Assembly (NCBI GenBank): GCA_030533005.1
Contig: JAUNJX010000001.1
Coordinates: forward strand, 60,557-104,555
Length of the DNA: 43,999 nucleotides
Direction: 5' to 3'
Origin: Clostridia bacterium
Lineage (GTDB): Bacteria; Bacillota; Clostridia; Christensenellales; CAG-138
Made by a program: the position numbers and the translations under genes. The notes under the pieces are model-generated. The model made no database searches. It was given only the letters and a program-made list of their open reading frames with translations, and was not told the DNA's origin. Positions 1 through 43,999 of the stretch are shown in pieces. Numbering within the stretch: position 1 is the stretch's first letter; each line of letters starts with the position of its first letter.

Positions 1-75
1 TTGGGAGGGCTGTTTTTTTGCGCAAAATGTGAAAAAACATGCAGAATTGCAAATAAATGGGGCGAAATTCCATAA

Positions 76-103
76 AAGTGGTGACAAGTGTGGTGAAGTG
101 GTG
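76..103 (+). promoter_or_regulatory. Putative MraZ-box repeats in the dcw promoter
   Basis: The pentamer AAGTG occurs at 76-80, 86-90 and 96-100, each followed by G or T, so the copies are exactly 10 bp (one helical turn) apart. They overlap the -35 box and spacer of the promoter. MraZ of Mollicutes is known to bind tandem AAAGTG[T/G] repeats before its own operon. By analogy this array is the likely autoregulatory operator for the mraZ product encoded just downstream. Binding is inferred, not shown. Confidence 0.65.
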
Positions 104-109
104 TATAAT
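81..109 (+). promoter_or_regulatory. Sigma-A promoter of the dcw cluster
   Basis: A -35 box GTGACA (81-86, one mismatch to TTGACA) and a perfect -10 box TATAAT (104-109) are separated by exactly 17 bp. Transcription would start near 116, about 45 nt before the mraZ start codon. It is the only strong promoter I see in front of mraZ and probably drives the first half of the division cluster. Confidence 0.85.
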
Positions 110-159
110 CATAGCAACCATAGGAGGCATAGACAATTCTTGGAAAGGAGCCGCGCTGG

Positions 160-606
160 ATGCTGATCAATTCCTACACCCACAGCGTAGACGCGAAAGG
201 CAGAGTGTTTATCCCTGCTAAGTGGCGCGATGACCTGCATGATACGGTCATCGTTACGCGTGGTATTTTGGGAAACAGCGAAAGCAGGTGCCTCTTTGGT
301 ATGTCCATGCAGGCATGGAATGAATTTTATGATAGGTTCAGGGCGCTGGCAGTGAGCGACGTACGCGCGCAAAATGCCATGCGCGTTATTTTTGCCAACG
401 CCTGCGAGTGCGAGGTGGACAAGCAGGGACGTATCCTCATCTCTAACGGCCTGCGGGAATACGCGGGTCTGGATAAGGATGTGGTGCTCATCGGCATGGG
501 CGGCCGCATCGAGATATGGGATGCGGAGGCTTGGCAAAAGCATAATGAGGCGCAGGGCGATGTGAACGACGAAGCGCTGCAACACCTGTTGGAGCTTGGC
601 ATATGA
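160..606 (+). CDS. mraZ: MraZ, transcriptional regulator of the dcw cluster
   Basis: 148 residues, close to the usual length of about 143. MraZ is a ring-forming DNA-binding protein made of two AbrB/SpoVT-like halves. Both signature D-x-x-G-R loops are visible: DAKGR near residues 12-16 and DKQGR near residues 87-91. The N-terminus (MLINSYTHSVDAKGR) is typical of the family. The start is supported by AAAGGAG at 144-150, 9 nt upstream. The stop overlaps the rsmH start (ATGA at 603-606), so the two genes are translationally coupled. It is first in the cluster, as in most Bacillota, and its promoter carries the repeat array expected for autoregulation. Confidence 0.96.
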   Translation: MLINSYTHSVDAKGRVFIPAKWRDDLHDTVIVTRGILGNSESRCLFGMSMQAWNEFYDRFRALAVSDVRAQNAMRVIFANACECEVDKQGRILISNGLREYAGLDKDVVLIGMGGRIEIWDAEAWQKHNEAQGDVNDEALQHLLELGI

Positions 607-1559
607 GTGAATTCCATCATGTGCCCATTATGGCGGCGGAAGTGATCGAAGTGATGCGTCCACAGCGTGGCGGTGTTTTTGTGGATGGGACGCTGGGCGG
701 CGGCGGACATGCCGAACTGATTCTGCAAAGGCTGCCTGCAAGCGGGCGGTATTACGGTATAGACCGGGACGCGGAAGCCATTGCGGCGGCGACAAAACGA
801 CTGGCTGCATATCCGAATTTTACGGCTCTGCGCGGGAACTTCTTCGATATGAGAGCGTTGCTCAACGCCGTGGGCGTGGAGAGCGCGGATGGCATACTCT
901 TGGATCTTGGCGTATCCTCTTATCAGATCGATGCGCCGGAGAGGGGCTTTTCCTACAGGGAGGATGCACCCTTGGATATGCGGATGGACGGCGCTGCGCC
1001 GCTGTCTGCGGCGGATGTGGTGAACACCTACAGCTTTGAAGCTTTATGCCACGTTTTGCGGGATTACGGCGAGGAACGGTTTGCGGCGCGGGTCGCGGAC
1101 GCCATTCTGAAAGCCCGTGGGGAGAAGCCCATTACGCGCACGACACAGCTTGCGGATATCGTAAGCGCCGCGATCCCCGCCAAGGCGCGGCGGGCAGAGA
1201 AACAACATCCCGCAAGACGCACCTTTCAGGGGCTTCGCATCGAAGTCAACGGTGAGCTTGATGGGTTGGAACAGGCATTGCAACAAGCGCACGACCTGCT
1301 GAATCCGGAAGGCATACTGGCGGTCATTACCTTTCACTCCCTGGAGGACAGGATTGTAAAGCATACATTTAAACGCTTTGAGGATCCTTGTATTTGCGAT
1401 AGAAAAGCGCCCATCTGTACCTGCGGGCGCAAGCCTACGGCGAAGATACTGACAAGAAAGCCCATATCGCCCGGCGAGGCGGAATTAGAGGACAACTCGC
1501 GGGCGCACAGCGCAAAATTGCGCGTTATGGAAAAACTGCCACGGCCGGCAGACGCATAA
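603..1559 (+). CDS. rsmH: 16S rRNA (cytosine-1402-N4)-methyltransferase RsmH
   Basis: 318 residues, normal for RsmH (MraW). The enzyme uses S-adenosylmethionine to N4-methylate C1402 of 16S rRNA in the decoding centre. The SAM-binding glycine-rich motif VDGTLGGGGH lies at residues 27-36, followed by DLGVSSYQID and by the family segment FQGLRIEVNGEL. The C-terminal part has a Cys-rich stretch (CICDRKAPICTCGR). It starts inside the mraZ stop codon (4-nt overlap) and is followed after 21 nt by ftsL, the standard order mraZ-rsmH-ftsL. Confidence 0.97.
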   Translation: MSEFHHVPIMAAEVIEVMRPQRGGVFVDGTLGGGGHAELILQRLPASGRYYGIDRDAEAIAAATKRLAAYPNFTALRGNFFDMRALLNAVGVESADGILLDLGVSSYQIDAPERGFSYREDAPLDMRMDGAAPLSAADVVNTYSFEALCHVLRDYGEERFAARVADAILKARGEKPITRTTQLADIVSAAIPAKARRAEKQHPARRTFQGLRIEVNGELDGLEQALQQAHDLLNPEGILAVITFHSLEDRIVKHTFKRFEDPCICDRKAPICTCGRKPTAKILTRKPISPGEAELEDNSRAHSAKLRVMEKLPRPADA

Positions 1560-1580
1560 GAGAGGAAACGAAAGAATAGC

Positions 1581-2066
1581 ATGGCAATAGCGGCACGGGA
1601 AATCCAAGGCGAATACGCGTATATGCCCGCGACAAGGGTGTATTCGCACGCCGCGGTGCTGCGTGCCGTTCGAGAGGAAAAGGCGCGTTGCGCGCGCGAA
1701 GCACAGCGTCAGGCGCGCGCGGCGCAGAACAAGGCAGCCCGTGAAGCCGCGTTAAGGCGGCTCTTTATGATCGTTACGGTGGCGGTGGCGGCGGCGTCCA
1801 TGCTGCTGGTGCTGATCCGCTATTCCAAGATCAACAACGCCTATGCCGAGGTAAACCAGCTGAAGAAGGATATCGAAACGACAAAGCTGGAGATCAAGAG
1901 CTTGAATGTGGAGCTGAACAGCGCGGTTTCGCTGGAAGAAGCCCGCGATGCGGCAACGGAGGCCGGGCTTGGCTATCCCAAGGCGGATCAGATCATTACC
2001 ATCGATCCCTATACGTCGGGGAGCAAAGCAAGCGGCGCCGCGCCGCAGATCGAGGTGCTGCAATAG
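1581..2066 (+). CDS. ftsL: Cell division protein FtsL
   Basis: 161 residues. It has a basic, Arg/Ala-rich cytoplasmic N-terminus of about 60 residues, a single transmembrane helix at about 61-80, then a coiled-coil-like segment (about 85-120) rich in Lys, Glu and Leu. This is the bitopic architecture of FtsL, which joins DivIC/FtsB and DivIB/FtsQ to activate the septal synthase FtsW-PBP. FtsL sequences diverge widely, so the call rests mainly on topology and on position between rsmH and the class B PBP. The cytoplasmic tail is longer than in Bacillus FtsL. It lies 21 nt from each neighbour, clearly in the same operon. Confidence 0.87.
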   Translation: MAIAAREIQGEYAYMPATRVYSHAAVLRAVREEKARCAREAQRQARAAQNKAAREAALRRLFMIVTVAVAAASMLLVLIRYSKINNAYAEVNQLKKDIETTKLEIKSLNVELNSAVSLEEARDAATEAGLGYPKADQIITIDPYTSGSKASGAAPQIEVLQ

Positions 2067-2087
2067 CGCCGGGGAGGGAAACGGATC

Positions 2088-4253
2088 ATGAGCGGACCCG
2101 ATGTAGCACATAAAAAAAGACTGATTACCGTGCTTTGGGGAACCGCAGCGATCTTTGCCATTTTAATTGCGCGGCTGTTTTACCTCATGGTGATCCAAGG
2201 GCCGGAGCTGCAGGAAAAGGCGCTTTCTCAATGGACGAGAGATACGGCGATGACGGCGGCGCGCGGCACGGTGATGGATGCAAACGGCGTCGTGCTCGCC
2301 CAAAGCGGAACGGCCTACAAGGTTCTGCTTTGGCCCAACTCCATCAAGGCTGCCGAACGGGACAGGATCGCCAGCGAGCTTTCCGAGATACTGGACATGG
2401 ACTATGCGACGGTGCTGGGCAGGGTAAGCAACACCAAGCTCCAACAGATCGAACTTAAACGGGGCGTGGAGCGGGATACGATACAGCGCATCATCGATTT
2501 GAAGCTGGGAAGCGGCGTAGGAACGGCGGTGGATACCAAACGCTATTACCCCAATGGAAGCCTGTTCTCTCAGCTGATCGGCTTTACCACGGTAGACGGT
2601 GTAGGGCAGGCGGGGCTGGAACAAAAGTATGACGAGTATCTGGCCGGCGAGGATGGCCGCACGATCACGGAAACGGATCGAAAGGGCAATGCACTTGCCT
2701 ACGGCACACAGGAGGTTATAGAGCCTACGGATGGATACGATCTGGTGCTTACGGCAGACAGCGTGGTGCAATCCTTCTTGGAAAAGGCGTTGGAGGAAGC
2801 GGTAGCTGTCAATCAGGCGGAAAACGCGCAGGGGATCGTCATGAACTGCCGGACGGGCGCGATATTGGCCCTGTCAACCAAACCGGATTACGATCCCAAC
2901 CAGCCGCCGCGAAACGATCTGACCCTGTTGAATTCATTAAGTAGGCAACGGCTGGTAACGGATGCTTATGAACCGGGCTCGACCTTTAAGATCATTACGC
3001 TTGCTTCCGCCTTGGACAGCGGCATCGTAACGGCGGAGAGCACCTTCAACTGTGCGGGGTACCGCCTCGTGAACGGCGAAAGGGTGCGTTGCTGGAAATC
3101 GGCGGGACACGGCCACCAAAACATGACGCAGGCGGTAGCAAATTCCTGTAATGTGGCCTTTATGGATACCACCCTCGATATGGGAGAGGAGATTTTTTAC
3201 AAGTACCTTTACGCTTTTGGCTTTGGTTCTTCCACGGGAAGCGGTATCGCGGGCGAATCCGGCGGCATCGTGACAAACCAAAAGTACATGACGGACAACA
3301 CGCTCGCCCGCATCGGCTTTGGCCAGAGTATTGCCGTTACACCCATTCAAATGATCGCGGCAGCCAGCGCCGCCGTAAACGGTGGAAACCTGATGCAGCC
3401 GTATGTGGTGGATAAGATCGTCGCAGAGGACGGCACGACAGTGATAGAGAACGCCCCTACGGTCGTACGGCGTGTGATCAAGGAGAGCACCTCCCAAACC
3501 GTGCGGGAAATGCTTGAATATGTAGTGGCACAGGGAAGCGGCAAGAACGCGGGCGTGCCGGGATACCGCATCGGCGGCAAAACGGGCACGGCACAGAAGT
3601 ACGAAAACGGCAAGATCGCTGATGGAAAGCTGATCGCTTCCTTCCTTGGCTTTGCACCGGCGGATGATCCGGAATACGTCGTGCTGATTCTGGTGGATGA
3701 GCCCAAGGTCGGACCCATCTTCGGCAGCACCGTGGCGGCTCCCTTCGTGGGGGATGTCATGGAGGAAATCCTCCGATACTATGGACATATGCCGGAGCTG
3801 GACGATGATGCGGTCGAAGTGCCGGATGTGGTGGGGCGCAGCATAGAGGGTGCGGAGAGCACACTTAAGAGCGCAGGACTGAAAGCAACGTATCAGGGAA
3901 CCGGCGAGGTGATTGCCCAGATCCCGCGGGCGGGTTCCAGCGTATTGGAAGGAAGCGGTGTGCTGCTGTATACGGTAGACACCAACGAGGTGCTCACCGA
4001 GGAGGAAACGGCGGAGGAGCCGGAGGATACCACGGTCATTGTCCCCGATTTGTACGATATGTCCAGACTTTCGGCGGCAAAGGCGTTGAAGAACGAGGGG
4101 CTGGTCATGGTGGTGCCGGGCAGGCAAAAGGGAAAGGCTATCCGGCAGGTGCCGACGGCGGGCAGCATCGTGGAACGGGGCACAGAGGTGCTGGTAGAGT
4201 TTTCGGAAGCCGAGATGGGCGAGCGAAAAGACGAGGATAAACAAGAACAATAG
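2088..4253 (+). CDS. ftsI: Class B penicillin-binding protein (FtsI/PbpB/SpoVD family) with two PASTA domains
   Basis: 721 residues. A septal peptidoglycan DD-transpeptidase anchored by one transmembrane helix (about 12-35). After the N-terminal dimerisation region comes the transpeptidase domain with all three active-site motifs: STFK at 298-301 (acylated Ser298), SCN at 353-355 and KTGT at 498-501. Two PASTA domains follow (about 575-625 and 640-705, starting VEVPDVVG and VIVPDLY), then an acidic and basic tail. Two PASTAs match Bacillus PbpB, whereas SpoVD has one. Only one such gene is present here, so it is most likely the division transpeptidase partner of FtsW. A sporulation-specific role cannot be excluded. 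Confidence 0.93.
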   Translation: MSGPDVAHKKRLITVLWGTAAIFAILIARLFYLMVIQGPELQEKALSQWTRDTAMTAARGTVMDANGVVLAQSGTAYKVLLWPNSIKAAERDRIASELSEILDMDYATVLGRVSNTKLQQIELKRGVERDTIQRIIDLKLGSGVGTAVDTKRYYPNGSLFSQLIGFTTVDGVGQAGLEQKYDEYLAGEDGRTITETDRKGNALAYGTQEVIEPTDGYDLVLTADSVVQSFLEKALEEAVAVNQAENAQGIVMNCRTGAILALSTKPDYDPNQPPRNDLTLLNSLSRQRLVTDAYEPGSTFKIITLASALDSGIVTAESTFNCAGYRLVNGERVRCWKSAGHGHQNMTQAVANSCNVAFMDTTLDMGEEIFYKYLYAFGFGSSTGSGIAGESGGIVTNQKYMTDNTLARIGFGQSIAVTPIQMIAAASAAVNGGNLMQPYVVDKIVAEDGTTVIENAPTVVRRVIKESTSQTVREMLEYVVAQGSGKNAGVPGYRIGGKTGTAQKYENGKIADGKLIASFLGFAPADDPEYVVLILVDEPKVGPIFGSTVAAPFVGDVMEEILRYYGHMPELDDDAVEVPDVVGRSIEGAESTLKSAGLKATYQGTGEVIAQIPRAGSSVLEGSGVLLYTVDTNEVLTEEETAEEPEDTTVIVPDLYDMSRLSAAKALKNEGLVMVVPGRQKGKAIRQVPTAGSIVERGTEVLVEFSEAEMGERKDEDKQEQ

Positions 4254-4282
4254 GCCCCTAGGGCAGAAGCGTGGAGGTTTAC

Positions 4283-5713
4283 ATGCTGTTATCAGAACTT
4301 GCAAGACCAACGGAGCATACGTTGTTTGGCACGGATCCGCAGGTCGGCGTACTTTGCTATAATTCCCGCAAGGTGCAGCCCGGCGATGTGTTTTGCTGCG
4401 TGGTGGGCACGTTTGCAGACGGACATGCTTTTGCCAAACAGGCGATCGACGCGGGTGCTGCGGCGCTTGTGGTGGAGCACAGACTTCCCTTTGATATCCC
4501 GCAGCTTCTTGTGCCCAATACGCGTATCGCCATGGCGGAAATGGCGGCGGCGCGCTGCGGCTATCCCGCAAAGTCCATGTGCATGGTGGGCGTCACAGGT
4601 ACAAACGGCAAAACCAGTGTGACCTATATGCTCAAGGCTATCTTTGAGCGAATGGGGAAAAAGGTGGGCTTGATCGGCACCATTCGCAACATGATCGGGC
4701 AACGTAACATAGATACCGAACGCACGACGCCGGAAAGCGTGGATTTGCAGGAAATATTGGCTATGATGCGCGACGACGGCGTGGATATCGTGGTGATGGA
4801 GGTTTCCTCCCATTCGCTGGATCAGCATCGCGTGCATGGCATCACATTTGATGTAGGCATTTACACCAATCTGACGCAGGATCACTTGGACTATCACAAG
4901 ACCTTTGAAAACTATCTCGCCGCGAAGCGGATACTTTTTCAAAACAGCAGACATGCCGTGATCAACGCGGATGATTCTTATACTGCGCGGCTTATGGAAG
5001 GCTTGGATATTCCTCGCACAAGCTATGGCGTGCGGGAAAAAGCCGACGTATATGCAAGCGATATCGATATCACGACTCGGGGCGTGCAATTCCAAATGCA
5101 TGCATCTGCCGGCGAGGCGCTCGTGTATGTTCCGATTCCGGGCTTGTTCAGCGTATTCAACGCGCTGGCGGCCGCTACGGCCGCGATGCATCTTGGCAGC
5201 ACCATGGAAAACGCGATTGGCGCGCTTGCGCATATGGTGAGCGTATCAGGCCGGTTGGAGCCGTTGCCTACGGGCGACAGAGGCTTTTCGGTATTGCTTG
5301 ATTATGCGCACACACCGGATGCGTTGGAAAATGTACTCAAGACCGTGCGCGGCTTTTGCAAGGGGCGGCTGATTGCACTCTTTGGCTGCGGCGGCGACAG
5401 GGATCATGCCAAACGTCCCATCATGGGCGAGATCGCAGGGCGTTACGCGGATTTCCTCGTTGTGACCTCGGATAATCCCCGTACGGAGAACCCCATGGAT
5501 ATCATCAATGCCATTATGGAGGGCGTCGCAAAATCGGGCTGCGAGCATGTGGTGATCGAAAACCGCAGGGAGGCCATCGAATATGCGCTGCATATGGCGC
5601 AGCCGGAGGACATCATCCTGCTTGCGGGCAAGGGACATGAAACCTATCAGGATATCAACGGTGGTAAGTTCCACTTTGACGAAAAGGAGATCGTGGCGGA
5701 GATTTTGCAATAA
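4283..5713 (+). CDS. murE: UDP-N-acetylmuramoyl-L-alanyl-D-glutamate--2,6-diaminopimelate ligase MurE
   Basis: 476 residues. A cytoplasmic Mur ligase that adds the third amino acid to the peptidoglycan precursor, using ATP. The ATP-binding motif GTNGKTS is at residues 106-112. The DNPR motif (397-400) is the signature for meso-diaminopimelate rather than lysine, so the organism should have mDAP-type peptidoglycan. The frame is open from a GTG at 4271, but GGAGG (4273-4277) lies inside that extension. The ATG at 4283, 5 nt after it, is therefore the better start. It follows the PBP gene by 29 nt and precedes mraY by 18 nt. No murF lies next to it. Confidence 0.96.
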   Translation: MLLSELARPTEHTLFGTDPQVGVLCYNSRKVQPGDVFCCVVGTFADGHAFAKQAIDAGAAALVVEHRLPFDIPQLLVPNTRIAMAEMAAARCGYPAKSMCMVGVTGTNGKTSVTYMLKAIFERMGKKVGLIGTIRNMIGQRNIDTERTTPESVDLQEILAMMRDDGVDIVVMEVSSHSLDQHRVHGITFDVGIYTNLTQDHLDYHKTFENYLAAKRILFQNSRHAVINADDSYTARLMEGLDIPRTSYGVREKADVYASDIDITTRGVQFQMHASAGEALVYVPIPGLFSVFNALAAATAAMHLGSTMENAIGALAHMVSVSGRLEPLPTGDRGFSVLLDYAHTPDALENVLKTVRGFCKGRLIALFGCGGDRDHAKRPIMGEIAGRYADFLVVTSDNPRTENPMDIINAIMEGVAKSGCEHVVIENRREAIEYALHMAQPEDIILLAGKGHETYQDINGGKFHFDEKEIVAEILQ

Positions 5714-5731
5714 CGCTGCGACGGTGATGCT

Positions 5732-6751
5732 ATGAAAACGATGATCTACGCGCTGCTTTTGTCCATGCTCGTGACCGTATTGGTCGGGCCTGTTTGCATA
5801 CCCATGCTTAAACGGCTCAAATTCGGGCAAAGCGAACGGGATCTGGGGCCGCAGTCGCATTTGAAAAAGGCGGGTACGCCGACGATGGGCGGCATGATGT
5901 TCTTGGCCGGTATTCTTGTTTCGACCTTGCTCTTTACGGGATTTGCAAACGAGATGGCATTGCCCGCGCTGCTTGTGACCTTCGCCTTTGCGCTGGTGGG
6001 CTTCCTTGATGATTTTCTCAAGGTGCGCAAACACAATACAGACGGTCTTAGGGCGTATCAAAAGATCATCGCGCAGTTTGGCATAGCGCTCATCCTTGCG
6101 ATCTATGCGTACAGAAGTCCCCTCATCGGCAGCAGCATTTATCTGCCTTTCATGGACGCCGAGTGGGATTTGGGGCTATTCTATATCCCCTTCGTGGTGT
6201 TCGTGACCGTGGCTACGGTGAACAGCGTGAACCTTACGGACGGGCTTGATGGCTTGGCCGCGGGGACATCCAGCGTATACGCCATTGCCATGGCTGTGAT
6301 ATTTGCCTATCTTCAGGGTGTGGCGCTTATGCCGGCGGACGCCGGACAAGCTGCCATGGCACAAAAAGCCGCGGAAATGTCCTCCATGGGCGCGTTCGCT
6401 GCGGCGGTCGCGGGTGGGTGCCTGGGATTTTTAGTCTATAACGCGTACCCTGCCCGTGTGTTTATGGGCGATACGGGTTCGCTGGCTCTTGGGGGTGCGA
6501 TCACCTGTATGGCGATATGCTCCCGCGCGGTGCTGCTGCTTCCCTTGATGGGCATTTGCTTTGTGGCTTCCTCCGTATCTGTGATTTTACAGGTCGGCAG
6601 CTACAAGCTTCGACACGGAAAACGCATTTTCCGCATGGCGCCGCTGCATCATCACTTTGAGCTTGGCGGCAAGAGCGAAACGCAGATCGTGTGCATGTAT
6701 ATGCTTGTCACCATGATCATGTGCCTTATGTGTATCCTGGCGTTTGCGTAA
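5732..6751 (+). CDS. mraY: Phospho-N-acetylmuramoyl-pentapeptide-transferase MraY
   Basis: 339 residues. A polytopic membrane enzyme (about 10 hydrophobic helices) that transfers phospho-MurNAc-pentapeptide to undecaprenyl phosphate, making lipid I. Family motifs visible in order: DDFLK (cytoplasmic Asp pair), NLTDGLDGLAAG, the magnesium and substrate loop ARVFMGDTGSLALGG, and the HHHFELGG loop near the C-terminus. The ribosome-binding site (GGTGATG) is weaker than in neighbouring genes. Downstream is an unusually long gap of 231 nt before murD, holding foldable repeats and promoter sequences described separately. Confidence 0.97.
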   Translation: MKTMIYALLLSMLVTVLVGPVCIPMLKRLKFGQSERDLGPQSHLKKAGTPTMGGMMFLAGILVSTLLFTGFANEMALPALLVTFAFALVGFLDDFLKVRKHNTDGLRAYQKIIAQFGIALILAIYAYRSPLIGSSIYLPFMDAEWDLGLFYIPFVVFVTVATVNSVNLTDGLDGLAAGTSSVYAIAMAVIFAYLQGVALMPADAGQAAMAQKAAEMSSMGAFAAAVAGGCLGFLVYNAYPARVFMGDTGSLALGGAITCMAICSRAVLLLPLMGICFVASSVSVILQVGSYKLRHGKRIFRMAPLHHHFELGGKSETQIVCMYMLVTMIMCLMCILAFA

Positions 6752-6757
6752 ACGCCG

Positions 6758-6890
6758 TTAACCCCGTTTTTATGCCGTTCGGCGGCAGATTCCTAAGAGG
6801 TCGTGGTTGGTGCTTGGCGCGACCTGGAATGGCGCATATGCGCATGGGGTTAAGATGTTTGAAGGAGGCTGCGGCTTATTCCTTCAAACA
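6758..6890 (+). other. Structured intergenic element between mraY and murD
   Basis: Several perfect inverted repeats nest here. TTAACCCC (6758-6765) pairs with GGGGTTAA (6846-6853), enclosing a stem ATTCC + AGGTCG (6789-6793, 6798-6803) with CGACCT + GGAAT (6820-6830), and the self-complementary GCGCATATGCGC (6832-6843). An 11-bp hairpin then follows (6856-6866 with 6880-6890). This could be a multibranched cis-acting RNA, a processing or termination site, or a small palindromic repeat. I do not recognise it as a known riboswitch. Confidence 0.45.
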
Positions 6891-6917
6891 CCTTGACACG
6901 CCGAACGGCTTTTTTTA

Positions 6918-6946
6918 TTCAAATTTTCGCGTTGTGGTGTTATGAT
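6918..6946 (+). promoter_or_regulatory. Probable internal promoter of murD
   Basis: A -35-like TTCAAA (6918-6923) and a -10 TATGAT (6941-6946) are 17 bp apart, and the -10 carries an extended TGN (TGT at 6938-6940). The predicted start is near 6953, 30 nt before the murD ATG. A perfect TTGACA also lies at 6893-6898, with a poor -10 (TATTCA, 6916-6921) at 17 bp, possibly a second start. A T7 run (6910-6916) after GCCGAACGGC sits between them. Confidence 0.55.
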
Positions 6947-6982
6947 ATAGGCGTTCCCTTATTTTGGCAGGAGGAAAGAAAA

Positions 6983-8341
6983 ATGGCGCAAAAAACAGCC
7001 TTAATCGTAGGTATGGCAAAAAGCGGTGTCGCAAGCGCGCGGCTTCTTGCCAAAGACGGCTACCGCGTGATCATCAATGACATGAAAGCGGAGATTCCCG
7101 GTCTTAAGGAGGAGCTTGCGGGCATAGATTTTATAGATAAGCTTGGGGAGGCGCCGGAAGGGTTGCTCGAAGATGTCGATCTTATGGTGTTGAGTCCCGT
7201 CGTCCCCATATTTAAGCCCTTTGCCGTGGAGGCGATGCGGCGCGGTATAGAGGTGATCGGCGAGATCGAATTGGGCTATCGGTATCTTCATGCGGGCTGC
7301 AAGCTTGTCTGCATCAGCGGCACGAACGGCAAGACGACGACCACCGCGCTGACGGGCGCGTTATTTAAGGCTGCCGGCAAGCGTACGTTTGTGTTGGGGA
7401 ATATAGGTATTCCCATCACGCAGCAGGCGCTTGAGACCCGCGCGGATGATGTGGTCGTGGCGGAGACTGCGGCGTTGCAGCTTGAAAGCATCCGCGATTT
7501 TCACGCAAACGCCGTGGGAATGCTCAACATCACGGAGGATCATCTGAACCGCTTCGAGTATAGGATGGAAAACTACATTGCCGCCAAGTGCCGGATATTC
7601 GAGAACCAGACGGCGGAGGATTTTGCCGTATTAAACGCCGATGATCCCATCGTGTGGGATATGGCGAAGCTGACCAAGGCGCGCATCGTTCCTTTTTCCC
7701 AATCGAAGCAACTGGACGCGGGCATGTTTGTGCGGGACGGGCGTATGATTTGGCGCATGAATGGAAAGGAGACGGCACTCATCCGCCTGGACGCGCTGCA
7801 AATACCTGGCGCGCATAATGTGGAGAACGCCTTGTGCGCGGCAGCTCTAGCTATGTGCATGGGCTTGGAGGCGGAGGCTGTTTGTGCGGGTCTTGCGGGC
7901 TTTCAGGGCGTGGAGCACCGCATCGAATTCGTGCGGGAGAAGGATGGCGTTCGCTATGTGAACGATTCCAAGGGAACGAATCCGGATTCCACCATAAAAG
8001 CCGTACAGGCGATGGATCGGCCGACGATTTTGTTGCTGGGTGTGGGGAACTATGACAAAAAGAGCGACTTTACACCCCTTTTCAAGGTATTTGGCGATAC
8101 CGTCAAGGGCGTTGTGGCCTCCGGCTGCAATGTTCCCGCCATACAGAAGGCGGCGGCGGAAACGAGTTTTGCCAATATACGGCTTTGCGGCGACGATCTG
8201 GCGGAAATGGTGGATATGGCAACGAAGATGGCGGCGCCCGGCTATACGATCCTGCTTTCGCCGGCGGCGGCAAGCTGGGGCGTATATGAAAACTTTGAGG
8301 AACGCGGGCGCATCTTCAAGGAGATCGTAAACGGCTTGTAA
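6983..8341 (+). CDS. murD: UDP-N-acetylmuramoylalanine--D-glutamate ligase MurD
   Basis: 452 residues. A cytoplasmic Mur ligase that adds D-glutamate to UDP-MurNAc-L-Ala with ATP. The N-terminal Rossmann-like motif (VGMAKSGVASA) is typical of MurD, the ATP loop GTNGKTTTT is at 113-121, and the C-terminal domain has VNDSKGTNPDST, a strong MurD marker. The frame is open from 6893, but that region contains the promoter. The ATG at 6983, 7 nt after AGGAGGAA, is the evident start. It is separated from mraY by the structured gap and probably has its own promoter. ftsW follows after 17 nt. Confidence 0.96.
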   Translation: MAQKTALIVGMAKSGVASARLLAKDGYRVIINDMKAEIPGLKEELAGIDFIDKLGEAPEGLLEDVDLMVLSPVVPIFKPFAVEAMRRGIEVIGEIELGYRYLHAGCKLVCISGTNGKTTTTALTGALFKAAGKRTFVLGNIGIPITQQALETRADDVVVAETAALQLESIRDFHANAVGMLNITEDHLNRFEYRMENYIAAKCRIFENQTAEDFAVLNADDPIVWDMAKLTKARIVPFSQSKQLDAGMFVRDGRMIWRMNGKETALIRLDALQIPGAHNVENALCAAALAMCMGLEAEAVCAGLAGFQGVEHRIEFVREKDGVRYVNDSKGTNPDSTIKAVQAMDRPTILLLGVGNYDKKSDFTPLFKVFGDTVKGVVASGCNVPAIQKAAAETSFANIRLCGDDLAEMVDMATKMAAPGYTILLSPAAASWGVYENFEERGRIFKEIVNGL

Positions 8342-8358
8342 AAAACGGGGAGACGAAT

Positions 8359-9471
8359 ATGGAGACAATGGAAAAACACAGAAGCGGACAAATGGATTTC
8401 GCCCTTTTTTCGGCGATTCTGTTGCTGTGCGCTTTTGGTCTGGTCATGGTATTCTCCTCAAGCTATTATTATGCGCAGTCCAGATTCGGCGACGGGCTTT
8501 ATTATCTGCGCAGCCAAAGCATCTATCTTGTGGCGGGCGTGGTTGCGCTGCTGATACTCTCGCGCATCAATTATCATGTGTGGGATCGGCTGCGCGTTCC
8601 CTTTTTAGTCATCACCATGGTGCTGATGGCGGCGGTGGTCTTTTGGGGCGTGGAGCGAAACGGCGCAAAGCGGTGGCTCAACGTGTTCGACCTGTTTTCC
8701 TTTCAGCCGTCCGAGCTTGCGAAATTTGCCTTGGTGCTCTATATGTCTGCCTTTATGGCGCGCTTTCCGGAGCGCATGAAAAGCTTTGTCAACGGCACCG
8801 TGCCCATGCTTGTGATCGTGGGCGCGATCAGCCTCTTGGTGCTGCTCCAAAAGAATATGTCCATGATGGTCATCGTGCTCTTTACGGGCATCCTTATGCT
8901 CTATATAGGCGGTGTGCCCATGAAGCATCTGCTGCTGATGGGGCTGTGCGCCATACCCGTTCTGTTTTTGGTAGCCTATATGGAAGAATACCGCATGGTG
9001 CGCCTGAAGATATTCATGGATCCATGGCAAGATGAGCTTGACGCGGGCTATCAGCTGATACAATCCCTGTACGCTTTCGGTTCGGGCGGGCTTTTTGGGC
9101 AGGGCTTGAATTTTTCTCGGCAGAAGCTGTTGTTTCTGACCTATGGCGAAAGCGATTTTATCTTTGCCATCATCGGGGAGGAGCTGGGTCTGATCGGCTG
9201 TGCCGCCGTGATTTGCGCCTATGTGTTTATCGCCTATCGCGGCGTCATGATCGCGCTTAAATGTAAAGATCGCTTTGGAAGCTTGCTTGCAGCGGGCATC
9301 ACCTGTGTCATGGCCATGCAGGCGGCAGTCAATATAGGCGTTGCCACAAGCTCTATCCCCACCACGGGGCAAACGCTGCCCTTTATCAGCTCCGGCGGTA
9401 CATCCCTGTTTATTTTCCTTTGCGCATCGGGCATTTTGCTCAATATTTCCAAGAATATGGATGAGACCTAG
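8359..9471 (+). CDS. ftsW: FtsW/SpoVE-type SEDS peptidoglycan polymerase
   Basis: 370 residues with about 10 transmembrane segments. SEDS proteins polymerise glycan strands from lipid II together with a class B PBP; this one pairs naturally with the PBP encoded at 2088-4253. Family markers: the first-helix region ending in SSSYYYAQ, KRWLNVFDLFSFQPSELAK, the periplasmic-loop motif GESDFIFAIIGEELG and the C-terminal TGQTLPFISSGGTSL. GGGGAGA lies just before the ATG. In many Bacillota murG follows this gene; here murA follows instead. It could equally be named spoVE, and division versus sporulation use cannot be told from sequence. Confidence 0.93.
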   Translation: METMEKHRSGQMDFALFSAILLLCAFGLVMVFSSSYYYAQSRFGDGLYYLRSQSIYLVAGVVALLILSRINYHVWDRLRVPFLVITMVLMAAVVFWGVERNGAKRWLNVFDLFSFQPSELAKFALVLYMSAFMARFPERMKSFVNGTVPMLVIVGAISLLVLLQKNMSMMVIVLFTGILMLYIGGVPMKHLLLMGLCAIPVLFLVAYMEEYRMVRLKIFMDPWQDELDAGYQLIQSLYAFGSGGLFGQGLNFSRQKLLFLTYGESDFIFAIIGEELGLIGCAAVICAYVFIAYRGVMIALKCKDRFGSLLAAGITCVMAMQAAVNIGVATSSIPTTGQTLPFISSGGTSLFIFLCASGILLNISKNMDET

Positions 9472-9529
9472 AACAACACGCCGCCTCCCCGCATAGAATG
9501 GAAAGTGAGGTTAACAGGGGAGGATTTGC

Positions 9530-10786
9530 ATGGCGAGTTTGATCGTGACGGGCGGATATCCGCTCTCAGGCACCCTACGACTATCCGGCGCGAAAAATGC
9601 CGCGCTGCCTATCTTGGCGGCGAGTTTGCTTGGCGAGCATATTACGCTTGCGGATTGCCCGCATATATTGGATGTAAGCAATATGCTGGATATCCTTTCC
9701 GATATAGGCGTAAAGAGCAGTTGGAACGGCGAAGAATTGTCGCTTGACGCTACGGGCGCGCATAGCTGCGTGATGCCGCAGCGCTTGTCCAAGGAGCTGC
9801 GATCTTCTATTTTTATGCTGGGGCCGATGCTTTCGCGCTTTGGCTGCGCCGTGTGTACCTATCCGGGCGGCTGCGAGATAGGACACCGCCCCATAGACCT
9901 TCACCTGCGCGGGCTATCCCTATTGGGGGTGCAGATCCGCGAGGAATACGGGCAGATCGTCTGCGACGGGCAGAGCATGCACCCTGCGGAGATCCATTTG
10001 GATTATCCGAGCGTTGGCGCGACGGAGAACATCATGATGGCGGCGGTGCGCATAAAGGGCGAGACCATTATACGCAATGCGGCGCGGGAGCCGGAGATCG
10101 AAGATTTACAGCGCTTTTTATGCTTGCTTGGCTATGAGGTGTCGGGCGCGGGAGATTCTACGATATCCATTCGAGGCAAGGATACATGGAAAGCGGATGT
10201 ATACCATGCCGTCATGCCGGATCGCATCGTGGCGGGAACGCTGCTTTGCGCGGCTGCCATCACCGGCGGGGAATTGACGCTTACCAACGCAAGGCCGCAG
10301 CATTTGAGCGCGATCCTCTCTAAGCTTAGGGAGGCCGGGTGCTTAGCCATATGCTCCCGCAGCAGGATATTTTTGTCCGCACCGGAAAAGCTGGGGGAGA
10401 TCAAGCTGATCGAGACGCTGCCCTATCCCGGCTTTCCCACGGATATGCAGGCACAGTTTTTTGCCCTATGTACGCTGTGCGAGGGAACCTGCGTGATCGT
10501 AGAGAACGTGTTTGAGAATCGCTTTAAGCATGGGGCGGAGCTTTTGCGTATGGGTGCGGCCTTTACACAGCGGGATCGCACGATCGTCATACGCGGCGTA
10601 CCGGCGCTTTCCGGCACGACGGTGACGGCGCACGACCTGCGGGGTGGGGCGGCATTGGTGTTGGCGGGCTTGGCCGCCAAGGGGACGACCCGCGTGCAGC
10701 AGGCCCAGCTGATCGACAGGGGCTACGATTCGTTGGAGGGTATGCTCCAAAGCCTGGGCGCACATATCCAGCGGGAAGAAGACTAG
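9530..10786 (+). CDS. murA: UDP-N-acetylglucosamine 1-carboxyvinyltransferase MurA
   Basis: 418 residues. It transfers enolpyruvate from PEP to UDP-GlcNAc, the first committed step of peptidoglycan synthesis. The N-terminal KNAALPI motif holds Lys22-Asn23. The catalytic cysteine is present at residue 115 in PGGCEIGHRPIDLH, the same number as in E. coli, so the enzyme should be fosfomycin-sensitive at the target level. GGGGAGG precedes the ATG. Gram-positive bacteria often have two MurA paralogues; which one this is cannot be decided here. It sits between ftsW and ftsQ, where Bacillus carries murG and murB. Confidence 0.96.
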   Translation: MASLIVTGGYPLSGTLRLSGAKNAALPILAASLLGEHITLADCPHILDVSNMLDILSDIGVKSSWNGEELSLDATGAHSCVMPQRLSKELRSSIFMLGPMLSRFGCAVCTYPGGCEIGHRPIDLHLRGLSLLGVQIREEYGQIVCDGQSMHPAEIHLDYPSVGATENIMMAAVRIKGETIIRNAAREPEIEDLQRFLCLLGYEVSGAGDSTISIRGKDTWKADVYHAVMPDRIVAGTLLCAAAITGGELTLTNARPQHLSAILSKLREAGCLAICSRSRIFLSAPEKLGEIKLIETLPYPGFPTDMQAQFFALCTLCEGTCVIVENVFENRFKHGAELLRMGAAFTQRDRTIVIRGVPALSGTTVTAHDLRGGAALVLAGLAAKGTTRVQQAQLIDRGYDSLEGMLQSLGAHIQREED

Positions 10787-10809
10787 GAAAGCAGCGCACA
10801 AAAGAAATC

Positions 10810-12009
10810 ATGCGAAAAAGAAACAGCAGGTCAAAAAGGAAACAGATATGGACCGCACCCGCGGAAGCGCCAAGCGTGGAAGCGGGCGTGATCGACCTTT
10901 TTGCGCCTGACGATCCGATAGACGATCCCGTGTACAGCAGTATGGAAGCTCCCGCGCCGGAACAGGCGGAGCCGCCTGGTTATGATGCACAGGGAAACGC
11001 GTGGGAAATGCCGCCGGAGAACGCTGAAAACGAGCCTCTTGCCGAGGAAGCGTATGATCTTGGGCTGCTTTCGGAGGAGGAAAGGGCAGAAATAAGGCGG
11101 CGTGCAAGGATAAGGGCGCGGGGACTGGCGCTGTGCACGTTGGTTCTTTTGCTCATCACACTTGTGGCCTTTGTATGGTTTGTGTTCCGCGTGGAAAGCA
11201 TTCAGGTAACGGGAAACGAGCAACTGACAGCCGAGGCTGTGATCCAAAGGGCAGGGATCAAGACCGGCACCCATATGCTGGCGCTGCGCACGCGCGCCTG
11301 CGAGGATGCGCTGCGTATGGATCCGTATGTCGCCACAGCGGATGTGGAACGCCAATACCCCAATACGGTGGAAATCACGATCAGGGAACGCAAGGAAGCG
11401 GCGGTGATCATGGGCATGAACTCGGTTGCCATCATCGATGCGGATGGCTATGTGCTCAGCATCGGCGAGCGGGAAAGCTATACCGGCCTTGTGAAAATTT
11501 ACGGCGCTGGCTCATCCGGCTATAAGGTGAACGGGCATGTGGGCGATGCGGCGGATTATACCTCGCGCGCCATGGTGCGCATGATCGCCGCCATACAGAA
11601 AAGCGAGCTGATGGATAGGATAGACAGCGTTGATATCGCCAATACTCTGAACGTCACCCTGCTTACGACCATGGGCGTCACCGTGCAGCTCGGACAACCG
11701 GAGGATCTGGAAAACAAACTGCAAACGCTTGCGCTTGTGCTGCCGGAGCTTATCAAGCTTGGCTATACGGATGGAACCGTACAGATCACGAGCCACGGCA
11801 ACCCTGTGTATTCTCCGCCGCAAAGCCTTGCGGAAAGCTTGCCGGAGGACGCGGAGGACGGGGGCTTTGAGGATAATGAATACAATTATGTGCCTTCGGA
11901 TACGGCGCAGACAGGAGGCGCAGGGGGCGCAGGGGAAGCGCCTGACGGGGCAACGGAGACGCCGGGGATGACTGCTGCGCCGTCACAGACGGCTATAGAG
12001 GCGCCATAA
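10810..12009 (+). CDS. ftsQ: Cell division protein FtsQ/DivIB
   Basis: 399 residues, longer than Bacillus DivIB (about 263). It has a hydrophilic, acidic and Pro-rich cytoplasmic N-terminus of about 100 residues, one transmembrane helix (about 104-126), then a POTRA domain (about 127-195, starting FRVESIQVTGNEQLT) and the FtsQ-type beta domain. The tail after about residue 345 is low-complexity (Gly, Ala, Thr, Glu, Pro). It joins FtsL and DivIC in the divisome core. No convincing Shine-Dalgarno lies right before the ATG; with only 23 nt to the murA stop, re-initiation after murA is plausible. Identity rests on topology, the POTRA segment and position before ftsA. Confidence 0.88.
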   Translation: MRKRNSRSKRKQIWTAPAEAPSVEAGVIDLFAPDDPIDDPVYSSMEAPAPEQAEPPGYDAQGNAWEMPPENAENEPLAEEAYDLGLLSEEERAEIRRRARIRARGLALCTLVLLLITLVAFVWFVFRVESIQVTGNEQLTAEAVIQRAGIKTGTHMLALRTRACEDALRMDPYVATADVERQYPNTVEITIRERKEAAVIMGMNSVAIIDADGYVLSIGERESYTGLVKIYGAGSSGYKVNGHVGDAADYTSRAMVRMIAAIQKSELMDRIDSVDIANTLNVTLLTTMGVTVQLGQPEDLENKLQTLALVLPELIKLGYTDGTVQITSHGNPVYSPPQSLAESLPEDAEDGGFEDNEYNYVPSDTAQTGGAGGAGEAPDGATETPGMTAAPSQTAIEAP

Positions 12010-12039
12010 CGCGTTTTATGTCAATATATGGCATTTCTA

Positions 12040-12068
12040 TTGCACAACCTAGCAACATGTGGTATATT
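12040..12068 (+). promoter_or_regulatory. Sigma-A promoter of ftsA-ftsZ
   Basis: TTGCAC (12040-12045) and TATATT (12063-12068) are separated by 17 bp, with the transcription start expected near 12075, about 32 nt before ftsA. The -10 box is embedded in an interrupted palindrome (ACAT...GGTA-TATT-TACC-ATGT, 12055-12076), which could be an operator. Confidence 0.7.
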
Positions 12069-12106
12069 TACCATGTAAAAAAGTATACGGCGGATCAGGA
12101 GAAGCC

Positions 12107-13300
12107 ATGAACCAATACTCGGCAATCATCGACATAGGCAGCTCAAAAATTCTGTGCCTCATATGCAGCGTAGATCAGAAGGGAAGTCTGATCGTGCATG
12201 GCGCGGGAATAAAAGAATACGATGGTTATCGGCATGGCGTTTTTGAAAGCGAGCAGACGTTCGCTAATGCGATCGTGGACGCGCTGGATATGGCGGAGCG
12301 CGAGGCCAAGCACCGGGTGCGCGAAATTTCCGTAGGCGTACCGGCGCCGTTTTTGCGCTTGCAGCTGCAGGATGGTTCCGTAGAGGTGCAGAATAAGCGC
12401 ATCGATTACAGCGATATTGAGGCGCTGATGAACGCGTCTATGGCGTTCGAGCGGCCGCAGGGCTATGAATTGATGCACAGCACGCCGGTTGGTTTCATGG
12501 TAGACGGCGTATATAGGCCGGACATGCCTATCGGCTTGCCCGCGCAGACGCTTTCCGCCCGTGTATCGCATGTTATGGTGGAGGGGCGTTTTAAGGCGCT
12601 GGTTTCGGACGCGTTGTCCCGTATGGGACTGGATGCGGATATGTATATTGGCGTGCCGCTTTCCGAAGCGCTTTTTGTGATTCCGGAGGAGGAACGCATC
12701 CACGGTGCGGTGCTGCTGGACGTAGGCGGAACACATACCGATGTGTGCTATGTACAGGGCAACGCGCTTATAGCCTGCGAAACGATCGATGTGGGCGGCG
12801 TGCATTTCGTCAACGATCTTTGTTATGGCCTTTCCACGCAACGCGCGGTGGCGGAGGGCGTCAAACGCCGCTATGTATATTCGTTGGATTATCAGGATAG
12901 TGTGGATGTGATCCGTATTCCCGGCGGCGGCACGCTGCGGGTGGAGCATGCGGCGATCCAGTATATCATCGAAGCGCGTACCAGAGAGCTTGCGGAGCTT
13001 ATCATGCGCACCATCTTTGATATGGGCGTGCAGATCACCACGGATACGCCGGTCTATCTTACCGGCGGCGGCATCTCGCTCATGCGCGGAAGCTGCGAAT
13101 TTTTGGAGAATGTCATGGGCATTCCCATTCAGGTGCGCATGCCGTGGATGCCGCGCCTATCCTCTCCCAACTACGCCAGCGGCTTTTCAGTCATGGATTT
13201 TGTGATCCATGCTGCGGAGGATAAAAATGCCGGTCTGCTGCAAGGCCTTGCCGGTAAGAATAAATTCATGCGAAAAATCAGAGACTTTTTCATAAAGTAG
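12107..13300 (+). CDS. ftsA: Cell division protein FtsA
   Basis: 397 residues. An actin-like ATPase that tethers FtsZ to the membrane and recruits later division proteins. The N-terminal phosphate-1 motif IIDIGSSK (about 7-14), a second phosphate-binding motif LLDVGGTHTD and the adenosine motif VYLTGGGISL are visible. The 1C (SHS2) subdomain lies between the first two. The C-terminus is a short basic amphipathic helix (KFMRKIRDFFIK), the expected membrane-targeting sequence. The frame is open from 12059, but that would start inside the promoter. The ATG at 12107, 5 nt after AGGAG, is preferred. ftsZ starts 12 nt downstream. Confidence 0.95.
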   Translation: MNQYSAIIDIGSSKILCLICSVDQKGSLIVHGAGIKEYDGYRHGVFESEQTFANAIVDALDMAEREAKHRVREISVGVPAPFLRLQLQDGSVEVQNKRIDYSDIEALMNASMAFERPQGYELMHSTPVGFMVDGVYRPDMPIGLPAQTLSARVSHVMVEGRFKALVSDALSRMGLDADMYIGVPLSEALFVIPEEERIHGAVLLDVGGTHTDVCYVQGNALIACETIDVGGVHFVNDLCYGLSTQRAVAEGVKRRYVYSLDYQDSVDVIRIPGGGTLRVEHAAIQYIIEARTRELAELIMRTIFDMGVQITTDTPVYLTGGGISLMRGSCEFLENVMGIPIQVRMPWMPRLSSPNYASGFSVMDFVIHAAEDKNAGLLQGLAGKNKFMRKIRDFFIK

Positions 13301-13312
13301 GAGGAAAACATC

Positions 13313-14551
13313 ATGTCTATCGGTCTGGAACTCGATTTCGACGCCGGCCAATTTGCGCAATTAAAGGTTGTCGGCGTGGGCGGGGCGGGCAACAATGCCG
13401 TAAACCGCATGATCCAGTACGGGTTGCGGGGCGTTGAGTTCATCGCCGTCAATACGGATAAACAGGCGCTGTATCTCTCCCGTGCGAATCAGAAGATCCA
13501 GATCGGGGAGAAGCTGACCAAGGGTCTTGGCGCAGGCGCGGATCCAGAGATCGGCCGTAAGGCGGGCGAGGAAAGCCGCGATTATATCATTGAGGCACTC
13601 AAGGGCGCCGATCTTGTATTCATCACAGCCGGCATGGGCGGCGGCACGGGCACAGGGGCGGCGCCTGTGGTGGCGGAGTGCGCCAAGGAGCTTGGCATCT
13701 TGACCATCGGCGTTGTGACAAAGCCCTTTTCCTTTGAAGGCAAGGTGCGCATGAACAACGCCGTCAACGGCATTACAAGTCTCAAAAGCACAGTAGACAC
13801 GCTCATTACCATCCCCAATGACCGATTGGTGGACGCGGTGGGCAATGTAAGCCTGAGCGAAGCGTTCCGCATCGCGGATGATGTGCTTCGCCAAGGTATA
13901 CAAGGCATCAGTGATCTGATCGCCGTGCCTGCTATGATCAATCTGGACTTCGCGGATGTGCGCACGGTCATGAAGGAAAAGGGCATGGCGCATATGGGTA
14001 TCGGTATGGCTTCCGGCGAAAAGCGGGCGATGGAGGCTGCCAAACAGGCCATTGCCAGCCCGTTGCTTGAAACGACCATCAACGGTGCGCGTGGCGTGCT
14101 GCTCAATATCACCGGCGGCAGCGATCTTGGCTTGCTGGAGGTTTCTTCTGCGGCTGGCTTTATTCAGGAATATGCCGATCCCGAGGCCAACATCATTTGG
14201 GGCGCCGGTATCGACGAGGAGCTTGGCGACGCGGTGCGCATTACGGTCATTGCCACGGGATTCGATTTTGAAGCGGGACCCGCGAAGCCCAAGGCTGTCA
14301 GCGCGGAGCCGGAGGAAACGCCTGCTGCGCCGCAGATCAAGAAATCGCAGGATGTGAAGAATCCCCCTAATATCAATCTTCCATTCTGGGAAAACCGTTC
14401 CCGCGAGAAAAAGCCGGATTACAGCTCTCCCTTGCCGGATGGCGAGGACGTAACACCGCATTTTACCAAGAAGGATATCCCGACGACTTCCTATAATCCT
14501 CGGGAAAAGAATAATCTTGATCTGCCCAGTTTCCTGCGCAGCAAGGATTGA
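13313..14551 (+). CDS. ftsZ: Cell division protein FtsZ
   Basis: 412 residues. A tubulin-like GTPase that polymerises into the Z ring. The GTP-binding glycine motif GGGTGTG is at 109-115, preceded by the N-terminal [13 protein letters not shown] segment. The T7 catalytic loop includes NLDFADVR. A variable linker (about 325-395) leads to the conserved C-terminal peptide [11 protein letters not shown] that binds FtsA. TAGGAGG lies before the ATG, and the gene begins 12 nt after ftsA, so the two are co-transcribed. It is the last gene of the cluster and is followed by a strong hairpin. Confidence 0.98.
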
Positions 14552-14573
14552 GATAGCGAATGACGGAAATATT

Positions 14574-14600
14574 GAGCGCCACCGCGATGCGGTGGCGCTC
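14574..14600. terminator. Bidirectional hairpin between convergent ftsZ and transketolase genes
   Basis: A perfect 12-bp GC-rich stem (14574-14585 with 14589-14600) closes a 3-nt loop, GAT. It lies 23 nt past the ftsZ stop and 23 nt past the end of the transketolase gene. There is no long T run on either side, so it may act as a weak terminator or as a 3'-end stabiliser for both transcripts. Confidence 0.65.
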
Positions 14601-14622
14601 GACTTGCGTATGCTTGGTTGCT

Positions 14623-16596
14623 TTATGCCATGATCCTTTCGGCGGTAGCGACGACGTTTTCCGGCGTGAAGCCGTATTCTTTAAAGAGAATGCTGTAGGG
14701 GCCTGACGCACCGAAGTCATCGCGGCAAACGCATGCGCCGTCCAGGCCGATATATTTGTACCAGCTGATGGAGGCGCCGGCCTCCACGGCCACGCGGGCG
14801 CGCACATCAAGGGGCAGAACGGCGTTTTTATAGGCTTCATCCTGCGCGTCGAACAGTTCCATGCAGGGCATGGATACGACGCGCGCTTTCTTGCCCTTGT
14901 CGGCGAGGATAGCGGCTGCCTTGACGCAATGCTCCACCTCGCTGCCGCTGGCAATCAGGATCACGTCCGGCTTGCCCTCGCAATCCTGCAGGATATAGCC
15001 GCCCTTCATGGCGATCTTGCCGCTGCCCTCATACTGCGGGAGATTTTGGCGGGTCAGGGCAAGCACGGAGGGCAGGCCGCTTTGCAGCGCCGCAATGTAG
15101 CACGCGGCTGTTTCCTTACCGTCTGCGGGACGGAACACAAGCGTGTTGGGGGTGGCGCGAAGGGCGGCGAGCTGCTCGATAGGCTGATGGGTGGGGCCGT
15201 CCTCACCCACACCGATGCTGTCATGTGTGAGCACGAATAACAAGGGGAGCCTCATGATGGCGGACAAGCGCAGCGCGGGCTTGACATAATCGGAAAAGAC
15301 GAAGAAGGTGGCGCAGAAGGCGCGCAATCCGCCATAAATCACGATGCCGTTACAGGCGCAGGTCATCGCAAGCTCCCTGACGCCAAAGTGGATGTTGGCG
15401 GCGTCGCGGCAATCCGGCGCATAAAAGGGCTTTCCCTTGAGCTCGGTCTTATTGGAAGGGGCAAGGTCGGCGCTGCCGCCGAACAGGTTGGGTACATACT
15501 CGGCCAAGACGTTTAGCACCGTGCCGGAGGTGGCGCGGGTCGCCATGGGCTTTTCCCAATTCCAAAGGCGCTGATCCTCCACAAAGGCGGCGGGAAGCGC
15601 GTTGCTGTGCCATTCTTTCCATTCGTCGGCAAGCGCGGGATATTTTGCACAGTAGTCTTGCCACATCTTGCAGTAAGCCGCATGGTCTTGGGCATAGCCT
15701 TCGCGCAGGGTGGTAAAATGCGTTTTTACTTCTTCGGGTACGGTAAAGGCTTCTTCATACTCCCAGTGATAGAATGCCTTCATGGCTTTGATGTTGTCCT
15801 CGCCCAGCGGTTCGCCGTGGGCGCTGGCGGTTCCCGCCTTGGGGGTGCCGTGGCCGATCTCGGTATGGAGGATGATGAGGGAGGGCTTATCCGAAACGGC
15901 CTTGGCGTTGGCGATGGCGGTTGCGATGGCGGCGGTATCCTCGCCGTCCGCGACCTCCTGCACATGCCAGTCAAAGGCTTGGAAACGCATGGCGACGTTT
16001 TCTGTAAAGGTGATGCTTGTGCTGCCCTCAATGGTGATGTTGTTGCTGTCATAGAGCGCAATGAGCTTGCCCAGCTTCATGGAACCCGCAAGGGAAGCGG
16101 CCTCGCTGGTCACGCCCTCCATCATGCAGCCGTCGCCCATGAGCACATAGGTGTAGTTGTCTACCACGGGGAAACCCTCGCGGTTAAAGTGTGCGGCCAG
16201 GCGCGTTTCCGCCGTGGCCATGCCGACGGCGGTGGCGAAGCCCTGCCCCAGCGGCCCGGTGGTGGTTTCTACGCCGGGGACGTGATGATATTCGGGATGG
16301 CCGGGCGTTTTGCTGCCCCATTGACGGAAGCTCTTTATATCCTCAATGGTCAGGCCATAGCCGAACAGATGCAAAAGCGCGTATTCCAGCATGGAAGCGT
16401 GCCCCGCGGAGAGCACGAAACGGTCGCGGCCCTGCCAGTTGGGGTCGGCAGGATCATGCCGCATCTGCTTCCAGAGCGTATAGGCGGCGGGCGCGGAGCC
16501 TATGGGGAGGCCGGGGTGTCCGCTGTTGGCCTTTTGTATGGCTTCGGCGGCCAGAATGCGGATGGTGGTGATGGCTTTGTTTTCAACGGGTTGCAT
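14623..16596 (-). CDS. tkt: Transketolase
   Basis: 657 residues, full-length for the two-domain bacterial enzyme. It uses thiamine diphosphate and a divalent metal to move two-carbon units between sugar phosphates in the non-oxidative pentose phosphate pathway. The cofactor motif starts GDG (154-156) and ends NN (185-186), and the N-terminal substrate loop [11 protein letters not shown] and later [17 protein letters not shown] are classic transketolase. The frame is open further upstream to 16659, but the ATG at 16596 has AGGAGG a few nt before it and the normal N-terminus ([13 protein letters not shown]). It lies downstream of lpdA on the same strand, separated by a hairpin region, and converges on ftsZ. 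Confidence 0.96.
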
Positions 16597-16620
16597 AAGG
16601 TATCCTCCTAATATTTTGAA

Positions 16621-16661
16621 ATGTGCGCATCGTGCCGCACACTGCGGTGCAATGCGCACAT
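16621..16661 (-). other. Hairpin between lpdA and transketolase gene
   Basis: ATGTGCGCAT (16621-16630) pairs perfectly with ATGCGCACAT (16652-16661), with an inner imperfect stem (TGCCGCA with TGCGG-bulge-GCA). Read on the - strand it follows the lpdA stop by 39 nt and ends 25 nt before the transketolase ATG. It could terminate lpdA (no strong U run) or be part of the transketolase leader. Confidence 0.45.
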
Positions 16662-16699
16662 CCCGTAATCTGCATGTATGGCGCGCTGTGTAAAGCGCG

Positions 16700-18064
16700 T
16701 CAGTATTGGAATATGGCCTCGCGGATGGCTTCGCTCACGGTAGGATGCGGGAACACGATCTTTTTGATCTCCTCTAACGGCATCTCGGTTTCCACGAAGG
16801 TCACAGCGGTGGCGATAAACTCGCTTGCATAGTTGGAAAGCGCCTGTACGCCTAGCACCGTCTGCTTTTCCTTATCCACGATCAGCTTCAACACGCCGTC
16901 GCCGCCCTCGTTTTCCGCCAAATACCGGCCGGAAAAGCGCATGGGGATCTTGACGACGTCAAAGACAAGACCCTTTTGCGTGGCGGAGGCTTCGGTTTCA
17001 CCCACCGCGCCAAGCTCCGGATTGGTGTAGATCACGCCGGGAATGGCGTTATAGCGCATGCTGTCCGCTTTTCCTAAAATGGTGTTTACGGCGACCTCGG
17101 CTTCTCGATACGCCGTGTGCGCAAGCATGGATTGACCGTTTACGTCGCCTACGGCATATACGTCGGGCAGGTTGGTGCGCATCTGCGCATCCGTCACGAT
17201 CGCGCCGCGCTCCAGCGCTACGCCGATGCTCTCTAAACCTATATCCTTGGTGTTTGCCCTGCGTCCGATGGAAAGAAGCACCTTGTCAGCAGGGGCGAAC
17301 GCGGCTGCGCCGTCCTTTTCGTAGCATACGCCGTCCGCCTTTACCTCTGTGACCTTGGCGCAAAGATGGAAGGTAAGACCCTTCTTTTCATAATTCTTTT
17401 GCAGAATGGCGACCAAGTCCGCGTCGTTTGCACCAGCGATGTGATCGAGCATTTCGATGATGGTCACACTCACGCCTACGGAATTAAAATAGGAAGCCAT
17501 CTCCAAGCCGATGACGCCGCCGCCGATGACCACGAGCTTTTGGGGCAGCTCTTTCAATTGCAGAGCTTCGCGGTTGGTCATGACAAAGCCGCTTTCCAAC
17601 CCATCCTTGAGCCCCGGAATGGGAGGTACGGCGGGGGAGGAACCGGTGGCGATGATGAGACGCTTGCCCGTATAGGTTTCGCCTCCCGCCTGCACGGTAT
17701 AGCCCTGCGCATCCTTGCCGGTGATTACGCCGTTTTCCTTTACGACCGTGACGTTGTTGGCTTTGAGCGTGGCGTTCACGCCGCTGACAAGCGTCCTTAC
17801 GACCTTATCCTTGCGCGCCATCACGCGGGTGTGATCCAGCTTCAACCCTTCCGCCGAAACGCCGTATTTTTCGCCGTGCGCCGCACCATCCAAGAGCTTC
17901 GCGGAATACAGCAGCGTTTTGGTGGGGATGCAGCCTTCGTTCAGGCATACGCCGCCTAACGCGTTTTTTTCGATGCAAAGCACCGAAAGCCCCGCGTGCC
18001 CGGCACGCTCCGCCGCAAGGTAACCGCCGGGGCCGCCGCCCAATACGATCAAATCAAAAACCAT
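16700..18064 (-). CDS. lpdA: Dihydrolipoamide dehydrogenase (E3)
   Basis: 454 residues. A FAD-dependent disulfide oxidoreductase that reoxidises dihydrolipoamide with NAD+. Visible are the FAD motif [13 protein letters not shown] near the N-terminus, the redox-active disulfide in [13 protein letters not shown] (Cys40 and Cys45), a second NAD-binding [10 protein letters not shown] segment, and the C-terminal active-site HPTVSE. There is no fused lipoyl domain. The subunits it would serve (pyruvate, 2-oxo acid or glycine cleavage complexes) are not in the window, so the physiological complex is unknown. The ATG at 18064 has GGGAG upstream. Confidence 0.94.
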
Positions 18065-18115
18065 GATACGATCTCCCTTCTGTTATAAGAACAGCCAATA
18101 GCAAATTTGGAAAAA

Positions 18116-18124
18116 AGTATAGCA
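18116..18124 (-). promoter_or_regulatory. Extended -10 promoter of lpdA
   Basis: Read on the - strand, TGCTATACT forms an extended -10 (TGN followed by TATACT). No good -35 is present 17 bp upstream, as is common for extended -10 promoters. The predicted start is about 45 nt before the lpdA ATG. The remaining intergenic DNA (18125-18246) shows no gene, only short hairpins. Confidence 0.5.
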
Positions 18125-18246
18125 AAACTTACTATTGCAGTTTATCATTCGCTAACGCCTGCGTCAATACGGAAGTGGCGTAAAAGCGTGGCTTTTGGGC
18201 TGTGAAAAGAGCATAGCGGCGGCTGGCAAGACGCTATAAGTTCCAC

Positions 18247-18275
18247 TTGCAAAGAGGCGCAAATGCGTATATTCT
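18247..18275 (+). promoter_or_regulatory. Sigma-A promoter of asnA
   Basis: TTGCAA (18247-18252) and TATTCT (18270-18275) are 17 bp apart. Transcription from about 18282 would give a leader of only about 40 nt, too short for a T-box. Confidence 0.55.
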
Positions 18276-18321
18276 ATTTTTTAAGTTTTAAAATTCTTTG
18301 CAGGCAGAAAGGCGGGCAATT

Positions 18322-19329
18322 ATGAACAGAACCGTGATTCCGGAAAACTACGCGTCCGATATGAGCTTATACGAGACGCAGGACGCCATAAGCTTTATTA
18401 AAAGAACCTTTCAGGACAGCCTTTCCCGTGCGCTGCACCTCAAACGCGTGAGCGCGCCGCTTTTCGTGGAAAGCTGTACGGGTCTGAACGATAACCTCAA
18501 CGGCGTGGAGCGCCCCGTCGGCTTTGATATCCCCGCGACGGGCAAGGATGGGCAGGTCGTGCAGTCGCTGGCCAAGTGGAAGCGCATGGCGCTTTACCGC
18601 TATGATTTTCGTCCCGGCAAGGGTCTGTACACAGATATGAACGCCATCCGGCGCGACGAGGAGCTTGATAATCTCCATTCCATCTACGTTGACCAGTGGG
18701 ATTGGGAAAAGGTCATCACACAGGATATGCGAAACGAGACCATGCTCAAAAACACCGTGCGCGCCATCGTGCACTGCGTTTGCGACACGCTGGATTTGCT
18801 TAAGGCGCGTTATCCGCATATCACAACAGAGCTTTCCCGCGACGTTTACTTTATTACAGCGCAGGAGCTTCTGGACATGTACCCGGACAAAACGCCCAAG
18901 GAGCGGGAATATCTTCTTCTCAAGGCGCATCCCACCGCATTTCTTATGCAGATCGGCGGCAAGCTCTCCAACGGCGAACGCCACGACGGGCGCTCTCCCG
19001 ACTATGACGATTGGTCGCTCAACGGCGATATTCTCTTTTACGATGCGCTGCTGGATTGCCCCATGGAAATTTCCTCTATGGGTATCCGCGTAGACCCCGA
19101 AACGCTGGATAAGCAGCTTACTATTGCGGGCTGCAACGACAGGCGGGCGCTTTTGTACCATACGATGCTCTTAAACGGCGAGCTGCCGTTGACCATCGGC
19201 GGCGGCATCGGGCAGAGCCGTCTTTGCATGCTGTTGATGGGCAAGGCGCATATCGGTGAGGTGCAGTCCTCCATTTGGGATGAGGAAACCATCGAGGCTT
19301 GCAGTCGGCACGGCATCGTGCTGCTGTAG
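18322..19329 (+). CDS. asnA: Aspartate--ammonia ligase (asparagine synthetase A)
   Basis: 335 residues, near the 330 of E. coli AsnA. It makes asparagine from aspartate, ammonia and ATP, using a class II aminoacyl-tRNA-synthetase-like fold. Recognisable segments include YETQDAISFIKRTF, VSAPLFVESCTGLNDNLNGVERPV, HSIYVDQWDWEK and the C-terminal GGGIGQSRLCMLLMGKAHIGEVQ, which holds the motif 3-like arginine. The open frame extends to a TTG at 18298, but the ATG at 18322 matches the family N-terminus and follows a purine-rich AAAGGCGGG. It stands alone on this strand, between divergent lpdA and convergent metA. Confidence 0.95.
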   Translation: MNRTVIPENYASDMSLYETQDAISFIKRTFQDSLSRALHLKRVSAPLFVESCTGLNDNLNGVERPVGFDIPATGKDGQVVQSLAKWKRMALYRYDFRPGKGLYTDMNAIRRDEELDNLHSIYVDQWDWEKVITQDMRNETMLKNTVRAIVHCVCDTLDLLKARYPHITTELSRDVYFITAQELLDMYPDKTPKEREYLLLKAHPTAFLMQIGGKLSNGERHDGRSPDYDDWSLNGDILFYDALLDCPMEISSMGIRVDPETLDKQLTIAGCNDRRALLYHTMLLNGELPLTIGGGIGQSRLCMLLMGKAHIGEVQSSIWDEETIEACSRHGIVLL

Positions 19330-19342
19330 AAAACAGTAAGAA

Positions 19343-19383
19343 GAAAAGCCGAAGCCGCCCGCAATGGACGGCTTCGGCTTTTC
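19343..19383. terminator. Bidirectional terminator between asnA and metA
   Basis: A 15-bp stem (19343-19357 with 19369-19383) including the GC core AGCCGAAGCCG is flanked by an A run on the left and a T run on the right. It can end the + transcript of asnA and the - transcript of metA. Confidence 0.88.
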
Positions 19384-19384
19384 T

Positions 19385-20302
19385 TTATCCAATACTTTCA
19401 ATATCATAGGGCGTGGCCTGATACACGAAATAGTTGAGCCAGTTATAGAACAACAGGTGTGCGCTGCTGCGCCACGTTACCATGGGAGATTGCGTGTCAT
19501 CGTCGTTGGGGAAATAGTTTTCGGGCACCTTGATGGGTTTGCCCGCTTTTTTGTCTCGCCAATACTCCAAAGCAAGCGTGTCGGCGTCATACTCCACATG
19601 ACCGGTCAAAAAGAACTGCCTGCCCTGATCCGTTTTGATGGCGTACACGCCCGCCTGCGGCGAGGAGGCGATGATCTGCAGGGCGGGAACCGCCTCGATA
19701 TCCTCGCGCCGTACGGTGGTATGCCGGGAGTGCGGCACCATAAACACGTTATCAAAACCACGCAGCAGGATGGAGCGCTGATACTCCGCTACATGCGGGA
19801 AAACGCCGAACAGTTTCTCTGCAAGCGGATATTTGGGGACGCCGTAGTGGTAGTACAGCGCCGCCTGTGCACCCCAACAGATGTGCAGCGTGGAATACAC
19901 ATGCTGCTTGCTCCATTCCATGATCTCGCACAGCTCATCCCAATATTCCACCTCCTCAAAGGGGAGATGCTCGATGGGCGCGCCCGTGATGATGAGCCCG
20001 TCAAAATTACGGTGCTTCACCTGATCGAAAGTCTTATAAAAGGAGAGCAAATGCTCCTTGGAAACGTTTTTGGCTTCGTGGCTGCGCGTGTAAATAAGCT
20101 CCAGCTCCACCTGCAGCGGCGTATTGCTCAGAAGCCGCGCAAGCTGCGTTTCCGTGGCGATTTTGGTGGGCATGAGGTTTAAAAGCAGCACCTGCAGCGG
20201 GCGTATGTCCTGCGTGGTGGCGCGGGTATGCTGCATGACGAAGATGTTTTCCGCATGCAGGGTATCGATGGCGGGCAGCTTGTCGGGCACTTTGATAGGC
20301 AT
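19385..20302 (-). CDS. metA: Homoserine O-acetyltransferase, MetA (HTS) family
   Basis: 305 residues. It activates homoserine for methionine synthesis by acylation. The catalytic residues of the family fall at their usual numbers: Lys47, nucleophile Cys142 (ICWG), His235 and Glu237 (GHVEYD). Residue 111 is Glu (TGAPIE), which in studied MetA enzymes selects acetyl-CoA, whereas Gly111 selects succinyl-CoA. O-acetylhomoserine is therefore the predicted product, matching the O-acetylhomoserine sulfhydrylase encoded immediately upstream. The frame is open to 20401 inside metY, but the ATG at 20302, 4 nt after the metY stop, gives the normal N-terminus ([11 protein letters not shown]). metY-metA is thus a tightly coupled two-gene operon ending in the terminator shared with asnA. 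Confidence 0.95.
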
Positions 20303-20306
20303 GGCG

Positions 20307-21590
20307 TCAGCGACCTGCCTTTTCCAACGCCTGCTGGATATCTGCCCAAATATCCTCCACGTTTTCGATACCCACGGAAATGCGCACAAGCTCCGGCCCA
20401 ATGCCCGCCGCGAGGAGCTGTTCGTCCGTCAGCTGACGGTGTGTGGTGCTGGCAGGATGCAGCGCGCAGGAGCGCGCATCCGCGACATGCACGACGATGG
20501 AGACGAGCTCCAGACTGTTTAGAAATTTGACCGCCGCATTGCGTCCGCCCTTGACGCCTACGGAGATCACACCGCTTTGTCCTTGGGGAAGATACTTTTT
20601 TGACAGCGCATAGAAGGGGGAGTCGGCAAGGCCGGGATAATTGACCCATTCCACGTTGGGATTCTGCGCCAAGCGCCCGGCAATGGTCAGCGCGTTGCTG
20701 CAATGCCGCTCCATGCGAAGGGCAAGGGTCTCCAAACCCAAATTCAGCAGGAACGCGGTGAGGGGCTGGGGGGTGGAGCCAAGATCGCGCATGAGCTGCA
20801 CGCGTGCCTTGGTGATATAGGCGGCTTCCTTAAAGGCGTCGGTATAGACGACGCCGTGATAGGATTCGTCAGGCTTGGACAGCTCGGGATATTTGCCCGC
20901 CGCTTTCCAGTCGAAATGCCCGCTGTCCACAATGACGCCGCCCACGACAGTGGCATGACCGTCCATATATTTGGTGGTGGAGTGCGTCACGATGTCCGCG
21001 CCAAAGGTAAAGGGGCGGCAAAGGATGGGCGTTGCAAAGGTATTGTCCACGATTAGGGGGACGCCGTGCGCGTGGGCGATGCGGGCAAAACGTTCGATAT
21101 CCAGCACGTCCAGCGCCGGATTGGCGATGGTCTCGCCAAAGACGAGGCGCGTGCGTTCATCAAAAAGTGCGTCAAGCTGCGCGTCGGTTTCGGCGGGGTT
21201 CGCAAAGCGCACCTCGATGCCAAACTGCTTAAGGCGCACGGTAAAGAGGTTGAGCGTGCCGCCGTAGATGGCGGAAAGGCTGACGATATTGTCGCCTACG
21301 GAGGCGATATTGAGAACGGCCAGCAAGGTTGCCGCCTGTCCTGAGGAGGTGCACATCGCGCCGACGCCGCCTTCGAGCAGGTTGATCTTCTTTTCCACGG
21401 CGTCAACGGTAGGGTTAGAGATGCGCGTATACATATGTCCGTCTACCTTGAGGTCAAACAAATCGCCAAGCTCCTCCGCGGAGGTATACTTGTAGGTGGT
21501 GCTCTGGCAGATGGGCAAAACGCGGGGCTCCCCGTTCTTGGGTCGATAGGTTCCCTGTACGCAATTGGTATCGATGCTGTAATGGTTCAT
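20307..21590 (-). CDS. metY: O-acetylhomoserine sulfhydrylase / aminocarboxypropyltransferase
   Basis: 427 residues. A PLP-dependent Cys/Met-metabolism enzyme that makes homocysteine from O-acetylhomoserine and sulfide. The PLP lysine is Lys207 in [14 protein letters not shown] near residue 58 and the SSGQAA loop bind the cofactor phosphate. The length fits MetY (about 430) rather than the shorter cystathionine gamma-synthases (about 380). Two in-frame ATGs exist. The first (21596) is only 2 nt from AGGAG, the second (21590) is 8 nt away and preferred. Upstream lies an attenuator with a methionine-rich leader peptide, so expression probably follows the charged Met-tRNA level. Confidence 0.94.
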
Positions 21591-21627
21591 GATCATGTCT
21601 CCTTTGTCGTTCTGTTTTTAAATATAT

Positions 21628-21663
21628 AAAAAGGGCAGCCCAGCGATATGCTTAAGACTGCCC
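21628..21663 (-). terminator. Leader terminator before metY (attenuator)
   Basis: On the - strand, GGGCAGTC (21663-21656) pairs with GGCTGCCC (21640-21633) and is followed at once by TTTTT (21632-21628), 38 nt before the metY start. An intrinsic terminator between a promoter and its gene is a hallmark of attenuation. The 5' half can instead pair perfectly over 7 bp with GACTGCC (21726-21720) inside the leader ORF, forming an antiterminator. Confidence 0.8.
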
Positions 21664-21686
21664 ATTACTCACATTCGACCCGCGCG

Positions 21687-21776
21687 CTAACGAAGCGGCG
21701 GCGCCTCTATGGAAGAAAAGGCAGTCCCTCGCATCATCATGCTGCACATCATCATATACATGCCGTACTTACGCAT
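21687..21776 (-). CDS. Methionine-rich leader peptide of the metY-metA operon
   Basis: A 29-codon ORF beginning MRKYGMYMMMCSMMMRG, with 8 Met in its first 15 residues, two of the runs being Met-Met-Met. A good Shine-Dalgarno (AAGGAAGGGAG, 21796-21786) lies 9 nt before the ATG. The promoter 34 nt further upstream, the terminator hairpin after the stop codon and a competing antiterminator overlapping codons 17-19 give the layout of trp, his or leu leader peptides, but with methionine codons. I infer that scarce Met-tRNA stalls ribosomes at codons 6-10, frees 21720-21726 to pair with 21656-21663 and lets transcription into metY. The peptide itself probably has no other function. Confidence 0.82.
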   Translation of the reverse strand: MRKYGMYMMMCSMMMRGTAFSSIEAPPLR

Positions 21777-21809
21777 CAATGTGGACTCCCTTCCTTCGTA
21801 TTGCCAGTC

Positions 21810-21838
21810 ATTGTACATGAATACTCCGTGTTTGTCAA
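21810..21838 (-). promoter_or_regulatory. Sigma-A promoter of the metY leader
   Basis: On the - strand, a perfect TTGACA (21838-21833) and TACAAT (21815-21810) are 17 bp apart. Transcription should begin near 21803, seven nt before the leader peptide's Shine-Dalgarno. The leader RNA to the metY start is about 215 nt. I see no SAM riboswitch or T-box fold in it. Confidence 0.88.
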
Positions 21839-21920
21839 CGCAAAAAATCTGACAGTAAATCCATATATATGTGTCTGTGGTTCTACACAATAAATCCAAA
21901 TGCATATGCTAGAGTAAGCC

Positions 21921-22640
21921 ATGTACATCGAGCTTTTCCTGTTGGATAACCTGCTGATGGATATGCTCATTCTGCGGATGGCCTGTGCGCTTTGCGCCCG
22001 GCCGTGCGTCCTGTGGCGCGCGGCACTTTTTTCCTCGCTCGGTGCGCTGTACGCGTGGGTGGCGCTCCTTTTCCCCTTGATGCAGCATTGGCTGGGCAAA
22101 TGCCTGTGCGCGGGGCTGCTTGCGCTGGGGCTGCCAAACGGGAAAAACATAAGGTTGTACGCCCAAGCCTTGCTGTGTGTTGTGCTGTCAGCATTTTTGA
22201 CCGGCGGCATGCTCTTTGCCCTCGTCTATGCATTCTGCGGGAGCGTTGATGTGCTGCCGCTGCGCTGGGCGCTTGCGGGCGCGTGCGGGGCGGCATATTT
22301 GCCGCGATTGCTGCATAAGCGCGCGTGCGTGCCGCCTCAACGACTGTGCGTGGCCTATGGCGGGCAAGTGTATATCTTTGAGGCGCAGCTGGATACCGGC
22401 AACATGCTTTTTGAGCCGGTCAGCGGCTTGCCTGCGATCGTGGCGTGGGCGCCTGCGCTTGCACCGTATGCGCATATCCCTGTCCCGACCGCTACCGTGC
22501 AGGGAAAGGGTGTTTTATATGCCCTGAAGCCCGATGCGATCACGCTGGACGGCGCGCCGGTAAGCGCGATTCTTGCCTTGTCCACGCAGCCGCTTGCGTG
22601 TGCCATGATCCCGGCCGCAGCGCAGCCATTGATAATGTAA
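21921..22640 (+). CDS. spoIIGA: Sporulation sigma-E factor processing peptidase SpoIIGA
   Basis: 239 residues, shorter than the 309 of B. subtilis. Five hydrophobic segments fill the first 135 residues or so (N-terminus MYIELFLLDNLLMDMLILR is typical). The C-terminal part is a retroviral-type aspartic protease domain with the catalytic LDTGN motif (Asp158). SpoIIGA sits in the sporulation septum and cleaves the pro-sequence of sigma-E when signalled from the forespore by SpoIIR. sigE, its substrate, starts 12 nt downstream. No clear sigma-A promoter is visible in the short divergent gap to the metY promoter; a Spo0A-box-like TTTGTCAAC lies at 21831-21839. Confidence 0.93.
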   Translation: MYIELFLLDNLLMDMLILRMACALCARPCVLWRAALFSSLGALYAWVALLFPLMQHWLGKCLCAGLLALGLPNGKNIRLYAQALLCVVLSAFLTGGMLFALVYAFCGSVDVLPLRWALAGACGAAYLPRLLHKRACVPPQRLCVAYGGQVYIFEAQLDTGNMLFEPVSGLPAIVAWAPALAPYAHIPVPTATVQGKGVLYALKPDAITLDGAPVSAILALSTQPLACAMIPAAAQPLIM

Positions 22641-22652
22641 GGAGAGAAAGGT

Positions 22653-23360
22653 ATGCGGATGCTTTTATATCGGATATTGGAAAGGCTCTACGACGCATTG
22701 GCGACATGCGGCGAAATGGGATATATCAACACCGGGGACGCGCTGCCGCCGCCGCTGTCCAAGGCGGAAGAAGCGCAGAGTATGCAACGCCTTTTGGCGG
22801 GGGACGAGAGCGTGAAGGAGACGCTGATCGAGCGCAATTTGCGTTTGGTCGTCTATATCGCGCGCAAATTTGAAAATACGGGTATCCCCATAGAGGATCT
22901 GATCTCCATTGGCGCTATCGGGCTGATCAAAGCCGTCAATACCTTCGACCCGTCTAAAAAGATCAAGCTTGCTACCTATGCCTCCCGCTGCATTGAAAAT
23001 GAGATATTGATGTATTTGCGCCGGAATTCACGGCTGAGAATGGAGGTGTCGCTGGATGAGCCGCTCAATGTGGATTGGGACGGCAACGAGCTGCTGCTTT
23101 CGGACATACTGGGCACAGAGGAGGATGTAGTATGCCGCGGCATAGAGGAGGAGGTAGACAAAGAGCTATTGGGTATCGCCATGGAAAAGCTGAACGAGCG
23201 GGAAAGGCTCATCATGCGCTTGCGCTTTGGCCTTGGCGAGGGGATCGAATATACGCAAAAGCAGGTGGCGGATATGATGGGTATCTCTCAAAGCTACATT
23301 TCCCGGCTGGAGAAGCATATCATCAAGGTGCTGCGGGAGGAAATGGCAGCGATGCAATGA
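22653..23360 (+). CDS. sigE: RNA polymerase sporulation-specific sigma factor SigE (pro-form)
   Basis: 235 residues. The early mother-cell sigma factor. An N-terminal pro-sequence of about 28 residues ([19 protein letters not shown]...), amphipathic as expected for membrane association, precedes the conserved [11 protein letters not shown] junction cut by SpoIIGA. Sigma region 2 includes [24 protein letters not shown] and [23 protein letters not shown] with one break in register from other sigmas; region 4 ends in the helix-turn-helix [29 protein letters not shown] lies before the ATG. In most spore formers sigG follows directly; here it does not. Confidence 0.97.
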
Positions 23361-23410
23361 AAATACAGGCATATGCGAGAGATTTGTATGGAAAAAGGGC
23401 AGACTTGTAG

Positions 23411-23416
23411 TATAAT
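23411..23416 (+). promoter_or_regulatory. Possible -10 box before the ywlG-family gene
   Basis: A perfect TATAAT lies 41 nt before the chosen ATG, in the 97-nt gap after sigE. No convincing sigma-A -35 is found at 17 bp, so this is tentative. Confidence 0.35.
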
Positions 23417-23457
23417 AGGCAGGATAAATGTTTGCTTTTAAACGGAGGATCGAGCAT

Positions 23458-24021
23458 ATGGAAAATATGATTGCAGAACAGGCAAAATCCGCTCTTATGG
23501 AGCTTCTTGAAGCGGCGGATACGCTGCGGGCGGGCGACATACTCGTAGTGGGCTGCTCTACGAGCGAGGTGATGGGCGCGTGCATCGGTACGGCTTCCAG
23601 CGCGGAAGCTGCACAGGCCATCATGCGCGGGCTGTATGAGCCGGTCAAGGCAAGGCGGCTGTTCCTTGCGGTGCAATGCTGCGAGCATCTTAACCGCTGC
23701 CTGGTGGTGGAGCGGGAGTGCATGGAACGCTTTGACCTGCCGCAGGTATGGGTAAAGCCCCAGCCACATGCGGGCGGCGCGTTTGCAACGCTTGCTTACG
23801 AGACGTTTTCGGATCCCGTCATGGTGGAGGATCTGCGCGGCAAGGCTTCCGCCGGCATGGATATCGGCGGCACGTTTATAGGCATGCATCTGCACCCTGT
23901 CGTGGTGCCTATCCATGCGCATACGCGCAAGATCGGACAAGCCAATCTTACCATGGCGCGTACACGCCCCAAATATATCGGCGGGCCTCGGGCGATGTAT
24001 GAGGATATGTCTGTGCGATGA
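23458..24021 (+). CDS. YwlG/UPF0340 (TIGR01440) family protein
   Basis: 187 residues, close to B. subtilis YwlG (about 180). Family features visible are the N-terminal helix EQAKSALMELLEAA, GDILVVGCSTSEVMGACIGTASS, the Cys-containing CCEHLNRCLVVER and the C-terminal GGTFIGMHLHPVVVPI. The molecular function of the family is not known to me. The frame is open from 23428, but the ATG at 23458 is 9 nt after CGGAGG and is preferred. It follows sigE in the same direction and could be partly co-transcribed with it, but a TATAAT in the gap suggests a separate start. No terminator is seen between this gene and the ncRNA promoter downstream. Confidence 0.85.
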   Translation: MENMIAEQAKSALMELLEAADTLRAGDILVVGCSTSEVMGACIGTASSAEAAQAIMRGLYEPVKARRLFLAVQCCEHLNRCLVVERECMERFDLPQVWVKPQPHAGGAFATLAYETFSDPVMVEDLRGKASAGMDIGGTFIGMHLHPVVVPIHAHTRKIGQANLTMARTRPKYIGGPRAMYEDMSVR

Positions 24022-24044
24022 GCCATAAGCAAAGAAAATAAGAG

Positions 24045-24073
24045 TTGCGATTCTTGTACGAATCCGTTATAAT
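24045..24073 (+). promoter_or_regulatory. Strong sigma-A promoter of the structured RNA
   Basis: TTGCGA (24045-24050) and TATAAT (24068-24073) are 17 bp apart, with a start expected near 24080. The next start codon is about 260 nt away, so the transcript begins with a long non-coding stretch. Confidence 0.85.
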
Positions 24074-24079
24074 AGCTTT

Positions 24080-24310
24080 GGTTAGTCATATGCTTTGGGT
24101 CTGTGGTTGCAAGTCGATGCCAGTCGCAGGCGAAGCGATCCACGTAAGCCGGCAAAATGTCGGTGATCACGGTGCGGCTTAGAAGTAAGTCCGACCGCCG
24201 CGCAAGCGGCGAGAGAATGGGTAGTGGGAGACGGAAACGTCCAGTAGCGAGAGTTCCGGTCGGCGGGTGTGGGGTCAAAGACCAGGTCAGCCAAGGCTGT
24301 GATGAGCTAA
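24080..24310 (+). ncRNA. Structured non-coding RNA, unassigned (raiA-motif-like candidate)
   Basis: A 230-nt stretch with no supported ORF directly after a strong promoter, rich in stable stems: AAGCCG (24146-24151) with CGGCTT (24175-24180); CCGACC (24191-24196) with GGTCGG (24258-24263), enclosing GCCGC-GCAA-GCGGC (24197-24210) and GACG-GAAA-CGTC (24230-24241), both capped by GNRA tetraloops; GGTC-AAA-GACC (24273-24283); and CAGC-CAAG-GCTG (24288-24299). It precedes a zinc-ribbon gene. Size, purine-rich loops and lineage recall the large conserved Bacillota RNA called the raiA motif, but I cannot confirm a match. A long regulatory 5' UTR is the alternative. Confidence 0.68.
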
Positions 24311-24338
24311 AAAAAATCTAACAAGGGGAAAAACACAA

Positions 24339-24623
24339 ATGTTCGAGGACAAAACTTTGGTATGCAAGGATTGCGGCAAGGAATTCGTTTTCACCGCAGG
24401 TGAGCAGGAGTTCTATGCGGAAAAGGGATTCCAGAATGAACCCATTCGCTGCAAGGAGTGCAGGAACGCGCGCAAGAGCCAGCGCAATGGCGAGCGTGAG
24501 ATGCATGACGCTGTGTGCGCACAGTGCGGTGCTCCCACCAAGATCCCGTTCCTTCCTAAGGACGACCGTCCGATTTATTGCTCCGCTTGCTTCCAGGCGC
24601 GTAAAGAGCAGGGCCTTAGGTAA
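24339..24623 (+). CDS. Small zinc-ribbon protein (zinc-binding, zf-trcl-like)
   Basis: 94 residues with two Cys4 units. The first is CKDCGKEFVFTAGEQEFY followed by CKECR (Cys9, 12 and 38, 41). The second is CAQCGAPTKIPF followed by CSACF. The first matches the 'probable zinc-ribbon domain' of small clostridial proteins. The function is unknown; such proteins may bind RNA or ribosomes, but this is a guess. AGGGGAAA lies 8 nt before the ATG. It is encoded directly downstream of the structured RNA and probably on the same transcript, ending at the terminator shared with galE. Confidence 0.85.
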   Translation: MFEDKTLVCKDCGKEFVFTAGEQEFYAEKGFQNEPIRCKECRNARKSQRNGEREMHDAVCAQCGAPTKIPFLPKDDRPIYCSACFQARKEQGLR

Positions 24624-24720
24624 ACTATCGGTTCCTCAACAACCGCGCGAAAGCGCACGACGGCTTGGCTAATCCCCTTTTTCCCAGTATAGCGGATAAA
24701 ACGGTGAATTAGAAAAAGCA

Positions 24721-24749
24721 AAAAAGCTCCGATCGCCTCGGAGCTTTTT
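24721..24749. terminator. Bidirectional terminator between the zinc-ribbon gene and galE
   Basis: AAAAAGCTCCGA pairs with TCGGAGCTTTTT around a 5-nt loop (24733-24737), giving a 12-bp stem with an A run on one side and a T run on the other. It serves the convergent genes at 24623 and 24762. Confidence 0.9.
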
Positions 24750-24761
24750 GTATGCCGTTTG

Positions 24762-25778
24762 TTAATCATCATTGTAGCCGTCCGGGTTGTTGCGCTGGAA
24801 GTTCCAGCTGTCCTCGCACATCTGCGCAAGATCGCGCTTGGCTTCCCAGTGCAGTGTGTCGCGGGCCTGTGAGGGATCGGCGTAGCAGGAGGCAACGTCG
24901 CCTGCGCGGCGCGGCTTCATGGCATAGGCGATGGGATGGCCGCAGGCGCGCTCATATTCGTGCACGATATCGAATACGGAATAGCCGAGCCCTGTGCCGA
25001 GATTGAAGGTGTATACGCCGGGCGCGGTGAGCGCCTTGAGTGCTGCCACATGTCCCTCCGCAAGATCGCAGACATGGATATAATCCCGCACGCCTGTACC
25101 GTCCGGCGTATCGTAATCGTCGCCGTAAATGGGGAGACGGTCGAGCTTGCCCACGGCCACCTGCGCGATAAAGGGCATGAGGTTGTTGGGGATGCCGTTG
25201 GGGTCTTCGCCGATCAGGCCGGAGGGATGCGCGCCAACGGGATTGAAATACCGAAGGAGCGACACGCGAAACGCCGGATCCGCCTGCGCTATGTCGCGCA
25301 GCATTTCTTCGATCATGAGCTTTGTTCGGCCATAGGGGCTGGCGACATGCAGCGGCGCGTCTTCCCGGATGGGGAGCGAGACGGGATCGCCGTACACCGT
25401 TGCGCTGGAGCTGAAAACAAAGGCGTGCACGCCGTATTTCTGCATGGCATTGAGAAGATTCAGCGTGCTTTTGAGGTTATTGTCATAGTAAAGAAACGGC
25501 TTATGCACGGATTCACCGACAGCCTTGAGCCCGGCGAAGTGGATCACGGCCTCGATGTCGGGATGCGCCGCAAAAAGCGCGTCCGTTGCCGCTTCGTCGC
25601 GCAGATCGCAAAGGGCAAAGGGAACGTCCTGCCCGGAAAGCTTGCGAACGCGGCGCAGCGCCTCCGGCTTGCTGTTGATGTAATTATCCGCGATCAGCAC
25701 CTCATAGCCCGCATCCAAAAGGGCGAGAACCGTGTGGCTGCCGATATAACCCGTGCCGCCGGTAACAAGAATAAGCAT
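24762..25778 (-). CDS. galE: UDP-glucose 4-epimerase
   Basis: 338 residues, exactly the usual GalE length. An NAD-dependent short-chain dehydrogenase that interconverts UDP-glucose and UDP-galactose, supplying surface polysaccharides. The NAD motif GGTGYIGSH is at about residues 7-15. The catalytic SSSATVYG and PYGRTK (Tyr and Lys) are present, and RYFNPVGAHPSG and GDGTGVRDYIHV-like segments (here PDGTGVRDYIHV) are diagnostic. The frame is open to 25838, but the ATG at 25778, preceded by GAGGAA, gives the standard N-terminus MLILVTGG. It is alone between a terminator and the 82-nt gap to the next - strand gene. Confidence 0.95.
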   Translation of the reverse strand: MLILVTGGTGYIGSHTVLALLDAGYEVLIADNYINSKPEALRRVRKLSGQDVPFALCDLRDEAATDALFAAHPDIEAVIHFAGLKAVGESVHKPFLYYDNNLKSTLNLLNAMQKYGVHAFVFSSSATVYGDPVSLPIREDAPLHVASPYGRTKLMIEEMLRDIAQADPAFRVSLLRYFNPVGAHPSGLIGEDPNGIPNNLMPFIAQVAVGKLDRLPIYGDDYDTPDGTGVRDYIHVCDLAEGHVAALKALTAPGVYTFNLGTGLGYSVFDIVHEYERACGHPIAYAMKPRRAGDVASCYADPSQARDTLHWEAKRDLAQMCEDSWNFQRNNPDGYNDD

Positions 25779-25860
25779 AGGATTCCTCACTTTCACAGTT
25801 GATGAATATGATGTACAGCGTAAAGCTGCCGTATCCAAAGTTTGACGCGTTTGACCACCT

Positions 25861-26658
25861 TTATTGCCCTGCCGCTTTGCGCACCTGATTCATATGCTCC
25901 ACGTCGGGCAGTGCGCCAACATGAGAAAGGCTTTCGGAAAAATAGACGCAGACATTGCCGCTCATGTCATTGGCGGGCACCGTATCCTGCCCGTGCGGCT
26001 GACCCTGCATGGAGGCGGCGATCAGCCGATCACCCACATGCATGACCACAGGGCGCTTGGAATAATTGAAAGCGCCGCCGAAGCACGTTAAAAACGTCTG
26101 CGTATCCAAGGCCGTCGCACATTCCATTTCCGCGTGCGCATCGACGCTGACAAGGGTCATGGCAAACGTGCTGCCGGTGTTGAAATCCGTGAAGGTATAC
26201 TGAGATCCTTCACTCAAAAGCCCCTTGACCTCATTCCATGAAACGACGCTGCCCACGATGCTAGGCGTGCCGGTAAGCTGCGGGCCAAAGGGGATGGAGG
26301 CTACGATATCGACGCGCTTGGCGGTATGCGAGAACAGAATATCCATGCTCTGCGCGCCGATGCTGCCGTCCGCCATGATGGGCTGGCCGTTGGCGTCCAC
26401 CTGCATTTGCTGAAAATCGATAGCGGCCTGCACGGACATGTTCTGAAAGCTGCCGGTGGGTTTATAATTGAAATAACCCAGCTCCCGAAGCCTGAGCTGT
26501 ATGCGCACAACGCGTTCGCCCGTGCTTCGGTAGGTGATAAGCTCGCTGTTTTGCGCTTCCTGCTCCGGGACGGCCGGCGTGGGCGACGGTTCCGCCAGGG
26601 AAGCCGACGGGCAAAGCAGCATGGCACAGAAAAGTGCCCAAAGGATGATCTTTCGCAT
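25861..26658 (-). CDS. Secreted peptidoglycan-binding-domain protein with unrecognised C-terminal domain
   Basis: 265 residues. A signal peptide (MRKIILWALF..., likely cut after Ala22) leads to a short Pro-rich linker, a PG_binding_1 domain (about 45-110) and a C-terminal domain (about 140-263) I cannot name. That domain is clearly shared with the protein encoded at 30915-32060 (alignable blocks YTFTDFNTG / FTITDVKTG and IAASM...CVYF / VAASM...CVHL). Compared with that copy, two histidines of a putative ligand set are changed: Asn235 for His349 and Tyr239 for His353. This copy may therefore be non-catalytic. The ATG lies at the predicted transcription start, with no Shine-Dalgarno. It is near sporulation genes but its role is unknown. 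Confidence 0.8.
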   Translation of the reverse strand: MRKIILWALFCAMLLCPSASLAEPSPTPAVPEQEAQNSELITYRSTGERVVRIQLRLRELGYFNYKPTGSFQNMSVQAAIDFQQMQVDANGQPIMADGSIGAQSMDILFSHTAKRVDIVASIPFGPQLTGTPSIVGSVVSWNEVKGLLSEGSQYTFTDFNTGSTFAMTLVSVDAHAEMECATALDTQTFLTCFGGAFNYSKRPVVMHVGDRLIAASMQGQPHGQDTVPANDMSGNVCVYFSESLSHVGALPDVEHMNQVRKAAGQ

Positions 26659-26664
26659 ACCGAC

Positions 26665-26694
26665 AGTATAGCACATTCGTTAAACACAGTACAA
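26665..26694 (-). promoter_or_regulatory. Promoter giving an apparently leaderless transcript
   Basis: On the - strand, TTGTAC (26694-26689) and TATACT (26670-26665), with extended TGC, are 18 bp apart. Only six nt separate the -10 from the ATG at 26658, so the A of the start codon falls at the expected +1. Confidence 0.6.
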
Positions 26695-26701
26695 GACGGG
26701 T

Positions 26702-27385
26702 TTATGGAAGGTCGGTAGGGATGAGGTTGAGCATATCCTCCTCGTCGGCGACGTTGGTATAGACCTGCGGGACAGCCCCCACGAGCACGCTTTCGCAGAT
26801 GGCGGCCTCGGCGTGTACATTGACCGTTTCGGTAAAGCCGGGCAGGATCAGCTTTACGGAGGAGCTTAGCCGCAGCTTTACCCGATAGAGCGTTTGATTG
26901 ATCCCGGCGGAGACGAATTCTGAGCTGTAGGCGCTTTGCACGCTGCCTACCGGCGTGAAGCTCACATGCAGCAGCGGCCCGCGGCCGGAAAGGAAGGATA
27001 TGCCCGTGATGGTGCCAAGGGGGACAGCGATGCCCTGCTGCCCCAAGGAGGCGATGCGGCTTTGTGCTTCCTCCGCGCAGTCGGCGGCGAGTATGTTCAT
27101 GTTGCGGGTGTTGGCCTGTAAAAGATAGACATGGTTGCCGTCGTCCTGTACCTCGACGAGCTGCGCATAGGCGCGATCATCCCCCATGGAGGAGAGGATG
27201 GCGTCGTTCATGGCCTTGGCGGAAATGGCGCTGATTTTGGATTCCGCCTGCGCGATGATGGCGGGACGCATATTGGCGTTAAGATAGAGGAACAGCCCGA
27301 CGGACAAGCATAAAAGCGCCAGCAAGCCTGCGAGCACGCGGCGTTTGAACCCGCTTGTTTTGCGCACCAGTACATCCTGCTCCAT
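26702..27385 (-). CDS. yunB: Sporulation protein YunB
   Basis: 227 residues (B. subtilis YunB about 254). It has a short cytoplasmic N-terminus, one transmembrane helix (about 15-35), then an extracytoplasmic domain starting with the family pattern RPAIIAQAESKISAISAKAMNDAI. YunB is a mother-cell (sigma-E regulon) protein needed for normal spore properties in Bacillus; its biochemical role is not established. AAAGGCGG lies before the ATG. It is divergent from the class A PBP gene with about 127 nt between the start codons. I could not find a convincing sigma-E promoter in that gap. Confidence 0.88.
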   Translation of the reverse strand: MEQDVLVRKTSGFKRRVLAGLLALLCLSVGLFLYLNANMRPAIIAQAESKISAISAKAMNDAILSSMGDDRAYAQLVEVQDDGNHVYLLQANTRNMNILAADCAEEAQSRIASLGQQGIAVPLGTITGISFLSGRGPLLHVSFTPVGSVQSAYSSEFVSAGINQTLYRVKLRLSSSVKLILPGFTETVNVHAEAAICESVLVGAVPQVYTNVADEEDMLNLIPTDLP

Positions 27386-27453
27386 ACGTCCGCCTTTCTA
27401 TGACCAAATGTGAATATTGGGTTAAATCTCATCGACGCACCCCGCGCCGATGG

Positions 27454-27482
27454 TTGAGACAAATTCTTTTCTATGCTATACT
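27454..27482 (+). promoter_or_regulatory. Sigma-A promoter of the class A PBP operon
   Basis: TTGAGA (27454-27459) and TATACT (27477-27482) are 17 bp apart, and the -10 has an extended TGC. The start near 27489 places the ATG 24 nt downstream and rules out initiation codons before it. Confidence 0.82.
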
Positions 27483-27512
27483 TATGCGGGGAAAATTGGA
27501 AAGGCGACAAAA

Positions 27513-30305
27513 ATGGAAGACAATAGGAACTTTCCGAAAGAAATAAAGGAATGGCTGGAGGACTGCTGGGATACGATCAAGTCCTTTTTTACCAGCCTGT
27601 TTTCACCTGAAGCGCACCATGGCGAAGAAACGCTGGTGCCGCGCACGGGCGAGCGATCTCTCCTGCTCTCGATCCTTTTTACGACGATCAAGATGCTGGC
27701 ATTGGTGATCGTCCTTGTTGGCGTCGCATGCTTTGGGTTAGGCATGGGTGTTGCAAAGGCGTATGTGGATACCACGCCGGATCTGGACGTTTCGCAGCTT
27801 ACCCGCAGCGATCAGACCTCCTTCATCTATGATAGGGACGGCAATCTGATCACCACCTTTGCCTACATGGAGTATAGGGACTGGGCGGATATCGACGAGA
27901 TACCCGATATGCTCATCAACGCCGTGATCGCGGTGGAGGACGTGCGTTTTTACAAGCATGACGGCTTGGATTACAAGCGTTTGTTTTCGGCGGTCGTCAA
28001 TACGCTTCGCAATGCGGATACCCATGGCGGCAGCACGCTGACCCAGCAGCTTATCAAAAACAAAATACTCACCAAGGAGCAGTCCTATAAGCGGAAGATA
28101 CAGGAAGCTTATCTTTCCTTAGAGGTGGAGACGATACTCGAAAAGAACGAGATACTTGAGGCGTACTTGAACGACGTCTTTTTGGGCGATTCCAATTACG
28201 GCGTCAAAACAGCGGCCAAGGATTATTTCGGCAAGGAGCTCAAGGAGCTTTCCATTCGGGAATGCGCCATGCTTGCGGGCATGATCCAGCGCCCTTACGA
28301 AACGAACCCCAGAGCGAATACCTACACGCGCACCTACGCGGACGGGCGCAATAAGATGGATATCACGGATGCGCGAACCAATACGGTCATCGAGCGCATG
28401 TATACGGCCGGCTTCATTACCCGGGAGCAGCGCGATAACGCGCTTGCGGATACGGTAAAGATCATCGAGGTGTCCGAACAGAAGCAGCTTTATGACATGC
28501 CGTATTTTATCGAATACGCGATCTACGATGTGGTAACGCATATGCTTTCCCAACGCGAGATGCTGGACACCAAGGCGAACCGCACGGCGATCGAGAACGA
28601 GCTGCGCACGGGCGGCTATCATATCTATCTGACGGTGGATACGGATATGCAGCATATCGTGGAGCAGACCTTGACCGATTGGGAGGAATACCCAAGCCTT
28701 GCCGATCCGTCCGCCGCCGTGAAGATCAAATCCAACGCCGACGGCACCACGCTGGAGGTGCGCCAGCCTCAATCGGCCGCCGTCATCATCGATCAGCATA
28801 CGGGTGAGCTGCTGGCCGTGGTCGGCGGGCGGGACGCACCGACGAGAAGAAAGCAATGGAATCTTGCCTATCAAAGCGCCATGGAGGTGGGTTCCTCCAT
28901 TAAGCCGCTGGCCGTATACGGGCCTGCGCTGGACTTGGGCGCGTCGCCCGGCAGCATCGTGTACAATTTTCCGTCGCCTATCATTGGATGGAATACGGAA
29001 AAGGGTTTTCCGTCTATCGGCGATGAAAAGTACATCGGCCCCATCACGATGCGTCGGGGACTGGTTTCCTCCTTGAACGTATCGGCGGCCCGGGTGCTGC
29101 TCAACTATGTCACACCCGCCACGTCGGCTGCGTATCTGGAAGCCTTGGGGGTCGATCCGTCCCGCATCAATGCGGATGGCTCCGGCCTTGCGCTGGGTAC
29201 CTCCGGCATCACGCCCATCGAGATGGCGGGCGCTTACGGCGCTATCGCCAATTCCGGCACCTATTTGGAGCCGATCTCCTTTACGCGCGTGGTGGACGAT
29301 ACGGGCAAGGTCATCCTGCGCGGCATGGAGGTGCAGGAAACGCACGCTGTTTTTAAGCCCTCTACGACATACATGCTCGTGGATATGATGACGGATGCCG
29401 TAAGGCGCGGTACGGGCACGAGAGCTAGGATCGACGGCATGACCGTGGCGGGCAAGACGGGAACCAACTCGGATTACCGCAGCGTGTATTTTGCGGGCAT
29501 CACGCCCTATTGCACGGCGGTCGTCTGGATCGGGCACGAGGATTATGAGCAAAAACTTAAAAGCGGATCTACCGGCGGCAAGTATGCGGCGCCGCTTTGG
29601 CAGTCGTTTATGTCGCAAATACTGGATGGACGCTTGGATAAGCCCATATTGGACGATTCACCTGTTTCTATAGGGTTGGTGAAGCGCACGGTCTGCGCGG
29701 TATCGGGCAAGCTTGCGACGGAAGCCTGCTATCAGGACGCGAACGAGCGTGTGCCTGTCACGGACTGGTTTGAAAAAGGCACGGTGCCGCAGGAGGAATG
29801 CGACGTGCATATTATAACCAACATTTGCACCATGTCCGGGCAAGTGGCAACGGAGTACTGCCCGCAGGCGTATGTGCAGACGACCTGCGCGGAGCTGATC
29901 GACGTGGATTCGCCTTACCGGGAATTCTTGCCAGAGGTCATGACGCCTTATATGGCAAACCTCATCTACACGGAGCTTCCGGCAGAGGTCTATATGCAGC
30001 AGAAATTTGCGACGGATACCCTGTGCTCCGTCCATACGCCTTACGGGTATGGCGGTGCGCCGTGGCAGAGCGTTGCCGTGACAAGCGCCAACGAGCTGAT
30101 CGAGGAGATCAGGTCGTATCTGCAAAACGTGCAGACGCTTACGGATACGGAGCGCAATACGCTGACCGCTGGCGTGAGCGGGCTGGAAAACACCATACTT
30201 TCCAACGACATTGGCAGCATCAGCCAAGAGGCGGAGCGCCTGCGTTACAACTATGAGGTCATCAGCGGCGCCAATCCGCCCGTTTCGGTATGGGACAATG
30301 GATGA
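27513..30305 (+). CDS. Class A penicillin-binding protein (PBP1A family, bifunctional)
   Basis: 930 residues. It has a cytoplasmic N-terminus, a transmembrane helix (about 50-76), a GT51 glycosyltransferase domain (catalytic Glu142 in VEDVRFYKHDG, and GGSTLTQQLIKN), then a transpeptidase domain with SSIK at 461-464 (acylated Ser461), SLN, and KTGT at 648-651. The C-terminal 180 residues contain paired Cys motifs (CAVSGKLATEAC and CTMSGQVATEYC) seen in other Bacillota PBP1 proteins. It polymerises and cross-links peptidoglycan outside the membrane. The ATG at 27513 is 8 nt after GGAAAGG and just after the promoter start. The stop overlaps the next gene by 8 nt. Confidence 0.94.
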   Translation: MEDNRNFPKEIKEWLEDCWDTIKSFFTSLFSPEAHHGEETLVPRTGERSLLLSILFTTIKMLALVIVLVGVACFGLGMGVAKAYVDTTPDLDVSQLTRSDQTSFIYDRDGNLITTFAYMEYRDWADIDEIPDMLINAVIAVEDVRFYKHDGLDYKRLFSAVVNTLRNADTHGGSTLTQQLIKNKILTKEQSYKRKIQEAYLSLEVETILEKNEILEAYLNDVFLGDSNYGVKTAAKDYFGKELKELSIRECAMLAGMIQRPYETNPRANTYTRTYADGRNKMDITDARTNTVIERMYTAGFITREQRDNALADTVKIIEVSEQKQLYDMPYFIEYAIYDVVTHMLSQREMLDTKANRTAIENELRTGGYHIYLTVDTDMQHIVEQTLTDWEEYPSLADPSAAVKIKSNADGTTLEVRQPQSAAVIIDQHTGELLAVVGGRDAPTRRKQWNLAYQSAMEVGSSIKPLAVYGPALDLGASPGSIVYNFPSPIIGWNTEKGFPSIGDEKYIGPITMRRGLVSSLNVSAARVLLNYVTPATSAAYLEALGVDPSRINADGSGLALGTSGITPIEMAGAYGAIANSGTYLEPISFTRVVDDTGKVILRGMEVQETHAVFKPSTTYMLVDMMTDAVRRGTGTRARIDGMTVAGKTGTNSDYRSVYFAGITPYCTAVVWIGHEDYEQKLKSGSTGGKYAAPLWQSFMSQILDGRLDKPILDDSPVSIGLVKRTVCAVSGKLATEACYQDANERVPVTDWFEKGTVPQEECDVHIITNICTMSGQVATEYCPQAYVQTTCAELIDVDSPYREFLPEVMTPYMANLIYTELPAEVYMQQKFATDTLCSVHTPYGYGGAPWQSVAVTSANELIEEIRSYLQNVQTLTDTERNTLTAGVSGLENTILSNDIGSISQEAERLRYNYEVISGANPPVSVWDNG

Positions 30306-30930
30306 TCTGCAGGCTTTATATGATGATTGGGCGTTGATGCTGCTGCAAAGCGCGCACGAACGAAGCGGCGATTATGCGCGACCCGTATTCGGCCAAGGTG
30401 AACGCAATGCAAGGCTCATGCTGATCGGCGAAGCGCCCGGCGGCGACGAAGCCAAGGCAGGCCGACCCTTCGTGGGCAAAGCGGGGCGGCAGCTTGACGC
30501 GCTGCTTGCCTGTGCCGGGATTGAACGGGATGCGGTCTATATTACCAATGCTGTGAAATTTAGGCCAACCAACGTGAGGGGCGCGCGTGTGAGCAACCGG
30601 ACGCCGACCAGGACGGAGTGGCGCGCGGGCTTGCCGTTGCTGCTATCGGAGATACAAACGATCCGGCCACGGGTGATCGCAACGTTAGGCAATACGCCGT
30701 TGTGCGCGTTGCTGTGCCTTGCTAAAATGGATAGTAGCGTCGGCATTGGCGAGCGGCACGGACAGGCTTTAGGTATAGACATAGAGGGAAGGGCATATAC
30801 GCTCTTTCCGCTGTATCATCCGGCGAGCGTGATCTACAATCCATCGCTGTCCGATGTACTTCAGTCGGATCTTTGCCGTTTGGGCGCTTTATTACGGGAG
30901 AAGGAAGGAATAGCATGCGAGAAAGGCTAA
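30298..30930 (+). CDS. Uracil-DNA glycosylase, family-4-like, lacking iron-sulfur cysteines
   Basis: 210 residues. It belongs to the uracil-DNA glycosylase superfamily, which removes uracil from DNA: motif I GEAPGGDE (44-51), then GRPFVGKAGRQLD, YITNAVKFRPT and motif II YHPAS (173-177). In family 4 enzymes four cysteines hold a 4Fe-4S cluster; here the expected sites read otherwise (KFRP for KCRP, EWRAGLP for a Cys-containing helix, no Cys before residue 72). Cluster binding is thus unlikely. The ATG at 30298 overlaps the PBP gene by 8 nt, and its 3' end overlaps the next gene by 16 nt, so all three are one operon. A DNA-repair gene between envelope genes is unusual. Confidence 0.85.
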   Translation: MDDLQALYDDWALMLLQSAHERSGDYARPVFGQGERNARLMLIGEAPGGDEAKAGRPFVGKAGRQLDALLACAGIERDAVYITNAVKFRPTNVRGARVSNRTPTRTEWRAGLPLLLSEIQTIRPRVIATLGNTPLCALLCLAKMDSSVGIGERHGQALGIDIEGRAYTLFPLYHPASVIYNPSLSDVLQSDLCRLGALLREKEGIACEKG

Positions 30931-32060
30931 AGAGCAGCTTGCTTCTTTTATTGGCGGCTTTGACCCTGATTGGCCAGCCCTCCTTTGCAAGGGAGGCGCA
31001 AGTCGGCGTCGTTACGGCGGACGAAGTCAACATTCGCGTTTTGCCGGATCGGGAGGCCGAGGTTCTATCGAAGGTGCCGCTGGGGATGGAGCTTACCGTC
31101 ATTTCCAACGAAGGCGGTTGGTATCGCATCCTTTATAACGACGATGTAGGTTATATTTCCAAGGATTATTTGTTCGTAAACGCTTCGGGTAGCCGCGGCG
31201 CCTATGTGCAGACGGATGGCGCGACACTGCGCGGTGGACCCGGGCAGGATGCTTATGTGGTGGCAAAGCTGCATGCGGGGCAGGGGGTGAAGGTAAAGGC
31301 GATCATTGGGGAATGGTACTTTGCCGTTGCCAATGAACAGCCCGGTTATATCCATAGAACCTATCTTACCATGACGGAGTCCACCACAGCTGCGGGCGGC
31401 AGCATGCTCAAAATGGGCATGGAGGGCGCGGAGGTCAAAAAGCTGCAACAGGAGCTCTACGACCGGGGCTTTATCAGCAAGACCAATATCACGGGTACTT
31501 ATGGCGCGAATACGCGCGCGGCGGTGTTGGATTATCAAAAGGCGATGGGCATGGAGGGCGCGGACGGCATTGCAGGCCCCCGTACGCTCAATTCCATCTA
31601 TGACAGCGCCAACAAGCTGAAAAAGGAAACGGCGAATCTGACCAAGCTCAAGGGCAGCGTCGTGATGCTGGACTGGTTTGATGGCGGTGCGGAATGGCTC
31701 AACAAGGGCGCGCGTTTTACTATAACCGACGTCAAGACCGGCCTAAGCTTCCGCGCGCGGCGCTTTGGCGGCTGGTATCACGCAGACTGCGAGCCGATCA
31801 CGGCTTCGGATACCACGGTAATGAAGCGGATATCAGGCGGCAAATGGTCTTGGAACAGGCGCGCGATATGGGTGACGTACGGCGGAAAGACCGTCGCTGC
31901 CAGCATGCACACCATGCCGCACATGTCGAATCCTACGCGCAGCAATAACTTTGACGGCCATTTTTGCGTGCATTTGAAGAATTCCAAGGTGCACGAAACC
32001 AGCAAGCCTTGTCCGCGGCATCAAGCCTGCGTGCAATCCGCTTACAGAAGCGGCAAATAA
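30915..32060 (+). CDS. Secreted SH3b / peptidoglycan-binding protein with unrecognised C-terminal domain
   Basis: 381 residues: signal peptide (about 1-26), two bacterial SH3 domains (about 29-88 and 95-152), a PG_binding_1 domain (about 163-228), then a C-terminal domain of about 130 residues (250-381). This last domain holds a set of potential metal ligands: HADCE (His289, Asp291, Glu293), Asp299, HFCVH (His349, His353), Ser357, His360 and HQ (369-370). The pattern suggests a hydrolase such as a wall peptidase, but I do not recognise the family, and catalysis is inference. The same domain occurs at 25861-26658. The open frame extends to 30873; the ATG at 30915 after AAGGAAGG precedes the signal peptide. 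A terminator follows. Confidence 0.85.
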   Translation: MRERLKSSLLLLLAALTLIGQPSFAREAQVGVVTADEVNIRVLPDREAEVLSKVPLGMELTVISNEGGWYRILYNDDVGYISKDYLFVNASGSRGAYVQTDGATLRGGPGQDAYVVAKLHAGQGVKVKAIIGEWYFAVANEQPGYIHRTYLTMTESTTAAGGSMLKMGMEGAEVKKLQQELYDRGFISKTNITGTYGANTRAAVLDYQKAMGMEGADGIAGPRTLNSIYDSANKLKKETANLTKLKGSVVMLDWFDGGAEWLNKGARFTITDVKTGLSFRARRFGGWYHADCEPITASDTTVMKRISGGKWSWNRRAIWVTYGGKTVAASMHTMPHMSNPTRSNNFDGHFCVHLKNSKVHETSKPCPRHQACVQSAYRSGK

Positions 32061-32079
32061 GAGAAAAACCGATGATGGA

Positions 32080-32106
32080 GCGTCCCGCGTTTTGCGGGGC
32101 GCTTTT
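32080..32106 (+). terminator. Intrinsic terminator after the PBP-UDG-exoprotein operon
   Basis: GCGTCCCGC (32080-32088) pairs with GCGGGGCGC (32094-32102), one G-T wobble, loop GTTTT, followed by TTTT (32103-32106). It lies 20 nt past the stop codon. Confidence 0.85.
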
Positions 32107-32136
32107 GCATATTTTGGGAGGCACCCGCAGATACTG
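32107..32136 (+). promoter_or_regulatory. Possible forespore (sigma-G-type) promoter of the gerK operon
   Basis: GCATA (32107-32111) fits the sigma-G/F -35 pattern, and GATACTG (32130-32136) resembles the -10 CATWMTA, with an 18-bp spacer. No sigma-A promoter is seen in the gap. Germinant receptor operons are normally sigma-G dependent, which supports the reading, but the match is only partial. Confidence 0.35.
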
Positions 32137-32166
32137 TGCAATGAAGAAGGAAAGGGGGATAGGTCA

Positions 32167-33759
32167 ATGCACTTTTGGGATCGACTCTTTGATGCGCTGG
32201 GCTTTGGAAATCGACCCACGCCATTTGAGCTGTTGGAGACGGAAACGGGTGAGCCGAGCTTTTTTAGCGAGCTGAAGCGTGCGCGACCCTCGGAAAAAAA
32301 AGAGAATCGAGAAACGGTGCCGGCAGGGATCGCGGCATGCGAAAAGCTCGTGCGCAGGGAGTTTCGCTGCGACATCAATCCCGATATCATATTGCGGCGG
32401 TTTATATTGGGCGGACGCGTCAACGCGCTATGCGTGTTTGTAACGGGCATGGTCAACGAACGCGTCGTGAACGATTTTGTGCTGCACGACGCTATGCATG
32501 CTGTGCTGCCGGAAAGAACGGGCGATTTGCTTCGCTTTGCGTTGGAAAACGTGTTTGCCGTGGGTGACGCGGTCACCGAAGCGGATTGGGCGAGGGTGCG
32601 CGAGAGTATCCTGTGCGGCAAGTGCGCCGTTTTTCTGGACGGCGTCGCGCAGGCTGCCGTGCTGGATGTGCGTGGATTTGAACACAGAGGCGTGGATGTG
32701 GCGCAGAATGAAAAGGCTGTGCGCGGCCCGCAGGAAGGCTTTTCGGAAAACCTTCGCACCAATATTACGCTGCTGCGGCGCTTGATACGCTGTGAGGATT
32801 TCGTTTGCCAGCTGCGCGATGCCGGCGCGCAGAACAATATCAAAACAGCGATCGCTTATCGTGAGGGCGTTACCAATGATACGCTGCTGGCAGAGGTGAA
32901 AAAAAGGCTTGCCTCCATTGACACAAACACTGTGCTGAGCATAGAGACGATCGAACAGCTGACGGAACGGCGCAAGCTTTCCATTTTTCCGCAAATACTC
33001 GCTACGGAGCGACCTGACCGCGCGGCGGCTTACATCATGCAAGGGTATGTGGTGGTGCTGCTGGAGGGGAGCCCCTTTGCCAACGTCATGCCAACGACGC
33101 TTTGGGCGCTCATGAGCAGCGCGGAGGATGATTATATGCGCGCGCCGCAGGGGACGCTTGTGCGTTTTATACGGTTTATGGGCGCGTTTATCTCATTGGT
33201 GCTGCCCGGTTATCTCATCGCCATCACATTGCATCATCAGGGCATGCTTTCCTCCGAAGCGCTCAATACCATCATCTATTCGCGGCGCATGGTGTATTCC
33301 TCCATCGGTGCTGAAATGGTGTTCTTGCTGCTCGTATTTCAACTGATTCGAGAGGCGGGCCTGCGCGTGCCGGGCAGCATAGGGCAGGCTATCGGCATTA
33401 TAGGCGGGCTGGTGCTGGGACAGGCGGCGATCGCGGCGAATATGGCGAGCGCGGTTCTCTTGACGGTCGTGGCGCTTTCCGGCCTTGGAAACTTCTGCAT
33501 TCCCGATTACCAGATGCAGATATCGACCTCCTATCTGCGCCTGCTGTTCGTTGGCGTAGCTTGGCTGGGGGGACTTCTTGCGATGAGTGCTGTTTTGTTG
33601 ATGCTCATAGGCTATACGGCTACCGTTAAGTCATATGGCGTGCCCTTTTTGGCGCCGTTTTCACCTAAAACCAACGCCAAGGGCCCTTTGATCCGCCGCG
33701 GCGTCATAAGGCAACACCGCCGTGCCACGGACTACACAAATACCATACAAGGGAAGTGA
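32167..33759 (+). CDS. gerKA: Spore germination receptor subunit A (GerA/GerKA family)
   Basis: 530 residues. It has a hydrophilic N-terminal region of about 290 residues, then a membrane region of about five segments and a basic C-terminal tail. Family blocks include DAMHAVLPERTGDLL, the conserved EGVTNDTLLAEVKKRLASID and VVLLEGSPFANVMPTTLW before the first helix. GerA subunits form the oligomeric ion-conducting core of the germinant receptor in the inner spore membrane. The ATG at 32167 follows AAGGGGGAT; the open frame upstream to 32092 runs through a terminator. First gene of a canonical A-B-C operon with 6 nt to gerKB. The 'K' name is generic; the germinant is not predictable. Confidence 0.93.
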   Translation: MHFWDRLFDALGFGNRPTPFELLETETGEPSFFSELKRARPSEKKENRETVPAGIAACEKLVRREFRCDINPDIILRRFILGGRVNALCVFVTGMVNERVVNDFVLHDAMHAVLPERTGDLLRFALENVFAVGDAVTEADWARVRESILCGKCAVFLDGVAQAAVLDVRGFEHRGVDVAQNEKAVRGPQEGFSENLRTNITLLRRLIRCEDFVCQLRDAGAQNNIKTAIAYREGVTNDTLLAEVKKRLASIDTNTVLSIETIEQLTERRKLSIFPQILATERPDRAAAYIMQGYVVVLLEGSPFANVMPTTLWALMSSAEDDYMRAPQGTLVRFIRFMGAFISLVLPGYLIAITLHHQGMLSSEALNTIIYSRRMVYSSIGAEMVFLLLVFQLIREAGLRVPGSIGQAIGIIGGLVLGQAAIAANMASAVLLTVVALSGLGNFCIPDYQMQISTSYLRLLFVGVAWLGGLLAMSAVLLMLIGYTATVKSYGVPFLAPFSPKTNAKGPLIRRGVIRQHRRATDYTNTIQGK

Positions 33760-33765
33760 AGACCT

Positions 33766-34884
33766 ATGAAAATGCTGGAAGGACGTATCGGGCGGCAGGA
33801 GAGCGTAAGCATACTCGTGCAGGCCATGGCTGCTATCTGCATTTTTTCCCTGCATACCCTTACGGTGTATGAAAATGGAAACACAACTTATATATGGATG
33901 CCCCTTGGTATTGCGCTGGCTGTAGCGGGAGGACTCGCCGTCAGGTCGTGCATGTCGCGCACAGGGCAAAGCGATCTCATTGCGCTGTATCGCGGCGGGC
34001 TTGGGCGCTTACTCGGCTGCGCGTCGCTGCTTGCCGTCGCCATCGCGCTTTTATGGCAATGCAGCAGCCTGTTCAATCATTTTTTGAGCGATCTGCATAG
34101 CTATATCTTTCCGACTGACCGATATGGCGCCGTTATTTTCTGGGTCGTTCTTGCCGTTGCCTATATCGCGTGGGGCGGTTTGGAGCGCATTGCCCGCACC
34201 GGAAAGTGTATCGCGCCGTTGGTGGGTTTTGTGCTGCTTATTACGCTGTTTATGCCCGTCAAGGGCTATCGGCTTTACAGGCTTTTTCCCTTTCCGGGCG
34301 ATACCGTCGGGGCGATAGCAGGGCTATGTCTGCGCAGCTTTGCCCAAATGCTGCCCGTTATCCTTTTGACACTGTCGCTTACTTCGGCCTTGCAGGGAGA
34401 GAGGATGGTCAGGCAGACCATCGCCATTGCAGGCGCCGTCGCTTTTGTGCTGGTGCTGCTTGTGCAGCTGGCGCTGGGTCTGGTGTTTACAGCCGAGCAG
34501 CTGGCCAATATGAATATGCCGCTGTTCCGCATCAATATGAACCTGCTTTCGGATGGCTATTATCTTAGGCAGGATAAGGCCAGCGTGTTTATCTGGCTGA
34601 TGGCGGCCGTTCCCGGCGGAGCATATCTTCTATATGGCTTTGCCTATCTTTTTTGCAAGGCGACGGGGGGAGAAAATATACGTCCCGCATTGCTGACGGG
34701 TACGGTTCTGCTCATTTGCATATTGCTGCTGCGGCGGGAAGCGCTTTTCGGCCTCTTTGAAGGCGTGCAAACATGGATAAGTCATTTTGGCGTATATCTG
34801 ATCCTGCCGCCGCTGCTGCTTGCCTGCGTGGTGCAGAGCGTACGAGAAAAAAGAAAGGGAGGCGCAAAGCAGCATGATGCGTAG
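33766..34884 (+). CDS. gerKB: Spore germination receptor subunit B (GerAB/GerKB, endospore germination permease)
   Basis: 372 residues, about 10 transmembrane helices, of the amino acid-polyamine-organocation transporter-like family to which germinant-binding B subunits belong. The N-terminal GRIGRQESVSILVQ segment is typical. The B subunit is the germinant-sensing part of the receptor, so its pocket decides the trigger molecule; I cannot infer which. It starts 6 nt after gerKA and overlaps gerKC by 11 nt, so stoichiometry is probably set by translational coupling. Confidence 0.92.
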   Translation: MKMLEGRIGRQESVSILVQAMAAICIFSLHTLTVYENGNTTYIWMPLGIALAVAGGLAVRSCMSRTGQSDLIALYRGGLGRLLGCASLLAVAIALLWQCSSLFNHFLSDLHSYIFPTDRYGAVIFWVVLAVAYIAWGGLERIARTGKCIAPLVGFVLLITLFMPVKGYRLYRLFPFPGDTVGAIAGLCLRSFAQMLPVILLTLSLTSALQGERMVRQTIAIAGAVAFVLVLLVQLALGLVFTAEQLANMNMPLFRINMNLLSDGYYLRQDKASVFIWLMAAVPGGAYLLYGFAYLFCKATGGENIRPALLTGTVLLICILLLRREALFGLFEGVQTWISHFGVYLILPPLLLACVVQSVREKRKGGAKQHDA

Positions 34885-36109
34885 ATGTGTTTTGACATGC
34901 ATGCTTGCGATGCTGCTGCCGCTGTGTGGGTGTCTGGAGAGCAAGCAGGTCAACCAGTACGGGTATGTGCAGTCCATTGGGCTGGACAAGGGAGAAAGCA
35001 AGAAATATGCTTTTTCTTTTTTGATGCAACAGGCTTCTGCCAGCGATATGTCCTCGTCGGGAGATCAACAGGCCGGCATGGTGATCGGCGCGGAAGGGGA
35101 TACGCTTTTTGAGGCTGTGACCACCATGGTCGCGGGCTTTCCCTATGAATTGAACTTTACCCGCACGGACGCGATTTTCTTTTCCGACGAGGTGGCAAGG
35201 GCGGGCGGAATGAAGGAGATTTTGCAGCTCTCGCAATCGGCTTTAAAAATGCGCCATTCCATGAAGTATTTTGTTATTTTGGGCTCCGCGCTGGATTTTC
35301 AAAAGGGCTTGCAAACGCAAAGCAGCCCCAGCCTTACCCAGATCCAGCACAGCGTAGAGTACAACAATCGCGCTGAGGGCATATCCCCGCTTATCAACCA
35401 TGCGTTGTTTTATGAAGCCGTTACAACGCAGCGCTTCGATCCGGTCGTCTCGCTGGGCGGCATAGACGAAAGCATTCAGGAAAAAAGCGCGGATGATAAA
35501 ACGGGTCAAACGGATAAAGTGGCGAAAGCGCAAGAAGCGGCACAGAAAAAAGAGGGCAGCACGGACGGCGTGCCGCGCGAGGGCGGCATGCGCGCCTATA
35601 TCATGGGCTCGGCACTTTTTGACGGCTTGTACATGAAGGGCACGCTTAACGGCGAAGAAACCAAATATTTGCTCATGGCGCGCGGGGAGCTGCATAAGGC
35701 GTACATCAACTTTGTAGACAGCACGGGCGAACGCTTTTCCATTCATATCACGCAGGAAAAAAAGCCGAAAACGCGCCTGGAAGCTGCGCAAACACCTCAT
35801 GGATCCGTATATATCCCGCTGACATGCGAGATCCATATGTCACAGGCGGAGCATATCTTTACGACCTGGGAGACGCGGCTTAAGGCTGAGCTGACGGCTT
35901 ATATGGAGGATGCTATACAGGGCGTTTTTGCAAGCTGCAGGTCGATGGGCTGTGATGCAATCGGCTTTGGCCGCTATGCCAGCCTCCATTTTTCGGACAG
36001 CAACGCATGGCGCGCCTACGAATGGAAAAAGAAATACGGACAAATGCAGGCGGATTTTCAGGTCGAGCTTGTGCTGCACGACGCATATATGAAAAATGGG
36101 ATGGAATGA
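34874..36109 (+). CDS. gerKC: Spore germination receptor lipoprotein subunit C (GerAC/GerKC)
   Basis: 411 residues. A lipoprotein signal peptide (MMRRCVLTCML...) with lipobox LCGC puts the lipidated cysteine at residue 20. The mature protein has the C-subunit N-terminal domain (WxE-like region here CLESKQVNQYGYVQSIGLDKG) and the C-terminal Ger(x)C domain. A Lys/Glu/Gln-rich linker of about 30 residues (about 205-235) lies in the middle. The C subunit is anchored on the outer face of the inner spore membrane. The ATG at 34874 is 10 nt after GGGAGG, and the longer open frame from 34820 lies inside gerKB. Confidence 0.92.
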   Translation: MMRRCVLTCMLAMLLPLCGCLESKQVNQYGYVQSIGLDKGESKKYAFSFLMQQASASDMSSSGDQQAGMVIGAEGDTLFEAVTTMVAGFPYELNFTRTDAIFFSDEVARAGGMKEILQLSQSALKMRHSMKYFVILGSALDFQKGLQTQSSPSLTQIQHSVEYNNRAEGISPLINHALFYEAVTTQRFDPVVSLGGIDESIQEKSADDKTGQTDKVAKAQEAAQKKEGSTDGVPREGGMRAYIMGSALFDGLYMKGTLNGEETKYLLMARGELHKAYINFVDSTGERFSIHITQEKKPKTRLEAAQTPHGSVYIPLTCEIHMSQAEHIFTTWETRLKAELTAYMEDAIQGVFASCRSMGCDAIGFGRYASLHFSDSNAWRAYEWKKKYGQMQADFQVELVLHDAYMKNGME

Positions 36110-36110
36110 T

Positions 36111-36281
36111 ATGGGCTTTGTTTTGTTGTTTTTGCTGGTGGGGATCGCGTATAACGCGCTATATGGCGTTTATGCCGTAAAAAAAGGAGACGGCGGTGAT
36201 ATATGCTATGTTATCCTGCTTACGTTGACGCTGCTGTCGGTGCTGTTTCTGGTAACGCGGCTGCTTTTGGCTGAGGGGTAG
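36111..36281 (+). CDS. Small two-helix membrane protein, possible germinant receptor D subunit
   Basis: 56 residues, starting MGFVLLFLLVGIAYNALYG. It has two hydrophobic helices (about 2-20 and 31-53) joined by a short charged turn (VKKGDGGD). It starts one base after the gerKC stop, in the same operon. Several Bacillus germinant receptor operons carry a small D-subunit gene for a two-helix membrane protein of about 60-80 residues that modulates receptor function; size, topology and position fit. Sequence similarity to those proteins cannot be judged here. The in-frame ATG at 36096 would overlap gerKC and adds five residues. Confidence 0.6.
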   Translation: MGFVLLFLLVGIAYNALYGVYAVKKGDGGDICYVILLTLTLLSVLFLVTRLLLAEG

Positions 36282-36305
36282 GGGTGTAAGTAAAGTTAAA
36301 AGCAA

Positions 36306-36334
36306 TTGACAAAGTGCCTTCTAAAACATATCAT
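36306..36334 (+). promoter_or_regulatory. Sigma-A promoter of the small protein gene at 36378
   Basis: A perfect TTGACA (36306-36311) and TATCAT (36329-36334) are 17 bp apart, with a start near 36341, 37 nt before the TTG start codon. Confidence 0.8.
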
Positions 36335-36377
36335 AAGGTTAGGTAAGTTTAATCAAAAATCGGCGAGGTAGCACGGA

Positions 36378-36605
36378 TTGCGTGAAGAAGAAACGGTATT
36401 CATTACCAAGGAAAAGCTGGCAGATATGCGCGCAAAGGCGCAAATGATGGAGGATGAACTGCACGATGTAAGCGTGCAGGAGTACCAGCGTACGGGAAAA
36501 TTGAGCAATCCCAAGCTGTGCGAGATGGCGCTGGAATACGAAAATTATCTTTTATCCATGGATAAGGTCAAAACGCTCCTTGAGGAACTGGAAGAAAAAG
36601 CATAG
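36378..36605 (+). CDS. Small acidic coiled-coil protein, unknown function
   Basis: 75 residues, predicted almost wholly helical, starting from TTG (36378) with GAGG 9 nt upstream. It has a heptad-like N-terminal part (KLADMRAKAQMMEDEL), then TGKLSNPKLCEMALEYENYL and an acidic tail. I do not recognise it. The spacing resembles the Spo0E-type helical hairpin, whose second helix carries S-x-x-x-D, but here the aligned positions would read Ala and Glu, so membership is doubtful. A strong promoter of its own and a good ribosome-binding site argue it is real. It sits between the germination operon and cdaA. Confidence 0.65.
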   Translation: MREEETVFITKEKLADMRAKAQMMEDELHDVSVQEYQRTGKLSNPKLCEMALEYENYLLSMDKVKTLLEELEEKA

Positions 36606-36636
36606 TAAACAATCGGTGAATTGTTGATGGAATGAC

Positions 36637-36664
36637 TTGTTTACAGCGGTCAGTCCGCTATAAT
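36637..36664 (+). promoter_or_regulatory. Sigma-A promoter of cdaA-cdaR
   Basis: TTGTTT (36637-36642) and a perfect TATAAT (36659-36664) are 16 bp apart, about 43 nt before the TTG start of cdaA. Confidence 0.6.
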
Positions 36665-36707
36665 GCTATCATGACCATAGAAGAAAAGGAAAGGCGGGTA
36701 GTGGCTT

Positions 36708-37562
36708 TTGTCGTATGATGTTCTAGTCAAAACCATAACCAGCGGCATGACGCAATTTCGCGTGGCGGATGCGATTGATATCCTCGTCATTGCGTTTTTG
36801 ATTTATCGGCTGTTGATCCTTACCCGCGAAACGCGCGCCTATCAGGTGTTAAAGGGCGTTGGCGTGCTGTTTGTCGTTGCGATTCTTAGCGATGTGTTCC
36901 AGATCACAACGCTGAGCTGGCTGCTTAATTCCATTATCACAGCGGGTATCCTCGTCATTGTGATCCTGTTTCAGCCTGAGATACGAAGGATGCTGGAGCA
37001 TGTTGGGCGAGGAAGGCTGCTTAGCGGCGATCTTTTCAGCAAGATAGAGCCTGAATCTGATCAAATCGTCAAGGAACTGCATACGGCCGTGATGCGTCTG
37101 GCCAAACGGCGCGTGGGCGCGCTGATCGTGATCGAACGGGAAACGCGGCTGGGAGAGATTATCAGCACGGGCACGCAGATCGACGGCATCGTATCCGCGC
37201 CCTTGATCGAGAACATATTTGAGCCTAACACGCCGCTGCACGACGGCGCGGTCATTCTGCGCGACGGCATGATCATTGCGGCGGCTTGCTACCTGCCCCT
37301 TTCCGAAGACATGACCATTTCCCGCGATTTGGGAACTCGCCATAGAGCAGCGCTTGGCATTTCATCGGTTTCGGACAGCGTGACCATCGTCGTGTCCGAG
37401 GAGACGGGCGTGATTTCCTTTGCGCGGGATGCAAAGCTCATCCGTTATGTGGATGATAAGGCTTTGCGCGATTTGTTGGAATCCCTGTTTGTGTCCAAGG
37501 AGACAAACAGCTCCTCTTTGATGAACGTTTTTAAGCGGAGGGCTGACGAAGATGGAAAATAA
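36708..37562 (+). CDS. cdaA: Diadenylate cyclase CdaA
   Basis: 284 residues. A membrane enzyme that makes cyclic di-AMP from two ATP. Three transmembrane helices fill about residues 22-90, followed by the DAC domain with both catalytic motifs, DGA (179-181) and RHR (211-213). The start is TTG (36708) with AAGGCGGG upstream; no in-frame ATG comes before residue 14. cdaR overlaps the 3' end by 11 nt. c-di-AMP controls potassium and osmolyte uptake and so wall stress, which fits the envelope-rich surroundings. The usual third gene, glmM, is not next in line. Confidence 0.95.
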   Translation: MSYDVLVKTITSGMTQFRVADAIDILVIAFLIYRLLILTRETRAYQVLKGVGVLFVVAILSDVFQITTLSWLLNSIITAGILVIVILFQPEIRRMLEHVGRGRLLSGDLFSKIEPESDQIVKELHTAVMRLAKRRVGALIVIERETRLGEIISTGTQIDGIVSAPLIENIFEPNTPLHDGAVILRDGMIIAAACYLPLSEDMTISRDLGTRHRAALGISSVSDSVTIVVSEETGVISFARDAKLIRYVDDKALRDLLESLFVSKETNSSSLMNVFKRRADEDGK

Positions 37563-38838
37563 GCATGCAGAAAGCTCCGCATGGCAAGAAAAGATCAAAA
37601 ACCTTTGCAGGAAGGACATAGCGCTTAAACTGATATCGCTGCTGTTTGCGGTTTTGGTGTGGGGCTACGTCATGATGGACGAAAACCCCGTGCGTATCAA
37701 AACCGTGGATAATATCGCGGCCAGCTTTGAGGGCGAAGCGGATATGATCTCACGCAAGCTCATCATTCGCGGCAACCGTTCCGAGATGCTTTCCGGCATT
37801 TCCAGCCGTGTGAGCACGCAGCTAACGGAATATGCCGATCTGCAATCCAGCGACGTTAAGGCGACCGTCAGCTTGCGCAACATTACGGAGGCGGGCGTGT
37901 ATGAGCTGCCTATTTATCCCACCAGCACCAAAGGAGACGTGGAAAGCACGACGCCCAGCGTCGTGGAGGTGGAGATCGACGACCTTGTAACAAAGCGTAT
38001 ACCGATAGAGTATAAGATCGTTCGAGATTTGCCGGAAGGTTATTGGGCTGCAGATCCTGTATTGAGCCGGACGGAGGTAGATATTCAGGGGCCTGCGCAG
38101 GACATTGGCAGGATCGTGCGCGGCATGTGCATGATCGATCTTTCATCGCGCACGGAAAGCTACAATGAGGCCATGGACATTACGCTGCTGGATGAGGACG
38201 GCGTCGCCGTGAGCGGGTCTGCGCTCTATGGGCAGCTGGCCTCCGTAAGCGTAAAACAGACCATTATGCACAAAAAGACGCTGACGGTGAATGTGCAGTC
38301 GGCGCTGTTGGGTGCTGATAATCTTGCCAATAACTATGAGATCGCGGAGGTGCGGGTAACGCCTACGACGGTGGATGTAGCCGGAAAGGTGGATGTGCTG
38401 GATGCGCTTAGCGAGATCACGGTAGAAAACATCGATCTTGCCGGCCGCAGCGAAAGCCTGCTCGTTTCCGCCAAGCTCATCGTTCCCGAGGGCGTTACGC
38501 TCACAAAGGAGGACGATCTGGTCAGCGTATATGTGGATATACGCGAAAAACAGGAGCAGCTTGATTTTACAAAACTGCCCATCAAGGTCATCGGAAAGGC
38601 GCGCGGCACGGATGTGCGGCTGGGACAGGAAACGGCTGATCTTACCATTACGGGCGGCACGTCGCTGTTGAAGAAGATCAACCGAGGCGATTTGACCTTG
38701 TATGTGGATGTGACGGATCTGGCGAAGGGCACGGTCATTCCGAATTTCCGCATACAGCTAAAGCTTCCCAACGAGGAGATGCAAAGCCAAATCACCTATG
38801 TGATCAAGCCTGAGACCGTAAACGTTACGATACGCTAG
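37552..38838 (+). CDS. cdaR: CdaR, YbbR-domain regulator of CdaA
   Basis: 428 residues. One N-terminal transmembrane helix (about 25-42, in KLISLLFAVLVWGYVMM) is followed by extracytoplasmic YbbR repeats, probably four, each with a beta-rich PxxVxVxG-like end (for example LSRTEVDIQGPAQDI and VTPTTVDVAGKVDVL). CdaR binds CdaA in the membrane and modulates its activity. It starts within cdaA (11-nt overlap), so the two are coupled. The gene is followed by a flavoprotein after 10 nt. Confidence 0.93.
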   Translation: MENKHAESSAWQEKIKNLCRKDIALKLISLLFAVLVWGYVMMDENPVRIKTVDNIAASFEGEADMISRKLIIRGNRSEMLSGISSRVSTQLTEYADLQSSDVKATVSLRNITEAGVYELPIYPTSTKGDVESTTPSVVEVEIDDLVTKRIPIEYKIVRDLPEGYWAADPVLSRTEVDIQGPAQDIGRIVRGMCMIDLSSRTESYNEAMDITLLDEDGVAVSGSALYGQLASVSVKQTIMHKKTLTVNVQSALLGADNLANNYEIAEVRVTPTTVDVAGKVDVLDALSEITVENIDLAGRSESLLVSAKLIVPEGVTLTKEDDLVSVYVDIREKQEQLDFTKLPIKVIGKARGTDVRLGQETADLTITGGTSLLKKINRGDLTLYVDVTDLAKGTVIPNFRIQLKLPNEEMQSQITYVIKPETVNVTIR

Positions 38839-38848
38839 GGGAGAAAGC

Positions 38849-40459
38849 ATGGCACTGGTTTTAAAAAATGTTAAGCTGCCGCTGGCTGCGGACGAGTCCT
38901 CGCTCAAACACCTTGCAGCGAGGGCTCTTGCTGTACCGGAAAGTGCGATACGCTCGCTTCGCGTGGTGCGTGTATCAACGGACGCGCGGAAAAAAAACGA
39001 TATCGTGCAATTGTATTCGCTGCGTTTGGAGCTTGATAAGGCCGATGAAAAACGTATTCTCGCACGGGCGGGAAACGATGTGGAGGAAATACAGGAGCAA
39101 GCGCAGCTTACCTTCCGGCAGGGAGAAAGACCGCTTGCCGCGCCTGTCATCGTGGTTGGGATGGGGCCTGCCGGATTGTTTGCGGCATATGTGCTGGCCA
39201 AATACGGATATAGGCCGATCGTGATCGATCGAGGCAGGGACGTGCAAAGCCGTACGGCGGATGTGGATGCGTTTTGTGCCACCGGCAAACTGGACACGGA
39301 AAGCAATGTGATGTTCGGAGAGGGCGGCGCAGGCGCGTTTTCCGACGGCAAGCTTGTGACCCGCATTAAGGATCCGCTTGCGCAGTCGGTATTGGAAACG
39401 TTGGCGGCATTTGGCGCGCCGCAGGAGATTTGCATACAGGCAAAGCCGCATGTGGGAACGGATAAGCTGAAGAAAACCGTCCAAAGCATCCGGCAAGAGA
39501 TCGTGCGTCTGGGCGGAGAGGTGCGGTTTGAAACGAAGTTAACAGGCATTGAGAGCTGCGACGGGGTGCTTCGCGCCGTCCGGGTGTCAAAAAACGGTAT
39601 GGAAACGCGCTTGTCATGCGCCGCCTGCGTGCTGGCGCACGGGCAAGGGGCGAGGGATACCTACAGGCTGCTTGCGGCATCCGGCCTGGAGCTTGTGCCC
39701 AAGGCTTTTGCCGTGGGTGTGCGCATTGAACATCCAAGAACGCTGATCGACGAAGCGCAGTTTGGAAGGTTTGCGGGCAATCCTCGCCTTGGCGCTGCGG
39801 AATACCATTTGAGCGAGCAGATAGGCGGACGCGGCGTATACACGTTTTGCATGTGTCCGGGCGGCGTTGTGATTGCGTCTGCTTCCGAGGCGGGACAGGT
39901 TGTGACCAACGGTATGAGCTATTACGCGCGCGACGGTGAAAACTCCAACGCGGCCATCGTGGTGCAGGTGACGCCTGCGGACTATGGCGACGACCCCCTT
40001 GACGGCCTGCGCTTTCAGGATGTGATCGAGCGTGCGGCTTATCAGGCGGGCGGCGGCGGCTATATTGCGCCTGCATGCTGCGCGGGGGATCTTTTGGCAG
40101 GACGCGTGACAAAAAGCTTTGGCAGCGTCCGGCCGACCTATAAGCCCGGTGTGTGCGCAGCGGATATCGGCGCGTGTTTGCCAGACTATATAACAAACGG
40201 TGTTCGCGCAGGCATACAAGCCTTTGGCCGCCGTATCAAAGGCTACGACATGCAGGATGCGGTGATCACAGCTGTGGAAAGCCGTACCAGCGCACCTTTG
40301 CGCATCCTGCGGGATGAAAACCGGGAAGCGACCCGCTGCAAGGGACTATATCCCGTCGGTGAGGGTGCGGGTTATGCTGGCGGCATCGTGAGCGCGGCTG
40401 TGGACGGGCTGCGCGCGGCGCAGGCGATCATGGCGCTTTATAAACCTGACGCACTGTAA
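38849..40459 (+). CDS. FAD-dependent oxidoreductase of the COG2509 family
   Basis: 536 residues. An N-terminal domain of about 95 residues precedes a FAD-binding Rossmann motif (VIVVGMGPAGLFAAYVLAKYG, broken here: VIVVGMGPAG at about 101-110). Then come SNVMFGEGGAGAFSDGKLVTR and the C-terminal YPVGEGAGYAGGIVSAAVDGL, all typical of the 'uncharacterised FAD-dependent dehydrogenase' family common in Clostridia. The substrate is unknown. Ten nt separate it from cdaR, so it is probably in the cdaA operon, as seen for this family in other Clostridia. AGGGGAG lies before the ATG. Confidence 0.88.
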   Translation: MALVLKNVKLPLAADESSLKHLAARALAVPESAIRSLRVVRVSTDARKKNDIVQLYSLRLELDKADEKRILARAGNDVEEIQEQAQLTFRQGERPLAAPVIVVGMGPAGLFAAYVLAKYGYRPIVIDRGRDVQSRTADVDAFCATGKLDTESNVMFGEGGAGAFSDGKLVTRIKDPLAQSVLETLAAFGAPQEICIQAKPHVGTDKLKKTVQSIRQEIVRLGGEVRFETKLTGIESCDGVLRAVRVSKNGMETRLSCAACVLAHGQGARDTYRLLAASGLELVPKAFAVGVRIEHPRTLIDEAQFGRFAGNPRLGAAEYHLSEQIGGRGVYTFCMCPGGVVIASASEAGQVVTNGMSYYARDGENSNAAIVVQVTPADYGDDPLDGLRFQDVIERAAYQAGGGGYIAPACCAGDLLAGRVTKSFGSVRPTYKPGVCAADIGACLPDYITNGVRAGIQAFGRRIKGYDMQDAVITAVESRTSAPLRILRDENREATRCKGLYPVGEGAGYAGGIVSAAVDGLRAAQAIMALYKPDAL

Positions 40460-40471
40460 CGCGCGGATGTA

Positions 40472-40480
40472 TGGTATAAT
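40472..40480 (+). promoter_or_regulatory. Extended -10 promoter of the lipoprotein gene
   Basis: TGGTATAAT is a perfect -10 (40475-40480) with an extended TGN. There is no recognisable -35 at 17 bp. The start near 40487 is about 30 nt before the ATG at 40517. Confidence 0.6.
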
Positions 40481-40516
40481 AAAAACAACGATCAGCGCGT
40501 GACATGGGAGATGCGG

Positions 40517-41482
40517 ATGAAAAAAAGCTTGTTGGGGTTTTATATTTTGTCTTTCGCTCTTTTGCTTTGCGCATGCAGCGCGGAACAGGAACAGCCGGAG
40601 GATTATCATATCGATCTTTCCGATCCGAGCCAGGGCATCTATACGGCTGCGGATCTGATCGCTTTTTTTGAAAGCGGAGAAGGTGACACAGCGGTGCTTG
40701 GCGGGTCGATAGACTTGGCGGGTGATATGCTCAAGCTTACCAGGCGTCGGGGTTCCATGACCATACAAGGCAATGGGAACAGCCTTACAAGCGGAGGCGA
40801 CTGTGTGATACGCCTTGAGGACGGCGCTGTGCTTACACTCAATGATGTTACCGTTATTGCGGGTGCTGATGGCCTTGGATGTCTGGGGGACGCGCAGATC
40901 GGCGGCACAAAATGCACCATTGAAGCGCTGACCAACGCCGTGCATTGCGTAGGCGACCTTACGGTCATGGCAAATAGCGATCTGCTGCTTTCCGGCGCAA
41001 AAGGCAGCGGCTTGATCGCTCAATCCTTGACGCTTTCCGCCGACGCACGCGTTACGGCTACAGGGACGCAAAGCGCAGTGCGTACGCTGAAGAATGACCT
41101 GACGCTTTCTGAAAACGCATATTTGAACGCCAAGACCTCCGCCTACTATTGCGCGCTCAAGAGCGCGGGCATGCTGCGCATGCAAAACGGCGCGCAGCTT
41201 GTGGTGGTAAACGAGGGCGACTATCATGGCGCGGAGATCAACGGGCTTATGGTAGAGGGTGCTGTGACCATTGACGCAGATGGAGGAGCTCGCGGCGTGG
41301 GTCTTTTCCTTTTTGATTTGCATGATGATATCGTCGTGATGGGGCATTGCGAAGCTGCGGCGCGCTTTGAAAGCGGTAATGGCTCGCTAACCTTTGTCGA
41401 TACACCTGAGGCGGTCGAAAGAAAACAGGCGGAATTTGCGGCAGCACAGGAAGAAACCGTAGCCACACAAACAACGGAATAA
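40517..41482 (+). CDS. Lipoprotein with beta-helix-like repeats
   Basis: 321 residues. A lipoprotein signal (MKKSLLGFYILSFALLLCAC) puts the lipidated cysteine at residue 20. The mature part shows repeated short beta-strand units with Gly, Asn and hydrophobic spacing (MTIQGNGNSLTSGG, LTLNDVTVIAGADGLG, LTVMANSDLLLSGAKGSG, LTLSADARVTATG), the look of a right-handed parallel beta-helix or a carbohydrate-binding fold of that type. The extreme C-terminus is Ala/Glu/Gln-rich. No enzyme motif is recognised. The open frame reaches 40499, but the ATG at 40517 after GGGAGATG precedes the signal peptide. It is 11 nt from the propeller gene and likely works with it. Confidence 0.75.
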   Translation: MKKSLLGFYILSFALLLCACSAEQEQPEDYHIDLSDPSQGIYTAADLIAFFESGEGDTAVLGGSIDLAGDMLKLTRRRGSMTIQGNGNSLTSGGDCVIRLEDGAVLTLNDVTVIAGADGLGCLGDAQIGGTKCTIEALTNAVHCVGDLTVMANSDLLLSGAKGSGLIAQSLTLSADARVTATGTQSAVRTLKNDLTLSENAYLNAKTSAYYCALKSAGMLRMQNGAQLVVVNEGDYHGAEINGLMVEGAVTIDADGGARGVGLFLFDLHDDIVVMGHCEAAARFESGNGSLTFVDTPEAVERKQAEFAAAQEETVATQTTE

Positions 41483-41493
41483 AGGGTGCTGCT

Positions 41494-43278
41494 ATGAGAC
41501 GCGGGCATGGAATCAGCACCAGACAAGCCAGCAGCCGTGCGCGCTTATGGAAGCGTACGGGGCTTTTCCTTTTATTGTGCGCTGCAATCGGCGCTACGGC
41601 ATATCTCCTTATGATGGCGTTTGACGTAAGGCCGGAGGTCAACGCGGAGACGCAACCCGCGACAGCCGTTGTTTCATCCTCCGGGCAGATGCTTTCCTCG
41701 GATGCGCATATGGCTGCGGATATACAGCTTGAAAATGCCATAGGCGCCGCGTCGATGGCGTACGGCTTCCAAAGCGCCGTCATGCAGGATGGCGCCATTA
41801 TCGAGAGATATATAAGACCGCAGGATGTGCACTTTGGCTCTGCGGAGCAGTATGCCTCCGTGAAGGGGATCACGACGTTTGCGGGCAATAACTATCGCAA
41901 CGATTTTGCCTATGGAACGCGAACGCTAACCAACAAGACGCTCTCCCGCGTTTGGGAGCAGGGGGTAGGCTCCTTGCAGACGGCTGCTGGCGATACATGG
42001 GAGGGCACGGGCTGGACGGGCATGCCGCTCATCATTCAATGGGAAGCGGATGTGCGCAAGGTCTTAGGCGTGGCGGACAGCTACAAGCAGATGGACGGCT
42101 TTACCGAGGCGATCTATCCCGCGACGGACGGAAAGATCTATTTTCTGGAGCTGCAAACGGGTGCGCAAACGCGCGCGCCCATCGAGGTAGGCGTGGTGAT
42201 GAAAAGCGCGACGCTTGACCCAAGAGGCTATCCCATCCTTTATGTCGGGCAGGGCGTGGAGGACGAGGTGGACGGCAAGGGCGCATGGGTGCGCGCCATA
42301 TCCTTGATTGAAAACCGAGAAATATGGCGCTTTGGAGGGCGAGACCCCTTTGCCTATCGGACGTATCAGGCGTACGACGGCGGCGCGTTGCTCCATGGGG
42401 AGACGGACACGTTGTTCCTGCCGGGCGAAAACGGCGTATTTTACAGTACAAAGCTCCATACGGATTTTTCGATAGAGACGGGCAGCATCACGATCGCTCC
42501 CGAGCCGCTGGTGAAATACAGGTACACGGCAGACGCATACGATGAAACGGAAGCGGGTCGCGTATGGGGGATCGAAAGCTCTGTGGCGGCGTTTGGCCAA
42601 TATGGCTTTTTTATGGATAACGGCGGGTTTTTACAGTGTATCGACCTTAATACCATGTGTCCGGCGTATGTGACGGATATTCTTGCCGAAAGCGACGCGA
42701 CGCCCGTCATTGAGCCGGGCGAGGATACCTTCTATGTCTATACGGCTACCTTGGCGGGCAAAGATGACAGCATTGCCTATCAACGCAAGCATGACGGCAA
42801 AACGGGCGAGGTGCTTTGGGAGAACCAATGCGTTACCGTGGACACGGGCGATCCTTCGGATACGCGGGGCACGCTGGGAACGCCGCATGTTGGACACGGC
42901 AATATCGAAAATATGGTCATTTTCAACTGCACGATGGTGCCCTATTCCGAGGAGGGTCAAAGCAAGCGCGGCGGCAGCGTGATGGCGTTAAGCAAACAGA
43001 CCGGCAAGGTGATTTGGACCTATACCCAATCGGGCGGCTGCTGGAGTTCGCCTGTGGTGATCTATGACGAGGCGGAAAACGCCTATGTGATACAATGCGA
43101 CCGCTTGGGCAATATGAAGCTTTTGGACGGGCGCACGGGGGAAGAACTATTTTCTTTGGATATGGGCTCGCGCATCGAATCGACGCCCGCTGTGTTCAAC
43201 GACATGCTGGTGGTCGGCACGCGCGGCAAATACGGAAGCGGCGAGAGCGCCAAGATCATCGGCGTAAAAATCGGGTAG
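41494..43278 (+). CDS. Membrane-anchored PQQ-like beta-propeller protein
   Basis: 594 residues. A basic N-terminus and one transmembrane helix (about 21-42) are followed by a long extracytoplasmic domain with repeated beta-propeller blades of the PQQ-like type: WEADVRKVLGVADSYKQ, KIYFLELQTGAQTRAP, KTGEVLWENQCVT, KQTGKVIWTYTQSGG, MKLLDGRTGEELFSLDMGS, VVGTRGKYG. Such propellers often serve as protein-interaction scaffolds; no quinoprotein catalysis is implied, since the calcium and PQQ ligands cannot be assigned. It lies between the lipoprotein and an ABC ATPase, 10 nt before the latter, suggesting one envelope-associated export or sensing system. Confidence 0.8.
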   Translation: MRRGHGISTRQASSRARLWKRTGLFLLLCAAIGATAYLLMMAFDVRPEVNAETQPATAVVSSSGQMLSSDAHMAADIQLENAIGAASMAYGFQSAVMQDGAIIERYIRPQDVHFGSAEQYASVKGITTFAGNNYRNDFAYGTRTLTNKTLSRVWEQGVGSLQTAAGDTWEGTGWTGMPLIIQWEADVRKVLGVADSYKQMDGFTEAIYPATDGKIYFLELQTGAQTRAPIEVGVVMKSATLDPRGYPILYVGQGVEDEVDGKGAWVRAISLIENREIWRFGGRDPFAYRTYQAYDGGALLHGETDTLFLPGENGVFYSTKLHTDFSIETGSITIAPEPLVKYRYTADAYDETEAGRVWGIESSVAAFGQYGFFMDNGGFLQCIDLNTMCPAYVTDILAESDATPVIEPGEDTFYVYTATLAGKDDSIAYQRKHDGKTGEVLWENQCVTVDTGDPSDTRGTLGTPHVGHGNIENMVIFNCTMVPYSEEGQSKRGGSVMALSKQTGKVIWTYTQSGGCWSSPVVIYDEAENAYVIQCDRLGNMKLLDGRTGEELFSLDMGSRIESTPAVFNDMLVVGTRGKYGSGESAKIIGVKIG

Positions 43279-43288
43279 GAGGAGCAGC

Positions 43289-43990
43289 ATGGCCTATATA
43301 TCCCTTACCGGCGTGACCAAGCGGTATAAGATGGGCGAGGTGGAGATCAATGCCCTTTCCGGCGTGGATTTTTCCTTGGAGAAGGGGCAGCTTTGTATCG
43401 TGGTGGGTCCGTCGGGTGCGGGCAAAACGACGCTGCTCAACATCTTGGGCGGCATGGATTCCTGCACGGACGGCGAGATCGTGGTGGACGGTGAGCATAT
43501 CGAAAAATATGACAGAAAGCAGCTTACAGCCTACAGGCGGGAGACGGTGGGCTTTGTATTCCAGTTTTACAATTTGGTGCAGAATCTGACGGCGCTGGAA
43601 AACGTAGAGCTTGCCTCCCAAATCTGCAAAAACCCCATGGAACCCAAGGCGGTGCTTTGTCAGGTAGGGCTTGGCGAACGGCTGAACAATTTCCCCGCGC
43701 AGCTTTCCGGCGGAGAGCAGCAGCGCGTTTCCATCGCGCGGGCTTTGGCAAAAAATCCTAAGCTGATGCTTTGTGACGAACCTACAGGCGCTTTGGATTA
43801 CCAGACCGGTAAGCACGTCTTGCAGCTTTTGCAGCAGACCTGCAGGGAGGCTGGCATGACGGTCATCATCATCACGCACAATCAGGCGCTTGCACCCATG
43901 GCGGATAAAGTCGTCAAGGTGCGTAACGGCCGGGTGTCGGGCATGGTGGATAATCCAACGCCCACGCCCATCGAAAAGATCGAATGGTAA
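43289..43990 (+). CDS. ABC transporter ATP-binding protein, LolD/MacB-like
   Basis: 233 residues. A complete nucleotide-binding subunit: Walker [10 protein letters not shown] (about 38-46), Q-loop FQFYNLV, signature LSGGEQQRV, Walker [10 protein letters not shown], and the H-loop ITHNQ. The N-terminal [22 protein letters not shown] segment (broken up as [10 protein letters not shown] and [10 protein letters not shown]) is typical of LolD, MacB, FtsE and antimicrobial-peptide exporters. AGGAGG lies 8 nt before the ATG. An ATG at 43992, one base after the stop, probably begins the partner permease, of which only 8 nt are inside the window. The substrate is unknown; the two upstream envelope proteins are likely partners. 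Confidence 0.93.
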
Positions 43991-43999
43991 AATGAAGAA

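Follow-up and report, generated by a model that had tools for sequence, protein, structure and literature searches.

The window analyzed here, a stretch of 43,999 nucleotides from a Clostridia bacterium, carries on its minus strand two genes, metY and metA, preceded by a leader at 21838-21628. A first-pass annotation had taken the genes downstream of this leader for methionine biosynthesis genes, and both were confirmed by curated models. The true start of metA lies near 20302; the NF047918 profile begins at residue 34 of the long open reading frame (ORF). The elements of the leader and their order, read directly from the sequence and from folding, are listed below together with the genes.

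21838-21810, minus strand: promoter, sigma-70-type, TTGACA-17 bp-TACAAT, with 11/12 consensus matches
21797-21783, minus strand: segment 1, the Shine-Dalgarno (SD) region GAAGGAAGGGAGTCC, partner of segment 2 (helix of the minimum-energy fold, duplex -19.6 kcal/mol)
21792-21786, minus strand: SD sequence AAGGGAG of the leader ORF (from the sequence)
21776-21687, minus strand: leader peptide ORF, 29 codons, MRKYGMYMMMCSMMMRGTAFSSIEAPPLR followed by the stop (from the sequence; 0/5000 in the shuffle null)
21761-21747, minus strand: control Met codons 6, 8, 9, and 10; a ribosome here frees segment 2 (antiterminator probability 0.98 to 1.00)
21740-21732, minus strand: second Met run, codons 13 to 15; a ribosome at this run extends to or overlaps segment 2 (folding)
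21727-21712, minus strand: segment 2, with the core of the antiterminator 5' arm at 21726-21720 (2:3 duplex, -16.6 kcal/mol)
21663-21656, minus strand: segment 3, GGGCAGTC, antiterminator 3' arm and terminator 5' arm (folding)
21663-21628, minus strand: intrinsic terminator (3:4) with U tract, tail TTTTTATA (dG -17.8)
21596-20307, minus strand: metY, O-acetylhomoserine sulfhydrylase (TIGR01326, 585 bits, cut-off 495)
20302-19385, minus strand: metA, homoserine O-acetyltransferase (NF047918 MetA_acetyl, 493.5 bits, cut-off 460.5)

The promoter, the SD, the 29-codon ORF, and the terminator were all found in the places and order given by the first-pass annotation, as were the eight Met codons among the first 15 of the ORF (codons 1, 6, 8, 9, 10, 13, 14, and 15). 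The terminator stem (21663-21633) and its U tract (21632-21628) lie 23 nt past the leader stop, and the closing stem encloses a 19-nt interior that itself folds. This terminator was not listed by a mechanical terminator scan of the window and was found by a folding-based search.

As for the surroundings, the spoIIGA-sigE sporulation pair (21921-23360, plus strand; the SpoIIGA match is partial) is divergent from the metY-metA promoter. A structured RNA, raiA (RF03072, 184.6 bits), lies at 24090-24299 on the plus strand and was the only match of an Rfam search of the whole window at gathering thresholds. The window MetY shows similarity of up to 72% to proteins of other clostridial MAGs and of only 57 to 62% to same-family MetY, a pattern hinting at transfer or paralogy.

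Folding of the leader gave pairings that exclude one another, with the 1:2 helix and the terminator together forming the minimum-energy fold. The 1:2 pairing had been proposed as a 5-bp helix; it does exist, but it is three times longer (ca. 15 bp, 21797-21783 with 21727-21712, duplex of -19.6 kcal/mol) and includes the SD, so that the leader buries its own SD. The antiterminator core is the 7-bp perfect pairing predicted earlier, 21726-21720 with 21662-21656. Given that the energies of 2:3 and 3:4 are -16.6 and -17.8 kcal/mol, the competition between them is balanced. In the window, the antiterminator was better than in 150/150 shuffles (P = 0.007, the lowest value that the test can give).

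In order to follow the effect of ribosome position, a ribosome was set on each leader codon in turn, and the RNA lying downstream of it was folded. With the A-site at Met codon 6, 8, 9, or 10, the antiterminator probability was 0.98 to 1.00, which bears out the proposal that a ribosome at Met codons 6 to 10 leaves segment 2 free. With the ribosome at codons 13 to 30, the terminator probability in the downstream RNA alone was 0.97 to 1.00. When the upstream RNA was left free to refold, it was 0.03, 0.76, and 0.99 at codons 13, 14, and 15, respectively, and at equilibrium it was 0.47 at the stop codon and 0.27 without a ribosome. The proposal that a ribosome at the stop codon favors the terminator held for the downstream RNA alone, and with refolding the two outcomes were nearly even. 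Segment 2 is not covered from that position: it is masked with the ribosome at around codons 14 to 22, and its core ends ca. 30 nt upstream of the stop codon. Since the equilibrium is undecided both at the stop codon and without a ribosome, what happens in these states must hinge on the order of events, and we infer that 1:2 would form ahead of segment 3 synthesis, as in known attenuators.

Together, these data make it very probable that the leader is a ribosome-mediated transcription attenuator reading the methionyl-tRNA supply; the first-pass observation is confirmed, and its interpretation as an attenuator is supported. We infer from the sequence elements that transcription would begin at the promoter and that a ribosome would load on the leader ORF. 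When charged elongator Met-tRNA is short, this ribosome would stall on Met codons 6 to 10 and break the 1:2 helix, so that segment 2 becomes available to segment 3; with 2:3 formed, the terminator would not form, and metY-metA would be transcribed. When Met-tRNA is plentiful, the ribosome would pass over segment 2 and finish the leader, segment 2 being first masked by the ribosome and afterwards bound again by segment 1; 3:4 would then form, and transcription would stop. Without translation, the 15-bp 1:2 helix would close the SD and, if formed first, would also favor termination. The response of the window leader to methionine is predicted from this scheme.

Next of kin of this leader are recognized by layout. 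A DNA similarity search with the leader in 61 genomes returned the window itself as the sole match; thus, what is conserved is the design, not the nucleotide sequence. The same-genus genome (G001) had no metY at an E value of 1e-120. An upstream scan of same-family metY homologues found three leaders of unrelated sequence and equal design (L004, L014, and L019), and further leaders came from following metA and from a strict Met-run pattern.

L004: leader MMNMFAMMMRNTAFDNARRV followed by the stop, before metY
L014: leader MNARRPNMMSMIMRSAASGSDKGC followed by the stop, before metY
L019: leader MKRICQNAMMMFGAMSMMMCMPVRFPVRRRLFE followed by the stop, before a metY paralogue
L134/L265: leader before metA
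L275: leader MINKIMTNMQIMRMAMPVVILSLR followed by the stop, before a metY-metA operon of another family (found by following metA)
L307: leader before a metY-like gene and metA (strict Met-run pattern)
L308: leader before metQ (strict Met-run pattern)
L342 and L344: leaders before metN and metQ, respectively, in other classes of the phylum

The strict pattern (SD followed by MMMRM) matched in 11/347 genomes, in 8 of them before metN, metQ, or metY; in a ninth (G039), the match falls at a contig end, and the downstream gene is unreadable. A broad pattern (SD, ATG, and ATGATGATG) gave matches in 79/103 genomes, most of which were discarded for lying in the wrong frame or within other sequence. 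The matches retained had passed a frame check and preceded a methionine gene; they comprised metNIQ leaders in seven genomes and a metA leader in one genome. Tracing metN across the family and order yielded ca. 30 more. Altogether, the catalogue comprises 48 leaders with an SD and a terminator (that of the window and 47 others) in 9 families of one order, plus two beyond it in other classes. They precede metN or metQ, encoding the Met ABC transporter (ca. 40 loci), metA, metY, or metY-metA, that is, methionine genes wherever the gene is readable; MetN (NIL domain), MetQ (NlpA lipoprotein), MetA, and MetY were confirmed on examples by NCBIfam/Pfam profiles.

Across the 48 leaders, the sequence and the terminator vary, and the SD, the Met-codon cluster, and the terminator position are kept. 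Met accounts for 21% of the codons that follow the start, with half of the leader Met codons at codons 9 to 14 (cluster median, codon 11), and in 47/48 leaders the terminator begins 15 to 51 nt past the leader stop, most commonly 20 to 30 nt. Given that leaders of different genera resemble one another in nothing but Met content and layout, the design has been maintained through sequence drift, and the attenuator reading survived this comparison with relatives, which keep both the SD and the Met cluster in all 9 families. The synonymous rate exceeded the nonsynonymous rate in 8/10 overlapping leader-ORF pairs, a modest effect based on few sites and inconsistent between pairs. At some loci, among them four of five in genus g21, equilibrium favors the terminator regardless of the ribosome; there, either the antiterminator would need to work through kinetics or its pairing escaped the search. 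Most same-family metY genes have no such leader, and a Met leader with SD and terminator is absent from all 80 named metY loci that belong to other groups; therefore, the leader appears to have been gained and lost.

That a Met-rich ORF should stand by chance ahead of an ordinary terminator-bearing 5' region is hardly credible. The lack of metY leaders in several close relatives would fit such an accident, but none of 5,000 dinucleotide shuffles of the window's leader region contained a short ORF that follows an SD and has 7 or more Met in 15 codons, and shuffled leader regions gave 2 matches in 2,400. As background, 2.49 million strand-bases contained 36 other short ORFs that follow an SD and have 4 or more Met in 15 codons, a rate of ca. 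0.009 per 600-base upstream region. At this rate, inspection of ca. 70 metN loci of the order should have turned up ca. 0.6 leaders; ca. 32 of these loci have one. Chance is likewise contradicted by the recurrence, in 9 families, before metN, metQ, metA, and metY. All 46 catalogued leaders tested have a terminator no more than 110 nt away, versus 7/39 other Met-rich ORFs with an SD, and 3 of those 7 (L178, L342, and L344) are themselves metQ or metN leaders. At 25/48 loci, there is a Met codon at which a ribosome suppresses the terminator more strongly than it does in 95% of the shuffled sequences; a second and less selective statistic, any upstream pairing of the nascent 5' arm, beat shuffles at only 6/48 and was given no weight. 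Since the loci are related by descent, these figures measure enrichment rather than independent events, and combined P values would overstate it.

Two other readings accept the leader as regulatory and place the sensor elsewhere. Many Bacillota control Met genes by SAM-I riboswitches, which were found in 72/103 genomes of the family, so that an undescribed riboswitch or protein-binding leader might sense methionine or SAM directly, the Met-rich ORF being incidental. However, an Rfam search of the window leader, at gathering thresholds and at an E value of 5, found neither a SAM riboswitch nor a T-box and gave a chance-level match only, 20 related leader loci gave no Rfam match, and no common RNA fold runs across genera, which share only Met codons, SD, and terminator. 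Moreover, the SAM riboswitches of these genomes adjoin metK: all 15 riboswitch loci checked have the MetK signature motif (GAGDQG) close by, also in genomes with a Met leader on metNIQ or metA (G008, G021, and G030). We therefore consider direct sensing quite improbable. Slightly less so, and still unlikely, is action at the level of translation or arrest of the nascent peptide by a small molecule in place of Met-tRNA shortage, in the manner of TnaC, whose peptide stalls the ribosome in response to tryptophan. The leader peptides are also rich in Cys (8.2%), and motifs such as MMMRM or a C-terminal CCAA recur within a family, both of which would fit this reading. Arrest peptides, however, need conserved residues, and between genera nothing of the peptide sequence is conserved save for the Met content; furthermore, intrinsic terminators follow nearly every leader, which points to transcription-level control.

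Attenuation by Met codons thus remains the preferred reading, and it recalls well-known systems. Like the trp, his, leu, thr, and ilv attenuators of E. coli, the window leader has a promoter, an SD, a short ORF bearing a series of control codons, 1:2, 2:3, and 3:4 pairings, and an intrinsic terminator before a biosynthetic operon; it departs from them in the control codon (AUG), in belonging to the Bacillota, and in that transporter as well as synthesis genes are targets. To our knowledge, none of the classical leader-peptide attenuators reads methionine, which we see as a conspicuous gap among the amino acids read in this way. Bacillota methionine genes are known to use SAM riboswitches, T-boxes, or repressors. 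Met T-boxes and SAM-I riboswitches act on the same target genes with the same logic of premature termination, although no matching RNA is present in the window leader.

Ribosome-read leaders have been described in Bacillota for other amino acids, namely, histidine (hisZ/hisS* of bacilli, where the hisS family attenuator occupies a site at which relatives use a T-box) (PMC2965389) and the branched-chain amino acids (the leucine-rich ilv leader of Staphylococcus aureus) (PMC5794164), whereas the present leaders would read methionine and span at least nine families of one order. A comparative study of Actinobacteria found no attenuator for methionine (PMC1262725). In Streptomyces lividans, a putative metL leader before metNIQ was proposed from one genome (PMC8079986); it resembles the present leaders in that Met (and Cys) codons occur in a short ORF ahead of metNIQ, but it is leaderless, has 2 Met beyond the start, shows no evident intrinsic terminator, and belongs to the Actinobacteria (PMC8079986). 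The first-pass annotation knew of no Met-codon attenuator in Bacillota, and we likewise found none in the open-licence literature, an earlier description elsewhere being possible; such a device is apparently undescribed for methionine in this phylum. It would be a new amino acid specificity, with a wide and previously unlisted regulon, for classical attenuation.

T-box leaders occur at metN loci of other lineages of the phylum (L328, L330, and L331), in two of them (L330 and L331) directly before the metN match. The genome of the window (85% complete) has five T-box matches, on other contigs, and no SAM-I riboswitch was detected in it. A likely scenario is one of sensors exchanged at the same genes, with a T-box elsewhere, a leader peptide here, and the SAM riboswitch kept for metK. 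We advance more tentatively, as a conjecture with somewhat less than even chances, that throughout the lineage Met T-boxes and SAM riboswitches on uptake and synthesis genes have given way to leader peptides that read Met codons and perhaps also Cys codons, SAM sensing being left to metK; if so, methionine for translation and SAM would be sensed separately. A recurring Met-codon attenuator would mean that unrelated sensors are exchanged on the same metN, metY, and metA genes and that sensing of Met-tRNA and of SAM is separated within one cell. Its sequence signature permits methionine control to be predicted in uncultured bacteria, and it raises the question of how internal initiation is avoided at clustered AUG codons.

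Some minor features of the leaders deserve mention. The Cys codons of the 48 leaders are mostly TGC and often adjoin Met (for instance, L235, L260, and L309), and in one family CC is kept directly ahead of the leader stop; this richness perhaps reflects dual Met/Cys sensing or a pairing constraint. At L208 (plus strand, ca. 2794-2880, G136), a Met-rich leader ORF with a terminator (MRFNVHSMRMFLMCAEMSDALFGLHRNA followed by the stop) lies on the strand opposite metN, and its target possibly falls outside the known methionine genes. Finally, at L014, a degenerate tandem repeat of GTGTTGAGAGTGGAGAGTGGAGTG-like units separates the leader terminator from metY.
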